Shown one piece after another: positions 1 through 64,000 of a stretch of DNA of 64,000 nt. Both the position numbers and the translations under genes were made by a program. Under the pieces are notes generated by a model that was not told where the DNA came from, ran no database searches, and worked only from the letters and a program-made list of their open reading frames with translations. This DNA comes from Paenibacillus sp. FSL R7-0345 (GTDB lineage Bacteria > Bacillota > Bacilli > Paenibacillales > Paenibacillaceae), in NCBI RefSeq assembly GCF_038595055.1, contig NZ_CP152002.1:1532501-1596500 (forward strand), written 5' to 3'. Positions within the stretch are counted from its first letter, which is position 1. The number at the start of each line of letters is the position of its first letter.

Positions 1-534
1 GCCGGAGCCTGGTTCAGCGGGCTGGCGCCGTTTGTGCAGCTGCCGATCAAGGCAGTGCGCAAGGTGGTCGGCTGGTTTGAGAGCAGCACTGATTATGCTG
101 CCGGGAGCTTTCCCGGCTTTACGCTTGGCGCGGAAGAAGGCGGTTACTACGGCTTTCCAAGCATAGGCGGATCAGGCCTGAAGATCGGCCGGCATGATAC
201 CGGACAGGAATGGAAGCCGGGCGAGCCGCTCAGGCCGTTCGGAAGTGAAGAGAGCGATGAAGGAGACCTCCGCCGCGTGTTGGAAGCTTACATGCCCGGT
301 GCGGCCGGACGGCTGCTGAAAGGCTCTGTCTGCAAATATGAGCATACACCGGATGAGGATTTCATCATCGACCGCCATTCGCTTTACTCCAATGTGTTGA
401 TCGCCGGAGGCTTCTCGGGGCACGGGTTTAAATTTTCCAGTGTGGTTGGAGAGATTCTTGCGGACTTGGCTATCGTTGGTACTACGAGTCATAATATCAG
501 TCCTTTTGCCTTATCACGCTTTGCTACCGCCTGA
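1..534 (+). CDS. N-methyl-tryptophan/sarcosine oxidase-family flavoprotein, C-terminal part
   Basis: The reading frame is open from base 1 and ends at a TGA at 532-534, so the gene starts upstream of the window and only about 177 C-terminal residues are seen. The GTG at 34 is internal and is not a credible start. The tail carries the segment GFSGHGFKFSSVVGE and, before it, DEDFIIDRH. These fit the C-terminal FAD-contacting region of monomeric sarcosine oxidase and N-methyl-L-tryptophan oxidase (DAO fold). Family members oxidise N-methyl amino acids to the amine plus formaldehyde and H2O2. Which substrate this one uses cannot be decided from the tail. It is followed by a DinB-fold gene 36 bp downstream on the same strand. 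Confidence 0.8.
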   Translation, partial: AGAWFSGLAPFVQLPIKAVRKVVGWFESSTDYAAGSFPGFTLGAEEGGYYGFPSIGGSGLKIGRHDTGQEWKPGEPLRPFGSEESDEGDLRRVLEAYMPGAAGRLLKGSVCKYEHTPDEDFIIDRHSLYSNVLIAGGFSGHGFKFSSVVGEILADLAIVGTTSHNISPFALSRFATA

Positions 535-570
535 TTATCCGCAGGCAGGACTTACCTTGGAGGGGATTAC

Positions 571-1050
571 ATGAGCAGCACACAACTCAAAGCTTACTTG
601 AACACACACTTGCAGCTGGTGCAGGCTACAGACGGATTAACGGAGGAGCAGCTGAAATGGAAGGCGGGTCCGGGGATCTGGAGTGTCACTGAGGTGCTGG
701 CTCATCTGGCGGATCACAGCATTGTGGTGTCGTTCCGCATCCGTGATATCCTTGCAGGCACGACAGCGCAGCTGCCGGCCTTCAATCAGGATGCCTGGGT
801 CAGCGGCCAGTATGCGAATGACGGTAACGCGGCTGATATATTAGAACTGTTCCGCAGTCTGCTGCACTATAACAGCTTGCTGCTCAGCCGGCTGGCTGCC
901 GAGGACTGGGAGCTGAGCGGCATTAATTTCAGGGGCGACACGGTCAAAATCAGCGACATCGTCCGCGGCTTCATCGACCATGTGCAGAACCATCTGGCCC
1001 AGATTGAGCGGATTAAGCAGGGAGCGGCGGCTGCGGCATTGGTGCAGTGA
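571..1050 (+). CDS. DinB-family (DinB_2) four-helix-bundle protein
   Basis: A 159-residue protein with a GGAGG site about 8 bp before the ATG. The sequence GPGIWSVTEVLAHLADH near residues 33-49 and FIDHVQNHLAQIERIK near the C-terminus are the two helix segments that carry the metal-binding histidines of DinB_2 proteins. These are small four-helix-bundle proteins, often thiol-dependent metalloenzymes or of unknown role, common in Bacillales. No signal peptide or membrane helix is seen. It probably shares a transcript with the oxidase upstream. The specific substrate is unknown. Confidence 0.8.
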   Translation: MSSTQLKAYLNTHLQLVQATDGLTEEQLKWKAGPGIWSVTEVLAHLADHSIVVSFRIRDILAGTTAQLPAFNQDAWVSGQYANDGNAADILELFRSLLHYNSLLLSRLAAEDWELSGINFRGDTVKISDIVRGFIDHVQNHLAQIERIKQGAAAAALVQ

Positions 1051-1124
1051 CGCTTCTATGCTTTCGTGGCAGGCGAAACAAGTGCTTTCTTTAAAATTTT
1101 CCAGGGACGGTGGGTCCGTAAAAA

Positions 1125-1314
1125 CTAGTTGGATTTTTGCTGCTTATTTCTTCTATTTCTCTTGATTTCTAATGAATAGTTGTGAATTCGGCACTTAATG
1201 TGGCTCTAAAGCACCTTTACGTTACAAAACAGCAAAATGAAGTGTTGTTTATCCAATTACTATCCTCATTTCCCACAGTCATTCTAAGAAATAGCTGGCA
1301 ATTTTCCACTTAAC
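1125..1314. repeat. About 190-bp intergenic element with inverted ends (copy A)
   Basis: This gene-free stretch starts with CTAGTTGGATTTTTGC and ends with GCAATTTTCCACTTAA, which are imperfect inverted copies. The same element lies in opposite orientation at 27102-27290. Comparing copy A with the reverse complement of that copy keeps the same spacing of the TAGTTGGATTTT, TTTCTAAT and CACTTA blocks. By eye, identity is roughly two thirds. No open frame of note lies inside. It is likely a dispersed, non-autonomous Paenibacillus element. Confidence 0.5.
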
Positions 1315-1340
1315 CCTTCCAGTGAACGTCTGCAAAATGA

Positions 1341-1493
1341 AATTCAATGAAGATAATGCTATCAAAACTAAGCGTATGCTTCCGAAGCAAGTTTTGCGAA
1401 GAATTTCAATGAAGCGGATGCTATCAAAACTAAGCGTATGCTTCCGAAGCGAGTTTTGCGAAGAATTTCAATGAAGTAAATGCTATCAAAACT
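1341..1493. repeat. 62-bp tandem repeat, about 2.5 copies
   Basis: The block AATTTCAATGAAG..ATGCTATCAAAACT recurs with a period of exactly 62 bp (ATGCTATC at 1356, 1418 and 1480). The first two units carry AGCGTATGCTTCCGAAGC, which contains the small inverted repeat GCTTC-C-GAAGC. The third unit is cut short after ATCAAAACT, directly before the AAGGAGG-type ribosome binding site of the monooxygenase gene at 1510. The array therefore lies in that gene's leader or promoter region and could affect its expression. Confidence 0.85.
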
Positions 1494-1509
1494 TTAAGGA
1501 GGAACGATC

Positions 1510-2847
1510 ATGGCCAAACCAAAACAACTGAAGCTGGGCGCACTGCTGCACGGGGTGGGCGGCAGCACATCGATGTGGCGTCATCCGGATGCCAAGCCGG
1601 ACGCAAGCGTGAACTTTGAGTTATACAAGGAGTGGGTGAAAAAAGCGGAGGAAGGCAAGCTGGATCTGATCTTTATCGCAGACGGCCTGTATATCAACGA
1701 AAAGTCCATTCCGCATTTCCTGAACCGGTTCGAGCCGCTTACGCTGCTTAGTGCATTGGCTGGTGTCAGCACCCATATCGGTCTGGTCGGCACATTGTCC
1801 ACCTCCTACAGTGAGCCGTTTACAGTGGCACGCCAGTTCGGCTCGCTTGATGTCATTAGCGGCGGCCGGGCCGGCTGGAATGTGGTGACTTCACCGCTGG
1901 AGGGCTCTGCCTCCAACTACAGCAAAAAAGAGCATCCGGACCACGGCAAACGCTACCGCATCGCCGAGGAATATCTGCAGGTGACACGCGGCTTGTGGGA
2001 TTCCTGGGAGGATGATGCTTTTGTCCGTGACAAGGAAGCCGGTATCTTTTTTGATCCGCAAAAAATGCACACGCTGAACCATCAGGGAGAGTTCTTCTCC
2101 GTGAAGGGACCGCTGAACATTGCCCGCTCGAAACAAGGCCAGCCGGTAGTGTTCCAGGCAGGCTCATCCGAGGTCGGCAAAAACTATGCTTCAAAGGAAG
2201 CAGATGCGATCTTCACCGGGCATGATACGCTGGAAGACGCGCAGGCATTCTACAGCGATGTTAAGGCGCGGATCGCTTCGTTCGGCCGCAACCCGGATGA
2301 AGTTCTGATTTTCCCGGGCATTGCACCGATTATCGGTGATACTCCGGAGGAAGCAGAAAGTAAATACCAGGAGGTTGCCGGACTTGTAACCATTGAGAAT
2401 GCGCTGAATTATCTGGGCAGATTCTTCGAGCATCATGACTTCTCGCAGTATCCGCTGGATGAGCCGTTTCCGGATGTCGGTGAACTGGGTCGAAACAGCT
2501 TCCAGAGCGGCACGGACAAAATCAAAAAGGATGCCAGGGAACGCGGCTTGACGCTGCGTCAGGTAGCTCTGCAGTCGGCTACGCCGCGCAGCAGCTTCAT
2601 TGGCACACCGGAGCAGGTGGCCGACCAGGTCCAGCAGTGGTTTGAATCCGGCGGCGCCGACGGATTTATGATCGCAGCTGCTGTTCCGAACGGGCTGGAA
2701 GAATTCGTGGACCGGGTCGTGCCGATTCTGCAGGAACGCGGACTGTTCCGCACAGAATATGAGAGCGACACCCTGCGCGGCAATCTGGGGATTCCGGTGC
2801 CGGAGAACCGTTACGTCAAGGCTTCGCAACCGGCAGGACAGATTTGA
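1510..2847 (+). CDS. NtaA/SnaA/DmoA/SoxA-family FMN-dependent monooxygenase
   Basis: A 445-residue protein beginning [17 protein letters not shown], with the TIM-barrel bacterial-luciferase fold. It belongs to the nitrilotriacetate monooxygenase component A subgroup, shown by the [12 protein letters not shown] segment around residues 118-129, [13 protein letters not shown] after it, and [12 protein letters not shown] later. These enzymes use reduced FMN from a partner reductase and O2 to cleave C-N or C-S bonds. The length is normal for the family. An AAGGAGG site lies 7-8 bp before the ATG. It is followed 18 bp downstream by an M20 amidohydrolase. In Bacillus subtilis the yxeK/yxeP pair has this enzyme combination and degrades S-(2-succino)cysteine. 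A related sulfur or succinated-amine role is inference. No ABC importer or acetyltransferase is adjacent here. Confidence 0.85.
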
Positions 2848-2865
2848 AGGCGGATTATAAGTCGC

Positions 2866-4137
2866 ATGGTTAATATGGATACTGGCAATCTGGAAGTTAC
2901 TGGTGACACTCTGATGCCCGGTACTCCGGATTTGGAAGCTATGATGAGCTATGCCGGACAGTTAAAGGAGAAGGTCACGGCAATCCGCCGTGACCTTCAT
3001 GCTCATCCGGAGCTGTTGTACGATGTTACCCGCACCTCTGGGATCGTCGCCGGACTTCTGGAGGAATGGGGACTTACCGTTCAGCGGAATGTCGGCAGGC
3101 ATTTCGGGATGGGCGTTGTTGGTACGCTGCAGGGGCTGGCGGGCAGCGGACCGGTCATTCTGCTGCGGGCTGATATGGATGCACTCCCGATACAGGAGCA
3201 GAATGAGCTGCCTTATAAGTCAGTGAATGCCGGCATCATGCATGCCTGCGGCCATGATGCCCACACCGCCATGCTCCTGGGGGCGGCCAGAACACTGGCT
3301 GCTTTCCGGGAACAGCTGGCCGGAACAGTAGTGTTCGTCTTTCAGCCTGCTGAGGAAGGCGCGGTTAAAAGTCCGCTGGACGGCAGACTATTCTCCGGCG
3401 GACGCGATATGATCGAAGCCGGCATTCTGGAGGGAGCCGACTACGCATATGCGCTGCATGTGATGCCGGAGCTTCCGGCAGGAATGCTGGGCATTCATCC
3501 GCATTATGCAATGGCGGATTCCAGTCATTTCAAAGTGGAGTTCCAGGGCACAGCCGGACATCACAGTGTCCCGCATAAGGCGGCGGATGCGATTCAGATG
3601 GCAGCGCAGTTCATAGCCGGCGTCAACGGCCTGATGGCCAATCAGATTGACCCGCAGGAAGCGGCGGTGCTGGCCTTCGGTACATTGCAAGCCGGCACGG
3701 CGGTTAATGTGATCGCTGATCACAGCGAGTTGACCGGGACGTTCCGGGCCTTCTCGAAGTCAGCGGTGGCCGCGATCACTGAAGGGCTGCGGCGCCATGC
3801 TTCAGCGGCGGCCGGGGCTCACGGCGGTGATTACCTTCTGGAGCTGCGCGAGGGCATCGCTGTTGTTAACGACGCTGCGGCAGTGGAGCGGATGCTTCGG
3901 GCAGCCCGCGGAGTGCTGGGTGAAGCGCAGGCTATACTGCTGAGCCAGCCCAACCTCGCCGGGGAGGATTTCGGCTGGTATCTTGACCGGGTACCCGGCG
4001 CGTTTGCCTTTATCGGCTGCGGCAATGCAGCTGAGGGGATTACGCATGCGATCCATCAGCCGCAGTTCAACATTGATGAAGACATGCTGGTGCATGGTGT
4101 GCGAATATGGGTGCGACTTGTGATGGAACACAGTTGA
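2866..4137 (+). CDS. M20-family amidohydrolase (N-acyl amino acid deacylase type)
   Basis: A 423-residue cytoplasmic metallopeptidase-fold enzyme of the IAA-amino-acid hydrolase/hippuricase group. Visible motifs in order are HAHPELLYD, LRADMDALPIQE, MHACGHDAHTAMLLGAA (metal-binding CGHDxH), FQPAEEG (catalytic/metal Glu pair) and FQGTAGHHSVPHKAADAI of the dimerisation domain. It would remove an acyl group, often acetyl, from an amino acid derivative. It follows the flavin monooxygenase by 18 bp, consistent with one operon and with sequential removal of a modified, N-acetylated thiol or amine compound. The start is uncertain between 2866 and the ATG at 2875, because the upstream ribosome binding site is weak. 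A clear terminator follows. Confidence 0.85.
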   Translation: MVNMDTGNLEVTGDTLMPGTPDLEAMMSYAGQLKEKVTAIRRDLHAHPELLYDVTRTSGIVAGLLEEWGLTVQRNVGRHFGMGVVGTLQGLAGSGPVILLRADMDALPIQEQNELPYKSVNAGIMHACGHDAHTAMLLGAARTLAAFREQLAGTVVFVFQPAEEGAVKSPLDGRLFSGGRDMIEAGILEGADYAYALHVMPELPAGMLGIHPHYAMADSSHFKVEFQGTAGHHSVPHKAADAIQMAAQFIAGVNGLMANQIDPQEAAVLAFGTLQAGTAVNVIADHSELTGTFRAFSKSAVAAITEGLRRHASAAAGAHGGDYLLELREGIAVVNDAAAVERMLRAARGVLGEAQAILLSQPNLAGEDFGWYLDRVPGAFAFIGCGNAAEGITHAIHQPQFNIDEDMLVHGVRIWVRLVMEHS

Positions 4138-4156
4138 ATGGAATGTGTAATGGAAG

Positions 4157-4201
4157 GGAGATTCCGGGAGCCGGGTAGCGGCTGCCGGGGTCTCCTTTTT
4201 T
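4157..4201 (+). terminator. Rho-independent terminator of the monooxygenase-amidohydrolase operon
   Basis: A GGAGA..CCGG stem pairs with CCGG..TCTCC around a loop containing AGCCGGGTAGCGGCT, followed by a run of six T. It begins 19 bp after the amidohydrolase stop. Confidence 0.8.
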
Positions 4202-4279
4202 GGATATGTGGAGAGATAGAGTAGCGTAGGAAATATAGAAAGGTGATGAAGTAAACAGTAATTTGGGATGTGATGTGTC

Positions 4280-4462
4280 TAACGGACCGTGCAGACGTTA
4301 TTTCCGGAATTACGTGCGCCGCGGAAATGTAACGGACTCCAGTGACCTTAACAGGTGCGAAATGCTGTAGATTGCAGATGAAATGGGCAGATAGCGTCAT
4401 CTGAGTCCGTTAGCCAGCGGAAATCCGGAAATTTCGCAAAATAACGCCTCCTGTGTCCGTTA
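4280..4462. repeat. 183-bp intergenic element with nested inverted repeats of TAACGGAC
   Basis: The outer ends are TAACGGAC-N8-CGTTATTT at 4280-4303 and the exact inverse of the constant parts, AAATAACG-N8-GTCCGTTA, at 4439-4462. An inner inverted pair repeats the theme: TAACGGACTCCAGTGAC at 4330-4346 and GTCATCTGAGTCCGTTA at 4396-4412. No convincing gene lies inside. The symmetry suggests a small non-autonomous mobile or fold-back element between two convergent genes. Confidence 0.6.
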
Positions 4463-4537
4463 CAGCCGGGTGCTGATATTCCTGTAATTTTTCGTAACGA
4501 TCATTGATATAACGGTTGCCTATCTGCCTGCAACGCA

Positions 4538-4574
4538 AAGCAGCGACCCCCGGATAACCCGGGGATCGCTGCTT
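4538..4574 (-). terminator. Hairpin terminator downstream of pspA
   Basis: A near-perfect inverted repeat, AAGCAGCGA-CCCCCGG-ATAA-CCCGGGG-ATCGCTGCTT with one bulge, lies 35 bp past the stop of the minus-strand pspA gene. The downstream T-run on the minus strand is short (TTTGCGTTG), so it may be a weak or bidirectional terminator. Confidence 0.6.
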
Positions 4575-4608
4575 ATTTACCTGGAATAGAATGCTTGCTT
4601 AACCAAGC

Positions 4609-5304
4609 TTATTTGCTGCTGTCCGACTGCTTGCTGCGCAGGCGGGCTAGTTCGGCTTCCACTGCGCCTTGCAACGCAGGGTCGATGGCAGGAGCGGCAG
4701 GCTGAGCAAAAGGACCAGCCTGTGCTTCCCACTCATTGATCTTGTCTTCCATCCGCTCAAAGCCGCGGGTGGCAGCGCCAGCGTTGATTACGTGGCCGCG
4801 TACCGGGGCTCCCGGGTAAGATGATGCTGCACTGTTTTGCGCTGCGCGTTTGTTAGCTTCTGCCGCTTTGCGGGCGCGTTCGGCCAGCTCAGCTCTTTTG
4901 GCTTTCAGCCGGGTGTGCTCTGCTTTGGCATTTTGCAGATTAACTTCAAGGGCAGCCAGGGCCTGCAGGGTTTCTTCCAGAATGGTTTCGGTCTCCTGCA
5001 CGCTTTCCAGATAGCGCAGCTTGGCTTCCACTGCAACTCTGGCCGCAGGCTCATTGCCTTCGCTCATCGCCTGGATTGCTGCAGCTTCACTGCTGTCTGC
5101 CTGTACCAGATACTCGGCTTTGCGGCGTTCCAGCACGCTTGCTGTTACTTTCAGCTCACGCTGTTTGCTTTCGGCGCTGCTGATTTTGTCATCGAGGTCG
5201 CGCAGATATTGGCCGGTCAGCAGAACCGGATCCTCCAGCTTGTTCAGTCCTTCGTGGATAGCCGCCTTAGTCAAAGTTGTAATACGATTAAAGATGCTGC
5301 TCAT
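4609..5304 (-). CDS. pspA: PspA/IM30-family membrane stress protein
   Basis: A protein of about 231 residues, almost wholly alpha-helical coiled coil. It begins SSIFNRITTLTKAAIHEGL and continues with LEDPVLLTGQYLRDLDDKI, the standard PspA start. The tail is rich in Ala and Pro with GFERMEDKINEWEAQA. PspA proteins form ESCRT-III-like rods that bind and stabilise damaged cytoplasmic membrane. Two in-frame ATGs exist at 5310 and 5304. The AAAGGAG site sits only 2 bp from the first but 8 bp from the second, so 5304 is chosen. It lies downstream of pspC on the same strand, giving a pspC-pspA operon. Confidence 0.9.
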   Translation of the reverse strand: MSSIFNRITTLTKAAIHEGLNKLEDPVLLTGQYLRDLDDKISSAESKQRELKVTASVLERRKAEYLVQADSSEAAAIQAMSEGNEPAARVAVEAKLRYLESVQETETILEETLQALAALEVNLQNAKAEHTRLKAKRAELAERARKAAEANKRAAQNSAASSYPGAPVRGHVINAGAATRGFERMEDKINEWEAQAGPFAQPAAPAIDPALQGAVEAELARLRSKQSDSSK

Positions 5305-5320
5305 GTTCATTTCTCCTTTA

Positions 5321-5365
5321 AATTTGAATTTGATTTGAATTTGATTGGGATTGGGATTGGGATTG
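5321..5365. repeat. Short-period simple repeat in the pspC-pspA gap
   Basis: The 90-bp gap between pspC and pspA holds a run of (GAATTT/GATTT) units followed by four GATTGG-type units. It ends just before the pspA ribosome binding site on the transcribed strand. Such slippage-prone DNA could change length between strains. Confidence 0.7.
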
Positions 5366-5400
5366 TCTGATCTAAACGTTAACCTATAACGCTTTTTCGA

Positions 5401-5622
5401 TTAATAGTGGTCAAAACTATCTGTAAATCCGTTGCCGTAGGTCTCTTTTGGAATAATGATGCTGGCGATAATGTAGATGACCAGGACAGTGCCGAAGCTG
5501 AAGAATGCAGCGGCAGCAACAAGCAGTCTAACGAGGGTGGTATCCAGGTTAAAGTGGCGGGCCAGCCCTCCGCACAAGCCTGTAAGCATTTTGTCTGTGG
5601 TGGAACGGTACAATTTTTTCAT
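5401..5622 (-). CDS. PspC-domain membrane protein
   Basis: A 73-residue protein. It begins MKKLYRSTTDKMLTGLCGGL and continues ARHFNLDTTLVRLL, the classic PspC domain start, followed by one hydrophobic helix at about residues 33-58 and a short polar tail. PspC proteins are small inner-membrane partners of the phage-shock response. A GAGGAAG site lies a few bases upstream. The gene is first in the operon with pspA, 90 bp downstream on the same strand, so the two likely act in envelope-stress sensing and protection. Confidence 0.9.
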   Translation of the reverse strand: MKKLYRSTTDKMLTGLCGGLARHFNLDTTLVRLLVAAAAFFSFGTVLVIYIIASIIIPKETYGNGFTDSFDHY

Positions 5623-6022
5623 TCATAATCTTCCTCTCTTGTTATGGATACACCCGAAGGCCTCTTCTCAATATCCGTTATCTATGTGTTAATTGTACGG
5701 CGATTTGAAGCTGCGCAAAACGGACCGGGGACTGTTTTTGAATCCAGACCTAAGGCGGGGACGGGGTCCGCAAAAAGGCGGGGCCGGAGCTGGTCAGGCC
5801 AGCCTTGCCAGCTTCTTTATACATTTTCGGGGTCCCCGCAAAGTACCTGAGTCAGCATCCATGAGAGGCCTCACTTTGTGGGGGGGGGTTAACATAAGAA
5901 GCCATCCGGTTAAATTCCCGCTTAACATTCCCGGCCTATACTATGAGTAGCTCTACCTCCCGATCTCAATGAAATGAACTGACTTTCCTGCAAAGACTAT
6001 GAAGAACAAGGAGGACTGGCCT
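5623..6022. other. Intergenic region between pspC and the HD gene
   Basis: About 400 bp with no supported gene. It contains GC-rich stretches (GGGGACGGGGTCCG, a G-run at 5881-5888) and open frames that lack ribosome binding sites and look random. It must hold the divergent promoters of pspC and the HD-domain gene, but no clear -35/-10 pair could be fixed. Confidence 0.4.
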
Positions 6023-6652
6023 GTGGGGATTCATAAGTATTTTCGTTCACTGAATGAGCTGGAGCGGATTATCCGCTGCCCGGGTAAATTCAAATTCGAG
6101 GAGCATAGCGTAGCTGCCCATTCCTGGAAGGTCGTACAGTACGCCAAAACGCTGGCCGATATTGAGGAGAAAAACGGTGCGGTGATCGACTGGAAAAAGC
6201 TTTACGAGATTACGAGCAGCCATGATTATGGCGAGATTTTTATCGGGGACATCAAAACGCCGGTGAAGCATTCCTCGCTGCAGCTGCGGTCGCTGATCCA
6301 GCAGGTTGAGGAAGGGATGATCCATAACTTTATTGAGGAGCATATCCCGGAGGAATTCAAAAGCATCTTCGTCCAGCAGCTGCGTGAGGGCAAGGATGAG
6401 TCGCTGGAGGGGCTGATTCTTGAGGTTGCGGATAAAATGGATCAGGTGTATGAGGCGTTTGCGGAAATGCAGCGGGGCAACACGGAGAAGGAATTTGTGG
6501 TCATGTACCGCAACGCGCTGATCAAGATCAAGAACATTGACCTGAAATGCGTGGAATATTTCCTGGCAGAGATCCTGCCGGATATGGTGAACGAGGAGAC
6601 GTTGTCTCCGGTGGATATCAGAAGAATTACAGAAGAGGCACTGGCTCTGTAG
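6023..6652 (+). CDS. YfbR-like HD-domain phosphohydrolase
   Basis: An HD-superfamily enzyme of about 209 residues. The metal-binding residues are seen in AAHSW, in SSHDYGEIFIGDIKTP (the HD pair) and in EVADKMDQVYEA. The arrangement matches YfbR-type 5'-deoxynucleotidases, which hydrolyse dNMPs to deoxynucleosides. An upstream ATG at 5999 is in frame, but AAGGAGG at 6008-6014 lies inside that extension and 8 bp before a GTG at 6023, followed by the typical family start GIHKYFRSLNELERI. GTG 6023 is therefore taken as the start. The neighbours do not form an operon with it. Substrate is inferred from the family only. Confidence 0.85.
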   Translation: MGIHKYFRSLNELERIIRCPGKFKFEEHSVAAHSWKVVQYAKTLADIEEKNGAVIDWKKLYEITSSHDYGEIFIGDIKTPVKHSSLQLRSLIQQVEEGMIHNFIEEHIPEEFKSIFVQQLREGKDESLEGLILEVADKMDQVYEAFAEMQRGNTEKEFVVMYRNALIKIKNIDLKCVEYFLAEILPDMVNEETLSPVDIRRITEEALAL

Positions 6653-6663
6653 GTGATGAGCGG

Positions 6664-6777
6664 TACTCTTTTTTTAAAATATAAGAATTTGTATGTTTTA
6701 CGCTATCAATAATCCTTATATTTCTCGCAGAAACGGTTACCGCCTTCTCTGAAGGACGGCATGGCCGTTTCTACTTG
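6664..6777. repeat. Dispersed palindromic repeat, copy 1 (overlaps protease 3' end)
   Basis: About 110 bp similar to 38768-38877. Both copies share TTTGTATGTTT..CGC, then CCTTATATTTCTCGCAGAAACGG, then a hairpin of AGAAACGG/CCGTTTCT outer and ACCGnCCT/AGGACGG inner stems, ending CTACTTG. Loop and stem changes between the copies are partly compensatory. Bases 6706-6777 of this copy are translated as the C-terminus of the CPBP protease gene. Confidence 0.85.
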
Positions 6778-7422
6778 TTTAGCCAGCTTTCTCTTGTTAT
6801 AAGAATATAGTGCCGCGGAAGCGTTAAAGGATATATGCATTAAAATGGTTAAAAGGATTGACTCTGTCGCCTGTGCGACAAGCCCGAAGAACAGTCCGCC
6901 GCTCAGCGCAAACCCCATGAACCGGATGCTTTCGGCATTGAGCTTATAGTACTGCAGGTGGGAGACCGCGAACAGAACGGCCGTAATAATCACCGCCAGG
7001 CTGAGCTGTGGAATCAGGCCATATCCAAGCTCCAGCCCGGACAAGGCACCAAAGGTTTCATTATGGGCAAGCACAGGCAGCGCCAGCCCCCGGAAGGCAA
7101 TCTCCTCAAGTACAGGATAGGCGATAATAAAATTAATGGTATTGAAGCGGCCTCTGGGTGAATAGCCGGAGCGTCTGGCTACCAGTCCGTTAATGAGCAG
7201 AATGAGAAGACACAGCGGCAGTACGGCAAGAAAATCATGCGGCAGGTTGTAGACAAAATTGTCCTTGATGAACAGACTCAAGGCAATAAGCAGAGCTCCC
7301 CAGTAATAAACGGCGAACCGTATATGATGCTTGCTGAATAGTCCGATGAGCAGTTCAATGATTTTAAAGGAGAATGCTATAAGTACAGCGGTGATCAGTG
7401 CAGTCAGCATCAGCAGGCCCAC
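6706..7422 (-). CDS. CPBP-family (Abi/CAAX-type) intramembrane metalloprotease
   Basis: A 238-residue polytopic membrane protein with the three conserved protease motifs: EEIAFRG (Glu pair and Arg), SHLQYY (His) and a final helix with MHISFNASAAL (His/Asn). In bacteria these type II CAAX prenyl-endopeptidase-like proteins are often linked to bacteriocin maturation or self-immunity. The start is uncertain: the GTG at 7422 sits directly against AAAGGAC, and an ATG at 7410 has a spacer of about 13 bp. The last 22 or so codons (VETAMPSFREGGNRF onward) are made of the dispersed palindromic repeat at 6664-6777, so the natural C-terminus has been replaced or extended by the repeat. Confidence 0.8.
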   Translation of the reverse strand: MGLLMLTALITAVLIAFSFKIIELLIGLFSKHHIRFAVYYWGALLIALSLFIKDNFVYNLPHDFLAVLPLCLLILLINGLVARRSGYSPRGRFNTINFIIAYPVLEEIAFRGLALPVLAHNETFGALSGLELGYGLIPQLSLAVIITAVLFAVSHLQYYKLNAESIRFMGFALSGGLFFGLVAQATESILLTILMHISFNASAALYSYNKRKLAKQVETAMPSFREGGNRFCEKYKDY

Positions 7423-7682
7423 GTCCTTTTTACAAATTATTCCTCATGCTACTATAATTTATCTTCCAGATGCAGTCCAGCAATAGGATAAAAATATTAA
7501 AAGTTGTATAGATACGTTATGATGAAGGAAGGATAGAGTGGTTTATACAATTAATATGCAGGCTGTAGCGCGGGGTTGTCTGGGCTATTGTGGTGCATTC
7601 ATGAATAAATATAGCAGGGAAGCGCGCTTCCTGACGATTGTTACAGATAAGCGACATGATCAGAGGAAATGAGGGATGCCAA

Positions 7683-8048
7683 GTGAGTTTTTTTGATAAG
7701 TTCAAGGCAGGGGTAAGCGAGGCGGGCAACAAAGCCAAGACTGTTGTAGAGGTAAACCGCCTCAAACTGCAGAACAGCGGCAAGCAAAGTGAAATCGACA
7801 AGCAGTATCAAGCGATGGGCAAACAGCTGTTTGAAGCCACCCTTCAGGGCTCACCGTTGCCAACTGATGCTTATGCGGTAAACATGAGCCGTATTCTTGC
7901 GCTGAAAGCGGAAATTGAAGCCAATCTGGAGCAGATTTCTGCACTGGGTGATGTGAAAATATGCAAAGACTGCAACAGCACTGTGCCGGCGGATGCGCGG
8001 TTTTGTCCGAACTGCGGGCATACGTTTGAGGCCCCGCGGGAGCCGTAA
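7683..8048 (+). CDS. Small zinc-ribbon domain protein
   Basis: A protein of about 121 residues. The N-terminal part (SFFDKFKAGVSEAGNKAK) is helical and coiled-coil-like. The C-terminus carries a CKDC..CPNCG zinc ribbon at about residues 99-117. GTG 7683 is preferred over upstream in-frame codons because GAGGG lies 7-8 bp before it and the typical MSFFDK-type start follows. The role is unknown. Proteins of this type in Bacillales often sit near stress or envelope genes. A strong terminator follows, so it is not part of the Zorya operon downstream. Confidence 0.75.
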   Translation: MSFFDKFKAGVSEAGNKAKTVVEVNRLKLQNSGKQSEIDKQYQAMGKQLFEATLQGSPLPTDAYAVNMSRILALKAEIEANLEQISALGDVKICKDCNSTVPADARFCPNCGHTFEAPREP

Positions 8049-8056
8049 TTATGAAG

Positions 8057-8080
8057 GCGCTGGAAACAGCGCTTTTTTTT
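8057..8080 (+). terminator. Rho-independent terminator after the zinc-ribbon gene
   Basis: A perfect GCGCTG-GAAA-CAGCGC hairpin with a GNRA-type loop is followed by eight T. Confidence 0.9.
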
Positions 8081-8102
8081 ATTCCAAAATTAATATAACA
8101 CA

Positions 8103-8131
8103 TTGGAAATAAAGGAGTTGTTATATATAAT
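8103..8131 (+). promoter_or_regulatory. Sigma-A-type promoter of the Zorya operon
   Basis: TTGGAA at 8103-8108 and TATAAT at 8126-8131 are separated by exactly 17 bp. They lie 80 bp upstream of the first zor gene and just after the preceding terminator. Confidence 0.7.
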
Positions 8132-8210
8132 AAGATAGAACTACATAAATATCCCAACCTGGGACTTTAGTCTAGCTAAAATTAGTATTTTTTTAAAATG
8201 GAGGTTAATA

Positions 8211-10082
8211 ATGAAAGAGTTTTTGGTGTCACCTTTGTTTTACGGATTCTATATAGGAGCTATGGTAACAATTTTTGTGATATGCGGTATAAAAGTATTT
8301 TCTCCGTATAAATCAAGCAAAAAAGCAGCGAAAGAAATTGAATTAAAGATCAAGGAATTAGAAGAGATATCTGATGAAGCAGAAAAAATCACAACATTCA
8401 CGGAATGGGTGAACAGCAGCAGTATTCCATACATAAAGAAATGCCTGGCCCCTGCCTGGGAGCATTATTACAAAAAATATATGGAGTATAGACAAAACGG
8501 AACCCCGTATACACCTGATGTATATGAGTTTTTATTTGAAGAGCAGTTTGTAAATGAATTTGGTAAAAGAAAATTTGCGGAGATCGTTGGTGGAATATTT
8601 CTGTCCATGGGCATAATCGGTACATTTATCGGAATTGCAACTGGTGTATCCAATCTGAGTATGAATGATGGTTCTGCAGCTATGCAAGCTGGTATAGATG
8701 GATTACTGCAAGGTATGCAGGTGAAATTTTTATCTTCGATTTGTGGTATTGGTTTGGCTCTTGTCTGGCAGTGGCTAGATAAAGGATACTTCTATCCTAC
8801 TTTAACGAAGTCATTTGGCATAATCAGACGGAGTCTGGACGAGGCATTTCCGACGCAGGATCAGAGCACACTGCTGTTCAGTCTGGATCAAAGACAAGAG
8901 AAGCAAATGCAGGATTTCCAATCCTTTTTGTCCGAAGTGTTAATTCCAAATATGGTTAACGGTGTGGCGAGTTCAATCCAGCAAGCGATAGCTCCGCAGA
9001 TGGAGCAGACCCAGCAGATCGTTTCGGATCTGATGCAGTCAACCTCGCTTAATCAGTCGCATGGCATGCAGCAAATGGTCAATCAATTTGTAACCCAGTT
9101 AAATGAACTGACCGGCGACCATATGAAAAACTTAGGTGAGACGCTAAATTTAACTCTGGAATGGCAGCAGAAGGTTCATTTTGATATGTCGGCTTTAGTG
9201 CAAGCTATGCAGGAATCAGCAGCTGGGCAGGCTGACATGGCAAACAAAACTACAACTCTTGCTGAACAAATACATAATTATACCGAAAGAATAACGGATT
9301 ATCAGAGTGTTCTGGAGAAAAGCGTATCCGTTCTAAACGATGCCTCAGAAAAAAATATTGAGACACAGTCCGTTACCTCGGAATTATTAAATAAAATGAT
9401 AGAAGAGCGGCAAATATTTAACGACTATTTTGACAAACACCTGGGTACTTTGAAAGAAAATGTAGATTCAATACATAATCATACCGAGCAGCAGCTTACA
9501 TTCCAGAGCCGGTTTGATGAAAGCTTGCAGCACATTCTAAATATTACACAAAGTCAGCAGACGCTGGCGGGAAGCTTGTCCAAACAGGCGGAACTTAGCC
9601 AAAGGTCAAATCTTGAACTGGAAGCAATCTTTGATAAGTTTACTAACAATAATGAGACTTTTGTTAACCTGCAGGAAGATCTGCAAATCCTGTTCCAAAG
9701 TATTCAGGAAGAACGCAGAGAAATAGATGATGTATCTGACCGGCTGCAGGAAACACTGGTGGAGCAAATTTCAGGTATGGATGAACGTGTTGAATCCTTA
9801 CGTTTTGTATGGGAATCAGCAAGTGAATCATTAGCAAAAACGAACAAGCATCTTGAAACCTCAATGAATCAATTTACTGATGATATGCACCGCGGTTTAC
9901 AAAATACATTTACACAATTCGATCAGGAGCTTACTAAATCAGTCCAGCATCTGGCTAGTGGTGTCGATGCCATACAAGAAGGATTGATCGACCTTCCGGA
10001 TGCCATGCAGACACTAAAGCAGGCAGTCAATGAAATAAACCGCCAGTCCAAACGGCTGATTAATCCTGTAACTATAGAATAA
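8211..10082 (+). CDS. zorA: ZorA-like MotA/TolQ/ExbB-type motor subunit
   Basis: A 623-residue protein. An N-terminal membrane helix at about residues 8-30 is followed by a cytoplasmic segment, then two helices at about 125-147 (VGGIFLSMGIIGTFIGIATG) and 172-189, as in MotA/ExbB proton channels. From about residue 210 to the end it is a long Gln/Glu-rich coiled coil, the tail that distinguishes ZorA from flagellar MotA. In Zorya defence, ZorA and ZorB form a peptidoglycan-anchored proton-driven motor whose tail is thought to signal phage invasion to cytosolic effectors. The next gene starts 14 bp later and encodes the ZorB partner. Codon use is AT-rich compared with the 1-7 kb genes, which suggests acquisition by transfer. 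Confidence 0.85.
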   Translation: MKEFLVSPLFYGFYIGAMVTIFVICGIKVFSPYKSSKKAAKEIELKIKELEEISDEAEKITTFTEWVNSSSIPYIKKCLAPAWEHYYKKYMEYRQNGTPYTPDVYEFLFEEQFVNEFGKRKFAEIVGGIFLSMGIIGTFIGIATGVSNLSMNDGSAAMQAGIDGLLQGMQVKFLSSICGIGLALVWQWLDKGYFYPTLTKSFGIIRRSLDEAFPTQDQSTLLFSLDQRQEKQMQDFQSFLSEVLIPNMVNGVASSIQQAIAPQMEQTQQIVSDLMQSTSLNQSHGMQQMVNQFVTQLNELTGDHMKNLGETLNLTLEWQQKVHFDMSALVQAMQESAAGQADMANKTTTLAEQIHNYTERITDYQSVLEKSVSVLNDASEKNIETQSVTSELLNKMIEERQIFNDYFDKHLGTLKENVDSIHNHTEQQLTFQSRFDESLQHILNITQSQQTLAGSLSKQAELSQRSNLELEAIFDKFTNNNETFVNLQEDLQILFQSIQEERREIDDVSDRLQETLVEQISGMDERVESLRFVWESASESLAKTNKHLETSMNQFTDDMHRGLQNTFTQFDQELTKSVQHLASGVDAIQEGLIDLPDAMQTLKQAVNEINRQSKRLINPVTIE

Positions 10083-10096
10083 GGTGCTGATATATT

Positions 10097-10852
10097 ATGG
10101 CTAGAGTAGTTCGAAATGAACGGCAAATGTCGCGGGTACATGAGGGTGAGAAGGAAAGCTTTTGGGTATCATATACGGATTTAATGTCAGCTCTGCTTGT
10201 TATTTTCGCCTTGGTTCTTATGGTTACTATATTTAACACGCAGTCTGCATATGAAGAGAAAGAGGCTGCAGTAATTGAAAAAGAGGCAGCTATAAACAAA
10301 ACCAATGAAATGATTGCGGATGTAGTAGGGGTAAAGTCACAGATCATCCAGGAATTAATTGCTGCTTTCGCAGATTCCGATCTTGCTTTAGAAGTAGACC
10401 CACAGACAGGAGCGATCCGGTTTTCCGGAGGAGTATTTTTTGATACCAATAGCAGTCAGGTATCCGTTGACGGACGATCATACTTGCAGCAGTTTATCCC
10501 GCAATATATTCAGATATTGCTGTCCGACCGTTTTCGGGGAGAAATCTCCCAAATCATTGTAGAGGGTCATACGGACACGGCAGGGGGCTATTTGTATAAT
10601 TTGAAATTGTCGCAAGACAGGGCATTATCAGTTGTGCAGGAAGTATTCCAGCCTGGTTTTCCTGACTTTCCATTTAAAGAGGAACTTAAGGGTGTTATTA
10701 CGGCCAATGGCCGCTCCTTTAGTATCCCTATTTTGAAGCAAGATAGCACTATTGATCCGGAAAAATCCAGACGTGTAGAATTTAAGTTCCGTCTAAAGGA
10801 TGATCAAATGATTGATCAGCTGCAGCAATTAGGTGAAACTAATGGAAATTAA
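10097..10852 (+). CDS. zorB: ZorB-like MotB/OmpA-domain stator protein
   Basis: A 251-residue protein with one membrane helix at about residues 30-47. It is preceded by SYTDLM, where Asp28 matches the proton-binding Asp of MotB/ZorB. A helical linker leads to a C-terminal OmpA-like peptidoglycan-binding domain with VEGHTDTAGG and NLKLSQDRALSVVQ at about 155-181. It would couple proton flow through ZorA to a peptidoglycan anchor. It lies 14 bp after zorA and overlaps the start of zorC by 11 bp, so the genes are translationally linked. Finding the peptidoglycan-binding partner in a Gram-positive is notable, because most described Zorya systems are from Gram-negatives. Confidence 0.85.
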   Translation: MARVVRNERQMSRVHEGEKESFWVSYTDLMSALLVIFALVLMVTIFNTQSAYEEKEAAVIEKEAAINKTNEMIADVVGVKSQIIQELIAAFADSDLALEVDPQTGAIRFSGGVFFDTNSSQVSVDGRSYLQQFIPQYIQILLSDRFRGEISQIIVEGHTDTAGGYLYNLKLSQDRALSVVQEVFQPGFPDFPFKEELKGVITANGRSFSIPILKQDSTIDPEKSRRVEFKFRLKDDQMIDQLQQLGETNGN

Positions 10853-12074
10853 CCAGTTTTTTTATGACTTTTCTTTTAAACCAAGATTATTAGTAGAAGA
10901 AAGAGATAAGCTGGAGAAGAAGTTTAAGAATCGGGAGGCAGCTATTATAAAGCATAGAGGGAAGCTTATCCTTCCCCGGCTGCTTGAAGTCATTCGTTCA
11001 ACCGATTTCGATCATCTAACAGAACTGGCTCAAAACCTGAAGAAGATGGAAGTATTGATGCTGATTTATAATGACTATCCTTTTCCGGAGGAGAGTCCGG
11101 AAACCTTGGCGAAGATTAACCGGATTTTGACCGCGAGATACTCGGCAGTAGTCGGCAAAACAGCATGGAATATTTTTCAGCATCAGGTGGATAGTTCGGC
11201 TGTCCAGGATCTCCTCAGCCTGATTTATGAAGTGGATTCTTTCGGTTTTCTTATGTTGGATGAAAAACTGCAAGCTTATATGGAAAGTGCAATTAACCAT
11301 AATAATGGATTGGCTGAAGGACTGGTATATGCTGTTCTAATGGCTGGAATAAAACTCGATAATGCCTTCCATTCGTTAAGAATAGAAAAAGAATCTAATC
11401 TTGAATCTTTATTAATGGATGATGTTTTAAAAAAGGCACTAAGTTCTGATGAGTTTATTAAGCGGGAAGGTACAACGTTTATAGTTAGAGTCCTTAATAA
11501 TTATTCAATGGATGAGTACAAACAACTGATGCGGATTTATTTTGAAAACAGGGATTATACCCAGTTCCATACCACAATAGTCCAGCAGGCTGTGGAGCGT
11601 TTAAGAGATCCCCGGGAACGATTAACTGATTGGCAATTTTTGAATGAGGGGTCAATACGTCAAGTACAGCGATGGCTTATTCAAAGAAAACTGCAAATCA
11701 TTTTTGAAAAAGATCAGGATAACAAGCGGTTGAATTATTGGAAAAGATTTATTGATTATATGAGCGATGTGGAACTCATCCAGGATCCGATGATCGCGTT
11801 CATTTACTTTGAAGAATTTGTAATTGTTGAATATGGAAATATAGGAGCGGCATATTTCTATCATAGAGAAGGGTTTGACCGTTTCATTCATCCAATGAGC
11901 CGCTCAAAAGCCTTTATTAATAGCAGAAGCCAGCAAAATAGAGAGGGTATGTTTAAAGTACCGTATTCATATGAGCAGGGTATTCCGTTGTTTATCAGGA
12001 AACTGGATCATCGGGGTGGCTGGCAGAGCAGATTCGATGATTCTATGAGAGAATACTTAAACGGAGAATTCTAA
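10842..12074 (+). CDS. zorC: ZorC-like cytosolic effector (EH_Signature-type protein)
   Basis: A 410-residue soluble helical protein. The ATG at 10842 is chosen over a GTG at 10833 because AGGTGA lies about 6 bp before it; the gene then overlaps zorB. There is no signal peptide and no membrane helix. The C-terminal third has the pattern FEEFVIVEYGN followed by GAAYFYHREGF, which fits the EH_Signature region that defines ZorC. In Zorya, ZorC is a DNA-binding cytosolic factor needed with ZorD. The assignment rests mainly on position between zorB and zorD and on this C-terminal pattern. The first 200 residues are not recognisable to me. Confidence 0.7.
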   Translation: MEINQFFYDFSFKPRLLVEERDKLEKKFKNREAAIIKHRGKLILPRLLEVIRSTDFDHLTELAQNLKKMEVLMLIYNDYPFPEESPETLAKINRILTARYSAVVGKTAWNIFQHQVDSSAVQDLLSLIYEVDSFGFLMLDEKLQAYMESAINHNNGLAEGLVYAVLMAGIKLDNAFHSLRIEKESNLESLLMDDVLKKALSSDEFIKREGTTFIVRVLNNYSMDEYKQLMRIYFENRDYTQFHTTIVQQAVERLRDPRERLTDWQFLNEGSIRQVQRWLIQRKLQIIFEKDQDNKRLNYWKRFIDYMSDVELIQDPMIAFIYFEEFVIVEYGNIGAAYFYHREGFDRFIHPMSRSKAFINSRSQQNREGMFKVPYSYEQGIPLFIRKLDHRGGWQSRFDDSMREYLNGEF

Positions 12075-12088
12075 GAGGAGAACCTAAA

Positions 12089-14845
12089 ATGGCGGGGATG
12101 TTTGGTTTTTTAAACAGAAGAAAAGGTACATCCGAGGGGGCTTTGTTACCCCAAGTTGATATTAATCGGAAACTGGTCCCGGACGGAATCGACTACCGGA
12201 TTACCCGTGAGAGCCAGACGCTGCATTTTCCATTAAATTTACGGATATCTGAACTCCGGCAACTTGCACATGCTGATATTCTCGAATTGCTGGAGGATTT
12301 GTGGTATGAGGAATTCCTGGAGAAGCGGGGAGACAGCTACTGTTTATCTTATGAAAAGTTTGCAGGTATTCCGCATGAATTACGGGAGAGATTGGATATT
12401 CCGCAACCTGTGCGTTTGGAACTTAAGCTGGGGCATGAAAGTGCGGTAGGCAGCCCGCATTTTAAGTTCGTACTCGAAAAAAAACATGAAAAATGGGCGC
12501 ATTTGGAGAGGACTGCCAAGAATGTGGGTCCGTGGATTATCCTCCCAAATCAGCAAACACTTCTCATGGATGCCGAGCAATATCAATTTCAGCGGCTGAT
12601 TGATCAAGCACCTAATCCGTTAGACCGGGATAACATTTTCACCTATGTTGCAGAGGTAAGAGCTACGGCTGTTAGGAATTGTTATGCAATGGATGACTAC
12701 CTCCAGCATCAGGAGTACTTATTTGTTGATAAGGTGGATATTGCTCTGAATTATGATCAAAAAGCAATCACTTTTGCTCCTGAATATGGGTCCTCAGATC
12801 ATGTTGCACCTGAACTGCTGGCTGATATGAGTGCTAATTCCAGTCGCTATGCTATGGATGATAAGCAGCGAAAAGTGTTCGTCAAACCGTCCGTTGTCGA
12901 AAATGCACAGCGAATTCGACAATTGCCGCGTATTAAAGGAGCAGACATTCCTAAATTTGCCGAGAACCCGGAAGCTTATTTGCCGGAAATGGAGGGACTC
13001 GACCTGGCTCTGTTTGGTGAACGGGTCAAGTCGCTGGGAATCCGTGTGTACCGGGCGCAGCCGTTTGTACATGCTTCTGAACAGGAAAGAGGCTGGTTTG
13101 AACTCGATTTTGGTTTCTCTGCACAGGATGAGAATGGCGAAGTGGGGCAGATATGGGAAGCTCCTGAAATGCTTAATCTTATCAACCAGGCCCAGCAGAG
13201 CGGTGAAGAATTCATTGAATGGAACGGGAACTGGCTAAAGCTTCCACAAAATGCTGAGGGTTTTGCAGAATCTATGGAGAAGGCCAAAAGTGAGCTGTTT
13301 TCTGCCAACAGTCTTGTAGATATTACTAAACTACCCTATGTTCTTGAGATTTTTGAGAACATAGGACAGTTGGAGTATAATCAACCCATTTTACAAGCAC
13401 AGCAGGAGATGCAGGATCTTGGGATTTTCAGCAAACTACCTCCTGCGGACTTGAAGGCAACATTAAAGCCGTTTCAGACGGATGGTTATGTATGGATGAA
13501 AGCATTACATTACCGTAAGCTCGGCGGATTACTGGCGGATGATATGGGTTTAGGGAAGACCATTCAGGTTATTTCTTTTCTTTCGTATCTACAGGAAATA
13601 AATAGTCTCACTCCTACATTAGTCGTTGTTCCCAAAACGCTTATGGACAATTGGGAGAAAGAAATACGTAAGTTTGCCCCTGGATTGCTGCATTTGTTGT
13701 ATCTTCACCGTGGAGGAGAACGTGTGAAAGATGCAGAAGTACTCAAGCGTAATGGCATTACAGTCACCACTTACCATACCTTAGCTAAAGACCAGCTGAT
13801 TTTCGGTCAAGTAGACTGGCAGGCCATTATTTGCGATGAAGCTCAAGCTATTAAGAATCCTTCAACAGCCGCTTCCAAGGTATTGAAGGCTATGAAATCG
13901 AAATTCCGTCTGGCTATGACAGGAACGCCGGTAGAGAATGGATTAAGTGAATTGTGGTCTATTATGGATTATGTACAGCCAGGATTGCTTGGGAGTTTAA
14001 GAGAGTTTAAAGAGGAATTTGTAAACAAACTGGATAGTGAAACAAGAGACATACAAACGGAGCAACAGTTGCTTGCACGTATTTCCATGGTATATAAACG
14101 GCGTACCAAATCAGAAGAATTGGGAGATCAGTTGCCGCCTAAGCAGTCTGTTATGACAAAAGTGCCTTTGGGTAAAGACCAGGCGAAATTATACAGTGAA
14201 GTAATCACGTTGGTCCGCAATAAGGCAATGGATGGACTGCAGGCTATTCAAAAGCTTAAAGCGCTTAGTTCCCATCCTGCTCTTGTGGCTGACCAATTTA
14301 TGAATATACCTTACGAACAGGTTCCCAAACTGAAAGAAACCATTGAAATTATACGTAAAGCAAGAGACAAGGGTGAGAAGGTACTTATTTTTTCAGAATA
14401 TATTAAAATGCAGGAGATTTTGCGCAAAACCATCCGTGATTGTTTTGAAATAAACCCGATGATTATTAACGGCATGACAGATCGTAGACAGGAACAGGTT
14501 GATCTATTTAACGGGAAACAAGGTTTTGACGCCATGATTTTATCACCGAAGGCGGCGGGGACGGGGCTCACAATAACTTCCGCTAATCATGTCATTCATT
14601 ACACACGCTGGTGGAATCCAGCGGTAGAGAACCAGGCTACAGACCGTGCTTATCGGATTGGCCAGGAAAGGCCGGTTTATGTCTATTATCCCATTGTTGC
14701 CGACGTGAGTCGTCTGACAAAACAGGGGACTGTTGAGGAAATTGTACACCGGCTTTTGAGCGATAAACAGGAGATGGCTTCTTCGGTGATTGTATCGAGT
14801 AGAAAGCTAAGTGTTGAAGATGAGGTCTTGAAAACGATAGATTAA
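12089..14845 (+). CDS. zorD: ZorD-like SNF2-family helicase/translocase
   Basis: A 918-residue protein. Residues 1 to about 450 form an unrecognised N-terminal region. A full SNF2 ATPase follows with DDMGLGKTIQ (Walker A, about 483-492), CDEAQAIKNP (DEAQ box, about 581), TGTPVENGLSELW, and motifs V-VI (SPKAAGTGLTIT, then NQATDRAYRIGQ at about 847-858). It ends shortly after the helicase, so no C-terminal nuclease domain is visible. In type I Zorya, ZorD is the SNF2-like DNA-degrading or translocating effector. It starts 14 bp after zorC with an AGAGGAG site. The zorABCD order and the lack of an HNH zorE gene point to a type I-like system. Confidence 0.85.
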   Translation: MAGMFGFLNRRKGTSEGALLPQVDINRKLVPDGIDYRITRESQTLHFPLNLRISELRQLAHADILELLEDLWYEEFLEKRGDSYCLSYEKFAGIPHELRERLDIPQPVRLELKLGHESAVGSPHFKFVLEKKHEKWAHLERTAKNVGPWIILPNQQTLLMDAEQYQFQRLIDQAPNPLDRDNIFTYVAEVRATAVRNCYAMDDYLQHQEYLFVDKVDIALNYDQKAITFAPEYGSSDHVAPELLADMSANSSRYAMDDKQRKVFVKPSVVENAQRIRQLPRIKGADIPKFAENPEAYLPEMEGLDLALFGERVKSLGIRVYRAQPFVHASEQERGWFELDFGFSAQDENGEVGQIWEAPEMLNLINQAQQSGEEFIEWNGNWLKLPQNAEGFAESMEKAKSELFSANSLVDITKLPYVLEIFENIGQLEYNQPILQAQQEMQDLGIFSKLPPADLKATLKPFQTDGYVWMKALHYRKLGGLLADDMGLGKTIQVISFLSYLQEINSLTPTLVVVPKTLMDNWEKEIRKFAPGLLHLLYLHRGGERVKDAEVLKRNGITVTTYHTLAKDQLIFGQVDWQAIICDEAQAIKNPSTAASKVLKAMKSKFRLAMTGTPVENGLSELWSIMDYVQPGLLGSLREFKEEFVNKLDSETRDIQTEQQLLARISMVYKRRTKSEELGDQLPPKQSVMTKVPLGKDQAKLYSEVITLVRNKAMDGLQAIQKLKALSSHPALVADQFMNIPYEQVPKLKETIEIIRKARDKGEKVLIFSEYIKMQEILRKTIRDCFEINPMIINGMTDRRQEQVDLFNGKQGFDAMILSPKAAGTGLTITSANHVIHYTRWWNPAVENQATDRAYRIGQERPVYVYYPIVADVSRLTKQGTVEEIVHRLLSDKQEMASSVIVSSRKLSVEDEVLKTID

Positions 14846-14875
14846 AAAATCTGATGCAGAAAGAAAGGAGTAGGA

Positions 14876-15437
14876 ATGTGAACACAACAGCTGCCTTTTC
14901 AGCATCAATCGAAGCCTATTTGCACTACACCCGGATGCCCGCTACATTAATGATTCATTTGAGCAGGTAGCCGGCGGGCTGGGGACGTTCGAGTGGAGCT
15001 TTTGCCATAACATTCTTGAATATACGGAAGATCCGCAGCGGTTTCTCGAGTTGATTGCCGGTTGCCAGCAGGCGGGGGGGGTATCTGTCGCTGATTGCCC
15101 ATAATCCGGCAGCCGAGGTGATGAAAAAGGCCATTCTGAACAAGGACCCGGACAGTGCACTGGCCGCTATCGGCAACAGTCAGGAGTACAGCGGACTGAT
15201 TCAGACTGATTATACTGTGATTCTTACGAACAGCTGGCGCATTGGCTAAGCAGTGCAGGCTATGAGATTGCAGGGCATTTTGGGATACATAATCTGTACG
15301 GATATATTACTGATAATGAAGTGAAGCAGGATAAGGACTGGCATAACCGGATGGTGCAGCTGGAGCTTGCGGTCGGCAGGCAGAGCCCGTACAGGGACAT
15401 TGCTATTTTTACACATATTATTACCAGAAAGATTTAG
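14876..15437 (+). pseudogene. Decayed SAM-dependent methyltransferase (CmoM/SmtA-like) fragment
   Basis: Three reading frames together encode the C-terminal part of a class I methyltransferase: YINDSFEQVAGGLGTFEWS and FCHNILEYTEDPQRFLELI in one frame, then YLSLIAHNPAAEVMKKAIL, then EQLAHWLSSAGYEIAGHFG onward to TAG at 15435-15437. The first frameshift falls on an eight-G tract at 15074-15081 and the second near 15226. The SAM-binding glycine motif and the N-terminus are missing. A run of eight G can also be phase-variable, but the second frameshift and the missing N-terminus make a dead gene more likely. Confidence 0.75.
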
Positions 15438-15854
15438 GATTATTTTCATTTCAGTGTGGATGATTTCGATCTTGTGATTGAGCAGATGGAGGACCGTCAT
15501 AATAACCGGCTGATACCGGTAGAGACAGCTTATTTTTATCACCGGACAATTGCGATGTTTGCGGATAAAGGGATTAATCTTGTACTGGATACGGTAATTG
15601 ATAATGCCTTCAGCAGAGCAGATTTTGCGGAATGCCTGGCTGAGTATCCGTTGCTGCGGGTCGGTGTCCATTGTCCGCCGGAAGAGCTTGCGCGCAGAGA
15701 ACGGGAACGGGGAGACCGGCGGATCGGACAGGCGCTGGAGCAGCTGGCGTTCGTCGAAGAAGTGTATGATGTTGAGGTGGATATTTTTACAGATAGTGTG
15801 GAGCAGTGCACTGAAATAATCGTTCAGCAGGTCATGAAGAATAGCGACGGGTAG
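15438..15854 (+). pseudogene. Chloramphenicol phosphotransferase-like protein, N-terminus deleted
   Basis: The frame DYFHFSVDDFDLVIEQMEDR starts immediately after the TAG that ends the methyltransferase remnant and continues to a TAG at 15852-15854. The downstream part (VETAYFYHRTIAMFADKG, VLDTVIDN, VGVHCPPEELARRERERGD) fits the CPT-like kinase family. The P-loop (GxxxxGK[ST]) that should precede DYFHFS is absent, so a deletion joined two broken genes and the product cannot bind ATP. An internal ATG at 15456 could still start a truncated 132-residue peptide, without activity expected. Confidence 0.7.
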
Positions 15855-15869
15855 TGCGGAATTTAGCTT

Positions 15870-16028
15870 GATTTTTGCCACCTAAATTCTATGTGTTTAG
15901 GATATGCTGCTATTAGTCAGAAAAAACGTCATCTAATTCGGGCTATCTATCGCGCTGAGGGCAGTTTCGGCGAAATTAAGTTATTCAGAATAGTTGGCTT
16001 CATCTGAAAATTAGGTGGCGAATTTTTA
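15870..16028. repeat. Short intergenic element with inverted ends (possible relative of copies A/B)
   Basis: TTTTTGCCACCTAAATT at 15872-15888 and AAATTAGGTGGCGAATTTTT near 16008-16027 are inverted copies bounding about 160 bp with no gene. The ends resemble the 190-bp elements at 1125 and 27102, but internal similarity is weak. Confidence 0.4.
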
Positions 16029-16059
16029 CTTATTATGAATGCTTCATGTATAGACCCAG

Positions 16060-16080
16060 CCCCGCTGTGCGGGGTTATTT
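16060..16080 (+). terminator. Hairpin terminator in the 15.9-16.4 kb gap
   Basis: CCCCGC-TGT-GCGGGG is followed by TTATTTT. It is the only clear terminator after the decayed genes and would isolate the bacteriocin region. The remainder of the gap to 16403 is AT-rich and holds no gene that I can support. Confidence 0.6.
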
Positions 16081-16403
16081 TGCATTCACTCCAGAAGAAG
16101 AAGCAGAGGCCGGGCAAGTGAAGGAAAAAATTCATTTCAATAAATTAATTACATATAGTAGGAAAATGACTCGACAGGCATGTCCCGCAATTTATTTATA
16201 AGACTTTTTTAGCTCAAAACCAAAATTAGCGATAAAAGATCAAACGGAGAAAAAACGGGGTTAGAGATGGAAAAACATCTGCAAATCCTGGTTACTTAAA
16301 AAAAGGGGAGTACACACTTTAGAGTGAATATTCTTCTTTATTCTTTGTCAAAAAAAGTTGTGATATTGGTTCTGAATTGATTATTTGATAATAAATTTAT
16401 TAA

Positions 16404-16433
16404 TTGACATAATTGCCTAAAAAATGATATGGT
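16404..16433 (+). promoter_or_regulatory. Sigma-A-type promoter of the bacteriocin gene
   Basis: A perfect TTGACA at 16404-16409 is followed after 18 bp by TATGGT at 16428-16433, about 40 bp before the TTG start of the precursor gene. Confidence 0.55.
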
Positions 16434-16474
16434 TTTTTATGTTATAAAATACTATATTTTAGGAGATGGTGTGA

Positions 16475-17221
16475 TTGTTCAGAATTTCTAAGGGCTTTTC
16501 TAAAGGTTTTGTGTCACTTGTAGCAATTATTTTTTTATGTACTAGCATCTTATCCCAAAGTGCCAAAGTAACTGCTGCTTCTGCAGACGAGGATCAGGTA
16601 TTTACAAGAATTGAGAATAATCAAGATATCGCTAGCCAAATTTATCAACAGGTTGATGAAAGTGGTGCTCTCGAACAAGGTTTAATCCAAATGCATAAAG
16701 AGTTTTCCAAAAAGCTCAGTTATGATATGGAGAAAAAACATATTTTAAAAGTGAGTAGCTTTGATTCAGAGTTTTATTTTGTATATTATCCTTTACTGGG
16801 TGGAGAAAATAGCAGCAACTATATTATTACAATTAATAGTGATGGAGAAGTACTTGAGACACAACTGATCCTTGGATTGAAAAATAAGAACGGTCAAGTA
16901 CATTCCATTATTCAAATTAATGGAGTAACGAAAATTGATGCTCAAGTTAGTGAAACTGGAAAAATTATTTCTGGTTATAAGTATCTACCTGATGGTAGTA
17001 AAATCGATCTTGCTCCAAAAGTCGGAATACAAAGTTTTTGGTCATGTATGAATAATTGTTTAGCTTCTCAAGGAGTAGCTGCTTGGGCTATTACTGTTTT
17101 AGGAATTTTATGTGCTGCTGGATGTGCTGCTACTGCAGGGTTAGCTTGTTATGCCTGCTTAGCAGCAGCCGATATCGGTGCAGGCGCAGCAGTTGGTTAT
17201 TGTTTAGCACAATGTGATTGA
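16475..17221 (+). CDS. Halocin C8-like bacteriocin precursor protein
   Basis: A 248-residue secreted protein. The TTG start at 16475 has AGGAG 9 bp upstream. A signal peptide covers about residues 1-36 (hydrophobic SLVAIIFLCTSILSQ, cleavage near VTAASA). A soluble middle domain of about 150 residues follows. The last 62 residues form a compact hydrophobic Gly/Ala-rich segment with eight cysteines at 191, 195, 213, 217, 225, 228, 243 and 247. This two-part layout matches halocin C8-like proteins, where the C-terminal Cys-rich peptide is the bacteriocin and the N-terminal part confers immunity. Eight cysteines allow four disulfides, and a DsbA-type gene lies downstream beyond an insertion sequence. 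A different Cys-rich toxin family remains possible. Confidence 0.75.
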   Translation: MFRISKGFSKGFVSLVAIIFLCTSILSQSAKVTAASADEDQVFTRIENNQDIASQIYQQVDESGALEQGLIQMHKEFSKKLSYDMEKKHILKVSSFDSEFYFVYYPLLGGENSSNYIITINSDGEVLETQLILGLKNKNGQVHSIIQINGVTKIDAQVSETGKIISGYKYLPDGSKIDLAPKVGIQSFWSCMNNCLASQGVAAWAITVLGILCAAGCAATAGLACYACLAAADIGAGAAVGYCLAQCD

Positions 17222-17241
17222 TCTAGGGAAGGACATGAATT

Positions 17242-17421
17242 ATGAAAATCAAAAGAGTGGTAATAACTTTTAATATTTTGGCTATTATTTTTTTTCTATT
17301 CACTCTTCTAGGGAAAAGTTTTTTTGAATATGCACCTCTAATAGGATGGATTGGGGGCTTTATTTCACTAACACTAAGCCTAATCTTTATGACTGTATTT
17401 AATATTAGGAAAAGAGGATAG
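17242..17421 (+). CDS. 59-residue membrane protein, candidate bacteriocin accessory or immunity protein
   Basis: A short gene with GGAAGG 8-9 bp before its ATG, beginning 20 bp after the bacteriocin stop. The product starts MKIKRVVITFNILAI and has two hydrophobic helices separated by a short FFEYAPLIGW turn, ending in the basic tail NIRKRG. It has no recognisable family. Two-helix, basic-tailed miniature proteins next to bacteriocin genes are often immunity or export helpers, so that role is inferred from context only. Confidence 0.65.
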   Translation: MKIKRVVITFNILAIIFFLFTLLGKSFFEYAPLIGWIGGFISLTLSLIFMTVFNIRKRG

Positions 17422-17429
17422 ACTTTATT

Positions 17430-17462
17430 ACAGCCGTTTTTCCATACTATGGGAACGGCTGT
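17430..17462 (+). terminator. Hairpin after the small membrane-protein gene
   Basis: ACAGCCGTT..CCATACTATGG..AACGGCTGT forms a 9-bp outer stem with a short inner stem. A U-tract is lacking, so termination may be partial and transcription may originally have reached the DsbA gene that now lies beyond the insertion sequence. Confidence 0.5.
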
Positions 17463-17513
17463 AACTCAATTATTAGGCAACAGCAAAAAAATGCATATAA
17501 GTGTTTTTTAACA

Positions 17514-18955
17514 TGAGCATTTTGCATAATTCATTTCCAGGAAAAAGATAAGGCTATACTGCATGATAAATTTAGGTTTTGAGAAAAGAAGAGCAAAAAT
17601 GGACAGACGGGCAGAATTTGCGGAAAGGCTAAATTTAAGCGGCAGTTACGACTCTTTGTCTCGATACAGCGAGCGCAGAAGCAAGCAGCACAATGGCATT
17701 CAAATATTGGTGAGTCGTAACTTTTTGAATACCCCAAACATGCAATTGGTCTGCGGTTAGATAGGTCTTCATTCGAGAATTACAGCGTTCTACACTGGTT
17801 CGCTTGTTGTAGAGTTCCTTCCAGCCCCGACTTTCTCGGTGCGGCATTGCATAGCGGCGAAGGTCTTGCTGAGTGTCGACCTTGACCACCATCCCATAAT
17901 TGGAAGTGGAGCAAGCCGTCATGCCTAAAGGACAATCCACTTTCCCCGTAGCGTGTGGACAACGAAACTTCAAACGTTCCTTTTCCTGTCCCCAATACGT
18001 CATCGGAAACCCCATCGAACAGCAAGGTGTCCCTTTGCTTGTCATACCTGCAGGGGGTTCCTTTTCATTCCGCGGATTCATTGGAATAATCGCTTGGGCC
18101 TTGACGCTGCGAGCCGTTTCGTAGTTTTTCATTTGGTCATATCCTGCATCCAGCATGAAAAAACGAGGCTTGAATCGTTCGACGGTTCGCTTCATGAGTG
18201 TAGGTCCCTCATCGCCATCATTCACATGAGCAGGTGTAACGTTTAGGGCAATCGGAAGTTCACTCTTCGTATCGACGGCCAGATGCAGCTTATAGCCAAA
18301 CCACTTAACTTTGTTGCCAAACGCATCGAGTTTTACTCCCCAATTGGCATTGCCGGTGAGTTCGCTTTTTCGCTTAGGTTCTTTTTTCTCGTAAGCGTGA
18401 ATGGCTGCGCTGTCGATGGCGACATGAGTGCCGCCTAGGATTCCAGCTTCTTGGCACTGAGCGACAAGATCCTCAAACAACTGCTGGGCGAGGTTTTTGC
18501 GAGTCAAGTCGGCAAAAACCCGGCTTAACGTAGAGATCGAAGGGGCGAAGATGTCCAGCCGAAGTCCACATTGGTAACGGAAACGAAGGTCAAACTCCAG
18601 TCTACGCGCTAGGCCGGTGAACGTATCGATGTTCTCTAAGGGAGCCGCGAGTAATGCGCGAAGAATGCCTTGACGGCAGTGCCCATCCGCTCCTCGGGGT
18701 GAAGGGTTTCTCAATTGCCTCGCATACGGTCGTAAGTCCAGTGCACTAAAAAAGATAGGCAGTCGTTCTTTCGATTCGATTTTTTGAAGCTCCTCAAAGG
18801 AAAATAGACTTTCTTGGAGAATATACAAAAGGGGCTTCCTCCTCTTGAGTGTTTTGGTTTCGTCACCAAAAAACTTCTCCAAGTTGGGGTGAAGTCCTTT
18901 TTTATATCCAAAATCCCTTTGTATAGCAAGGGCTTAGATTAATGCAAAATGCTCA
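17514..18955. mobile_element. Insertion sequence, about 1.44 kb, with inverted ends
   Basis: The left end TGAGCATTTTGCATAATTC starts at 17514. Its inverse, with AATGCAAAATGCTCA ending at 18955, bounds the right side; about 14-17 bases match. One transposase gene lies inside on the minus strand. A target-site duplication is not clear: both flanks read CA, with no longer duplication seen. It lies between the bacteriocin/small-protein genes and the DsbA gene. Confidence 0.75.
17635..18882 (-). CDS. DDE transposase (IS5/IS1182-like superfamily)
   Basis: A 415-residue, apparently intact transposase. The N-terminal region has a DUF772-like pattern (RLPIFFSALDLRPYARQLRN, SISTLSRVF). The catalytic residues fit a DDE/RNase H fold: Asp157 in HVAIDSAAIHAYEKK, Asp245 in MLDAGYDQ and Glu365 in YNKRTSVERCNSRMK. 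A Cys cluster near residues 287-324 (CCSM, CPH, CPLGMTAC) is typical of the insertion in this group. The reading frame has no stop, so the element may still be active. Exact family placement needs an ISfinder comparison. Confidence 0.85.
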   Translation of the reverse strand: MEKFFGDETKTLKRRKPLLYILQESLFSFEELQKIESKERLPIFFSALDLRPYARQLRNPSPRGADGHCRQGILRALLAAPLENIDTFTGLARRLEFDLRFRYQCGLRLDIFAPSISTLSRVFADLTRKNLAQQLFEDLVAQCQEAGILGGTHVAIDSAAIHAYEKKEPKRKSELTGNANWGVKLDAFGNKVKWFGYKLHLAVDTKSELPIALNVTPAHVNDGDEGPTLMKRTVERFKPRFFMLDAGYDQMKNYETARSVKAQAIIPMNPRNEKEPPAGMTSKGTPCCSMGFPMTYWGQEKERLKFRCPHATGKVDCPLGMTACSTSNYGMVVKVDTQQDLRRYAMPHRESRGWKELYNKRTSVERCNSRMKTYLTADQLHVWGIQKVTTHQYLNAIVLLASALAVSRQRVVTAA

Positions 18956-18975
18956 CATAAATATAGGGGTGCTAA

Positions 18976-19659
18976 ATGAAAAATAATCACAAGAAATATA
19001 CTATTGTATTAGGTTTTGTGGTGATAATAGTAGTTATACTATCTTTTTTTAATATTTTTAATGAAAAAACAAGTGCAAATGAACTCCCGACTTTAATGGA
19101 TGCTAAAGGTAAATTGGATATTAAAAAGGGAGATTTTGATCTTGAGAACCAACCTTTCTTAGGTGAAGAAAGTGCTCCTGTTAAAGTAATTGAATTCTTA
19201 GACTTTAAATGTCCTGTCTGTAAAAACTGGGATAAAGAAGTGTTTCCAGAATTTAAAAAGGAATTTATTGACACTGGAAAAGTGCAATTTTACTTTATTA
19301 ACTTTCCTTTTCTTGGCCCTGACTCCATAGAAGCTGCACTTGCGGCAGAAACAATCTATAATCAAAATTCTAAATTATTTTGGGAATTCAAAGAGAAATT
19401 TTTGGAAAATCAAGGAAGTGAAATGAAAATTTGGGCAACTGAAGAATTTATATTAAATTTTGTAAAGGAAGAGATCGATGGAGTTGATTTTAAGTTATTT
19501 AAGAAGGAATTACAGAAAAATAAGTATCTGCTAGATGTAAAGAAAGATTTTAAAATTTCAGCAGCTAATGGGGTTTTCGGTACCCCTACTTTTCTTGTGA
19601 ATGGAATTGGAGTAGATACAATTCAACTGAGAGAGAAGGTTCTAGAACAACTTAAATAG
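18976..19659 (+). CDS. DsbA/BdbD-type thiol-disulfide oxidoreductase
   Basis: A 227-residue protein anchored by an N-terminal helix (about residues 8-27, VLGFVVIIVVILSFF). A thioredoxin/DsbA domain follows with active-site CPVC at 79-82 in FLDFKCPVCKNW and the cis-proline loop GTPTFLVNG. It would oxidise cysteines of secreted proteins outside the membrane. It starts 20 bp past the right end of the insertion sequence with an AGGGG-type site. Its AT-rich composition matches the bacteriocin gene, whose mature region has eight cysteines, so it was probably that gene's folding partner before the insertion. No BdbC-like reoxidase is adjacent. Confidence 0.85.
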   Translation: MKNNHKKYTIVLGFVVIIVVILSFFNIFNEKTSANELPTLMDAKGKLDIKKGDFDLENQPFLGEESAPVKVIEFLDFKCPVCKNWDKEVFPEFKKEFIDTGKVQFYFINFPFLGPDSIEAALAAETIYNQNSKLFWEFKEKFLENQGSEMKIWATEEFILNFVKEEIDGVDFKLFKKELQKNKYLLDVKKDFKISAANGVFGTPTFLVNGIGVDTIQLREKVLEQLK

Positions 19660-19951
19660 ATTCAATATCTTATTAAATTTCCCCAAGTGTGCATAAACGA
19701 GCGATATCGGACGAATGAAAAATCACATCGATTTTATTCAGCAGCTTTTTTACGGATACAGGAGGGTGCAGCATGCGTAAATATAGCCTGATTCACCTTT
19801 GGTTCACATCTGAAGGCAGATCCGGATACAAATATTCCGGACAAACACTGTTCGCTTAGTGAAGACATTATTACGGTAAACAGCTGGATGTATATGACGG
19901 CAGTTTATTTTTGCAAAAGGATCCAGCTAGTCAACAAGTAGGTAGCAAAAC
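19660..19951. other. Gene-poor gap after the DsbA gene
   Basis: No long gene is supported. A 28-codon open frame at about 19774-19860 has a good AGGAGGG site but resembles no family and is followed by short broken frames. This could be the remnant of a decayed gene. Confidence 0.3.
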
Positions 19952-20000
19952 AATAAGCCAGGCGTGGAGGGTCACAGCAATCTTCCACGTCTGGCTTATT
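19952..20000 (-). terminator. Terminator of the DUF3999/DUF2339 operon, possibly bidirectional
   Basis: AATAAGCCAGnCGTGGA and TTCCACGnCTGGCTTATT form a 17-bp stem with one mismatch, 15 bp past the stop of the minus-strand gene. Confidence 0.75.
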
Positions 20001-20014
20001 TATGGCTGCTTTGT

Positions 20015-21346
20015 CTACTTCCGCCCCAATTTCCGGGCCAGAAAGATAATAAGCAGCAGTGACACAGCAATGATCACAATGTTGAACCCGGTCCGCCCCT
20101 GGAACCAGCTGGTCTGCGGGGTGTCCGCTGCAGGTGACTGCCGGAGCTCTGCCGCCCCGAGTCCGGCCAGCATTTTGCCTTCTCCGGCAATATAATCCTT
20201 GAAGTTTACAATATCATATTGCGGGGCAGCAGCTTCAGCATTACCGTAGAGCAGGCGGAGCGGCTGCTCACCTTCTGCAGCAAAAACAAGCCGGTCCAGC
20301 AGATATTCTAGCTTCAGACCCTTAACGGATAGCGGTGCGTCATCCTGATTATATATGACGATCCGCAGCGTGGAGGCAGAGGAAGCTCTGTCGGGAATAA
20401 TGGCTGTAGAGTCAATTTCGGTAGCCTTAAAGTCCAGCCGGTATAATTCCCCGCTGCCCGCTGCGGGCAGCAGTCTGCCTTCACCGTCATAAAGCTCGAA
20501 CCGGCGGGTAAAGCTGCCGTTGCCGCCGATTTCCAGCTGCAGCCCGGAGATGTTCAGCCGGGCCGGATTCTGAATGATGATTTCCGTCTGCCGTTCCTTT
20601 TGCTGAATTTCATAAACGGCATCCTGCTGCTGCCTGAAATGATCTGTATGCGTCACCCTCGTGTCTCGCAGCAGAGTAAGGGAAGGGAAAGTGAGATTGG
20701 CCGCGTTGTTCTCGGCAATCAGCCGGTAATAGCCGTATCTATAGCTCGCGCCCAGTTCAATGCTACCCTGCACACGCCCGTTCACATTATACAGATCTCC
20801 GTCCGCTATAGGCTCCCAGGCCACTCCGTCATAGCTGCCGAGCAGCTGTGTGTGGAGCAGGAAATTTACGTCCGGCAGCCCGAGCTCCAGCCGGTTGCCC
20901 AGAATGTCAACATTCTCAGCCAGGGGTGTTACCTTGTAATCGAACAGGGTGCTGGCGCCTTTTTTGGCGCTATGGATCAGTGTAGCGGAGTAGGTAGTGA
21001 GCCGTTCCTCCGAGAATTCTTCGCTGCTCTCCTTATAAAATGGAATAAAGGTGCCGGTATTGTCCATAATCCGCAGGTCACGCAGATCAGCCGCTGCACC
21101 TGCATATACCTCAGGATCAAGATATAGCTCGGTGTAGGGGCTGTGTTCCGGAAGCTCGATCACCTTGGAATATTTCCATTCAGGGTGTGCAACAGCGTCT
21201 CCGGTAACCTCTTCTGCCGCGGCAGACAGAGGCTGCCCGGAGAACAGCGCAAACGGGCTGAGCGCGCCCAGCAGCAGAAGCGCCGTGCTACTCTTGATCA
21301 GAATCCTGTTCCTCCTGCTCCGGTTGCTCTGGTTGTGTCTGCGCAT
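20015..21346 (-). CDS. DUF3999-like secreted or membrane-anchored protein
   Basis: A 443-residue protein with a signal peptide (RNRILIKSSTALLLLGALS, cleavage near SAAAEE). A large beta-rich extracellular region follows, with one C-terminal membrane helix (FNIVIIAVSLLLIIFLARKLG). The start at 21346 is chosen because GGAGG lies 6 bp before that ATG; the frame extending upstream lies inside the DUF2339 gene. It overlaps the end of that gene by 59 bp, so the two are translationally coupled. DUF3999 and DUF2339 genes often occur as a pair; the function is unknown, with a cell-envelope role presumed. Confidence 0.7.
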   Translation of the reverse strand: MRRHNQSNRSRRNRILIKSSTALLLLGALSPFALFSGQPLSAAAEEVTGDAVAHPEWKYSKVIELPEHSPYTELYLDPEVYAGAAADLRDLRIMDNTGTFIPFYKESSEEFSEERLTTYSATLIHSAKKGASTLFDYKVTPLAENVDILGNRLELGLPDVNFLLHTQLLGSYDGVAWEPIADGDLYNVNGRVQGSIELGASYRYGYYRLIAENNAANLTFPSLTLLRDTRVTHTDHFRQQQDAVYEIQQKERQTEIIIQNPARLNISGLQLEIGGNGSFTRRFELYDGEGRLLPAAGSGELYRLDFKATEIDSTAIIPDRASSASTLRIVIYNQDDAPLSVKGLKLEYLLDRLVFAAEGEQPLRLLYGNAEAAAPQYDIVNFKDYIAGEGKMLAGLGAAELRQSPAADTPQTSWFQGRTGFNIVIIAVSLLLIIFLARKLGRK

Positions 21347-23882
21347 AGGCTTCCTCCATTCTGGCCGATACCCGCTGATAAAGATAAGAGATGCCCAGCA
21401 GGCATATACCGAAGCTGAAATAGGCAATGATTTTGCTGCCCGTTCCGAGAAGCTGAAGATCGTAGAGCAGCAGCTTGCCGGTAGCCAGCAGTGTGAGGCC
21501 CAGTCCGAATCGCCGGATATACACGTATCTGCGGCGGAAGCCGAACATGATGAACAGCACCGCCAGCAGCAGGTACGTGATACTGTATACCAGCCCGCCG
21601 TCTGTCTGCCGCAGCTGCATGCTGAGGAAGGCGGTAACGACTGCCAGCAGATAGACGCCCATGATGACCGGATACAGCTCGGCATTGTTGTATTCCCGTC
21701 TGAGCAGCACCTTCAGGAGGCGCCCGCCGTTCAGCCAGACGAACACGTTGAACAGCAGCAGCAGTCCGAAGGAGATGTAATCGGCCGCTGTATTATCGCT
21801 GAAATCTGCCCGCAGGGTATGCTGGCCGAAGGTGAGTCCCACTGCGATAACATAACCGACCGCATAGAGGAAATAAACCATATAGCCGATCACGTTGTCA
21901 TACAGTACCTTGATCCGCGGCAACACATAAGCGAGTCCCAGCGTCAGCAGCGCCGCCAGCAGCATTTTGTAGAACGAAGCCCGGGTGAAATCCTCCGGGA
22001 CATACAGGTCGTAGAGATGCATGGCTTCATATATAAGATAGGCATACAGGTTCGCTACAGCCGCATATTTAAACCAGATTCCGATTTGAATATCGAGGGG
22101 AGTACTGGTCAGAACAACCTCGCGGTCGGTATGCCGGACCGCATAGACAAAGGCGACGATGAGCAGGCCTGCCGTGATAAAGGTGTATTTTAGCGCAAAA
22201 TACGAATTGTCATAAAGAATCAGCGGAGCGGCGGACGACGATTGTACCAGCACATCGACGAAGAAGAAAATGCCCACCGAGAGCAGCAGAATGCCCCAGC
22301 CGGTCCGCTCCACAGCCTTGAAGCGCTGCAGATGGCCGTATACCGTCAGCACAACCGCTTCGATCAGCCAGCCGATCGACCACCAGACAGCGCCGAACTG
22401 GAACGGAATCATCAGGACAGCGAAGGTGAGCGCAGTAGAATAGAAGAGCACCATACTTTCTTTTTCCTGGGCCATCCGCTTCTCCAGCAGCTGTCCGAGA
22501 CCCAGATACATCAGGCAGAAGACCAGGGCAAGCGCCCCTTTGTATGCACCGAGACCCGCATTAATGAACAGCACGTACAGGACAAGACAGCTGGTCAGTG
22601 TATTGCAGGCAAGCAGTGCGAAATCCCACCAGGACAGCTTGGTCCGGAACTTGAACGGATACCACAGCGTCATGCCCAGATACATGGCAAAGGTCAAAAC
22701 GGAATAGAACATGCTGATGCCGTGGCTGTCCGACAAGATAATCAGCAGCAGCATCGAAGGTGTATTGAACAAAAAGCTGATGTAATTGACCACAATCCAC
22801 CGCTTGCGCAGTGAGATCATCAGAATCAGCAGATTTAACAGGAACAAATACCCCATAGCTACATAGACGGCAGAGCCTTCCAGACCAAACGCGCCTATAT
22901 AGGAAAAGAGCGGAAGATAGCCCCCGGCCAGTCCCAGCGAGCAGATTGTCCTTGACTCATAACGGAGCGACAGCAGCACGGCCGTAAGGGTGATGAGCAC
23001 CGACAGGCCCAGCCCCGTATAAATACCGATAATCTCCAGCAGAAAATAACTGTAAAACACAGAGCCGTAAAGCACGGAAATCCCGCCGCCCAGCAATCCG
23101 AGCGCAAAGGTGCCCCGGCCTCTGCGGAACAGCCATTCCCCGCCGCCCAGCATTAAAGCCCCGAGCAGGAAAAAAGCGCTGCCCTTCATATAGCCGCTGA
23201 ACCAGTTGGAATAGGTATACTTAAAGCCTGCACCGACAGCCAGGATCAGCAGCAGGATACCCAGCCAGTTGATCCAGTTCAGCCCGATCTTCATCTCGAT
23301 CCGGTTCTGCCGGCGCCTCCGCTGAATCGTCTCCTCACTGATCCCTTCGGCTGCAAAATCATCCAGCCGGCTGTCCATCTCTGCCGCCAGCGGCTGCTCG
23401 GCTGTCCGCAGGGCTTCCCGCTGGCGGTGAATGCCTTCACTCAGTCTGGCGGACAGCTCATCCAGCATTCTGCGCATATCCTCGCGGTCTCTGCTGAGCA
23501 GCCGTTCTGCCGTGCGGTACATTTCGGCGATCCGCTGCTTGGTTCGTACCTCGAACGCGGTCAGCCGGTTATGCTGGCCCGCACTTTGCCCGGCAAAATA
23601 CGTGTGCAGCTTCTGCCGGGACAGCTTAAGAATACCGAGCTTCTCATCGAGAATCTGCTCGGTCAGCGCCGTGCGCAGCTCGGCATTCTCCTGCTTCAGC
23701 CTGGCCTGCTGTGCCTCAGCCTCGGCCAGCGCCTGCTCCACTGCCGCCGCTTTTCTTTTGAGCAGCTCATTTTCGTTAACCAGATCGCTGCCCTCATAGG
23801 CTTTGACGAGATCGCGGTATTCAGCGGCAAGTGTATCCTGCTGTTCTTTTATGGATCTTAATCGGTCCTTAAATTGCTCCAT
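21288..23882 (-). CDS. DUF2339-family multi-spanning membrane protein
   Basis: A protein of about 864 residues. The first 170 or so are a Glu/Arg/Gln-rich coiled coil. Some 20 or more hydrophobic helices follow (from GLNWINWLGILLLILAVGAG onward), ending in a Gln/Glu/Asp-rich tail. This is the DUF2339 architecture. The ATG at 23882 is preferred to a TTG at 23894 because GGGGG sits 5 bp before the ATG. Function is unknown. The paired DUF3999 gene downstream suggests a joint envelope function. Confidence 0.75.
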   Translation of the reverse strand: MEQFKDRLRSIKEQQDTLAAEYRDLVKAYEGSDLVNENELLKRKAAAVEQALAEAEAQQARLKQENAELRTALTEQILDEKLGILKLSRQKLHTYFAGQSAGQHNRLTAFEVRTKQRIAEMYRTAERLLSRDREDMRRMLDELSARLSEGIHRQREALRTAEQPLAAEMDSRLDDFAAEGISEETIQRRRRQNRIEMKIGLNWINWLGILLLILAVGAGFKYTYSNWFSGYMKGSAFFLLGALMLGGGEWLFRRGRGTFALGLLGGGISVLYGSVFYSYFLLEIIGIYTGLGLSVLITLTAVLLSLRYESRTICSLGLAGGYLPLFSYIGAFGLEGSAVYVAMGYLFLLNLLILMISLRKRWIVVNYISFLFNTPSMLLLIILSDSHGISMFYSVLTFAMYLGMTLWYPFKFRTKLSWWDFALLACNTLTSCLVLYVLFINAGLGAYKGALALVFCLMYLGLGQLLEKRMAQEKESMVLFYSTALTFAVLMIPFQFGAVWWSIGWLIEAVVLTVYGHLQRFKAVERTGWGILLLSVGIFFFVDVLVQSSSAAPLILYDNSYFALKYTFITAGLLIVAFVYAVRHTDREVVLTSTPLDIQIGIWFKYAAVANLYAYLIYEAMHLYDLYVPEDFTRASFYKMLLAALLTLGLAYVLPRIKVLYDNVIGYMVYFLYAVGYVIAVGLTFGQHTLRADFSDNTAADYISFGLLLLFNVFVWLNGGRLLKVLLRREYNNAELYPVIMGVYLLAVVTAFLSMQLRQTDGGLVYSITYLLLAVLFIMFGFRRRYVYIRRFGLGLTLLATGKLLLYDLQLLGTGSKIIAYFSFGICLLGISYLYQRVSARMEEAYAQTQPEQPEQEEQDSDQE

Positions 23883-24052
23883 AAGCGCCCCCAATGGCTT
23901 TTAATAAATGATCCGAATCAATGGCGTTCTGTATTAATGTTTCCATTTTACTATAGGTGATACGGCAAAATCTTCCTTTTTTATGAAAGTCAGCGGATGG
24001 ATTACTGTTTATTACCCTTTATCTGCATAGTTGACATGAACCGAGATGGGGG

Positions 24053-24250
24053 GACATTACAGCCCCAGGGACTCATAAGGGAGAGACGGTCAGAAGGCTG
24101 CAGGAGCTGCTCGGGGTTACGAAGGAAGAGACCATGTCCTTTGGCGACGGGGAAAATGATATCTAGCTGATGGCCGCGGCCAAATACAGCTTTGCGATGA
24201 GCAACGGTTGTGAAAATACGAAGCAGTCCGCCCAGCTTGATTATCCGTAA
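24053..24250 (+). pseudogene. C-terminal fragment of a Cof-type HAD phosphatase
   Basis: The frame from 24053 reads DITAPGTHKGETVRRLQELL, then SFGDGENDI, a TAG stop, then LMAAAKYSFAMSNGCENTK and further stops. The KG..L..LLG and FGDGxND..M pattern is the C-terminal signature of Cof/HAD-IIB hydrolases. The N-terminal DxDGT half is missing and stops interrupt the frame. The rest of the gap from 23883 to 24306 shows no gene. Confidence 0.75.
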
Positions 24251-24306
24251 GATGATGGAGCTGCAAAACGGAATGCCGGTATAGCCGGCTTTTTAATAAA
24301 GTAACT

Positions 24307-24345
24307 AAAAACCGCAAGCCTCCGGGGATGGAGAGCTTGCGGTTT
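24307..24345 (-). terminator. Terminator of the 6-phospho-beta-glucosidase gene
   Basis: AAACCGCAAGC and GCTTGCGGTTT pair across a short loop, 26 bp past the stop of the minus-strand gene. The minus-strand sequence after the stem has T residues. Confidence 0.75.
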
Positions 24346-24370
24346 ATTTTTATACAGGTGAACGTAGCTG

Positions 24371-25786
<1,416 letters not shown>

Positions 25787-25862
25787 TTAAATCCCGCCTT
25801 TTATAGTTGTAGTAAGAGTTATGGTAAGCTATTAATATGTCCTATAACTGCATGCTAAATGT

Positions 25863-25876
25863 TGAAACGCGTTACA
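25863..25876. promoter_or_regulatory. LacI-type operator between the glucosidase and its regulator
   Basis: TGAAACG-CGTTACA is a 14-bp near palindrome (6 of 7 pairs) centred on CGCG, between the divergent genes and 37 bp before the regulator start. It is a likely site for the adjacent LacI protein and is not a good cre consensus. Confidence 0.55.
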
Positions 25877-25912
25877 TGTCAAGAACTTTTTTGTGAAAAT
25901 AAGGAGAGACCT

Positions 25913-26890
25913 ATGTCGAATCTTGAGCAAATCGCCAAGCTGTCGGGATTTTCCAAAGCCACCGTATCAAGAGTGCTGAACCAGTCCCGCCATGTAAGCC
26001 AGCCGACCCGTGACAAAATTCTGGCGATTATGGAGGAGCTCGACTATGTGCCGAACGGCAACGCCATCTCCCTGTCCAAGGGGCTGACCATGCAGATCGG
26101 GCTGGTGACGGAGGGTATCAATGAGGTTATGCTGCCGTTCCTGAACAGCTTTGTGGAGACGGCCAGCCAGTACGGCTATCAGACGATTATCTATACCTCA
26201 AGCGGTGATCCGAGAAAAGAGCTGCAGGCGTTCGAGGATATGCGCAGAAAAAGAGTGGATGCGCTTGTCATCAGCACCTGTGTCAACGATCTTGCGCTGC
26301 TGGGCAGCTACTGCAAATACGGGCCGATTGTCTCCTGGCAGCGGATGGAGCTACCGCAGATTGCTTCGGTGGCAATGAACCAGTATGACGGTTATACGCT
26401 GGGGCTTGAGCATGTGATTAGCCGGGGGCGCACGCGCATCGCTAACGCTTATGGCAGGCCGAGCAGCATCAATACGCTGGGCCGGATTAAGGCTTATGAG
26501 GATGCCGCCCATAAGCACGGGTTAGCGGAGCTGCCGCAGTGGTCCCGCACCGGCATTCATTCCATCCGGCAAGGGGAAGAGCTGGTCCGGGAGATGCTGG
26601 CGGTGGAAGATCCGCTGCAGCGGCCGGATGCCGTTCTCTGCTCCAACGATCTGGTGGCGGCAGGCATCGTCAGCGAGGCGCGCCGCCGGCAGCTGCGGGT
26701 GCCGGAGGATCTGGCCGTCGTCGGCTTCGACAATACAGAGCTTGCCCATACGCTGGGGATTACATCCATTTATAATCCGATCGCCGACCAGGCGAAAAAT
26801 GCCTTTCATCTGCTGCTCGCGAAGCTGGGAGGCGCAGGGGAGCAGCAGCAGAAACTGCAGTATTTCCTGGTGCAGCGGGCGACTACGTGA
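25913..26890 (+). CDS. LacI-family transcriptional regulator
   Basis: A 325-residue protein. The N-terminal LacI helix-turn-helix SNLEQIAKLSGFSKATVSRV is followed by the hinge region and a periplasmic-binding-protein-like sensor domain (IGLVTEGINEVMLPFLNSF to VVGFDNTELAHTLGITSIY). The start at 25913 has AAGGAGAG 4 bp upstream; the in-frame codons before it are not needed. It is divergent from the 6-phospho-beta-glucosidase and probably represses it, with a phosphorylated sugar as inducer (inference). A terminator follows. Confidence 0.9.
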   Translation: MSNLEQIAKLSGFSKATVSRVLNQSRHVSQPTRDKILAIMEELDYVPNGNAISLSKGLTMQIGLVTEGINEVMLPFLNSFVETASQYGYQTIIYTSSGDPRKELQAFEDMRRKRVDALVISTCVNDLALLGSYCKYGPIVSWQRMELPQIASVAMNQYDGYTLGLEHVISRGRTRIANAYGRPSSINTLGRIKAYEDAAHKHGLAELPQWSRTGIHSIRQGEELVREMLAVEDPLQRPDAVLCSNDLVAAGIVSEARRRQLRVPEDLAVVGFDNTELAHTLGITSIYNPIADQAKNAFHLLLAKLGGAGEQQQKLQYFLVQRATT

Positions 26891-26968
26891 GTGATATAGT
26901 AAAGGTAGAAAGCTAAGGTAGGCGTAAGGAAAAGGTGCAGGTACAAGTCCAAGTAGAAGCACGGGTAA

Positions 26969-27018
26969 AGGGGCTGTCCTGCTGGTCATAATGATGACTG
27001 GCGGGGCGGTTCTTTTTT
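26969..27018 (+). terminator. Terminator after the LacI regulator
   Basis: A long imperfect stem (GGGCTGTCCTGCTGGTCAT / ATGACTGGCGGGGCGGTTC) is closed by AATG and followed by TTTTTT. Confidence 0.7.
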
Positions 27019-27040
27019 ATTGCAAAAGGATGAAGTCTGC

Positions 27041-27080
27041 GGGAGTCGGGAGTCGGGGTTCGGGAGTCGGAAGTCGGGAG
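27041..27080. repeat. GGGAGTC-type heptamer simple repeat
   Basis: Five to six slightly varied GGGAGTC units follow each other in the gap between the LacI and AraC genes. This is a slippage-type repeat. Confidence 0.7.
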
Positions 27081-27101
27081 CTGCGAGGCTGTGCGCTGAA
27101 C

Positions 27102-27290
27102 AACTAAGTGGAAATTTGCTATCTATTTTCGGAAAAAACACCGCCCTGAGGTCACTAGTTGGAAAAACGTCACTTAGATCTGCTGATAATGCCCCAGATA
27201 AGGGATTCTGCCAAGAATAAGTGTTGATTATCCACCTAATGATTAGAAAAACGGAGAAAAGTTGGAATTAAGTGTCGAAAATCCAACTAC
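27102..27290. repeat. About 190-bp intergenic element with inverted ends (copy B)
   Basis: It starts AACTAAGTGGAAATTTGC and ends CGAAAATCCAACTAC, inverted relatives of each other. Its reverse complement aligns along its length with copy A at 1125-1314, keeping shared blocks at the same spacing. An eight-base G-run follows at about 27296. No gene is supported from 26891 to 27446. Confidence 0.5.
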
Positions 27291-27446
27291 ATATTGGGGG
27301 GGGGAGGCAGTCTCGGCGTGGATATGGTATTGGCAGGTATGTCCCAGGTTTGGCAAAGAGTATTGTGTCCTTATAGACCTGACAGGGCGGAGCTGCTGCA
27401 GCCAGCCAGGTCACCTATACCTTCAGGGAAGATTCGTGAGGCAGCT

Positions 27447-28286
27447 TTACCGGTAACTTGAAGGTGTACTATTCCTGAACTGTTTGAATACCCGGTTAAA
27501 GGTCCGGACATTCGTAAACCCGCAGTCGAGCGCGATATCGATAATCGGCTTGTCGCTGCTGAGGAGCATTTCTTCGGCTTTGTTGACCCGTATATGATTC
27601 AGGTAAGAGATGTAGCTCATGCCGGTGGTGCTTTTGAAGAATCTTGAGAAGTAGAACAGACTCATCTCCGCCTGTCTTGCTGCATCCTCCAAAGTAATGA
27701 CCTCTGCAAAATGGTCTTCCAGATAATCAAGTACGTTCTGCATTACCTTCATACTGCTCATCCGCCGCATGTCTTTTTTCTGGTCGGCCGGTTCTGTAGG
27801 CAGATGGCGCAGCAAGAGTCCGCAGAGCTCGTTCAGCTGACCGGTAATGACCTGCTCGTAGTGAGGCAGCTTATCGTTAAACTCATGCTCCAGCTGAAGC
27901 ATAAGCCTGGAAATGTCGGCCTTCCCGGAAGCTGCAATGCCTGCCTGATTCTGGACCTCTGTGCAGATAAAAGGGTCTGTCAGCCGCACGTCCTTAGGCC
28001 AGCCGCCGGGACTTGCAATCAGCTGAGGGTTGAAAATAACGAGCTGAATGACCGATTCCCGGTCCGTGCTGTCGTAATAATGAATGTCCCCGCTGCTGCA
28101 AAAGGCCATATCACCTTTATAGAGCACACGGCTCTCCAGATTAATGCCCATACGGATGGACCCCTCACATACATACACAAATTCCAGATCGGTATGCCAA
28201 TGCGCCAGGAAATTAATATTGCTCACACGCCATGAGCTGAACGGAAGGCTGGACGGATACATGCGGTTTTCGTGAAAAGCCTTCAT
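27447..28286 (-). CDS. AraC-family transcriptional regulator
   Basis: A 279-residue protein. The N-terminal cupin-like sensor has HWHTDLEFVYVCEGSI, and the C-terminal double helix-turn-helix runs through DAARQAEMSLFYFSRFFKS to CGFTNVRTFNRVFKQF. AAAGGAG lies 7 bp before the ATG. It is divergent from the ThuA-like gene, with a cre-like site between them, so it is the likely activator of the ThuA/oxidoreductase pair in response to a sugar. Confidence 0.9.
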   Translation of the reverse strand: MKAFHENRMYPSSLPFSSWRVSNINFLAHWHTDLEFVYVCEGSIRMGINLESRVLYKGDMAFCSSGDIHYYDSTDRESVIQLVIFNPQLIASPGGWPKDVRLTDPFICTEVQNQAGIAASGKADISRLMLQLEHEFNDKLPHYEQVITGQLNELCGLLLRHLPTEPADQKKDMRRMSSMKVMQNVLDYLEDHFAEVITLEDAARQAEMSLFYFSRFFKSTTGMSYISYLNHIRVNKAEEMLLSSDKPIIDIALDCGFTNVRTFNRVFKQFRNSTPSSYR

Positions 28287-28391
28287 AAAAGGGCTCCTTT
28301 GGAAGCGGGCACGCTGACGGGTGCTGCCGGTGAGATTTTATTAGATAATAGCAAAAAATGACCATAGCGGCAATGAAAATGACGAGCCGGA

Positions 28392-28406
28392 CGAGAGCGC
28401 TTGCAT
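28392..28406 (-). promoter_or_regulatory. cre-like catabolite control site
   Basis: On the minus strand the site reads ATGCAAGCGCTCTCG, matching the WTGNAANCGNWNNCW consensus except for the last base. It lies between the divergent AraC and ThuA-like genes. Confidence 0.45.
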
Positions 28407-28487
28407 TACAATGGAATGGAGCAAACAGGGAAAAGGGATTGAATTATTTATACAACAATAACCTGGACAGTAAAGGAGCATATAGAG

Positions 28488-29147
28488 ATGGCTAAAAAAG
28501 CACTGATTGTAAGAGGCGGCTGGGACGGGCATGAACCGGTGCAGGTATCGGAAATTTTCGCGGGACTGCTGGAGGCAGAGGACTTTGAGGTAGAAATCTC
28601 CGACACGCTGGATAGCTTCAAGGATGAAGAAAAGCTGCTCGGGCTCAGTCTGATCGTCCCGATCTGGACTATGGGCGAGATCAGTAACGAGCAGCTGCAG
28701 CCTGTGCTGAAGGCGGTAGCTTCAGGCGTAGGGCTGGCAGGCTGTCACGGCGGGATGTGCGATTCCTTCCGCAACAGTGTCGAATGGCAATTTATGACCG
28801 GATCACAATGGGTAGCCCATCCGTTCAATGACGGGGTGGATTATGTGGTCAACATGGTGCAGTCCAGCTCCAGTCCGCTAATCGAGGGAATTAAGGATTT
28901 CAAAGTAAAGTCGGAGCAGTATTACCTGCATGTGGATCCGTGCATTAATGTCCTGGCGACCACAACATTTCCGGTCAGCGAAGGCCCTCATTCTGCCAAT
29001 GGCGTAATCACCGTGCCGGTTGTGTACACCAAGAAGTGGGGCGAAGGCCGCGTATTCTATAACTCCCTGGGCCATCATGCGGATATCTTCGATATTCCGG
29101 AAGCAAAGGAACTGATGCGCAGAGGGTTTGTGTGGGCAGCGAGATAA
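28488..29147 (+). CDS. ThuA-like domain protein
   Basis: A 219-residue protein of the ThuA/glutamine-amidotransferase-like fold, shown by ALIVRGGWDGHEPVQ at the N-terminus, LAGCHGGMCDSFRNS near the middle and WGEGRVFYNSLGHH near the end. ThuA-type proteins are associated with disaccharide utilisation and often act with Gfo/Idh/MocA dehydrogenases on 3-keto-glycosides. The gene has an AAAGGAG site and is followed 113 bp later by such a dehydrogenase on the same strand. A keto-sugar pathway role is inferred. Confidence 0.85.
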   Translation: MAKKALIVRGGWDGHEPVQVSEIFAGLLEAEDFEVEISDTLDSFKDEEKLLGLSLIVPIWTMGEISNEQLQPVLKAVASGVGLAGCHGGMCDSFRNSVEWQFMTGSQWVAHPFNDGVDYVVNMVQSSSSPLIEGIKDFKVKSEQYYLHVDPCINVLATTTFPVSEGPHSANGVITVPVVYTKKWGEGRVFYNSLGHHADIFDIPEAKELMRRGFVWAAR

Positions 29148-29260
29148 ATACGCAAAAGCAACTATATAGCAGACAACAACGGCCGGAAATCCAAACATTC
29201 TGGAGTCACGGCTAATCTGAAATAGAGTATTAAACTTAACAATGAACAGGTGGGATTGCT

Positions 29261-30364
29261 TTGGATAAAGTAAAAGTCGGGATTGTCGGCTGCGGGAATA
29301 TCAGCGGGATTTATTTTGAAAACCTGACCAAGCTGTTCGTCAATACAGAGGTTTATGCCTGCGCTGATGTGTTTAAGGAACGGGCAGAAGAGGCTGCGGA
29401 AAAATACGGTGTGCCGCATGTATGGTCCACAGAGGAGCTGCTTGCTTCACCGGAGATTCAGATTGTAGTCAATCTGACCACTCCGAAAGGACACTTTGAT
29501 GTATGCAAGCAGGCTCTGCTGGCCGGCAAGCATGTCTATGTTGAGAAGCCGCTGTCGCTGGAGCTTGCGCACGGGCAGGAGCTTGTAGATCTGGCTGCGG
29601 AAAAAGGGCTGATGCTAGGCTGCGCACCGGATACCTTCCTGGGGGCTGGAATCCAGACCTGCCGCAAGCTGATTGACGACGGATTTATCGGCGAACCGGT
29701 GGCAGCTTCAGCGTTCATGGTCTGCCACGGGCATGAGAGCTGGCATCCGGACCCTGAATTTTATTACCAGGCAGGCGGCGGGCCGATGTTCGATATGGGA
29801 CCTTATTATCTCACGGCGCTCGTATCGCTGCTGGGTCCCGCTGCAACGGTCGCGGGCATGACTAAAACTTCCTTTGCCCAGCGGACCATTACCAGTGAAA
29901 AGAAATTCGGCAAGCAGATTGATGTCGAGGTGCCGACACATGTCGCCGGAACAGTGCAATTTGCCAGCGGGGCTGTTGCCACAATGATCACAAGCTTCGA
30001 TGTATGGGACAGCACGCTGCCCCGCATCGAAATCTATGGCACCCGGGGAACCCTGATCGTTCCCGATCCCAACACCTTCGGCGGGCCGGTCCTGCTGAAG
30101 CCGGCAGGCGGCGCCGGATTCATGGAAATCCCGCTGGTGCACAACTACGCCGGCAACAGCCGGGGGATCGGAGTAGCCGATATTGCAGACTGTATCACTA
30201 GCGGCAACCGTCCGCGGGCAGGCGGCGAGCTTGCCAATCATGTGCTGGAGATTATGCACGCCTTCCACACCAGCTCGGATACGAAGCGTTACGCAGAGCT
30301 TGCCACCAGCTGTGAGCAGCCAAGACCGCTGCCGCTTGGGCTGATCAAGGGCTACATTGGCTAG
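29261..30364 (+). CDS. Gfo/Idh/MocA-family oxidoreductase
   Basis: A 367-residue NAD(P)-dependent sugar dehydrogenase-like protein. The Rossmann start is VKVGIVGCGNISG, followed by VYVEKPLSLELAHG with the conserved EKP. A C-terminal domain of this family follows, including the substrate-loop region with MFDMGPYYLTALVSLLGP. The TTG start at 29261 has AGGTGGG 6 bp upstream. Together with the ThuA gene upstream it may oxidise or reduce a sugar or inositol-type substrate. The exact substrate is unknown. A terminator follows 10 bp past the stop. Confidence 0.9.
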   Translation: MDKVKVGIVGCGNISGIYFENLTKLFVNTEVYACADVFKERAEEAAEKYGVPHVWSTEELLASPEIQIVVNLTTPKGHFDVCKQALLAGKHVYVEKPLSLELAHGQELVDLAAEKGLMLGCAPDTFLGAGIQTCRKLIDDGFIGEPVAASAFMVCHGHESWHPDPEFYYQAGGGPMFDMGPYYLTALVSLLGPAATVAGMTKTSFAQRTITSEKKFGKQIDVEVPTHVAGTVQFASGAVATMITSFDVWDSTLPRIEIYGTRGTLIVPDPNTFGGPVLLKPAGGAGFMEIPLVHNYAGNSRGIGVADIADCITSGNRPRAGGELANHVLEIMHAFHTSSDTKRYAELATSCEQPRPLPLGLIKGYIG

Positions 30365-30373
30365 GAAGCTATC

Positions 30374-30420
30374 AAGATCTTCTCTGCAGCTCATTTGGGG
30401 GCTGCAGGCGGATCTTTTTT
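30374..30420 (+). terminator. Terminator after the Gfo/Idh/MocA gene
   Basis: GATC..CTGCAGC pairs with GCTGCAG..GATC and is followed by TTTTTT. Confidence 0.8.
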
Positions 30421-30537
30421 GGCAGAGGCGGAGTTGGAGCAGACGCCCTCTGCCGGTCAATGTGCTGTACCGCTTGGGAAAGACTGGGAGTAGCGATTGT
30501 TTCCCTGGTGGCGGGAGTTTTAGCGGGAATGGAGCGC

Positions 30538-30568
30538 TAGTTACCTAAGGCTTCGGCTTAGGTAACTA
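30538..30568. other. Perfect 12-bp hairpin
   Basis: TAGTTACCTAAG-GCTTCGG-CTTAGGTAACTA is a perfect inverted repeat with a 7-base loop, directly upstream of the 52-bp repeat array. No T-run follows, so it is not an ordinary terminator. Confidence 0.7.
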
Positions 30569-30570
30569 CG

Positions 30571-30948
30571 GCCGGCCGGTTAGCGGATCAATAGAGGGAA
30601 AAATCCCACTAAAGGAGCAGAGAGTGGCTGGTTTGCGGAGCAATAGAGGGAAAAATCCCACTAATGGAGCTGTAAGTGACGGGTTTGAGGAGTAATAGAG
30701 GGAAAAATCCCACTAATGGAGCTGTAAGTGACGGGTTTGAGGAGTAATAGAGGGAAAAATCCCATTAATGAAGCTGAGAGCGGCCGGTTAGCGGAGCAAT
30801 AGAGGGAAAAATCCCACTAATGGAGCTGTAAGTGACGGGTTTGAGGAGTAATAGAGGGAATAATCCCACTAAAGGAGCAGAGAGTGGCTGGTTTGCGGGC
30901 CAATAGAGGGAAAAATCCCATTAATGAAGCTGAGAGCGACCGGTTGCA
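30571..30948. repeat. 52-bp tandem array with palindromic core, 7 copies
   Basis: AATAGAGGGAAAAATCCCA starts at 30590, 30642, 30694, 30746, 30798, 30850 and 30902, a strict 52-bp period. Each unit contains GGGA-nnnn-TCCC followed by CTAATGGAGCTG or CTAAAGGAGCAG. Units alternate between at least two sequence types, which suggests unequal recombination between variants. The period is not a multiple of three and there are no unique spacers, so it is neither coding nor a CRISPR array. Confidence 0.95.
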
Positions 30949-31062
30949 AACTTTTCTACAGCATCTGCACATTATCCATAATTTATGGTGGTAAGTTCTT
31001 TAGTTTCTGTATAGGACAGGGAAACCGAAGAGAGTACAATGAAAGGGTCTTGGAGTATTCTG

Positions 31063-31077
31063 ATGTAAGCGTTAGCA
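31063..31077 (+). promoter_or_regulatory. cre site upstream of GH43 gene
   Basis: ATGTAAGCGTTAGCA matches every position of the CcpA consensus WTGNAANCGNWNNCW. It lies 175 bp before the GH43 start. Confidence 0.7.
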
Positions 31078-31155
31078 AAAATGGGATGAAAGATTCCGCC
31101 GGTTGACGCAAACAACAACAATGTAGCTCCAGAATAACTTTGATCGGCAGTAATG

Positions 31156-31165
31156 AAACCGGTTT
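31156..31165. promoter_or_regulatory. Palindromic operator-like site before GH43 gene
   Basis: AAACCGGTTT is a perfect 10-bp palindrome 87 bp before the GH43 start. It has the look of a LacI-family half-site pair; the cognate regulator is unknown. Confidence 0.4.
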
Positions 31166-31251
31166 ACCGTAAGTTAGCAGTACAGACAAGCCCTAATAAC
31201 AGTATTTCCTGGCTTTAAGCCAAACTATAACCCTAAAAGGAGTCAATAATC

Positions 31252-32241
31252 ATGAGCAGCGTCAAACCTAACCAACCGCTAGTAAAGCATATTTTTACAG
31301 CCGATCCGTCCGCCCATGTGTTTGAAAATAAAATCTACATTTACCCGTCACATGACCTGGACCATGACGGTCCGGATAATGATAACGGTGACCAGTATAA
31401 AATGGAGGATTATCATGTGCTGTCGCTGGACAACTTCGATTCTCCTGCTGTGGACCATGGCGAAGCGCTGCATCTGAGAGATGTACCATGGGCTTCAGCC
31501 CAGATGTGGGCGCCGGATGCGGCGTATAAGAACAACCAGTATTATCTGTACTTTCCGGCGCGGGACAAGGACGGAATCTTCCGGATCGGCGTAGCCACCT
31601 CACCGACTCCGGCCGGACCGTTCAAGGCGGAACCGGACTACATTCAAGGCAGCTACAGCATTGACCCTGCTGTGTTGGTGGATGAGGATGATCAGGCCTA
31701 TATTTACTTCGGCGGACTGTGGGGAGGCCAGCTGGAGAAATGGCAGACCGGCACCTTCCAGCCGGAGCAGACCGAAGGGCCCCCTGCAGACCAGCCGGCA
31801 ATCGGGCCGCGCGTAGCCAAGCTAAGCGAGGATATGCTCTCTTTTGCAGACGAGCTGCAGGAGATTTCGATCATCGACGAGGATGGCAATCCGATTACTG
31901 CGGGTGACGAGGACCGAAGATATTTTGAGGGGCCATGGGTTCACAAATATAACGGCTACTACTACCTGTCCTACTCAACAGGCTCAACGCACAAGCTGGT
32001 GTACGGGATCAGCCGCAGCCCGCTTGGACCGTTTACTTATAAAGGCATCATTCTTACCCCGGTCATCGGCTGGACCACGCATCACTCGATCGTCCAGTTT
32101 GAGGATAAATGGTACCTGTTCTATCATGACAGCTCCTTGTCGGAAGGTGTGAACCACAAGCGCTGCGTGAAATACACGGAGCTGAAATATAATGAGGATG
32201 GCACCATTCAGACGATCGATCCCTACCCGGCCGCAGAATAA
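31252..32241 (+). CDS. GH43-family glycoside hydrolase (arabinofuranosidase/xylosidase type)
   Basis: A 329-residue single-domain five-bladed beta-propeller enzyme without a signal peptide, thus cytoplasmic. GH43 signatures are HIFTADPSAHVF (catalytic-base Asp region), YSIDPAVLVDEDDQAYIYFG (pKa-modulating Asp) and RYFEGPWVHKYNGYYYLSY (acid Glu). It would release arabinose or xylose from oligosaccharides taken up by the ABC importers nearby. AAAGGAG lies upstream of the ATG. A cre site and a palindromic operator precede it, and a terminator follows. Confidence 0.88.
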   Translation: MSSVKPNQPLVKHIFTADPSAHVFENKIYIYPSHDLDHDGPDNDNGDQYKMEDYHVLSLDNFDSPAVDHGEALHLRDVPWASAQMWAPDAAYKNNQYYLYFPARDKDGIFRIGVATSPTPAGPFKAEPDYIQGSYSIDPAVLVDEDDQAYIYFGGLWGGQLEKWQTGTFQPEQTEGPPADQPAIGPRVAKLSEDMLSFADELQEISIIDEDGNPITAGDEDRRYFEGPWVHKYNGYYYLSYSTGSTHKLVYGISRSPLGPFTYKGIILTPVIGWTTHHSIVQFEDKWYLFYHDSSLSEGVNHKRCVKYTELKYNEDGTIQTIDPYPAAE

Positions 32242-32261
32242 TAATTAAATAATGTTGCGCC

Positions 32262-32305
32262 AAAAAAAGCACAAGAACCCGCAGTTGGAGGCTCTTGTGC
32301 TTTTT
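32262..32305 (+). terminator. Terminator after the first GH43 gene
   Basis: AAAAGCACAAG and CTTGTGCTTTT pair around a loop, with T-runs on both sides, so it may work in both directions. Confidence 0.8.
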
Positions 32306-32379
32306 ACTGCGGGGCCGCAGATACACATAACGTTATTTACTGAATATAGCCGGATGTCCGTATCCTCCTAATTGATGAC

Positions 32380-32398
32380 TTGAAACTTAAGGTTTCAA
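32380..32398. promoter_or_regulatory. Inverted-repeat operator before the second GH43 gene
   Basis: TTGAAAC-TTAAG-GTTTCAA is a perfect 7-bp inverted repeat with a 5-bp spacer. It ends about 60 bp before the gene and just upstream of a TACAAT -10-like box, so a regulator bound here would overlap the promoter. Confidence 0.5.
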
Positions 32399-32457
32399 AC
32401 CGCCGCCGCCAGGTACAATAAAGACACAATAACAAGCAATAGACAGGAGTGCAGCCG

Positions 32458-33987
32458 ATGTTATTCAGCAACCCCGTAATCCCCGGGTTTCATCCCGATC
32501 CCAGCATATGCCGGGTTAATGACGACTATTATTTGGTTACCAGTACCTTTGAATATTATCCGGGGGTACCGATTTTTCATAGTAAGGACCTAGTCCATTG
32601 GCGGCAGATTGGCCATTGCCTGACCACTCCTGCGCAGCTGCCGCTGGGGAATGCTTGGAGCTCTGGAGGTATTTATGCCCCGACCATCCGTTACCATGAC
32701 GGCTGGTTTTATATGGTCACTACTAACGTCAGCGGCGTCGGTAATTTCTACGTCAAAACCAGAAATCCGGAAGGGCCGTGGTCAGCTCCTATTCCTGTCA
32801 AGCAGGGCGGTATCGACCCTTCCCTCCTGTTCGATAATGATGGCCGCGTATACTTCCAGTCGTCGTGCAACGGGACTGAAGGACATGCTATCTACCAGTG
32901 TGAGATCGATATCGAAACCGGAGAGATGTTGACTGAAAGCCGGTATATCTGGAAAGGAACTGGGGGTGCTCACCCGGAAGCTCCGCATCTGTACAAGATC
33001 GACGGCTGGTATTATCTCATGATTGCAGAAGGCGGCACCGAATACGGGCATATGGAGACGATTGCGAGAAGCCGGCAGCCATACGGGCCGTTTGAGTCCT
33101 GTCCGCACAATCCGGTGCTCACTAACCGGAGTATGGACAGCAGCATCCAGGCTACCGGACACGCTGACCTGATCGAGGCACACGACGGAAGCTGGTGGGC
33201 GGTATGCCTGGGTATCAGGCCGGTTGCCTATCCGAAGGCTCATCATCTGGGGCGTGAGGTGTATCTGGCTCCTGTCACCTGGACAGAAGAGGGCTGGCCG
33301 CTATTCGGCCGCGATACACATATCGATCCGCAGATGGAAGCGCCGGAGCTGCCTCAGACTGCTTGGCCGGAGTCCCCGGTCAGAGACGATTTCAACGAGA
33401 AGCAGCTGGGCTTCGACTGGACCTTTTTGCGCAATCCCCTGGAAGGCAGCTGGTCCTTACAGGAGCGTCCGGGGTATCTGGTGCTGCACGGACATGAGAT
33501 TAACCTGAGTAATGCCGGTGCTCCGGCTTTTGTCGGCCGCAGACTCAGCCATTTCTCCTGCAGCATCGCGGCGGCGATGGAGTATGAGCCGCAGTATGAG
33601 GGGGAGGAAGCCGGATTAACGGTCTTCATGAACGAAAAGCATCATTATGATCTCGCCGTAACCCGGGTAGAGGGCCGCAAAAAGGCAGTTTTCCGTAAAA
33701 CGATCGGCTCTCTGCAGACCGAACAGACCTGGGATTGTCCGAAGGGGCCAGTTCAGCTTAAGGTCCGGGCCTTTCCCAAGACAATAGTCGCTTCACTTCA
33801 GACGGCACAAGGCGACCTTATTGACCTTGGCTGGGGCGAGACCCATCTGCTCAGCACAGAGGTTGCCGGAGGCTTTACCGGTGTCTTTATTGCCATGTAT
33901 GCTGCGGGTTCCGCAGAGGGGCAAGCTGCTCCGGCAGCTTTTGACTGGTTCGATTATGAGCCGGCAGAGCAGGAAGACAGCCAGTAG
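32458..33987 (+). CDS. GH43-family beta-xylosidase-type enzyme with C-terminal beta-sandwich
   Basis: A 509-residue cytoplasmic protein. The N-terminal propeller starts FSNPVIPGFHPDPSICRV with the catalytic Asp in HPDPS. It continues with GGIDPSLLFDNDGRVYF and GTGGAHPEAPHLYKIDG (acid Glu in PEAP). The last 200 or so residues form the concanavalin-like domain typical of xylan 1,4-beta-xylosidases (GSWSLQERPGYLVLHG, EEAGLTVFMNEKHHYDL). ATG 32458 has CAGGAG 8 bp upstream and is preferred to the GTG at 32449. It probably acts on xylo- or arabino-oligosaccharides together with the first GH43 enzyme. Confidence 0.92.
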   Translation: MLFSNPVIPGFHPDPSICRVNDDYYLVTSTFEYYPGVPIFHSKDLVHWRQIGHCLTTPAQLPLGNAWSSGGIYAPTIRYHDGWFYMVTTNVSGVGNFYVKTRNPEGPWSAPIPVKQGGIDPSLLFDNDGRVYFQSSCNGTEGHAIYQCEIDIETGEMLTESRYIWKGTGGAHPEAPHLYKIDGWYYLMIAEGGTEYGHMETIARSRQPYGPFESCPHNPVLTNRSMDSSIQATGHADLIEAHDGSWWAVCLGIRPVAYPKAHHLGREVYLAPVTWTEEGWPLFGRDTHIDPQMEAPELPQTAWPESPVRDDFNEKQLGFDWTFLRNPLEGSWSLQERPGYLVLHGHEINLSNAGAPAFVGRRLSHFSCSIAAAMEYEPQYEGEEAGLTVFMNEKHHYDLAVTRVEGRKKAVFRKTIGSLQTEQTWDCPKGPVQLKVRAFPKTIVASLQTAQGDLIDLGWGETHLLSTEVAGGFTGVFIAMYAAGSAEGQAAPAAFDWFDYEPAEQEDSQ

Positions 33988-34019
33988 AATGTTTTTAAAT
34001 CAAACAAAGTAAGAGAAAA

Positions 34020-34066
34020 GCGGCAGAACAAGACTTGATAGAAAGTCTTAGACTGCCGCTGTTTTT
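34020..34066 (+). terminator. Terminator after the second GH43 gene
   Basis: GCGGCAG/CTGCCGC outer stem plus AAGACTT/AAGTCTT inner stem, then GTTTTTG. It can also serve the convergent acetyltransferase gene. Confidence 0.8.
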
Positions 34067-34068
34067 GT

Positions 34069-34944
34069 TCAATCAGCATACTCAAATTGCAGCTGGAGCG
34101 AATCACAAACCGGCTTATAGCCAATCTTTTGATAGATGCTGTTAGATGTGGGATTTGCCAGGTCTGTATATAAGACGCATTTGGTAAATCCCTTATCCAA
34201 TGCCAGCTGGCTTATTTGCGCCACAATGGAAGTTGCGTAGCCCTTGCTGCGCTCATATGGAGGAGTATATACAAAGGCCACACCAATAGCTGTCTGCATT
34301 ACCCTTGTGTATCCCGCCATAGAAACGGGGATGCCATTGTCCTCTAAAATATAGAGTTTTTTCGATTCTATCCGGTAAAGGTATGGGCCTGCCTCTTGCG
34401 GGATGGACATTTCTGTCTTACCATAAATCGCCGCTGCATTGAATGCTTCCGCCCAGTATGGGAAAAAATGAATATCCTTATTCTCGAGCAATCGAACAAT
34501 ACCAGGCTTTTGAATGCCCGGGTTTACTGCCGTGAGTTCGTATATACGCTGGTTCATTACTGTTTTAAACGTTATTCCCTTGCTCAGGGTATATTCCTTG
34601 GCAAAATATTCTGCCAGCGTTTTTTCGGTGGTCACACCTGGAATATCACGGTCTTTCAGCCCCTCGATGAGACAGCTTACAGCTTCCGGATTAATGTTGT
34701 TGTCTGTTGCATAAAGCGTAATATTGTGCGGCGGCGTCATTATGGCGGTAAGCTGTATGCCCTTGTCATCCGAAATCGTTGCCATAAGCCAGTTTACAGG
34801 GTCACGCCAGTCTGTTTTATCTTTTCCTTCATGTCCCATGATGATATTGCCAAGAGGAATCAAATTTTGCGCTTCATGACGCATCAGCACATCATAGGTA
34901 TCCTTGTAAAACGCATGCACATCCGTATACAACTTGAACTGCAT
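34069..34944 (-). CDS. GNAT-family N-acetyltransferase
   Basis: A 291-residue protein. The C-terminal half carries the GNAT fold: GVAFVYTPPYERSKGYATSI is the acetyl-CoA-binding motif A, followed by CVLYTDLANPTSNSIYQKIGY. The N-terminal half is a second degenerate GNAT-like region seen in two-domain members. The substrate is unknown. It is convergent with the GH43 gene and is not part of the sugar operons. Confidence 0.85.
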   Translation of the reverse strand: MQFKLYTDVHAFYKDTYDVLMRHEAQNLIPLGNIIMGHEGKDKTDWRDPVNWLMATISDDKGIQLTAIMTPPHNITLYATDNNINPEAVSCLIEGLKDRDIPGVTTEKTLAEYFAKEYTLSKGITFKTVMNQRIYELTAVNPGIQKPGIVRLLENKDIHFFPYWAEAFNAAAIYGKTEMSIPQEAGPYLYRIESKKLYILEDNGIPVSMAGYTRVMQTAIGVAFVYTPPYERSKGYATSIVAQISQLALDKGFTKCVLYTDLANPTSNSIYQKIGYKPVCDSLQLQFEYAD

Positions 34945-35001
34945 TCCACTTCACCCTTTCTTTGGCTCGACGCTTATTCGAAATTGCTCGGCGTTACAGA
35001 C

Positions 35002-35859
35002 TTATTTCCCCCTATAAGCCTTCGGCGACACGCCGTAGGCTTTTTTGAATTGGCGGGTCAGATAATTGCTGTCATTGAAGCCGCACATATAGGAAATCTC
35101 CGTGATGGAATGCCTGCTCCCGCGGAGCAGGGTACAGGCCAGCTCCAGCCGCAGGCGCTGGATGTAGGCGATGGGGGTCGTCTGATAGTACGCACGGAAG
35201 ATACGGTTCAGATGCCTGACCGAAATCCGCGACTGCGCGGCGATATCCTCCAGTGAAATCTGCTCACAATAATGATCCTCGATGTAGGAGATGGCGCTGG
35301 CCAGATGCATCAGGCTGTTATCCGTTCCGGCTTCCTGATTCTCATAGTGCCTGGACAGATAAACTACCAGCTCCATGAACCGTGAGGCTAGCATCGTCTG
35401 GTAGCCCTGCTGCTTCTCCTCGTATTCTTTAATCATCGCTGCGATGAAGGCGGAGACATGCTCGAGGCTGGCGATCGGCAGATTCAGCTTGCTTTTGAAC
35501 CCGTTGATACTGCGGTAAAACGGCTCCAGCACAAACAGCGCCTGATAGCCGTTCAGGGTTCTGAGATCCGGACCTGCTGATTTTAGCATCTCTGCCTTAT
35601 ACATTATGTTGCAGATTTTAAAGTCATACGGCGCCATATAAGCATGTGGTGTGCCGCCGCTGATGACGAAGACGTTCCCTTTTTTGATAAAGGATTCCTC
35701 ATCATTGACGACATGAGTCGCGTGTCCGTTAAGCACGATAACCAGCTCGGAGAAATCCGCATGCTTATGGAGCGACATGTCCTCCTCATGACCGCCGTAC
35801 TGGATAAAGAACGGAAATTGCTCATCTGTTGTGAACCAGTTCAGATAGACATTACTCAC
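35002..35859 (-). CDS. AraC-family transcriptional regulator
   Basis: A 285-residue protein. The GTG start has GGGAGGT 7 bp upstream. The N-terminal cupin part reads MSLHKHADFSELVIVLNGHA and the C-terminal double helix-turn-helix spans DIAAQSRISVRHLNRIFRA to CGFNDSNYLTRQFKKAYGV. It is divergent from the lipoprotein gene at 36055 and is probably its activator in response to an oligosaccharide. Confidence 0.9.
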   Translation of the reverse strand: MSNVYLNWFTTDEQFPFFIQYGGHEEDMSLHKHADFSELVIVLNGHATHVVNDEESFIKKGNVFVISGGTPHAYMAPYDFKICNIMYKAEMLKSAGPDLRTLNGYQALFVLEPFYRSINGFKSKLNLPIASLEHVSAFIAAMIKEYEEKQQGYQTMLASRFMELVVYLSRHYENQEAGTDNSLMHLASAISYIEDHYCEQISLEDIAAQSRISVRHLNRIFRAYYQTTPIAYIQRLRLELACTLLRGSRHSITEISYMCGFNDSNYLTRQFKKAYGVSPKAYRGK

Positions 35860-35993
35860 AGGCGGTACCTCCCGGAAAATGGGCGTTCGTGTCTATATAA
35901 TGCTATTTTATGACCTGAAAATCAAGGTATCCGGCCAAAGGCACAGAGTAAAATGAGAGCATCACCAAGAACAGCACTGATAGGCGATGAGGT

Positions 35994-36008
35994 TTGCAAC
36001 CGCATTCA
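35994..36008 (+). promoter_or_regulatory. cre site upstream of the sugar-binding lipoprotein gene
   Basis: TTGCAACCGCATTCA fits the WTGNAANCGNWNNCW consensus at every defined position. It lies 47 bp before the start codon, a place typical of roadblock-type CcpA repression. Confidence 0.65.
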
Positions 36009-36054
36009 AGAAGCTGCTTATGCATCAGATTAGAGCTAAAGGGGGATTTATCAG

Positions 36055-37758
36055 ATGAGTCATAAGGTATCGAAAAAGCTGGGGGCAGCTCTGCTGGCAG
36101 GCTTACTGCTGGTATCGGCCGGCTGCAGCAATTCCGGGAACAACGCAGCAGACAGTACGAACGGGAACAGCGGTAATGATACGGAGCCGGTGACCTTTAC
36201 GTTTTTTGGAGCAGATGCCAGCCCGAACTGGAATAACATGCAGGACGATGTAGGCAAAGAAATTATAGCGAAGACCGGTGTTACCTTACAGGCGGAATTT
36301 GATGTCGGCGGCGGGGGCGGACAGGATCGGATTGCCATGATGGCCGCAAGCGGCGAGTACCCGGATATTATTTTCGCCAAAGGGGAGATTGGCAAGCTGG
36401 TGGATGCGGAAGCCCTTATGGATCTGACTGATCTGATCGATAAGCACGCGCCCAATATCAAAAAGGTCATGGAAGGCAACATGAACCGCATGAAATACAG
36501 CAAGGACAACGAAGCGATTTACTCGATTCCGACGAATGTCGGCGTAGGCGAACAGAAATTTGACGCAACCAACGGCTTCCAGATTCAGCACCGGGTTCTT
36601 AAGGAACTCGGCTATCCTGAAGTGAGAACGGTCAAGGATTTTGAGAATGTGCTCAAAGAATATTATGCCAAGCATCCAACGACTGACGGCCAGCCGACCA
36701 TCCCGATGACACTGAATGCCGACGGGTGGAAGATCATGATTACCGTAACCAACCAGGGGGATATCACGACTGGCGGGGCCAATGATGGAGAGTATTATGT
36801 GAACCCGGAGACGTATGAGACGATGCTTCACTACAAAAAACCGGAGGAGAAGGAGTATTTCCGCTGGCTGAATCACATGTACAATGAGGGGCTGCTCGAT
36901 AAGGACTCTTTTGTGCAAAAGGATGACCAGTACAAAGCGAAAATTGCCAGCGGCCGCGTGCTTGGTCTCAGCTCAGTGGAGTGGGAATACCAGGATGCGG
37001 AGAATGCCCTGAAGTCTGCCGGCAAAGACGAGTATACGTACGCGCATTTCCCTGTTACCTTAAATGAAGAATACAAGGATCATGCAATGCAGGCTGTCGG
37101 CGTAGACGGCTACGGTATCAGCATTACTACCGCCTGTGAAGATCCGGTCCGGGCGATCAAGTTCCTGGACTGGCTGTCCTCGGAGGAAGGGCAGGTGCTG
37201 AGAAACTGGGGTGTTGAAGGCAAAACCTACAATGTGGAGAACGGGAAACGGGTGATGCCGGCCGAAATTCTCGATCAGAAGGTTAATGATGCAGGCAATT
37301 TCACCAAAAATACCGGGGTTGGCTTGTATTCCATTTTTGGAGTCCGTTATGGAGACGGTGTGAAGGATTCTACGGATAATTACTATACTACCAACTTCCC
37401 GGAACAGATCCTGGCCGAATACTCGGATGCGGAGAAGGAATCTCTGGCCGCGTATAACGCAACCACCTGGAAGGACCTGTTCCCTGCCGAAGACAAATTC
37501 CCGGTAAAAGAGTGGGGTGCACTCTACAATATGCCTGTACCGACGGACGGAGACTATCAGGTCATCTACCAGAAGACCCAGGATATTGTCCAAAAGCGGA
37601 TTCCGGAAGCCATCCTCTCCGGCACAGCCGACTTTGATAAAATCTATGATGACTTTATTGCCGAGCTGAACAAGGCCGGTGCCGAGAAGATGGAGAAGGA
37701 ATATACAGAGCTGGTTAAAGCGAGAGTGTCGCTGTTTACCGGCAAGGATGTTAAATAG
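36055..37758 (+). CDS. Extracellular sugar-binding lipoprotein (LplA-type)
   Basis: A 567-residue lipoprotein. The signal and lipobox read LGAALLAGLLLVSAGCSN, with the lipidated Cys followed by a Ser/Asn/Gly linker. The rest is a large family-1-type solute-binding protein (VTFTFFGADASPNWNNMQDD, MAASGEYPDIIFAKGEIG, RAIKFLDWLSSEEGQVL). It captures an oligosaccharide at the cell surface for an ABC importer. No permease genes are adjacent, so it may share the LplB/LplC permeases encoded at 50.5-52.4 kb. A cre site and a divergent AraC gene suggest induction by the sugar and repression by glucose. Confidence 0.88.
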   Translation: MSHKVSKKLGAALLAGLLLVSAGCSNSGNNAADSTNGNSGNDTEPVTFTFFGADASPNWNNMQDDVGKEIIAKTGVTLQAEFDVGGGGGQDRIAMMAASGEYPDIIFAKGEIGKLVDAEALMDLTDLIDKHAPNIKKVMEGNMNRMKYSKDNEAIYSIPTNVGVGEQKFDATNGFQIQHRVLKELGYPEVRTVKDFENVLKEYYAKHPTTDGQPTIPMTLNADGWKIMITVTNQGDITTGGANDGEYYVNPETYETMLHYKKPEEKEYFRWLNHMYNEGLLDKDSFVQKDDQYKAKIASGRVLGLSSVEWEYQDAENALKSAGKDEYTYAHFPVTLNEEYKDHAMQAVGVDGYGISITTACEDPVRAIKFLDWLSSEEGQVLRNWGVEGKTYNVENGKRVMPAEILDQKVNDAGNFTKNTGVGLYSIFGVRYGDGVKDSTDNYYTTNFPEQILAEYSDAEKESLAAYNATTWKDLFPAEDKFPVKEWGALYNMPVPTDGDYQVIYQKTQDIVQKRIPEAILSGTADFDKIYDDFIAELNKAGAEKMEKEYTELVKARVSLFTGKDVK

Positions 37759-37772
37759 CATATGGTAAAAGA

Positions 37773-37806
37773 GGGCTCTGCCGGATTAGCGGCAGGGCCC
37801 TTATCT
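37773..37806. terminator. Terminator between lipoprotein and AraC genes
   Basis: GGGCTCTGCCG and CGGCAGGGCCC pair around ATTAG, followed by TTAT on the plus strand. It lies between convergent genes. Confidence 0.7.
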
Positions 37807-37858
37807 GTTGTCGGGCACTTGTGCATATGCAGGGAGGAGGCAGGCCTGCGGCAGCGGT

Positions 37859-38755
37859 TCAGCCCTTCGGGATGCTGCGGTAGCGGGAGGGCGAGAAGCC
37901 GGACATTTTTTTAAACAGTCTGGAAAAATAGTAGGGGTCGCTAATCCCGACAGCCGAGCTGACCTCCTTAATGCTGAGCTCCGTCAGATCGAGCAGCTGG
38001 CCGGCCCGCTGAATCTTAAGCCGCAGGAAGTACTCAATCGGAGGGACTCCTGTCTCCAGATTAAACAGGTGGATCAGGTGCTGCTGGGACAGGCCGACAT
38101 GCCGGGCCAGCTCCGTTAGCCGGATGGATTCTTCCATGTGCTGGTTCATGTACTGGATCGCCTGCTCCAGATAATGCTCCCGTTTTTTCTCCTGTGCTGA
38201 TTTGCTGGTATTAAGCCCGATGCCGGACAGCAGCTGCCGGGTGGTCTGGGCCACATGCACATGCGAGGTCAGTGAATACGTCCGCTCGGCCAGCAGCTCA
38301 TAAGCGGGCTGAAACCATTCGGTGAATCTCGCTATTCCGCTGGGGGAAAGGGTAAGCGGCACTGCAGCCAGGCCGAACAGGCTGACAAGCCGGGCAGCAT
38401 GGTCTCCTTTGAAGTGGAACCAGTAAATGCTCCAGGGGTTCCCGGCAGCGGCCCCGTAGCGGTGGGGAGTGTCCGGCGGAATAATCACCATGTCTCCTTC
38501 CCGCATTGCCATCCGTTCCCCGTACCGCAGTTCAACCCATCCCTCGCCTGTTTCACAAAAAATAAAAATATGCGCCGGCGCCCCTTCAGGGCGTTCCCGG
38601 AAATGATATTCCGCCTGCGGAAAGTATCCGATATCCGTTACATAGAGCTCTGAAGTCAGCGCCTCCTGCTCCAGCTCCTTCAGCCAATAATCTGGAAGAA
38701 CGTACAGCTTCTCCTCAGTGAAGCCTTCACGCTTTTGTATCATGCGGGCGGTCAT
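37859..38755 (-). CDS. AraC-family transcriptional regulator
   Basis: A 298-residue protein with GGAGG 6 bp before the ATG. The cupin domain shows FCETGEGWVELRYGE and DMVIIPPDTPHRYG. The double helix-turn-helix runs from ELARHVGLSQQHLIHLFNL to AVGISDPYYFSRLFKKMSG. It is divergent from the DUF5107-TPR gene and probably controls that gene and the GH2 gene behind it. Confidence 0.9.
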   Translation of the reverse strand: MTARMIQKREGFTEEKLYVLPDYWLKELEQEALTSELYVTDIGYFPQAEYHFRERPEGAPAHIFIFCETGEGWVELRYGERMAMREGDMVIIPPDTPHRYGAAAGNPWSIYWFHFKGDHAARLVSLFGLAAVPLTLSPSGIARFTEWFQPAYELLAERTYSLTSHVHVAQTTRQLLSGIGLNTSKSAQEKKREHYLEQAIQYMNQHMEESIRLTELARHVGLSQQHLIHLFNLETGVPPIEYFLRLKIQRAGQLLDLTELSIKEVSSAVGISDPYYFSRLFKKMSGFSPSRYRSIPKG

Positions 38756-38767
38756 GGCGAGCCTCCT

Positions 38768-38877
38768 TACTTTTCCTTAAATATAATTATTTGTATGTTT
38801 CGCGTTATAAATGATCCTTATATTTCTCGCAGAAACGGATACCGTCCTGTTTAGGACGGTGTAGCCGTTTCTACTTG
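38768..38877. repeat. Dispersed palindromic repeat, copy 2
   Basis: Similar over about 110 bp to 6664-6777. The hairpin here is AGAAACGG..ACCGTCCT-GTTT-AGGACGGT..CCGTTTCT, a near-perfect double stem. It lies in the promoter region between the divergent AraC and DUF5107 genes. Confidence 0.85.
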
Positions 38878-38980
38878 CCGAATATGAATATAATCCATCA
38901 CTTCCCGCATTTCGTCAATTGGAACCTTCCCGGCCGGAAGCTAAAGTAGAACTATAAAAGCAAGGGAGGCTAATGCAGAC

Positions 38981-41900
38981 ATGAATCAGACAATGAATGC
39001 TCATACGCCCGGAGAAAGCCCGGCAGCGGCGGAACAGGTACTGGTATGGGAATCAGAGGTGCTTATTCCTACGTATGAGGCGGGAAAAGCTGACCCGAAT
39101 CCGATGTTCCTGGAGAAACGGGTCTATCAGGGAAGCACAGGCAAGGTATATCCTCATCCCGTAATTGAGTCCATCTCCGATGTAAAAGCCGATAAAAATT
39201 ACAAGCTGGTCATTCTCGAAAACAAATATGTACGGATTGAGATCATGCCGGAGATCGGCGGGAGAATCTACCGCGCCTTCGACAAGACGAACCATTATGA
39301 TTTTGTCTATTATAACCGGGTCATCAAGCCCGCGCTGGTGGGTCTGGCGGGTCCGTGGATTTCCGGCGGAATTGAATTCAACTGGCCGCAGCATCACCGT
39401 CCGAACACCTTTGGCCCGGTAGAATACCGTTTTGGGCAATCTGAGGATGGAAGTGCCTCTGTCTGGGTAAGCGAAATCGACCGGATGTACGGCACCAAGG
39501 TTACGGCAGAATTCAAGCTCTATCCCGGCAAAGCCTACCTGGAGATTAATGCCCAGCTGTATAACCGGACAGCAGAGCCTCAGACCTTCCTGTGGTGGGC
39601 TAACCCGGCAGTAGCGGTCAATGACCATACGCAATCTGTATTTCCTCCGGACGTAACAGCTGTATTCGATCATGGTAAACGCGATGTATCCCGTTTTCCG
39701 GTCGCTACCGGAACGTATTATAAACAGGATTACTCCGAAGGCGTCGATATTTCCCGCTATAAGAATATTCCAGTCCCGACCTCTTATATGGCCTACAAAT
39801 CGGATTATAATTTCGTCGGCGGCTATGACCATGGTGTTCAGGCCGGTCTGCTGCATGTGGCGAATCATCATATCTCCCCCGGCAAAAAGCAATGGACCTG
39901 GGGCAACGGGGAGTTCGGACAGGCCTGGGACCGCCAGCTGACCGATGAGGATGGCCCGTATATTGAGCTTATGACCGGTGTCTATACGGACAACCAGCCT
40001 GACTTTACCTGGCTGCAGCCGTATGAAGAGAAGACGTTCACGCAGTATTTTATGCCCTACAAACAGATCGGCATGGTGAAAAATGCGTCCATAGAAGCTG
40101 CCGTTAACCTGGAAGTGGATACAGCTACCGGCGAAGCCGTTGTCCAGGTATACGCAACTTCGCTCCTGGAGCAGGCTACAGTGACGCTGCAGGGCAGAAA
40201 CCGTAAATATGTAGAGGAAAAAGCAGATTTATCACCGGAGCAGGTGTTCAAATCCATCGTAGCGCTGGATGCCGGTGAGCAGGAGCATGAGCTGCGGCTG
40301 TCGGTCAGAGCGTCAGATGGCCGGCTGCTGATTGCATATCAGCCGAAACGCCCGGAAATTGAGCAGATTCCGGAGGCCGCGAAGCCGCTGGGTGAGCCGC
40401 ATGAGCTGCGTTCCACTGAAGAGCTGTATCTGGCAGGGCTGCATCTGGAGCAGTACCGGCATGCTACCTTTGAGCCGGAAGCCTACTATCTGGAAGGCCT
40501 GAAAAGAGACAGCGGCGATATCCGGCTGAATGTGGCTTATGGTACACTGCTGCTGCGCCGGGGGCTTTACAGTGAGAGTGAGCCGTATTTCCGCAAAGCC
40601 ATTGAACGGCTGACCTGGAGAAATCCGAATCCGTACGACAGTGAAGCCTACTATCAGCTGGGTGTGGCCCTGCGCGGCCAGAACCGGCTGGATGAAGCCT
40701 TTACTGCCTTCCACAAAGCGGTATGGTCGGCGGCCTGGCAGGATGCCGGCTACTTCTCCCTTGCCCAGATTGCCAGCTGCAAGGGCGAATACGCTGAAGC
40801 GCTTGATCTGGCTGAACGCTCACTGGTCCGCAATTCCCGCAACTACAAGGCACGCAATCTGAAAGCGGCTATGCTGCGCAAGCTTGGCCGGCATGAGCAG
40901 GCACTCGCTCTTGCACAGGAAACTACGGCGCTGGATGTAGCTGACTTCGGCGCTTATAATGAGCAGGCGCTGGCCATTGCTGCACTTGGTGATGCGGCCG
41001 CAGCAGAAGGCGTACTGGCGGAACTGAGTCTGCTGATGCGCGATGACGCACATAACTATCTGAACCTGATCGCCGATTATATGGGCTGCGGTCTGCTGAA
41101 TGAAGCAATTGAAGTTGGCTTGAGCATTATTCCGGCTGAAGGTACAGTGTATCCGATGGTGCATTATGCTCTAGCTGAGCTGTACGCGCTCACAGGCAAC
41201 AAGGATAAAGCTGAAGCACAGCGTCATGCCGGACAGTCGGCCGACCCGACTTACTGCTTCCCGAATACCCTGTTCGAGCTTGGCCTGCTGGAGAATGCGG
41301 TTCGGGCTAATCCTGAAGATGACAAGGCTCATTATTATCTGGGGAACTTCTATTATGATAAAAAACGTCCGGAAGAGGCAATTACCGTCTGGGAACGCTC
41401 ACGTGAGCTGCGCGGGGACTTTGCAACCGTACACCGTAATCTCGGACTCGCTTATTTCAACAAACAGGGTGATCCGCAGGCAGCGATGGATTCACTGGTG
41501 CAAGCCTATGCCTGCTCGCCGGAGGATGTGCGGATTTTGTTTGAGCTGGATCAGCTGCGCAAGAAGCTGGCCTTACCTGCACAGGAGCGGCTGGATATAC
41601 TCGAAGCTAAGCGGAGCCAGGTGGAGCAGCGGGATGATCTTTTTGTAGAATATGTTACGCTGCTTAATAATCTGGGACGTTACGACGAGGCTCTGGCGGC
41701 ACTTGACTCCCGCAATTTCCATCCCTGGGAAGGCGGGGAGGGCAAGGTAACCGGACAATATAAATTTGCCCATACCGAGCTTGGCAAGGAATTGCTCAAG
41801 GATGGCCGCCGTGAGGAAGCTTTGGCTCATCTTCAGCAGGCGCTTGTATATCCGCTGAATCTTGGCGAGGGTAAGCTTGCCGGGGCGCAGGAAAATAATA

Positions 41901-42364
41901 TCTACTATTATATAGGGCTGGCGTACGAAGGCCTTGGACAGGAGCAGCTGGCTGCGGAGAGCTACAGAACAGCTTCGCAGGGGCTGGAGGAGCCCTCGAG
42001 CGCGATGTATTATAATGACCAGCCGCCGGAAATGATCTTTTATCAAGGGCTGGCCTGGCGTAAGCTCGGCAATGAGAAGGAAGCAAAGCGCCGGTTCAAT
42101 AAGCTGATTGATTACGCGGAGCAGCATATTTTTGACGAAATCAAAATCGATTACTTCGCCGTATCCCTGCCGGACTTCCTCGTATTTGAGGATGACCTGA
42201 ACCGCCGGAATGTGATTCACTGCCGGTATATGCGCGGACTGGGGCTGCTTGGACTGGGCCGTGCCGGCGAAGCCGCCGGAGAGCTGGAAACGGCACTGGA
42301 GCTGGAGCCTAACCATCAGGGAGCGATCATTCACCGCCGTTTGTGCGGGGAGGCAGCGGAGTAA
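38981..42364 (+). CDS. DUF5107 and tetratricopeptide-repeat protein
   Basis: A 1127-residue cytoplasmic protein with no signal peptide. Residues about 25-370 form a DUF5107 domain with a galactose-mutarotase-like beta-sandwich look (YVRIEIMPEIGGRIYRAFD, PWISGGIEFNWPQHHRP). The rest is mainly tetratricopeptide repeats (for example YYQLGVALRGQNRLDEAFTA and YLGNFYYDKKRPEEAITVW). Such proteins are found next to glycosidases in Paenibacillus and other polysaccharide degraders. A role in binding or processing sugar chains is likely, but no activity can be assigned here. The GH2 gene follows 58 bp downstream, so the two are probably co-transcribed. Confidence 0.8.
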   Translation: MNQTMNAHTPGESPAAAEQVLVWESEVLIPTYEAGKADPNPMFLEKRVYQGSTGKVYPHPVIESISDVKADKNYKLVILENKYVRIEIMPEIGGRIYRAFDKTNHYDFVYYNRVIKPALVGLAGPWISGGIEFNWPQHHRPNTFGPVEYRFGQSEDGSASVWVSEIDRMYGTKVTAEFKLYPGKAYLEINAQLYNRTAEPQTFLWWANPAVAVNDHTQSVFPPDVTAVFDHGKRDVSRFPVATGTYYKQDYSEGVDISRYKNIPVPTSYMAYKSDYNFVGGYDHGVQAGLLHVANHHISPGKKQWTWGNGEFGQAWDRQLTDEDGPYIELMTGVYTDNQPDFTWLQPYEEKTFTQYFMPYKQIGMVKNASIEAAVNLEVDTATGEAVVQVYATSLLEQATVTLQGRNRKYVEEKADLSPEQVFKSIVALDAGEQEHELRLSVRASDGRLLIAYQPKRPEIEQIPEAAKPLGEPHELRSTEELYLAGLHLEQYRHATFEPEAYYLEGLKRDSGDIRLNVAYGTLLLRRGLYSESEPYFRKAIERLTWRNPNPYDSEAYYQLGVALRGQNRLDEAFTAFHKAVWSAAWQDAGYFSLAQIASCKGEYAEALDLAERSLVRNSRNYKARNLKAAMLRKLGRHEQALALAQETTALDVADFGAYNEQALAIAALGDAAAAEGVLAELSLLMRDDAHNYLNLIADYMGCGLLNEAIEVGLSIIPAEGTVYPMVHYALAELYALTGNKDKAEAQRHAGQSADPTYCFPNTLFELGLLENAVRANPEDDKAHYYLGNFYYDKKRPEEAITVWERSRELRGDFATVHRNLGLAYFNKQGDPQAAMDSLVQAYACSPEDVRILFELDQLRKKLALPAQERLDILEAKRSQVEQRDDLFVEYVTLLNNLGRYDEALAALDSRNFHPWEGGEGKVTGQYKFAHTELGKELLKDGRREEALAHLQQALVYPLNLGEGKLAGAQENNIYYYIGLAYEGLGQEQLAAESYRTASQGLEEPSSAMYYNDQPPEMIFYQGLAWRKLGNEKEAKRRFNKLIDYAEQHIFDEIKIDYFAVSLPDFLVFEDDLNRRNVIHCRYMRGLGLLGLGRAGEAAGELETALELEPNHQGAIIHRRLCGEAAE

Positions 42365-42422
42365 AGCAGGCGTTCTAACATCAGATCCCACGTCAGATCT
42401 CACATGAAGGGTTGCGGATACT

Positions 42423-44435
42423 TTGATTAACAGCGGGCGATATACAACAACACTGGATTCAGGCTGGATGTTCCAGCCTGATCCGCAGAACCAGGGTGAA
42501 CAACAGGGCTGGCAGGCGGGGGGCTTGCCTTCCCCGGTTCCTGTTTCCGTTCCTCATACCTGGAATGTGCAGGAGGGACTTGAGGAGTTCCGCGGTGCAG
42601 GCTGGTATGAACAGAATTTGGATCTTGCCGGTGGAAGGGCAGACAGCAGAGTCAGACTCTTTTTTGAAGGAGCCTATAGGGATACGGATATCTGGGTGAA
42701 CGGTGCACTGGCCGGCAGTCACTATAATTCGGGATATACGTCGTTTGAGGCGGATATTACACCGTATATTCTGGCCGGAGGGAACAACAGACTGGTAATC
42801 AGAGTGGACAACCGGAACAGTGACACGGCGCTCCCTGTGAGCAACAGCTTTGACTGGGCCGATGACGGCGGGCTGATCCGGCCGGTAACGCTGGTGGTAA
42901 CGGGCAGTACGGCGGTGGAGCACCTGCGGCTAGAGCCAAAGGTTAACTTCAACAATGACGGCCGCGGGCATACAGGCGGTACAATTTCTGCTCATATCAA
43001 GCTCTGTGAGCCTCCGGCTGCTGCTGTCCAGGCAGAGATTAAGGTATACCGGAATGAAGCTCCGGTCTGGCAGGGGACAGAGGAGATTATAGCCGGTGCT
43101 TTGACCTGGAGCTTTGCCGAAATAGGGCTGGCTGAAGTCGATTTGTGGCATTTTGATCATCCGCATCTGTATGAGCTTGAAGTTGTGCTGCGTACCGGAA
43201 GCGGAATTCAGGACCGGATTGTCCGTTCCTTTGGTTTCCGGGAGATCATGGTGCAGGGCCAGCAGCTGCTGCTTAACCGTGAACCGGTCCGGCTGATGGG
43301 CGTGGAGTGGATGCCAGGCTCGCACCCGGATGCCGGGATGGCCGAGAAGCTGGAAGATCTTAAGGCGATGCTGGTCAGGCTGAAAGAGGCTAACTGCATC
43401 ATCACCCGCTTCCACTGGCAGCAGGGTAATGAACTGCTGGACTGGTGCGACCAGAGCGGTCTGCTGGTCCAGGAGGAGATTCCACACTGGCAGCAGCCGG
43501 CTGAACCGGGGAAGGACACCCGCCAGCTTGCTTTGAGCCAGGCCAAAGAGATGATTGCCAGCCACTCGCATCACCCTTGCATCTTCGCCTGGGGAATGGG
43601 CAACGAGCTGGACGGCCAATCAGCGTTAACGAACGAGTATATGGTGCAGCTTAAAAAGGAGTTTCTGCAGCTTGATTCAACCCGGTTGGTGAACTATGTA
43701 AGCAATACGCTGCAGCTCCAGCCGGCATCCGATGCTACGGGGGCGGGGGATATGCTGATGTGGAACGACTATATCGGCACCTGGCATGGTGATCTCGATG
43801 AAGAAGAGGTTATCCGGCAGATCATCGCTGATCATCCGGACAAGCCGCTTGTTGTAGCGGAATACGGCCTGTGCGAGCCTGCCTTTGAGGGCGGGGATGC
43901 CAGAAGAATTGAGATTCTCAGGGATAAAACAGCGATTTACCGCCGTTATCCGGCGTTTGCGGCGCTGATCTATTTCAGCCTGAATGATTACCGCACACAA
44001 ATGGGCGAGGAAGGAACCGGCCGGCTCATGCAAAGAGTGCATGGATCGCTGGATCTTTACAACCAGACGAAGCCCTCCTATGCCGCTTTGCGGGAAGAGT
44101 CTTCACCGCTGAAAATTGACGGAGAGCCGGTATGGAAGGCTGGAGGACTTGAGCTGACGCTGGAGTGCCGGAACGATATTCCGAGCTACTCAGTCCGAGG
44201 ATATACCTTGTCGGTTGCCCTGCCGGGCGGTGAGGTGATCTCGCAGCAGCTTCCTGATCTGGTGCCGGGAGAGGTGCGGACGGTGCATGTGGACCTGCCG
44301 GATGGTGCCGGCAGTGCCAGCGGAACTAACGATGGTGCTGGCAGTGCAGGCGAAGCTAAGGAGAATTGTGCCCGTACTGCGACATTGTCCATACTCCGTC
44401 CTACCGGCTTCAGTGTGCTGGAGCTGCAGCTGTAG
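42423..44435 (+). CDS. GH2-family beta-galactosidase/glucuronidase-type enzyme
   Basis: A 670-residue protein with a jelly-roll sugar-binding domain (GAGWYEQNLDL), an immunoglobulin-like domain and a TIM barrel with the GH2 signatures. GVEWMPGSHPD and NCIITRFHWQQGNELLDWCD are the typical barrel start. The acid Glu lies in WGMGNELDG and the nucleophile Glu in VVAEYGLCEP. It has no signal peptide. It is shorter than E. coli LacZ and lacks the LacZ C-terminal domain. The TTG start is tentative because its ribosome binding site (GAAGGG) is distant. The substrate could be a galactoside, glucuronide or arabinopyranoside. Confidence 0.85.
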   Translation: MINSGRYTTTLDSGWMFQPDPQNQGEQQGWQAGGLPSPVPVSVPHTWNVQEGLEEFRGAGWYEQNLDLAGGRADSRVRLFFEGAYRDTDIWVNGALAGSHYNSGYTSFEADITPYILAGGNNRLVIRVDNRNSDTALPVSNSFDWADDGGLIRPVTLVVTGSTAVEHLRLEPKVNFNNDGRGHTGGTISAHIKLCEPPAAAVQAEIKVYRNEAPVWQGTEEIIAGALTWSFAEIGLAEVDLWHFDHPHLYELEVVLRTGSGIQDRIVRSFGFREIMVQGQQLLLNREPVRLMGVEWMPGSHPDAGMAEKLEDLKAMLVRLKEANCIITRFHWQQGNELLDWCDQSGLLVQEEIPHWQQPAEPGKDTRQLALSQAKEMIASHSHHPCIFAWGMGNELDGQSALTNEYMVQLKKEFLQLDSTRLVNYVSNTLQLQPASDATGAGDMLMWNDYIGTWHGDLDEEEVIRQIIADHPDKPLVVAEYGLCEPAFEGGDARRIEILRDKTAIYRRYPAFAALIYFSLNDYRTQMGEEGTGRLMQRVHGSLDLYNQTKPSYAALREESSPLKIDGEPVWKAGGLELTLECRNDIPSYSVRGYTLSVALPGGEVISQQLPDLVPGEVRTVHVDLPDGAGSASGTNDGAGSAGEAKENCARTATLSILRPTGFSVLELQL

Positions 44436-44491
44436 CGAACTGGATTTGTAGCGTTACTTTAAGTAATCAGGATTTATGGATAGGAAAGTTT

Positions 44492-44534
44492 AAAGCCCAT
44501 GAGAACGGTTGTTTAACCTTCTCATGGGCTTTTT
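44492..44534 (+). terminator. Terminator after the GH2 gene
   Basis: AAAGCCCATGAGAA and TTCTCATGGGCTTT form a perfect stem followed by TTTTT. Confidence 0.9.
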
Positions 44535-44544
44535 GTTGTCAGTT

Positions 44545-45003
44545 AGCTGAAGAGGCAAAAGTGCCTCTGAATCCAGCCCAGGTGGCTAACTCGGCCAAAT
44601 GAGAGGCACAAATGCCTCTGAATCCGTACCAAATGGCCAACTCAGCCAAATGAGAGGCAAAAGTGCCTCTGAATCCGGCGAAAGTAGCTAACTCAGCCAA
44701 ATGAGAGGCAAAAGTGCCTCTGAATCCGGCGAAAGTAGCTAACTCGGCCAAATGAGAGGCAAAAATGCCTCTGAATCGGGCGAAAGTAGCTAACTCGGCC
44801 AAATGAGAGGCACAAATGCCTCTAAATTCGGCGAAAGTGGTCATCCCGGCCAAATGAGAGGCACAAATGCCTCTGAATCCGGGGAAAGTGGCCAACTCAG
44901 CCAAATGAGAGGCAAAAGTGCCTCTGAATCCGTGCCAAATGGCCAACTCGGCCAAATGAGAGGCAAAAATGCCTCTGAATTCGGCGAAAGTAGCCTTTCC
45001 GGC
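44545..45003. repeat. 51-bp tandem array with 18-bp palindromic core, 9 copies
   Basis: AGAGGCAnAnnTGCCTCT recurs at 44551, 44602, 44653, 44704, 44755, 44806, 44857, 44908 and 44959, a strict 51-bp period. The core is AGAGGCA-nnnn-TGCCTCT, a perfect hairpin; the loop varies (AAAG, CAAA, AAAA). Between cores lies GAATCCGGCGAAAGTAGCT and AACTCGGCCAAATG. Because 51 is a multiple of three, long open frames with a 17-residue repeat appear on both strands, but these have no start signals. Confidence 0.95.
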
Positions 45004-45040
45004 CCGGAGGCCGCGCTCCAGGTAAATCAATATTTGTCCC

Positions 45041-46132
45041 TTACTTATCTGCTTTAAGCTCATCGGCCCCAAGCTCATTCCCCACAGTAACACTATTCCC
45101 CGACACAATAGCCTCATCGACCGCGAACGCCAGCCTCACATCGGTCAGGGCATCCGCCAGCGAATACGCGGAAACGCCCGTATGCAGGAAGTCAGCCATA
45201 TTCAGCAGCGCCTGCCCGATCCCGATCTCTTCATCCGAAAGCGGGGCAGCCGTAAAAGGGTTACAGAACAGGCTATGCTGTCCTGCCCGCAGTTCTCGCA
45301 GACCCAGGCTGTCCAGACTGCCCTCCTGTCCGCCTTGAACCCGCATAATATTCAGATGCTCTGTCTCTTCCGTCCCCAGCCGGCGGATAATCTCATTATC
45401 GCGGATTTCCCCGTGCGACCCGCGGATCAGGACGCGGTTGGTGCGCAGCGGTGAGAAGTATTGGGAGCGGGTGAAGTCGAGCACGGCGCTCTGGCCGGAG
45501 GGGAAGACCATGATGGCAATATCCTGCTGCTCTGTTTTCAGGATGTCCTCTGCTGCACGCCCCCGGTAGGAGAAGTCCATAATCGGGAGCTCGACCCGGC
45601 GGGCGGTAATTTCACAGGCTGTGCCTGTGACGGGGAGCCACCTGCGGATTAGGCTGATGCCGTGATACCCGTGCGCCACCGAGACTTGAACATGGCCGAT
45701 TTGCCCCAGCTCTCCTGCCTTGATATAGGCGGTTCGCGCCTGATGATGCGGCAGCAGCGGATATTGCTCGGCCACCTGGATCAGCGGGCTGCTCACGGCA
45801 AGAGGGCGCAGCCGCTCATATTCAGCCGGAGTAGAGGCGGTAGGTGTTTCAGCCAGCACAGGAATGTTCAGAGCTGCCAGCTCCAGAAGCAACGGCGCAG
45901 CCGCTGTTTTGGACACCGCCAGCACCACAAAATCACTCTCAGCCGCAAGGCGCTCCACCGAGCTGTATACAGTAAGGTTATATTTTGCGATCAGCTGCTG
46001 ATATTTTGCCGGATTACGGATCAGCACACCGCTTACCTTAAACTGCTGCGGCAACAGGTTAGCGAGTCTGAGATACATCTCCGCCCGCCAGCCGCTGCCG
46101 ATAATGCCGAACCGGATAGGCTTATTGACCAT
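45041..46132 (-). CDS. Gfo/Idh/MocA-family oxidoreductase
   Basis: A 363-residue protein. The Rossmann start is IRFGIIGSGWRAEMYLRLANL, with VLAETPTASTPAEY at the position of the usual EKP motif, so the catalytic Lys is replaced (ETP) and activity may differ. AAGGTGA lies 7 bp before the ATG. It is the third gene of a minus-strand group with DedA and UppP (18-bp gap to UppP). Its 3' end lies about 40 bp from the 51-bp array. Substrate unknown. Confidence 0.85.
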   Translation of the reverse strand: MVNKPIRFGIIGSGWRAEMYLRLANLLPQQFKVSGVLIRNPAKYQQLIAKYNLTVYSSVERLAAESDFVVLAVSKTAAAPLLLELAALNIPVLAETPTASTPAEYERLRPLAVSSPLIQVAEQYPLLPHHQARTAYIKAGELGQIGHVQVSVAHGYHGISLIRRWLPVTGTACEITARRVELPIMDFSYRGRAAEDILKTEQQDIAIMVFPSGQSAVLDFTRSQYFSPLRTNRVLIRGSHGEIRDNEIIRRLGTEETEHLNIMRVQGGQEGSLDSLGLRELRAGQHSLFCNPFTAAPLSDEEIGIGQALLNMADFLHTGVSAYSLADALTDVRLAFAVDEAIVSGNSVTVGNELGADELKADK

Positions 46133-46150
46133 TAAAGTTCACCTTTTCCC

Positions 46151-46963
46151 TTAGAGAAAAATTAGTAGAAGCGTGCCGACCGCGAAGCAGTAGTACGAAA
46201 AGTAGATCAGATTGCCCTTGGCCATAATGCCGATAAACCAGCGCATGGCAAAATAGGTGGCCACCAGCGTTGTAAGGAAAGCAATGACGTAGGGGATGGC
46301 CAGCTGCGCCCGGTTTGGATCGTTCGCAATATCGGATGCCCCCAGAATCAGGCCGCCGATGCTGATCGGAATATACAGCATGAACGAAAATTTAAGCGCC
46401 GTTTCCTGCTTCATGCCGACCGCAATGGAGGCAATCACCGTCGAGCCGGAGCGGCTGATGCCGGGAATCAGCGCTACCGCCTGGGCCAGACCGACAATAA
46501 GCGCATCCCTGACTGTAAGGTTGCCGTCCCTCTTTTGTCCCCGGAGATTGCGGATCAGCCACAGGGCGACCCCTGTAATCAGCAAGCTGATGGAGACGGT
46601 ATGTACGGAAGTGAAAATCCGCTCAATCGTGTCTTTGAACAGCACTGCAGCAACAGCTGCGGGGATCGTACCGATAATAATGTAAAGACAGAACATGAAG
46701 TCGGCCTTATACTCTGCACGGCGGGTCTGCATATAACGGTAACCGCCCGTGATTAACGACTTGATATCATTCCGGAAAATAAACATGATAGCAATTAGTG
46801 AAGCAGTGTTGGTCAGTATTTCAAACGACAACCCGTTCTGCTCCATGCCAAGCAGACGCTGCGCGATAATCAGGTGTCCGCTCGAAGAGACGGGGATCGG
46901 CTCCGTCACTCCCTGAACGATCCCGAGCAGCAGATATTTTAGCCAGGTTACTATGTTTTCCAT
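46151..46963 (-). CDS. uppP: Undecaprenyl-diphosphate phosphatase (UppP/BacA)
   Basis: A 270-residue polytopic membrane enzyme with the two conserved motifs: GVTEPIPVSSSGHL (where most members have EFLPVSS) and PGISRSGSTV. It dephosphorylates undecaprenyl pyrophosphate, recycling the lipid carrier for wall synthesis and giving low-level bacitracin resistance. AGGAGG precedes the ATG. The DedA gene lies 33 bp upstream on the same strand. DedA-family proteins include UptA-type carrier flippases, so the pair may work in the same lipid cycle (inference). Confidence 0.9.
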   Translation of the reverse strand: MENIVTWLKYLLLGIVQGVTEPIPVSSSGHLIIAQRLLGMEQNGLSFEILTNTASLIAIMFIFRNDIKSLITGGYRYMQTRRAEYKADFMFCLYIIIGTIPAAVAAVLFKDTIERIFTSVHTVSISLLITGVALWLIRNLRGQKRDGNLTVRDALIVGLAQAVALIPGISRSGSTVIASIAVGMKQETALKFSFMLYIPISIGGLILGASDIANDPNRAQLAIPYVIAFLTTLVATYFAMRWFIGIMAKGNLIYFSYYCFAVGTLLLIFL

Positions 46964-46996
46964 TTGTTCCTCCTGATTGATGAAATGTATCCCTCT

Positions 46997-47590
46997 TTAG
47001 GCCTGTCTGTTTCTGAACCGTTTCAAATACACATAGAAACCGAAGCCCAGAATAAATACGGCAGCCGTCGGAAGGATGTATGGCTTGATGATTTCGTCCA
47101 CATGCTCCCATTGTGAGCCTAGCTTATAGCCCAGATAAACGTACAGTGAAGTGATAGGAAGCATCGCTAAAAAGGTATACAGACTGAATTTTAACACATT
47201 CATTTTGGCCATTCCGCATGGTACGGAGATGAGCGTTCTGACCCCGGGTATAAACCGCCCGTAAAACGCAACGCCGCTGCCGTATTTTTCGAAAAAACGG
47301 TCGGATGCCACTAAATGATGAGGGCGGATAAAGATATACTTGCCGTATTTTTCAATAAAGGGCCTCCCGCCGAACCGGCCGATCGCATACAACGTTAACG
47401 GACCGAAGGTTCCTCCTACTGTGCCTGCCAGAATCGTTAATACCAGCTTCATGTCTCCGAGATAAACCCAATAACCCGCAAGCGGAAGCACGAGCTCGGC
47501 CGGGACAAACTCAAAGGACAGGGCAATGACTATACCGGCGTACGACAAATCTTTGAAGAACAGGATGAATTCTGTAATCCATTGCGTCAT
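46997..47590 (-). CDS. DedA-family membrane protein
   Basis: A protein of about 197 residues. The ATG at 47590 is chosen because GGAGG lies 7 bp upstream. It has several membrane helices and the DedA signatures FEFVPAELVLPLAGYW, GGTFGPLTLYAIGRFGG and FYGRFIPGVRTLISVPCG, the last with conserved Arg and Pro. DedA proteins are involved in lipid-carrier or phospholipid translocation and membrane homeostasis. It is likely the first gene of the DedA-UppP-oxidoreductase operon. Confidence 0.9.
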   Translation of the reverse strand: MTQWITEFILFFKDLSYAGIVIALSFEFVPAELVLPLAGYWVYLGDMKLVLTILAGTVGGTFGPLTLYAIGRFGGRPFIEKYGKYIFIRPHHLVASDRFFEKYGSGVAFYGRFIPGVRTLISVPCGMAKMNVLKFSLYTFLAMLPITSLYVYLGYKLGSQWEHVDEIIKPYILPTAAVFILGFGFYVYLKRFRNRQA

Positions 47591-47993
47591 GTGGTTTCCT
47601 CCAGGCATTTAATCGTTTTTTTAGGGAATAATCGTTTGATTTAATCTCTACTAAAATAAAGATTAACAATTGCTAGTAGGAGTTGTCAAAATTAAGAGCT
47701 TATTTTAGCATAATATAAAAGAATAAATAAAGGGGTGTCCATGCAAAGTTCGACATTTTGCGAGTATTTTACAGGACTGAGGGCTATCATTTGTGTTATC
47801 ATAACAACAAGTGAAGGTAGACTATAGTCATAAATAGGATATAATTACAAAAGAGAATTTTCATAACACATACACATCACATGCAATCCGTTACTCTCCG
47901 TAATTCAGAAGATTATCAGCAGAGAAGCCCATTGCATGCGGGGCTTCTCTGTTTGATTTGTTAGCGGTTACATAGTTAATAGGGGGACATGCA
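47591..47993. other. Divergent intergenic region with leader hairpin
   Basis: This is a 400-bp AT-rich promoter region. At 47921-47950 it carries a terminator-like hairpin, AGAGAAGCCC..GGGCTTCTCT, followed by GTTTGATTTG, just 44 bp before the sensor-regulator gene. That could be a leader attenuator or the terminator of an unseen short transcript. No gene is seen here. Confidence 0.5.
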
Positions 47994-50261
47994 ATGAAGA
48001 AAATACCGATGATGCTGCAGCTGGCAGTCATTCTATTCTGTATCATGGCCATACCGACTGCCATACTGACGTGGTACAGCGGGGCGCAGATAATAGAAAA
48101 CTCAGAGACGGCCATCGGAGAATCTGCATTAGCCGGGCTGAATGCTAACCGTAAGCTGAACGAGAATGCCCTGGCCAATCTGGCCCAGGACACGGCGCGT
48201 CTGGCTGCCGCTAATGTATTTGAACCGATCCGCGGCTTTGAAACCTACAACGAAGTGAATGCAAGCTACACTAATTACACCAAGGCGAAGTCTGTGCTGA
48301 ATGAGCTGCTGAACTTGAACCGCCGTGTTGACGGTGTAAGCTCCTCCTATTTTTATCTGACGGATTCTGATTATGTCATTTCTACTGATAACGCTATCAC
48401 AACGCTGGAGCGTTACGAGCCGATGGAATGGACAACAGAAGCCCTTGAGAATCAGAGGGGAATCAGCGGAGTGTGGGTCCCGCGCAAGCTGGCCTCTGGT
48501 GAACCTGTGGTGTCTTATGTCTATCCGCTGAACCGTCTTTCCTCTCCCACAAGCGGATTGATCGTCGTCAATATGAAGGAGAGCCAGATCGGTAAATATC
48601 TGAATATAACAAAAGCAGAGGACAGTAACTCTCTGCTGCTGGGAGCAGACGGGAAAATCATTTCGCACAGTGACAAGGCGCTGCTCCTTACTGACGGCTT
48701 GGAACTGCCGTTTGTGCAGGAAATTCTGAATCAGAATTCCAGTGAAGGCTATGCTTTCCGCGAGCTGGACGGTAACCGGATGGTTTACGCCTGGAGCCGC
48801 TCGGCACTCTCCGGATGGTGGAATGTAAGCTGGAGCTCGATGGATGAGCTGATGACCAAATCCAGGGAAATGCAGGGCAATATTATTGTGCTCACCGGAG
48901 CGATGATAGTGCTTGGTACTGTTCTGGCAGTCATCCTGGCAATCTGGCTGTCAAGGCCGCTCAGACAGCTGGTGCGGTCGATCCGCTCGAAAAGTAATTT
49001 GGAGGTGGCCGGGAAAAATGAGCTTGCCTTCCTCGATATGGCATTCAAACGGATGCAGGAGGAGGAAGAAGGGCTGTTCCGGCTGCTGCAGGAGCGTGAG
49101 GAGGATACCCGCAGCTTCGCGGTTCACCGGCTGCTGCGCGGGGAAATTCCGCCGCGGCTGGCCGAGGTGTTCCCGGAGGCGTGTTACAGGGTTGTTGCAG
49201 TCTCGATTGACCGGTACAGAGTATATGTCGGCAATACCAATGTGGAGACCCGCAGCTATCACCGTTATCTATTGAATGCCAAGTACGAGAGCCTGTTCCC
49301 TGAAGGAATTGTGGCCCACTCTGTCTATCATACTGACGGCAGTATTGTAGTGGTGCTGAACTTTGCCCAGGAGGATCACGGCTGCAGCAACGATTCGCTT
49401 CAGCAGGCGCTGGAAGCGATCCGTGATGAATCGCTTGAGCTGCTGGAGCATACTGTCACCATTGGCGTAAGTGATATAGCGGATGCACCTGAAATGGTTG
49501 CCGAGCGGCTGTTTGAAGCGATGGAATTAATTAAGCAGCGCATGATTAAGGGTGCCGGAAGCATTATGTACTGGCAGGAGGAAGAAGAGCACAGCCGCAA
49601 ATATTTGGATTCCGAAAACAGCGAGCGGCGGATTCTCAACTTCCTGGATGCCGGAGATCTGGATGGGATTAGCAAGGAGCTGGAGAATATCCGCTGTATG
49701 ATCAGTGCCGAGCAGCATATTTCGTACGATAATATTATGTTTATCTATCACCAGCTGATCGGTGCAACAATCAAGCATCTGCGTGAGAATCATATCAGCA
49801 CCGGAAGAACCGTTATGGGTAAGGGGGATATTTACAGTGTGCTGGCAGCAATGGATACACTGGATGAGCTGGAGGAGTATCTGCAGGCGTTTTTCCGGGA
49901 GATTGTCCAGAACCTGGACCGCGGCACCGGCGAGACGAATCACGGGGAACGGGTTATCCAGTATTTGCAGGATCATTATAAAGAAGAAATTGTCCTGAAG
50001 GATATGAGCACCGAATTCGGTATCAGTTACTCTTATATGCGCAAGATCGTCTATGAGCTGACCGGAAAAAGCATGATCGATTATCTGAACCAGCTGCGGA
50101 TCGACAAAGCCAAGGAGCTGCTGCTCGATACAGATCTGACGATTAAGCAGGTGGCTGCAGAGGTCGGCTACTATAATGTCCAGAGCTTCAACCGCTTTTT
50201 CCGCAAGTATGAGGGTATGCCGCCAAGCAGTTACAAAACGGCCAAGAGCAAGAGCTCCTAG
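47994..50261 (+). CDS. Membrane-anchored AraC-type sensor-regulator
   Basis: A 755-residue protein. The first membrane helix is at about residues 7-28 and an extracellular Cache-like sensor follows to about residue 300. A second helix (VLTGAMIVLGTVLAVILAIWL, about 302-321) is followed by a HAMP-like linker. A long cytoplasmic middle part and a C-terminal AraC domain (MSTEFGISYSYMRKIVYEL to VGYYNVQSFNRFFRKYEG) complete it. This YesN/AraC one-component architecture senses an extracellular sugar and activates adjacent transporter genes. It lies 230 bp upstream of the ABC importer genes on the same strand and is their likely regulator. Confidence 0.85.
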   Translation: MKKIPMMLQLAVILFCIMAIPTAILTWYSGAQIIENSETAIGESALAGLNANRKLNENALANLAQDTARLAAANVFEPIRGFETYNEVNASYTNYTKAKSVLNELLNLNRRVDGVSSSYFYLTDSDYVISTDNAITTLERYEPMEWTTEALENQRGISGVWVPRKLASGEPVVSYVYPLNRLSSPTSGLIVVNMKESQIGKYLNITKAEDSNSLLLGADGKIISHSDKALLLTDGLELPFVQEILNQNSSEGYAFRELDGNRMVYAWSRSALSGWWNVSWSSMDELMTKSREMQGNIIVLTGAMIVLGTVLAVILAIWLSRPLRQLVRSIRSKSNLEVAGKNELAFLDMAFKRMQEEEEGLFRLLQEREEDTRSFAVHRLLRGEIPPRLAEVFPEACYRVVAVSIDRYRVYVGNTNVETRSYHRYLLNAKYESLFPEGIVAHSVYHTDGSIVVVLNFAQEDHGCSNDSLQQALEAIRDESLELLEHTVTIGVSDIADAPEMVAERLFEAMELIKQRMIKGAGSIMYWQEEEEHSRKYLDSENSERRILNFLDAGDLDGISKELENIRCMISAEQHISYDNIMFIYHQLIGATIKHLRENHISTGRTVMGKGDIYSVLAAMDTLDELEEYLQAFFREIVQNLDRGTGETNHGERVIQYLQDHYKEEIVLKDMSTEFGISYSYMRKIVYELTGKSMIDYLNQLRIDKAKELLLDTDLTIKQVAAEVGYYNVQSFNRFFRKYEGMPPSSYKTAKSKSS

Positions 50262-50302
50262 GAGACGGCTCATGGCCGTTTTTCTTTTGTGAATATATGT
50301 TA

Positions 50303-50317
50303 ATGAAAACGTTTTAG
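50303..50317 (+). promoter_or_regulatory. cre-like site before the ABC importer
   Basis: ATGAAAACGTTTTAG matches the cre consensus except at one position. It lies about 175 bp before the first permease gene. Confidence 0.5.
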
Positions 50318-50491
50318 GCTATCAAAAATGATCATTCACCCTCCTGAAAGCCCTTTAAAACCGCGATTCTATCAGTTTTGATGGAGAGCAGCATTACTCA
50401 TGGTTTTCAAAAGCGGGCAATGGGGCTAGCATAGAAGTCGAGCCGGTCAACACATCCGGCACAGAGATGAAATGGTTCAGGAGGTGAGATT

Positions 50492-51445
50492 TTGAAAGTT
50501 GCAAACGCTTCAAAGACAAATCAAAATGCTCTACTAAGAAAGAATTCGCGCTTCAGTTTTTTACAGCGTGACTGGCAGCTCTACTTGCTTGTAGCAATTC
50601 CGCTGGCTTTTGTAATCGTATTCAAATACTTCCCGATGGCCGGGCTTGTAATCGCTTTTAAGGATTATAAGATCGCAAGAGGCTTCTGGGGCAGTGAGTG
50701 GGTCGGCTTCCAAATATTCCAGGATATTTTCTCCAAGCCTGATTTCACAAAAGCGATCCGCAATACGCTGCTGCTCAACATTCTTGATCTCATATTCAGC
50801 TTCACGATGCCGATTATACTGGCCCTGATGCTGAATGAAGTCAAAAGTGTCAAGTTCAAACGCGTTAACCAAACCTTATTGTATCTGCCTCACTTCCTGT
50901 CCTGGGTTATTATCGGGGCCATTGCGTATCAGCTGCTTAGTGAAGGTAACGGGGTCGTCAACAATCTGATTGAAATGATGGGCGGTACCCGTGTGCCATT
51001 CCTGCAAGAGGATACGAACTGGCTGGTCAGCTATCTGGCCATCGGCGTATGGCAGAGTATGGGCTGGGGAACGATCATTTACCTTGCTTCAATCAGCGGG
51101 ATCAACCCGGAAATGTATGAAGCGGCAACGGTTGATGGAGCCGGACGCTGGAGAAAGGTATGGAATATTACCATTCCATCCATCCGTGCAACCATAGTAA
51201 CGCTGCTCATCATGAATCTCGGAAAAGTTATGGAAGGCTCGTTCGAGCGTATCTGGTCTTTGCAGAATAGGGCCACCACAGAGTTCACAACGACCATACC
51301 GGTGCTGGTGTATCGTTGGGGGATCGAATCCGGTAACTTCAGCCGGGCGACAGCGGTTGGATTATTCCAGTCCGTAATCGGAATCATTCTTGTAATCACG
51401 GCTGACCGTGTTGCCAAAAAACTTGGCGAAGACGGCATTTTATAG
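50492..51445 (+). CDS. LplB-type sugar ABC transporter permease
   Basis: A 317-residue polytopic protein. The TTG start has AGGAGGTG 6 bp upstream. It begins with a basic N-terminus and helices (LYLLVAIPLAFVIVFKYFP), and the cytoplasmic EAA loop reads YEAATVDGAGRWRKVWNITI. With the next permease it forms the channel of a carbohydrate importer. There is no ATPase gene here, as usual for this family, where a shared MsmX-type ATPase is used. Confidence 0.9.
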   Translation: MKVANASKTNQNALLRKNSRFSFLQRDWQLYLLVAIPLAFVIVFKYFPMAGLVIAFKDYKIARGFWGSEWVGFQIFQDIFSKPDFTKAIRNTLLLNILDLIFSFTMPIILALMLNEVKSVKFKRVNQTLLYLPHFLSWVIIGAIAYQLLSEGNGVVNNLIEMMGGTRVPFLQEDTNWLVSYLAIGVWQSMGWGTIIYLASISGINPEMYEAATVDGAGRWRKVWNITIPSIRATIVTLLIMNLGKVMEGSFERIWSLQNRATTEFTTTIPVLVYRWGIESGNFSRATAVGLFQSVIGIILVITADRVAKKLGEDGIL

Positions 51446-51460
51446 AAAGGAGAGAACCCG

Positions 51461-52360
51461 ATGAGCGCATCAACCGGCAATCCTGCCGCACCAAGCAAAG
51501 GTCGTTTTGATATCTGGGATATTCTAATTAAATTCGTTATTATTCTATTCTCACTAGCCTGTTTATTACCGTTCCTGCATGTGGTATCGAAGTCCATGAG
51601 TGCTGACTCTTTTGTTATTGCCAATCAGGTATTTCTGTGGCCTAAGGGCTTCACTCTGGATGCATACAGCAAAATTTTTGCTGATGCGAGTATCCTCCGC
51701 TCCTTGTACATTTCGGTTATCGTGACCGTAATGTTCACCGTGCTGGGAATGGTTCTGACCATCTGCGCAGCTTATCCGCTGTCCAGAGCCCAATTTAAGG
51801 GCAGCCGGGTTATCACCTTCATCTTCCTGTTCACCATGTATTTCAGCGGAGGGATTATCCCGGATTACATGAACATTAACAATCTGGGTCTGATGGATAC
51901 GATCTGGTCACTGGTTCTGCCGCTATCCTTCAGTGCTTTTAACCTGCTGATTTTGAAGACGTCACTGACAAGCAGTATTCCAGTGAGTCTGGAAGAATCT
52001 GCGCGGATCGACGGCGCCGGACATTTCCGGATTCTCTGGAGTATTGTGATTCCGCTTTCCAAGCCAATTATTGCTACACTGTCGCTCTTCTACGCAGTTG
52101 GCCGCTGGAACGCCTATCAGGACGCTCTGTTCTATATCAAGCATGCCACTGATCTGCGGCCGCTGCAGCTCAAGCTCTACTATCTGGTCATCCAGGCCAG
52201 CGAGAGCTTCCAGCTGGAAGCCACTACCGTAACACTCAGTAATCCGGAAGTTCTTAAAGCGTCGGTCGTAGTCTTTGCAACTTTACCTATTCTTTGCGTC
52301 TATCCGTTTGTTCAGAAATACTTCGTACAAGGTACGATGCTGGGCGCAGTCAAAGAGTAG
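51461..52360 (+). CDS. LplC-type sugar ABC transporter permease
   Basis: A 299-residue polytopic protein, 15 bp after the first permease with AAAGGAG before its ATG. The EAA loop reads LEESARIDGAGHFRILWSIV. It is the second permease of the carbohydrate importer, whose binding protein is encoded next. Confidence 0.9.
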   Translation: MSASTGNPAAPSKGRFDIWDILIKFVIILFSLACLLPFLHVVSKSMSADSFVIANQVFLWPKGFTLDAYSKIFADASILRSLYISVIVTVMFTVLGMVLTICAAYPLSRAQFKGSRVITFIFLFTMYFSGGIIPDYMNINNLGLMDTIWSLVLPLSFSAFNLLILKTSLTSSIPVSLEESARIDGAGHFRILWSIVIPLSKPIIATLSLFYAVGRWNAYQDALFYIKHATDLRPLQLKLYYLVIQASESFQLEATTVTLSNPEVLKASVVVFATLPILCVYPFVQKYFVQGTMLGAVKE

Positions 52361-52418
52361 CTGTAAATTCCGCAAGCAGCAGTTATACAGTCCGAAAATT
52401 CAAAATGGGGGTATTACA

Positions 52419-54044
52419 ATGAACAAAAAGGGTTATGTATCCTTAATGATGGCATCTGTCCTGACAGCCGGTTTGCTTGCCGGTTGCTCCAGTAATAACA
52501 ACAGTGCAGGAAGCAGCAACGCACCTGCCAACAATCTGGCAGAAGGTGAATTTGCCGATTATTCACAGGGCTTCCCTGAGAAAGTAACGATCGATATTCC
52601 GGTCTATGAGCGTGCGTTCGAAGGCTGGAACGTAACAGACAACTATTACACCCGCTGGGTTCAGTCCGAGTTCGGTGATAAGAACAACATCGAGGTCAAC
52701 TTTATTCCGATCACCCGCAGCAGTGAAGTAACGGATTATGAGCAGCTGCTGGCATCGCACAAGGCTCCGGATATTATTTTCCACTATGACATGCCGCAGG
52801 CGCTGACTTATTACGGTGAGGATGTTATGCAGCCGCTTAATTATGAAGAAATAGAAAATTATGCTCCTACTTACTGGGCAAATATGGGTGAAACGATCCA
52901 GCAATACGGTACAGTGGACGATCAGAACATCTTCTTCTTCGCAGCACGTCCGGAAGCGGACAACTTTGTCAACATGATCCGTAAGGACTGGGTGGAGAAG
53001 GTTGGCATGAAAGTGGAAGACTTGACTTCCCTCGAGAAGTACAATGAAATGCTGGTGAAATGGAAAGAAGCGGGACTTGGCGTAACTGCCGGTAACCTGA
53101 TCCAGAACAGCTTTAACTACAGCTATGCCTTCCGTGAATGGCCGGTTGATCCGGAATACCGTGCGCTGTACTCTGACCTGAGTGTAGCTGACTTCACGAC
53201 CGCAGATACTGAGCGTTTCCTGCGCAATATGAACTATCAGTACAACAACGGCCTGATCGATAAGGAATTCTATCTCCGCAGCGATGATAACAAGGTAAAA
53301 GCGGAATTTGTTGCCGGCAAAACAGGTACTTATGCAACCTATCTGACCAACAACGCTGACGTTTTCGCAGCTACTTTGGCTAACAATCCGGAAGCGGAAT
53401 TTGCTGTAATCCCTACTTATGCATTGGTACCTGAAGGCAATAAGCCTCAGCAGCGTGCCTACTGGCCGTTCGGCTTCATCATGGGGATCAACTATGAAAC
53501 TACAGCAGAGGAACGTGCTGCAGTCTGGATGTACCTGGAATGGCTGAGCCAGCCGGAGAACCTGTTCAAGTTCCAGAACGGTGTGGAAGGCGAGAACTAT
53601 ACGCTTGACGCAGAAGGCATTGCAGTGAAGAACCCTGATTTCAAGGGCGAATCTGTTCTGGCACAAAACAACAACAAAGACTACTGGGCACTGGTAACTG
53701 AAATCGCTCAATATCCGGATGCCGACAAGACACTGAAATCCAACATGCGCAACTGGTCACCTGCCGGCTATGAATACCTGGCTGAAGATATGGTGAAATA
53801 CTACAACGAAGCTGCTGAATTCCGCACACCGGATGCAATGTTCACTACAGTACTTGAAAAAGTTAACGAGTATAAAGCAGACCTGAACTCCCTGTTCCAG
53901 GATCTGTATGTGAAGACTGTCCTGGCACCGGAAGCTGAGTTCGACGCAACCTATGCAGAAGCCAAAGAAGCCTTCCTCAAAGCAGGGTACCAGGAAATCC
54001 TTGATGAGAAGCAGGCTGCGATCGATGCGGGTAAGTTCCGTTAA
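52419..54044 (+). CDS. Extracellular sugar-binding lipoprotein (LplA-type)
   Basis: A 541-residue lipoprotein. The lipobox is VLTAGLLAGCSS, with the lipidated Cys followed by a Ser/Asn-rich linker. The start at 52419 has GGGGGT upstream and begins the signal peptide; an earlier in-frame extension lies inside the permease gene. It contains a family-1-type binding fold (VTIDIPVYERAFEGWNV, WMYLEWLSQPENLFKFQNG). It delivers oligosaccharide to the permeases upstream. Its sequence is distinct from the binding protein at 36055. Confidence 0.9.
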   Translation: MNKKGYVSLMMASVLTAGLLAGCSSNNNSAGSSNAPANNLAEGEFADYSQGFPEKVTIDIPVYERAFEGWNVTDNYYTRWVQSEFGDKNNIEVNFIPITRSSEVTDYEQLLASHKAPDIIFHYDMPQALTYYGEDVMQPLNYEEIENYAPTYWANMGETIQQYGTVDDQNIFFFAARPEADNFVNMIRKDWVEKVGMKVEDLTSLEKYNEMLVKWKEAGLGVTAGNLIQNSFNYSYAFREWPVDPEYRALYSDLSVADFTTADTERFLRNMNYQYNNGLIDKEFYLRSDDNKVKAEFVAGKTGTYATYLTNNADVFAATLANNPEAEFAVIPTYALVPEGNKPQQRAYWPFGFIMGINYETTAEERAAVWMYLEWLSQPENLFKFQNGVEGENYTLDAEGIAVKNPDFKGESVLAQNNNKDYWALVTEIAQYPDADKTLKSNMRNWSPAGYEYLAEDMVKYYNEAAEFRTPDAMFTTVLEKVNEYKADLNSLFQDLYVKTVLAPEAEFDATYAEAKEAFLKAGYQEILDEKQAAIDAGKFR

Positions 54045-54085
54045 GATTACAGGCTAGGACTAACTGAATAGCAGTTATAAAAAGT

Positions 54086-54128
54086 CCCCGGCGGATATCC
54101 ACAGTAGTGGAGGTCTGGCGGGGGTTTT
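54086..54128 (+). terminator. Terminator of the sugar ABC operon
   Basis: CCCCGGCGGATATCCAC and GTGGAGGTCTGGCGGGG form an imperfect stem around AGTA, followed by TTTT. Confidence 0.75.
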
Positions 54129-54179
54129 CTGTTATTTGCGGGGGATGTATACTAATTGAAACTTGAACGGAGGAACAGT

Positions 54180-54998
54180 ATGGAACATGAGGTCTTTAAG
54201 TACAGCTGGGTAGGCAGTGATGAATCGTATTTAGATCATGTAGAGGTTAATACACAGCAAAATATAGTTATCGGGCACTTCGGCGGGAGCACTGCGGCAG
54301 GAGCCGATAAAAATGAAGACGGGGCCTTTGTGTTAAACGGGATTAATAACAGCTGGGAATTCGTTATGCTTCTGGATGCACACAAAACCGCAGAGAGTGC
54401 AGAACTGCTGATCAATACAATTGACAGTGAAGCAGATGTTATCCTGAGCCTCCTTTCCCAGCCGGTTAACAGAGCATTTATCGCGCTGGAGGAGTTTGTA
54501 TTATCTATTTTCAAGTCGGAAGCTTTTTTGAAAAAATGCAGGCAGGTTAAAGGGGAAACAGCATGCCTGATCTGCTGCCGGATGGATAATTTCATGTGGT
54601 GGTTGTCTGTGGGAGATAATTCGGTGTATCTGCTTCATCCTGAGTTGGCTGCCCGCGGTCAATATTTATTGAACCAGCGTAATTTTTATGAATGGATCGG
54701 CTGCGTCAACACATTTGATCAGCCTGTGACCTGCTACTCTTCTGGAATCCGCGAGCTGCGCAGCGGACTTAACCGGATCGTGATGACTACAGACGGTCTT
54801 TTGGAGAACGGTACAAGGTTACTTGAGGACCCAAATAAGCTGTATCTTGCATTCACTGCCGAAGACGATTTAGAGGAGTGCGTGAAGGATTCCTTATTGC
54901 AGGTGCGTCAGGAACTAGGCCGGGATAGCGCCACCGTAATCGCCTGGAGTTACTACAATGATAGGACAGCAGCAATGCCAAGTGATGAACCGCGTTAG
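54180..54998 (+). CDS. PP2C-like serine/threonine phosphatase-family protein
   Basis: A 272-residue soluble protein. ATG 54180 has GGAGG 6 bp upstream, so an earlier in-frame start is not needed. PP2C-type blocks are seen in order: GADKNEDGAFVL, FVMLLDAHKTAESAELL (with DAH in place of the usual DGH/DGM), WWLSVGDNSVYLL, and IVMTTDGLLE. Metal-ligand Asp residues appear mostly kept. The protein is divergent from known sporulation phosphatases such as SpoIIE. Its place directly before the sigK fragment may be chance. The substrate is unknown. Confidence 0.65.
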   Translation: MEHEVFKYSWVGSDESYLDHVEVNTQQNIVIGHFGGSTAAGADKNEDGAFVLNGINNSWEFVMLLDAHKTAESAELLINTIDSEADVILSLLSQPVNRAFIALEEFVLSIFKSEAFLKKCRQVKGETACLICCRMDNFMWWLSVGDNSVYLLHPELAARGQYLLNQRNFYEWIGCVNTFDQPVTCYSSGIRELRSGLNRIVMTTDGLLENGTRLLEDPNKLYLAFTAEDDLEECVKDSLLQVRQELGRDSATVIAWSYYNDRTAAMPSDEPR

Positions 54999-55031
54999 AT
55001 AACTGTTTAGAGGCCCGTACCTTTTTCACCC

Positions 55032-55097
55032 GTACATGCACTTCTGGGCACTAACCCACATACAATAAAAGGACCATGAACCCGTAGCTCTCATCAT
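55032..55097 (+). repeat. 66-bp duplicated sigK upstream sequence (left copy)
   Basis: It matches 62486-62551 with about two mismatches, from GTACAnGCACTTCTGGGC to CTCATCAT. It is followed by a truncated sigK copy, so the promoter flank of sigK has been duplicated along with the start of the gene. Confidence 0.9.
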
Positions 55098-55099
55098 TT

Positions 55100-55328
55100 G
55101 ATTAAAGAGTTAACGCTGCTAGTGTCATATGTAAGAAATAACGCTTTTCCACAACCACTCTCCGAGCAGGATGAAAGCAAATTACTAGGTATGATGGCAG
55201 AGGGTGATGCCAAGGCTAGAAATCTGTTAATTGAACATAACCTGCGCTTAGTCGTACACATAGTAAAAAGGTTGTGGGCACGATACGATGTAAATTGGTT
55301 TAGAAGATTTAATTCTGGGACTGTTTAA
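55100..55328 (+). pseudogene. Truncated sigK copy (N-terminal fragment)
   Basis: Bases 55100-55269 match intact sigK at 62624-62794 by eye at a high level ([20 protein letters not shown], then [12 protein letters not shown]). Relative to intact sigK, 72 bp holding the ribosome binding site, the TTG start and the first ten codons are deleted. The frame diverges after HIVK, at about sigK residue 67, into an unrelated tail (LWARYDVNW) that soon stops. It lacks regions 2.3-4, so it cannot be a working sigma factor. Some codons differ from the intact gene, which suggests an old duplication or import from another strain. Confidence 0.9.
55270..55294. repeat. 25-bp direct repeat, left copy
   Basis: GGTTGTGGGCACGATACGAT and the next five bases match 22 of 25 positions with 62092-62116. 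The repeat starts exactly where similarity of the pseudogene to sigK ends. The two copies bracket the RiPP operon at 6.8 kb distance and may mark the ends of an inserted segment. Confidence 0.65.
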
Positions 55329-55744
55329 CTTTATGTGGTCCATTTAAAATCTGGGTTTTATACAGCTTAAAAAAGTTCGCATCACTCTTATGTCAAAAAG
55401 GGGCTATGCAATTTTTTCGTTCAGGCAGTTAACAGGTTGATTAAATGTGTTAGGTGAAGGACTTAATTCATTATGCCACTAATGGCAGGAGATTCAGATA
55501 TATTATAATACCTTCCTTGATAGCTTGCGTAAGCAGGACATTGAGGATTTTTTTTTGCTAAAGAGCAAATAGATTTGTCAAATAAATCAACAAATAAATA
55601 TCGCAACAGCGGATTTAATATTATCTGTATTTTTTCACAATTTATACACTTATTTAGCATTGATTTCTAAATTGATTATAAGTTATATTATGAAAGTAAT
55701 CCAAATATTTGAATTAAATTAAATAAAAAAGGATGGTGAGGAAA
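55329..55744. other. AT-rich region before the RiPP operon, with candidate promoter
   Basis: No gene is supported here. TTGATT at 55660-55665 and TATATT at 55684-55689 with an 18-bp spacer form a possible promoter about 55 bp before the first precursor start. The rest shows several short inverted repeats but nothing recognised. Confidence 0.4.
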
Positions 55745-55858
55745 ATGAAGGAAGAAGTTAAACTGCAAAAAGAAGAGCCGATGTTTCTGGCAGAACTGGA
55801 ACCTGTAAGAAGATGTTCGATGGATGAAGAAGCAACCTTTGGGCCTGTTGCAAACTAG
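55745..55858 (+). CDS. RiPP precursor peptide 1, 37 residues
   Basis: A short gene with GGTGAGG before its ATG. The product begins MKEEVKLQKEEPMFLAELEP and ends with VRRCSMDEEATFGPVAN. The acidic and hydrophobic leader is followed by a dibasic RR, then a short tail with one Cys and a C-terminal Asn. It is followed by a second almost identical gene and by radical SAM, MccB-like and peptidase genes, so it is the likely substrate of these enzymes. The C-terminal Asn is the residue on which microcin C maturase MccB acts. The cleavage site and final product are not known. Confidence 0.85.
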   Translation: MKEEVKLQKEEPMFLAELEPVRRCSMDEEATFGPVAN

Positions 55859-55902
55859 ATTTTATTAATTACTACATAAAATTTAAAAGGATGGTGAAAA
55901 AA

Positions 55903-56016
55903 ATGAAGGAAGATATTAAATTGCAAAAAGAAGAACCAATGTTTCTGGCTGAAATGGAGCCAGTAAGAAGATGTTCCATGGATGAGGAAGCAACGTTTGG
56001 ACCTGTAGCAAACTAA
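55903..56016 (+). CDS. RiPP precursor peptide 2, 37 residues
   Basis: A tandem duplicate of the preceding gene, 44 bp downstream, with a similar GGTG-containing site. It differs from copy 1 at only three residues (E4D, V5I, L18M), all in the leader. The last 19 residues (EPVRRCSMDEEATFGPVAN) are identical, while the codons differ at about seven silent positions there. That pattern means the tail is under strong protein-level constraint. A hairpin terminator follows it and separates it from the enzyme genes. Confidence 0.85.
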   Translation: MKEDIKLQKEEPMFLAEMEPVRRCSMDEEATFGPVAN

Positions 56017-56022
56017 AGAAAG

Positions 56023-56052
56023 AATAGGGCCGAATATTCGGCCCTATTTTTA
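56023..56052 (+). terminator. Terminator or attenuator after the precursor genes
   Basis: AATAGGGCCGAATATTCGGCCCTATT is a perfect 13-bp inverted repeat followed by TTTTAT. It sits 7 bp past the second precursor and 20 bp before the radical SAM gene. It probably lets some transcripts read through, giving excess precursor over enzymes. Confidence 0.85.
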
Positions 56053-56073
56053 TATAGTCATGAGGAGGAAAGC

Positions 56074-57423
56074 ATGCATCCATACTTGAAGAATAATGTC
56101 GTGCTCGTTGAAGGGCCTAAAGCCTTCGGTGTTTATGATCTGAACGAAGGACGTTTTCATCGTATTAATAAAGTTGCTGGTTCTATCCTTGAAGGGCTTC
56201 AAGGAACAAAGGCTTTGAATACATATTCTGATAATGAAATAAACTTTTTGCTGACAGCTAAGGAAAAAAAACTAATTGAATTTCAAGATGAGGAACGCTA
56301 CCGGGAACAAACAAAGCTGCAGGACGTCACCCGTTCATTCCGGCCAATACGATTTGCATGGATTGAAGTGACGTCAATGTGTAATCAAAAATGCCTGCAT
56401 TGTTTTTTAGGAAATGATTTAAATCGTTATACACATCAAGCTAAAGAAAAGATATTCGAGCATATCGATACACTTGTTGAAGCGGGAGTGTCCCAAATTG
56501 TAATTAGTGGTGGGGAACCTTTACTTCATCCAAATATAGAAGAAATATTATTGTATGCCGCAAGATCACCTATTTCAGTTACTTTGCTTACCAATGGCAC
56601 AAGCCCAAAAGCGCTTTCCATTGCTACGCTGTTAGCGGGTTTAAGCATAAATGTTAAAATCCCTTTACTAGGATGGAAAGAAAGTCATGATCAAATGACT
56701 GCTTTACGAGGCAGTTTTAGAAAGGCTATTAAAACGATTCATCATTATATACGTTCGGGAGTAGCGATCGAGCTAGGAACGACGGTTACCTCGCTTAACA
56801 TAAATGATATCGCGAAAATTCGGAAATATGCGAATCGGGTACGATTGGCTTTAGAGGTGAGTCCTATTTTTGCTACTGGATGTGCTAAAGATAATAAGGA
56901 AATATTGTTAGCCCATTCTCAAAAAACATTTACTCAGGTATGCCGAGAAGACAAAAAGAAAGCCGTTGTTAACCTGAGAGAATTCCCTGCGCCTAAACGA
57001 TTCATTCAGCCTAAGCAACCAACGGATTATCAATCAGTGGACTTAAGGAATTTCCTTACTGATTGTCATGAGTGTGGTCAGAAAATCACAGCAATAACGT
57101 CGAGTGGAGAAGTTACGCCTTGTCTGCTTCTCAGAGGCCCAGCATTTTCAATGGGCAATGTGAATGAGCATCCTTTAGCTGATCTACTCACCCCTAAGTT
57201 TCCCTCCCGTAAAGAATTTGACGATAAATTGAAGCTTTCTAATGTTATTGACTGCGATAAATGCGAAGCACGTTTTGTATGTAAAGCAGGAGGATGTCCG
57301 GCTACTTCACAAGCCTTAAAAGGAACAATACACGTTAAAAATCCGTTATACAGTAAGTGTTTTTATCTGGATGAGGATAAAGATTTAAAACAAGAGAAAA
57401 TACTAGAGATTGTTAAGGGTTGA
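56074..57423 (+). CDS. Radical SAM/SPASM peptide-modifying enzyme
   Basis: A 449-residue protein with GAGGAGG before the ATG. Residues 1 to about 75 resemble a PqqD-type leader-binding (RRE) domain, judged from the small basic/hydrophobic pattern (KAFGVYDLNEGRFHRINKVA). The radical SAM cluster motif is CNQKCLHC, with C103, C107 and C110. SAM-binding GGEP lies in IVISGGEPLLHP. The C-terminal part has many cysteines (DCHECG, CLLLRG, CDKCEARFVCKAGGCP) typical of a SPASM domain with auxiliary Fe-S clusters. It would modify the precursor peptide, for example by C-S or C-C bonding at its Cys. The modification is not predictable. Confidence 0.88.
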   Translation: MHPYLKNNVVLVEGPKAFGVYDLNEGRFHRINKVAGSILEGLQGTKALNTYSDNEINFLLTAKEKKLIEFQDEERYREQTKLQDVTRSFRPIRFAWIEVTSMCNQKCLHCFLGNDLNRYTHQAKEKIFEHIDTLVEAGVSQIVISGGEPLLHPNIEEILLYAARSPISVTLLTNGTSPKALSIATLLAGLSINVKIPLLGWKESHDQMTALRGSFRKAIKTIHHYIRSGVAIELGTTVTSLNINDIAKIRKYANRVRLALEVSPIFATGCAKDNKEILLAHSQKTFTQVCREDKKKAVVNLREFPAPKRFIQPKQPTDYQSVDLRNFLTDCHECGQKITAITSSGEVTPCLLLRGPAFSMGNVNEHPLADLLTPKFPSRKEFDDKLKLSNVIDCDKCEARFVCKAGGCPATSQALKGTIHVKNPLYSKCFYLDEDKDLKQEKILEIVKG

Positions 57424-57427
57424 TACT

Positions 57428-58642
57428 ATGAATAAAAATATATGGCTACTTCTTCTGGCAAAATGGACATCTAATTTCGGGACGCATTTTCATATGCTTG
57501 CTTTTCCGTTATTGGTATATGAAAAAACACAGTCAGTCACTCTGCTATCTTTGACGTTTATAGCTGAAACTTTACCTTGGCTTTTAATAGGCCCGGTTAT
57601 TCCCCATCTGATAAAAAACAGATTTTCTCCTAAAGCGATTCTGCTATATTGTGACTTTTTTAGGTTCATCATTGTTCTAGGAACAATATATTTCATTGAT
57701 CATACTTGGATTGTACTTAGTTTGATTTTCATATTAGGTACGCTGAATTCTATTCATGGTTCGTTTAGAACGAGTATTGTGAAATCCAATACAGATGACA
57801 TTACATTAAAAACGACTCTAGGCATCTCACTAGGAATAGATGATGTAATCAGCATGATTGCCCCGGTTTTAGGAGCTCTTATGATCTCAAATGGAGTATC
57901 ATCCTTTAATCTGCTTTTGCTGGACGCTTTAACCTATTTAATGAGTGCGATCTTACTTATTGGTGTCAAAAGTGAGAGATATACCGGTGAAGAGGCAACT
58001 CAAGAGAAGCAGTATTTTGTACGTGAGGTGACCAGAGGGTTTCATATTATCTGGAATCATCCTCAGCTAAGATGGCTAGCCACTATTGAAGGAATACGCT
58101 CATTGGTCGAAGGAATCTCCATCCCGTTGTTAATGCTCTATGTAGTGGATGTCTTATCCAGTTCCGATGCTACATTTGCCTGGTCTAGGGCTTTATCTGC
58201 AGCCTGTGCAATCCTTGCGTCACTGTTTTACATTAAGTGGAGTTTAAAAATATCAACAGAGAAGTTTACCAAGGTGGGTACAATTATTTTAATTGCCTCA
58301 ATGGCTATTTTTTCGGTAATTCATCACACCGTTTTGTTTTTTATAGCCTCTGCATTATTGGGCTTAGGAATGGCCATTCGTCAGCTTGTATCTGAAAATC
58401 TTCTTATTCAAGTTACACCGGCTAGAGATCTCCCAGAAGTTGCCTCTGCTTTCAATGCAGCAATTTCAAGCTTTTATGTTATAGGTTACGCTATATCCAT
58501 TTTACCGGAGCAGGGAATTCCTGTTACTTATTTCTTTGCGCTCAGTGCAGTTCTCCTAATTGCAGGGCATGTTCTTACCGTTGGAAAACGTTCTATAAAC
58601 GATTCAGAGGAGAGAAGCAATGGAACCCAAGTTAACCTTTGA
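57428..58642 (+). CDS. MFS transporter, likely exporter and self-immunity pump
   Basis: A 404-residue polytopic protein with about 10-12 membrane helices, beginning NKNIWLLLLAKWTSNFGTHF. The start at 57428 is chosen as the first ATG after the radical SAM stop (57423), with AAGGG before it. Both length and role fit MccC-type exporters of microcin C, which move the toxic product out and protect the producer. It overlaps the next gene by 23 bp, so the operon is tightly packed. Confidence 0.85.
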   Translation: MNKNIWLLLLAKWTSNFGTHFHMLAFPLLVYEKTQSVTLLSLTFIAETLPWLLIGPVIPHLIKNRFSPKAILLYCDFFRFIIVLGTIYFIDHTWIVLSLIFILGTLNSIHGSFRTSIVKSNTDDITLKTTLGISLGIDDVISMIAPVLGALMISNGVSSFNLLLLDALTYLMSAILLIGVKSERYTGEEATQEKQYFVREVTRGFHIIWNHPQLRWLATIEGIRSLVEGISIPLLMLYVVDVLSSSDATFAWSRALSAACAILASLFYIKWSLKISTEKFTKVGTIILIASMAIFSVIHHTVLFFIASALLGLGMAIRQLVSENLLIQVTPARDLPEVASAFNAAISSFYVIGYAISILPEQGIPVTYFFALSAVLLIAGHVLTVGKRSINDSEERSNGTQVNL

Positions 58643-59987
58643 TTTAGATAGGTTGTTATTAAACGGCAATCAAATAAAGAAGATTACCCGTAATATATTT
58701 AAGGAGCAAAAAGTAAAAATATTTTATGCTATTAAAGCCAATTCAGATGAGCCGGTTCTTTCTTCTGTATTTAAACAAGGTATAGGAGCAGAGGTTCTTT
58801 CACTGAGAGAACTAGAATTAGTTCCAAACCATGTTGAAGTAATTGTAAACGGTCATTCAAAAGGCACGGCACTTATTGAAGCTGCATTAAAAAGAGAGTC
58901 CTGTACTTTTATGGTTGAAAGTGTAGAGGAACTTAGGCGAATTGAAGAGTATATAAAGCTTGCTGGAATATCTATAAAACCTAATATTGGAGTTCGAGTA
59001 TCCGTTTCAGACAAAGCTAGAATCGGGTTACCATTAACGGATTTGCATTTATTAGATGAATGGATCAAACCAGAGTCTACCCTTCGGATTAACACTCTTC
59101 ATTTGCATGCTGGATGGAATGTAAAAGAAGACGAAAAGGTTCATGAGATGCTGAATCGGATGAACATTATGCATGAATATATCCAGAAGAAGGGTGGCAG
59201 GATTACATGCTGGAATTTTGGAGGATCATTTGCTGAGGCTTCAAGTTACCCGCAACAGTTGCAGAAAAGACTCCAGCTCTATCACCGACTTCTTCCCGAG
59301 AATGTATCAGAAGTGTATTTTGAGCCAGGCAGATATTTAGTAGGAGATTGCGGTAAATTAGAAGCGCAAGTGATTGAAGTGAGAAGTAATCAGACCATTA
59401 TTAATTCAGCTACATATGGATATATGCTTTCAGGTGCTACGGCTAAGTTGAAATATGTACTAAAAGGAGAAAAAAATGAAAAAAGTTTGTTGTTAAATGA
59501 TGCTGAGTCTGAAAACCAAACAGTATTATCTGGAATTTGGCCAAGTGAAAATGATTGCTTAAATGTTAGTTATTCCGGGCGTTCTTTGGAAATTGGAGAC
59601 ACCATTTATTTTGAGAATATGGGGGCTTATCTTGCCAGCTCTATGCGCTCTCTAAGTGATGAAGAATTGCTCACATACCAATACCAAAGTAAGCTCATAA
59701 ATCTCTGGCAGAATGCAGACGATATGCAGCAATCTTTATTGCTTCGCTTCTGGTGCTTCAACATCAGGCAATTTAAAACACTTCCCAAAAAATTAATTGA
59801 GTTAGAAAAAATATTACAGTTAATTTCTTTGGAATTTCAACCAGGGACTTTGTACACGGAGAATGAGGTGAATGAAGTTTTACTCCAATACAATCTTGAT
59901 TTTTGTACGTTAAGACGTGATCTGGTTGAGCAAAAATTCCTTCATAGACAGGAAGGAGCGAAAGTAGTCTATGAAAGAATCGTGTAA
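58620..59987 (+). CDS. PLP-dependent decarboxylase fused to a DUF2087 domain
   Basis: A 455-residue protein. Residues 1 to about 355 form a type III PLP fold of the ornithine/diaminopimelate/arginine decarboxylase group. The PLP lysine is Lys39 in FYAIKAN. CWNFGGSF and EPGRYLVGDCG bind phosphate and cofactor. SGIWPSENDCLNVS is the active-site motif of the second subunit, and ENMGAYLASSM closes the barrel. Residues about 385-452 match DUF2087 (KTLPKKLIELEKILQLI, YTENEVNEVLLQYNLDFCTL, RRDLVEQKFLHRQEG). In E. coli MccE the related decarboxylase domain is fused to an acetyltransferase, so the DUF2087 fusion is unusual. AGGAGAG lies before the ATG. Confidence 0.85.
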   Translation: MEPKLTFDLDRLLLNGNQIKKITRNIFKEQKVKIFYAIKANSDEPVLSSVFKQGIGAEVLSLRELELVPNHVEVIVNGHSKGTALIEAALKRESCTFMVESVEELRRIEEYIKLAGISIKPNIGVRVSVSDKARIGLPLTDLHLLDEWIKPESTLRINTLHLHAGWNVKEDEKVHEMLNRMNIMHEYIQKKGGRITCWNFGGSFAEASSYPQQLQKRLQLYHRLLPENVSEVYFEPGRYLVGDCGKLEAQVIEVRSNQTIINSATYGYMLSGATAKLKYVLKGEKNEKSLLLNDAESENQTVLSGIWPSENDCLNVSYSGRSLEIGDTIYFENMGAYLASSMRSLSDEELLTYQYQSKLINLWQNADDMQQSLLLRFWCFNIRQFKTLPKKLIELEKILQLISLEFQPGTLYTENEVNEVLLQYNLDFCTLRRDLVEQKFLHRQEGAKVVYERIV

Positions 59988-61017
59988 CTCCATTATCTTG
60001 GCTCCGTATGTAGCTGTAGGATACAGTCAAGGAATCTTAAACTTGGGATTTGGTTCTCTAAACGTAAAAGTGACCGAAAAAAATCTTCAACTGATTGTTT
60101 TGGAGTTATGCGCATTTTTTAAAAACGCCCATGAAGAAGAGGAAGCGTATAAACTTCCTTTTGAAAAAGAACTCATTCATGAAGGTCTGTCTATACTTAA
60201 AAGCAAAAGCTATTTGGTGAGGGACTCCGTATGGAAAGAAGTTCCTGTGTTTTTTCAACGGATGTCGTTGGCCCTTCTTTCTGAGGGTATAGATCCGGTA
60301 CAAGCTTTTAAGAATATTTCAACAAAAGAGATTATGATTATGGGATGCGGAGCGATTGGGACTTCAATGGCAATGCTTTTGGCTACTATAGGGATAAAGC
60401 GGTTAATTCTAATCGATGAAGACCTCTATGATGAGAGTAACACAGGAAGAAGTACTCATATCACGCCTAGTATGATTGGAAAGAATAAAGCACAGGCCCT
60501 AAGAGATATAGTAATAGAAAAAAATCCTTTAATAAATGTAGAGGCTCACTCTAAAAAGCTTGAACAGGATGTGGAATATATTCTTCCTTCTTGTGGTTTT
60601 GTTATTTTAAGTGCCGATTCTAGTTATCTACTTAAAACAGTAAACGCGATTTGTGTCAGGCAAAAGATTCCGTTTATGCAGGTAGGGTATGCCCACGATC
60701 AAGCGGTTTGGGGTCCCCTTGTTGTACCAGGAGAAACAGGCTGCATTGCTTGCAGAAGTCATACATTGCAGCCATCATCCTTAAACGAACGTGAAAAGGA
60801 GCTTTTAGCCTTTATTAACACAGGTTATATTGCCCCGGCACCGTCATATCTGGCACAATTTTCGGTTAGCTTAGCAATAGAGGATCTTGTGCGCTTTTTT
60901 ACGAATCGAAGAGCAAGGGCCTTAAATCATCAAATTGCAGTATCTATGCATGATTTACAGGTTCAAAATTTAGCATATCATTCATCGGAACATTGTTTCT
61001 GTCAAACGCGTTATTAG
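59971..61017 (+). CDS. MccB-like E1-type (ThiF-family) adenylyltransferase
   Basis: A 348-residue protein of the length of MccB. Residues 1 to about 115 form an N-terminal peptide-binding region. The nucleotide fold follows with GCGAIG (125-130), LILIDEDLYDESN (Asp149, Asn157), Arg160 and the GKNKAQ lysines. Beyond it come VILSADSSYLL, the ICVRQKIPF block, VGYAHDQAVWGPLVVPGETG and CIAC, with CFC at the extreme end forming a four-Cys zinc site. This order (SAD, CVR, GY..D.AV.GPL.VPG.TGC..C, terminal C.C) matches microcin C7 MccB as I know it. MccB uses ATP to turn the C-terminal Asn of a peptide into a peptidyl nucleotide. The substrate here should be the VAN-ending precursors. Confidence 0.85.
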   Translation: MKESCNSIILAPYVAVGYSQGILNLGFGSLNVKVTEKNLQLIVLELCAFFKNAHEEEEAYKLPFEKELIHEGLSILKSKSYLVRDSVWKEVPVFFQRMSLALLSEGIDPVQAFKNISTKEIMIMGCGAIGTSMAMLLATIGIKRLILIDEDLYDESNTGRSTHITPSMIGKNKAQALRDIVIEKNPLINVEAHSKKLEQDVEYILPSCGFVILSADSSYLLKTVNAICVRQKIPFMQVGYAHDQAVWGPLVVPGETGCIACRSHTLQPSSLNEREKELLAFINTGYIAPAPSYLAQFSVSLAIEDLVRFFTNRRARALNHQIAVSMHDLQVQNLAYHSSEHCFCQTRY

Positions 61018-61024
61018 AATAAGG

Positions 61025-61930
61025 ATGTCTATGGTGGGGACCAAATTGATGCCAATTACTAATGATAATATTAATCGAGAAGAAACATCCCGTTTAACCT
61101 TACAGTATTTAAATGAACTGTCGAATGAAATTGGTCCAAGGGCAGCAGGATCAGAAAATGAACAAAAGGCAGCTGACTATATTATTACTAAATTTAAGGA
61201 GTTTGGATACAATCCGCATATCCAGCCGTTTACTTCTGAAGTGCAAGACAATAAAATAATAAGCTCCAGTAATATTGAGATTATTAAAAAGGGCATTTCT
61301 TCAACTGAAATAATGATTGGCGCACATTATGATTCCGTCGAAGTGGGTGAAGGTGCGGATGATAATGCATCTTCAATTGCTGTTATGCTTTATATAGCTG
61401 AAAAACTAAATAACTGGAAAACTTATTATACGATTAGACTTGTAGCTTTTGGAGCTGAAGAAGCTGGATTAAAAGGTTCAAGATTCTATGTATCCCAAAT
61501 GCGAGATAGCGAAATTCAGAAGACAATGTTAATGATAAATATGGATAGTCTTATTGCTGGAGATCATATGTACGTTTATGGTTATGGTTGGAGAACAACA
61601 GAGATAGGGGGACAGCTAGCTAAGATTTTTAATGATTATAGGACTAGCATCTATACAGAAATAAATGAGTCTGTTGCTGGAGATTGGAGTGATTACGCTC
61701 CATTTAAAAGAGCGGGGATACCTTGTCTTCATTTAGAGGCTACAAATTGGCAGTTGGGCGATAAAGATGGCTATACGCAAGTTGATGAATCATTAGGGGT
61801 TATAGGGAAAATATGGCACACAAAGTATGACACGATTGATTACATCAGTCGAACTTTTCCAGGCAGGATAGAGAACCATCTTCTGGTCTTTTCTAGGCTG
61901 TTACATGATATCATGACCAAAATAAAGTAA
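61025..61930 (+). CDS. M28-family metallopeptidase, cytoplasmic
   Basis: A 301-residue zinc aminopeptidase-like protein with all M28 ligand motifs: GAHYDS (His101), GADDNASS (Asp112), FGAEEAGLKGS (catalytic/metal Glu pair), NMDS (Asp174) and HTKYDT near the C-terminus. There is no signal peptide, unlike most M28 enzymes. In this operon it could trim the leader or cut inactive product as self-immunity, a job done by the unrelated MccF in microcin C. Starts at 61025, 61031 and 61049 are all possible; the ribosome-binding context is weak. A terminator follows. Confidence 0.85.
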   Translation: MSMVGTKLMPITNDNINREETSRLTLQYLNELSNEIGPRAAGSENEQKAADYIITKFKEFGYNPHIQPFTSEVQDNKIISSSNIEIIKKGISSTEIMIGAHYDSVEVGEGADDNASSIAVMLYIAEKLNNWKTYYTIRLVAFGAEEAGLKGSRFYVSQMRDSEIQKTMLMINMDSLIAGDHMYVYGYGWRTTEIGGQLAKIFNDYRTSIYTEINESVAGDWSDYAPFKRAGIPCLHLEATNWQLGDKDGYTQVDESLGVIGKIWHTKYDTIDYISRTFPGRIENHLLVFSRLLHDIMTKIK

Positions 61931-61994
61931 CAGGAATAATTCAATACACTGAAGCCAGAACTTCAAATGAACAGAAAAAGATAGATGAAGCAAC

Positions 61995-62033
61995 AAAAGA
62001 CAGCCGATTATAAGAATCGGCTGTCTTTTGTTT
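61995..62033 (+). terminator. Terminator of the RiPP operon
   Basis: AAAAGACAGCCGATT and AATCGGCTGTCTTTT form a perfect 15-bp stem with a 5-base loop, followed by GTTT. Confidence 0.9.
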
Positions 62034-62091
62034 AATTAACGGGTAGTTTAGTTACAATGATTAGATCATAGAGTGTAATTTAATATTGAGA

Positions 62092-62116
62092 GGTTGTAGA
62101 CACGATACGAAGTAAA
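62092..62116. repeat. 25-bp direct repeat, right copy
   Basis: GGTTGTAGACACGATACGAAGTAAA differs from the left copy at 55270-55294 at three positions. Together they bracket the RiPP operon. Confidence 0.65.
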
Positions 62117-62485
62117 ACTCAACTCACAGCATTTAAATTCCTGCAACAGGTGATTGTGTTCGATAATTCTGTCCGGTACATTCTCAGACGCTGAAATTCT
62201 TCTTTAATGACTTCTTTACGACAAGGTAAAGTATTTTTGATACTGTACTCCTAAGCAAGTCTTACTTCGAGTATGTCAATATCCAGTAGAGCAGAATAAA
62301 TTGTCGTACCATCTAATGCTGCTCAAGCAACAACGTCTGATATATGTTCATACCAACAGGACCTGGTTTAGTTATTAAGGTACAGTGTGATGTATGTGGA
62401 CGAGAACTGGATCTTTCCGAATGGTGATCCACATAGGTTAGCTTAGAAATCAGTTGTTTAAGTTATTTATGATTCTGTTTTGGAG

Positions 62486-62551
62486 GTACAGGCACTTCTG
62501 GGCACTAACCCACATACAATAAAAGGACCATGAACCCGTAGTTCTCATCAT
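62486..62551 (+). repeat. 66-bp sigK upstream sequence (right copy)
   Basis: It matches the left copy at 55032-55097 with about two mismatches and precedes intact sigK by about 40 bp, so it likely contains part of the sigK control region. Confidence 0.9.
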
Positions 62552-62591
62552 AGACCGGTTTCATTGTACATGTGCGGGAGGTGTCGCCAAG

Positions 62592-63293
62592 TTGCCAGGG
62601 ATCATAAGTACAATCGCGCTGCTGATTAAAGAGTTAACGCTGCTGGTGTCGTATGTAAGAAACAACGCTTTTCCACAACCACTCTCCGAGCAAGACGAAA
62701 GTAAATACTTAGGCATGATGGCAGAGGGTGATGCTAAAGCCCGGAATCTATTAATAGAGCATAATCTGCGCTTGGTAGCCCACATAGTTAAAAAATTCGA
62801 TAATACTGGGGAAGACATGGAGGACCTGATCTCCATTGGCACCATCGGATTAATCAAAGCCATTGAGAGCTATCGGCCGAACAAGGGTACTAAGCTCGCC
62901 ACTTTTGCGGCCCGATGTATTGAAAACGAAATCCTAATGCACCTTCGGTCATTGAAAAAGACGCGTAAGGATGTCTCCCTCCACGATCCAATTGGGACAG
63001 ACAAAGAGGGGAACGAGATCACGTTGATTGATATACTTGGCTCCGAGACAGATGATGTGATTAAGGAAGTTGACTTAAAAATCGAGAAGAGCAAAATCTA
63101 CCGCAACCTCGATATTCTCGATGAACGGGAGAAGGAAGTCGTCGTCGGCCGTTTCGGCCTGGACACCGGCGGGGAGGAGCGGACGCAGCGGGAGATTGCG
63201 AAGGATCTGGGGATCTCGCGGAGTTATGTGTCGCGGATAGAGAAAAGAGCGCTGATGAAGCTTTATCATGAGTTTTATAAGGCAAAGCGATGA
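62592..63293 (+). CDS. sigK: Sporulation sigma factor sigma-K (pro-form)
   Basis: A 233-residue sigma-70-family factor. The TTG start has GGGAGGTG 8 bp upstream. The first 20 residues form the pro-sequence ending LTLLVS, with [12 protein letters not shown] following as in B. subtilis pro-sigma-K, where SpoIVFB cuts at this point. Region 2 ([34 protein letters not shown]) and region 4 ([20 protein letters not shown]) are intact. It directs late mother-cell transcription in sporulation. The gene is not split by a skin-type element, but a truncated copy lies 7.4 kb upstream, with a RiPP operon in between. Confidence 0.95.
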
Positions 63294-63348
63294 GAACACA
63301 AAGATAAGCTTGAAGTAATGTTTTCAAAAATAATTTAAGGTTATATAG

Positions 63349-63383
63349 GCAAATTATCTGCGGATAATTTGCTTTTTTTTTTT
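63349..63383 (+). terminator. Terminator after sigK
   Basis: GCAAATTATC-TGCG-GATAATTTGC is a perfect stem followed by a run of eleven T. The rest of the gap to 63643 is AT-rich with no gene seen. Confidence 0.9.
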
Positions 63384-63643
63384 AATTCCTAATTCCGATT
63401 TTCCTTTTAAGAATAAGCTTCCGAATTCCTTATCTCCAACTTCGCAGATACGAAAATAAGTGTTGTTTTTCACAAGGTTAAATGTTATGCAATGCCAATA
63501 AACACTTCTTTTGTCGAAAGTGTTTTAAAATTGTATCTTTATGTTTATTAATACCCGTATTTGAGGAAAGGAGGAATATTTTAGAATTAATTGCAGTTTC
63601 AGCACCCACAATAAAATATTACATATTGGGAGGTATGTGTAAC

Positions 63644-64000
63644 ATGCAGCAAAAGAAGCCCCTTTCTTTTTTGCTAGCATTAATTTTGCTCATTCAGCTT
63701 TTTTCCGGCACTGTATTTGCTTCTGACAATCGTTCGCTGGATTTGCCGCCTGTTGAAACCATCCAGGTTCCAGAGAGCCCGGTTCCTTCTACAGACCCTT
63801 CATTACTGGAGCCAGTGTCTACTTTAGATAAGGCACAGCCCGATGACCCCGTCTCAGTTACCGAGATTGTGTATCAAAGAACACCGGTTCCCGGTAAACC
63901 TTCACCCTCGCTCGAACTGAAAGATAAACGTACCTCTAACACCAAGACCTATCAGCTTTCCGAAGACACCTATGAAACCCTCATCAGCACTGAAGCTCTC
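63644..64000 (+). CDS. Secreted protein, start only (possible wall-associated/RHS-type)
   Basis: An open frame from ATG 63644 runs to the window edge (119 residues seen), with GGGAGG about 10 bp upstream. The start is a signal peptide (KKPLSFLLALILLIQLFSG, cleavage near VFAS), followed by a Pro/Ser/Glu-rich region and then KDKRTSNTKTYQLSEDTYET. The segment resembles the start of wall-associated RHS/WapA-type proteins of Bacillales, but too little is seen to be sure. The gene continues beyond 64000. Confidence 0.55.
   Translation, partial: MQQKKPLSFLLALILLIQLFSGTVFASDNRSLDLPPVETIQVPESPVPSTDPSLLEPVSTLDKAQPDDPVSVTEIVYQRTPVPGKPSPSLELKDKRTSNTKTYQLSEDTYETLISTEAL

Follow-up and report, generated by a model that had tools for sequence, protein, structure and literature searches.

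The 64,000-nucleotide stretch of Paenibacillus sp. FSL R7-0345 DNA analyzed here (the window) carries seven closely packed genes in the same direction, two encoding 37-residue peptides and five encoding proteins, one of which is, judged by its sequence, an E1-like enzyme of MccB descent. Since the residues changed in this enzyme are otherwise constant in the microcin C enzymes compared, the peptide is likely finished in a new way. Our main reading, to which we give a probability of roughly 40%, is that the operon makes a modified peptide: the MccB-descended enzyme likely activates its C-terminal Asn, and the peptide is then likely completed unlike microcin C. MccB is the model for an E1-like fold turned peptide-antibiotic synthase, and a sister lineage that has kept the adenylation core while dropping residues shared by the microcin C enzymes compared is a natural experiment on those residues. 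The lineage also seems genetically tied to an unusual pyridoxal phosphate (PLP) enzyme and is thus a candidate place for an undescribed C-terminal peptide modification.

Gene content of the sigK-linked locus

Open reading frame (ORF) calls placed every gene, all on the forward strand, where an earlier sequence-only reading had put it, and Pfam identified the five proteins as radical SAM/SPASM, MFS, PLP-DUF2087, ThiF, and M28. From the radical SAM gene through the M28 gene, neighbors overlap or are separated by 4 or 7 nt, with the ATG at 57428 taken as the MFS start. The operon sits within a GC-poor insert at sigK, a linkage that the same reading had recognized: the left border (55032 to 55269, + strand) duplicates the upstream region and 5′ part of sigK (97% identity over 66 nt and 86% over 171 nt to 62486 to 62793), and the right border is an intact sigK-like sigma factor gene (62592 to 63293, + strand; Pfam Sigma70 r2 and r4; at most 98% identity to relatives). 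The terminator proposed for the operon's end corresponds to a terminator-like hairpin with a T-run after the M28 gene (61996 to 62028, + strand; −20.8 kcal/mol, z = −7.1), and an attenuator-like hairpin with a T-run lies at the junction of the precursor and enzyme genes (56020 to 56051, + strand; −21.7 kcal/mol, z = −6.4). Neither hairpin was in the + strand list of a consensus terminator scan, which found 12 terminator-like sites versus 4.5 expected, one of them the 56020 to 56051 hairpin on the − strand.

The first peptide gene (55745 to 55858) encodes MKEEVKLQKEEPMFLAELEPVRRCSMDEEATFGPVAN, and the second (55903 to 56016) encodes the same peptide with the changes E4D, V5I, and L18M. Together they form a 143-nt tandem duplication that is 86% identical at the DNA level, with a purine-rich stretch (AAGGATGGTG...) ahead of each gene. 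Both products end in FGPVAN, so the two 37-residue, Asn-ending peptides of the sequence-only reading are indeed present. The copies differ by 11 synonymous changes and 3 amino-acid-changing codons, over approximately 22 synonymous and 89 nonsynonymous sites, and residues 19 to 37 contain no amino acid change; given this synonymous excess and the unchanged C-terminal half, the genes look to have been under purifying selection as peptides rather than being chance ORFs. The peptides have a single Cys, Cys24 in both copies, and no Trp. A homology search found no precursor relatives outside the source genome. An Asn C terminus is by itself weak evidence, since 3 of the 68 window ORFs of at least 150 residues (real or not) also end in Asn. 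Long precursors with a C-terminal Asn have precedent: one MccB clade is described with precursors of 17 to 56 residues, and in Yersinia an 11-residue product derives from a 42-residue precursor (PMC6495379).

The radical SAM/SPASM enzyme (56074 to 57423, 449 residues) has a CxxxCxxC motif at residue 103 and matches Pfam Radical_SAM at 1.4e-18 and SPASM at 6.5e-7. Its closest relative in the PDB is SkfB (1.2e-12), a thioether-forming enzyme. In a comparison with sactipeptide and ranthipeptide maturases, which form thioethers from precursor Cys residues, the precursor offers one Cys, and the best 25 of the enzyme's 88 NCBIfam matches all fell far below their cutoffs (e.g., StsB, 85.6 of 625 bits). 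No match at 1e-25 was found among 298 other genomes sampled from the class. Residues 1 to 90 matched nothing relevant in Pfam and nothing in the PDB; their resemblance to a PqqD-like RiPP recognition element (RRE) was judged by eye only.

An exporter gene, as a microcin C-type system would require, is present at 57428 to 58642 (404 residues; MFS_1, 6.3e-14; TIGR00900, 1.6e-34, under its cutoff). It had been likened to MccC, but the protein did not align to E. coli MccC above chance. The last gene (61025 to 61930) encodes a 301-residue M28-family metallopeptidase (Peptidase_M28, 1.8e-37) that has no signal peptide evident by eye and contains motifs that we take to be metal ligands; its PDB relatives mostly carry aminopeptidase or peptidase names.

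Descent and altered residues of the MccB-lineage enzyme

The E1-like enzyme (59971 to 61017, 348 residues; ThiF, 1.2e-31), which a search of 394 genomes of the family located in one, is 28% identical over 261 residues to E. coli MccB (plasmid MccC7-H22). A PDB search matched it to MccB at 1.6e-29, with the next non-MccB entry at 2.1e-10; PaaA, the pantocin A enzyme, was set aside as the closest relative on its match of 1.4e-6 in this search. In two trees of 40 rows, the window protein and P0002 to P0006 formed one clade (100/100), which fell inside a 24-row MccB set (100/98) alongside E. coli MccB, H. pylori MccB, and a row that its MHRIMKN peptide leads us to assume is L. johnsonii-like MccB. 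IndF lay outside this set, and uniting it with the window clade was rejected (AU P = 0.010). The window clade is long-stemmed and its place among the MccB subgroups is weakly supported (82 to 89); the IndF branch is very long (2.54). The assignment to MccB made from the sequence alone therefore stands, since tree and PDB search put the protein with MccB rather than with the ThiF/MoeB-like rows, the grouping that had been named as speaking against it, or with IndF.

The first tree took in 8 of 23 MccB-like loci (L006, L007, L008, L014, L020, L024, and 2 of 15 actinobacterial loci), P0002 to P0012, and some hand-chosen ThiF-like loci. L005, whose MccB-like sequence falls in two ORFs, and L022, which is incomplete, were left out; own_L003 was dropped from the residue and AU comparisons for its very long branch, and EnfB, GrcB, and PaaA were not among the rows. 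The related MccB-like loci look like mcc operons in their sequences. Heptapeptides ending in Asn precede the MccB-like gene in five of the eight non-actinobacterial loci (L005, MNTISKN; L007, MNCELRN; L008, MNTITTN; L014, MNSVVRN; L024, MGDSMAN), where L006 begins just ahead of the gene and L022 was covered by one of two scans; L020 has no heptapeptide and several other Asn-ending ORFs of 6 to 47 residues. Among the 14 of 15 actinobacterial loci scanned (all except L026), 13 had no Asn-ending ORF ahead of the MccB-like gene, and L025 had longer ones only. Pfam detected MFS proteins in all six loci tested (L006, L007, L008 [under the cutoff], L014, L022, and L024), GNAT in four (L005, L006, L008, and L024), and S66 in three (L005, L006, and L020).

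All six rows of the window clade carry replacements at four positions (E. coli numbering): Q158 is Ser or Cys, N236 is Gln or Ser, N295 is Ala or Val, and R322 is Gln. These residues are unchanged in all nine microcin C-type rows, as well as in three further mcc-type rows of another alignment, and Q158 is unchanged in all 17 rows outside the window clade. The use of N236, N295, and R322 as a mark of microcin C-type MccB was derived here from those nine rows plus the additional three. These three residues are not wholly private to microcin C enzymes, since among the other eight ThiF-like rows Pantoea keeps N236, L033 keeps N295 and R322, and one row from the source genome keeps R322; in IndF, N295 and R322 are replaced and N236 is gapped. 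The adenylation residues G124, N154, R157, K170, and D214 are kept in the window clade. The nucleotide transfer proposed by the sequence-only reading thus finds no support at the residue level, given that every member of the clade lacks N236, N295, and R322. Peptidyl-nucleotide chemistry is possible, and the replacements may reflect just an altered choice of substrate or base. The precursor also ends as microcin C precursors do, which is the expectation for a fully kept microcin C reaction and counts against an altered ending.

The PLP-DUF2087 enzyme and the comparison with microcin C

The remaining protein (58620 to 59987, 455 residues) is a fold-type III PLP enzyme (Orn_Arg_deC_N, 1.2e-18) fused to DUF2087 (8.3e-15; 59772 to 59954, Pfam residues 385 to 445), which is predicted to form a winged helix (AlphaFold2 pLDDT, 88.9). 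Where diaminopimelate and ornithine decarboxylases have a Cys motif, the window enzyme reads WPSEND, and the decarboxylases differ from it in having no C-terminal winged-helix DUF2087. The Pro in question, Pro308, is invariant in 10 of 10 PLP-DUF2087 rows; its alignment to the Cys has low posterior confidence for diaminopimelate decarboxylase (~4 of 10) and better confidence for E. coli MccE (~8). For a Cys-to-Ser mutant of a related enzyme, the title of the solved structure (9cpz) names bound PMP and an aldehyde. The parallel drawn earlier with MccE proved not to be specific, as the PLP family profile scored MccE at 74 bits and diaminopimelate decarboxylase at 83 bits, and the family itself has Pro in place of the Cys. 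The longest contigs of PLP-DUF2087 homologs P0015, P0016, and P0018 are as long as those of MccB-like P0002, P0003, and P0004 (7665, 4504, and 73098), so that the PLP-DUF2087 gene is probably on the same contig in three of the five close MccB relatives; for P0005 and P0006, no homolog was seen on an equally long contig. A further PLP-DUF2087 homolog, P0017, is from Thermoanaerobacterium. PLP-DUF2087 therefore seems to be genetically linked to this MccB branch.

Like microcin C systems of the E. coli, chlamydial, Nocardiopsis, and Helicobacter types, the window has an MccB-family E1 enzyme, an Asn-ending precursor, and an MFS pump, and a fold-type III PLP domain occurs in the wider microcin C pathway (MccE). 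It differs in its duplicated 37-residue precursor, its added radical SAM and M28 genes, and an operon without MccD, the MccE acetyltransferase, or MccF. The reported absence of MccD and MccF holds for the seven genes; an MccF-like S66 peptidase is encoded elsewhere in the genome (32% identity, 1.8e-38), whereas MccD had no genome match at 1e-5 in a search run without a positive control.

A classical peptidyl-nucleotide Trojan horse, in which the MccB-like enzyme would join a nucleotide to Asn37, with decoration by the PLP enzyme and removal of the leader by the M28 peptidase, is a serious although doubtful competitor. MccB descent, the pump, the known long precursors (PMC6495379), and a C-terminal Ala-Asn shared with the E. 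coli mccA reading frame are all consistent with it, as is the hairpin after the precursor genes, since a terminator separates mccA from mccB in E. coli (PMC6495379). The four residues replaced throughout the clade argue against it, as do the lack of an MccD match in that uncontrolled search, a Cys-less PLP enzyme that is not specifically MccE-like, and a transporter that is not MccC-like. Of the original interpretation, the MccB-type E1 enzyme is supported, whereas the nucleotide transfer and the MccE and MccC parallels are not.

A proposed route and related peptide families

In our preferred reading, activation of Asn followed by an ending unlike that of microcin C, the precursors would be produced in excess over the enzymes, as the gene duplication and the hairpin behind the precursors suggest. 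The radical SAM/SPASM enzyme would modify the core, most likely linking Cys24 to another residue, a step that we infer from the relationship to SkfB. The MccB-lineage enzyme would bind the peptide via its N-terminal LAPYV region and, given the retained adenylation residues, adenylate the Asn37 carboxylate, after which attack by the Asn side chain would probably turn the acyl-adenylate into a succinimide, which is how the MccB reaction begins. Its later half, in which MccB adds the nucleotide, has probably been lost or changed, since no member of the clade retains N236, N295, or R322. The PLP-DUF2087 enzyme, whose chemistry is presumably altered because the decarboxylase Cys is Pro, would probably supply or trim an amine-bearing group at the peptide C terminus, and its winged helix may hold the peptide or a nucleic-acid-like ligand. 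The M28 protein would probably trim the N terminus and the MFS protein export the product. More tentatively, the operon could represent a new RiPP class derived from microcin C, in which MccB-derived Asn activation without a nucleotide and a Cys-less PLP enzyme with a winged helix would place a non-nucleotide C-terminal warhead on a radical SAM-cross-linked peptide.

It is improbable that the E1-like enzyme is instead a macrocyclase of the kind reported in GrcB, IndF, and EnfB, with Cys24 (giving a thiolactone) or another internal nucleophile capturing the C terminus and a second change introduced by the radical SAM enzyme. The single Cys shared by both copies would suit such a reaction, as would the similar state of N236, N295, and R322 in IndF, the joint presence of radical SAM enzymes and a ThiF-like cyclase in GRC-type clusters (PMC12250964), and the ability of added thiols to capture the acyl-adenylate that E. 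coli MccB makes on a peptide with a C-terminal Gly (PMC13255007). The clade nonetheless lies inside MccB and not with IndF, macrocyclization would not need an Asn C terminus, and the operon has one radical SAM gene. Still less probable is coupling by the MccB-like enzyme of a PLP-made or PLP-trimmed amine to give a C-terminal amide, which the apparent MccB-like/PLP-DUF2087 gene pair and the reported amidation of an activated C terminus with available amines by EnfB (PMC12250964) would favor but which the Pro in place of the decarboxylase Cys and the want of an identified amine partner disfavor.

The 24-row set containing the window protein does not include row L030, presumably a B. amyloliquefaciens-like MccB, a difference from the Yersinia/Bacillus microcins. 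These resemble the window in their long Asn-ending precursors (17 to 56 residues) that need trimming (PMC6495379); no carboxymethylation gene was recognized among the seven window genes. In indolylamide RiPPs of the IndF type an RRE and an E1-like enzyme act on the C terminus, a likely parallel to the window, in which the RRE is putative, but membership was rejected on the AU test against one clade (P = 0.010) and on the lack of Trp in the precursor, the window E1 enzyme belonging to a different clade. GRC-type clusters also combine a ThiF-like enzyme and radical SAM chemistry with a precursor of similar length (39 residues) and one transporter, although they have two radical SAM genes, a stand-alone RRE gene, and a C-terminal Cys (PMC12250964). 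The window differs in its PLP and M28 genes and in having no recognized stand-alone RRE gene, and its one radical SAM gene and C-terminal Asn led us to reject GRC-type membership. The sequence-only reading knew of no described system with this exact gene set; since GRC-type clusters have been described, the pairing of a ThiF-like with a radical SAM enzyme within that set is not unprecedented (PMC12250964).

Descent and altered pocket of the E1-like enzyme

When the 348-residue E1-like protein (59971 to 61017, +) was compared with all solved chains, MccB was the best match (1.6e-29), ahead of the next family (2.1e-10) and PaaA (1.4e-6). In two trees of 40 rows each, the window protein and five homologues (P0002 to P0006) formed a clade with 100/100 support and a long stem (~1.2 changes per column), which was nested within a 24-row MccB set (support, 100/98). 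The best solved match and this nesting bear out the grouping with MccB proposed in the sequence-only reading; judged by its sequence, the enzyme is of MccB descent. The IndF row, recovered via a published C-terminal motif (locus L093, precursor ending EDTTNWYFI), fell outside the 24-row set, and joining IndF and the clade as one group was rejected (AU P = 0.010), a result to be taken with care given the long IndF branch.

A protein search with the same query returned 12 proteins including the query, two of them at 56 to 59% identity; among those whose source name gives an organism, the nearest was from Nocardiopsis (31% identity). No Asn-ending precursor was found upstream of the Nocardiopsis genes scanned, and a passage of PMC7157772 names Nocardiopsis kunsanensis as the bearer of an mcc-like cluster. 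Scanning genome contigs for MccB-like genes yielded 23 loci, 8 of which were non-actinobacterial. Asn-ending heptapeptides were encoded upstream of the MccB-like gene in five of these eight, and in Pfam searches of the non-actinobacterial loci all six that were tested had an MFS protein downstream, with a score below the cut-off in one case. GNAT proteins were detected at four of the loci and S66 peptidases (MccF family) at three. The heptapeptides were MNTISKN (L005), MNCELRN (L007), MNTITTN (L008), MNSVVRN (L014), and MGDSMAN (L024), from mcc-like loci of Chlamydiae and other Gram-negatives. Locus L029, from a genome of the window's class, encodes MHRIMKN upstream of its MccB-like gene, which we take to be the L. 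johnsonii precursor.

We then compared 26 chosen E. coli MccB positions across 23 rows. The adenylation-core residues G124, N154, R157, K170, and D214 are retained in the clade. A review (PMC12250964) assigns the ATP/Mg roles of EnfB to one Arg, one Lys, and one Asp; these are probably the same three as the Arg, Lys, and Asp retained here, a correspondence that is our own reading and not that of the review. N236, N295, and R322 are identical in nine McC-type rows (L008, L024, L014, L011, E. coli, H. pylori, L. johnsonii-like, B. amyloliquefaciens-like, and Borrelia) and replaced in all six clade rows, and the other eight rows hold them in part (N236 in Pantoea, N295 and R322 in L033, and R322 in one own-genome row). 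Position 158, which adjoins R157, is Gln in 17 of 17 non-clade rows (those of IndF and ThiF among them); clade rows carry Ser or Cys there. By our reading, it corresponds to Q167 of IndF, which a model puts close to the alpha-phosphate and whose Ala variant lost only a small part of its activity (PMC12150305). Since these four residues are replaced and the ATP-site residues are kept, the pocket part common to McC enzymes appears altered in the clade, while the fold, N-terminus (LAPYV...GxGSL), and ATP site look kept. The changed pocket is evidence against assuming an N-P bond, short of proof. A clade member, P0005, retains the residues of the adenylation core; the Cys residues of positions 257, 260, 343, and 346 (E. 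coli numbering) are absent from it.

Precursors, gene layout, and accessory enzymes

The compact, one-direction gene set described earlier, ended by a terminator-like hairpin, was confirmed at 55745 to 62028 (+), where two 37-codon genes precede five larger ones, all co-directional and predicted to form an operon. The first precursor peptide is MKEEVKLQKEEPMFLAELEPVRRCSMDEEATFGPVAN, and the second is a copy of it with three conservative changes; their genes form a 143-nt tandem duplication with 86% identity. Of the 14 nucleotides that differ between the coding sequences, 11 are synonymous changes (versus about one-fifth of sites), and residues 19 to 37 show zero amino acid changes between copies, so the peptides look selected. 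A hairpin and T-run lie 3' of the precursor genes (-21.7 kcal/mol, z = -6.4), placed similarly to the E. coli terminator between mccA and mccB (figure legend, PMC6495379). Genes for the radical SAM/SPASM enzyme (56074 to 57423), MFS protein (57428 to 58642), PLP-DUF2087 protein (58620 to 59987), E1-like enzyme, and M28 protein (61025 to 61930) follow, overlapping or spaced by 4 or 7 nt, and then a closing hairpin.

The radical SAM enzyme has a CxxxCxxC motif at residue 103 and eight Cys from residue 331 to residue 429, and the 25 NCBIfam matches listed, of 88, all fell short of their cut-offs. Because its closest solved relative is SkfB (1.2e-12) and the precursor has a single Cys, our guess is that the product is a thioether. 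The M28 protein resembles aminopeptidases, with no signal peptide visible by eye; leader trimming would be its natural role, and immunity is an alternative. Elsewhere in the genome (G000:C1:3878806-3879780), an MccF-like S66 peptidase with 32% identity to E. coli MccF is possibly an immunity factor or possibly a plain LD-carboxypeptidase.

Since one tested feature, retention of N236, N295, and R322, was not found, we would place the gene set outside the microcin C family. Its novelty, claimed in the sequence-only reading, stands in part: no description of this gene set was found in the titles and abstract openings of open-licence literature, but the pairing of ThiF-like and radical SAM enzymes is known from GRC (PMC12250964). 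The same review mentions in general terms that, in Enterococcus and Streptococcus, radical SAM, decarboxylase, and PLP genes lie close to those of ThiF-like RiPP enzymes.

The sigK site and origin of the insert

As proposed, the operon is linked to sigK: the insert is bordered by a duplicated 5' sigK piece (55032 to 55269) and the intact gene (within 62486 to 63293). Its GC content is 35 to 39%, versus 46 to 49% upstream and 42% just downstream. A sigK 3' piece (98%) lies 9.7 kb beyond the intact gene (G000:C1:1605487-1605999). Extra 3' pieces were present in 6 of the 20 relatives searched, and a 5' piece upstream of the intact gene, with different cargo between, in two of the four inspected (G161 and G231). 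Insertion or rearrangement at sigK thus seems to recur within the genus. Searched at a threshold of 1e-25, the 393 other genomes of the family gave no match to the MccB-like gene. The simplest reading is horizontal gain at this recurrent site.

Fragments near intact sigK in several relatives (L087 to L090) have 5' pieces ending at about codon 67 and 3' pieces starting at about codon 63. A public contig bearing the operon (P0001 and P0013) is 7,464 nt long, close to the repeat-to-repeat interval of 7,454 to 7,524 nt, which would fit a break in its assembly at the sigK repeats or a unit able to circularize. Between the 5' fragment and intact sigK of G231 (L088, 8551 to 10500) lies a gene for a 649-residue AAA ATPase with an OLD-like TOPRIM domain, possibly a defence gene, and in G161 (L090, 3249 to 4025) an integrase-family gene (PHROG 1 and 216) adjoins the 5' fragment. 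Just past the window's right end (L086, 983 to 11567), the sigK 3' fragment is flanked by two very large ORFs, of 1,336 residues (carbohydrate-binding module) and 1,539 residues (RHS repeats), and by a separate fragment with RHS repeats.
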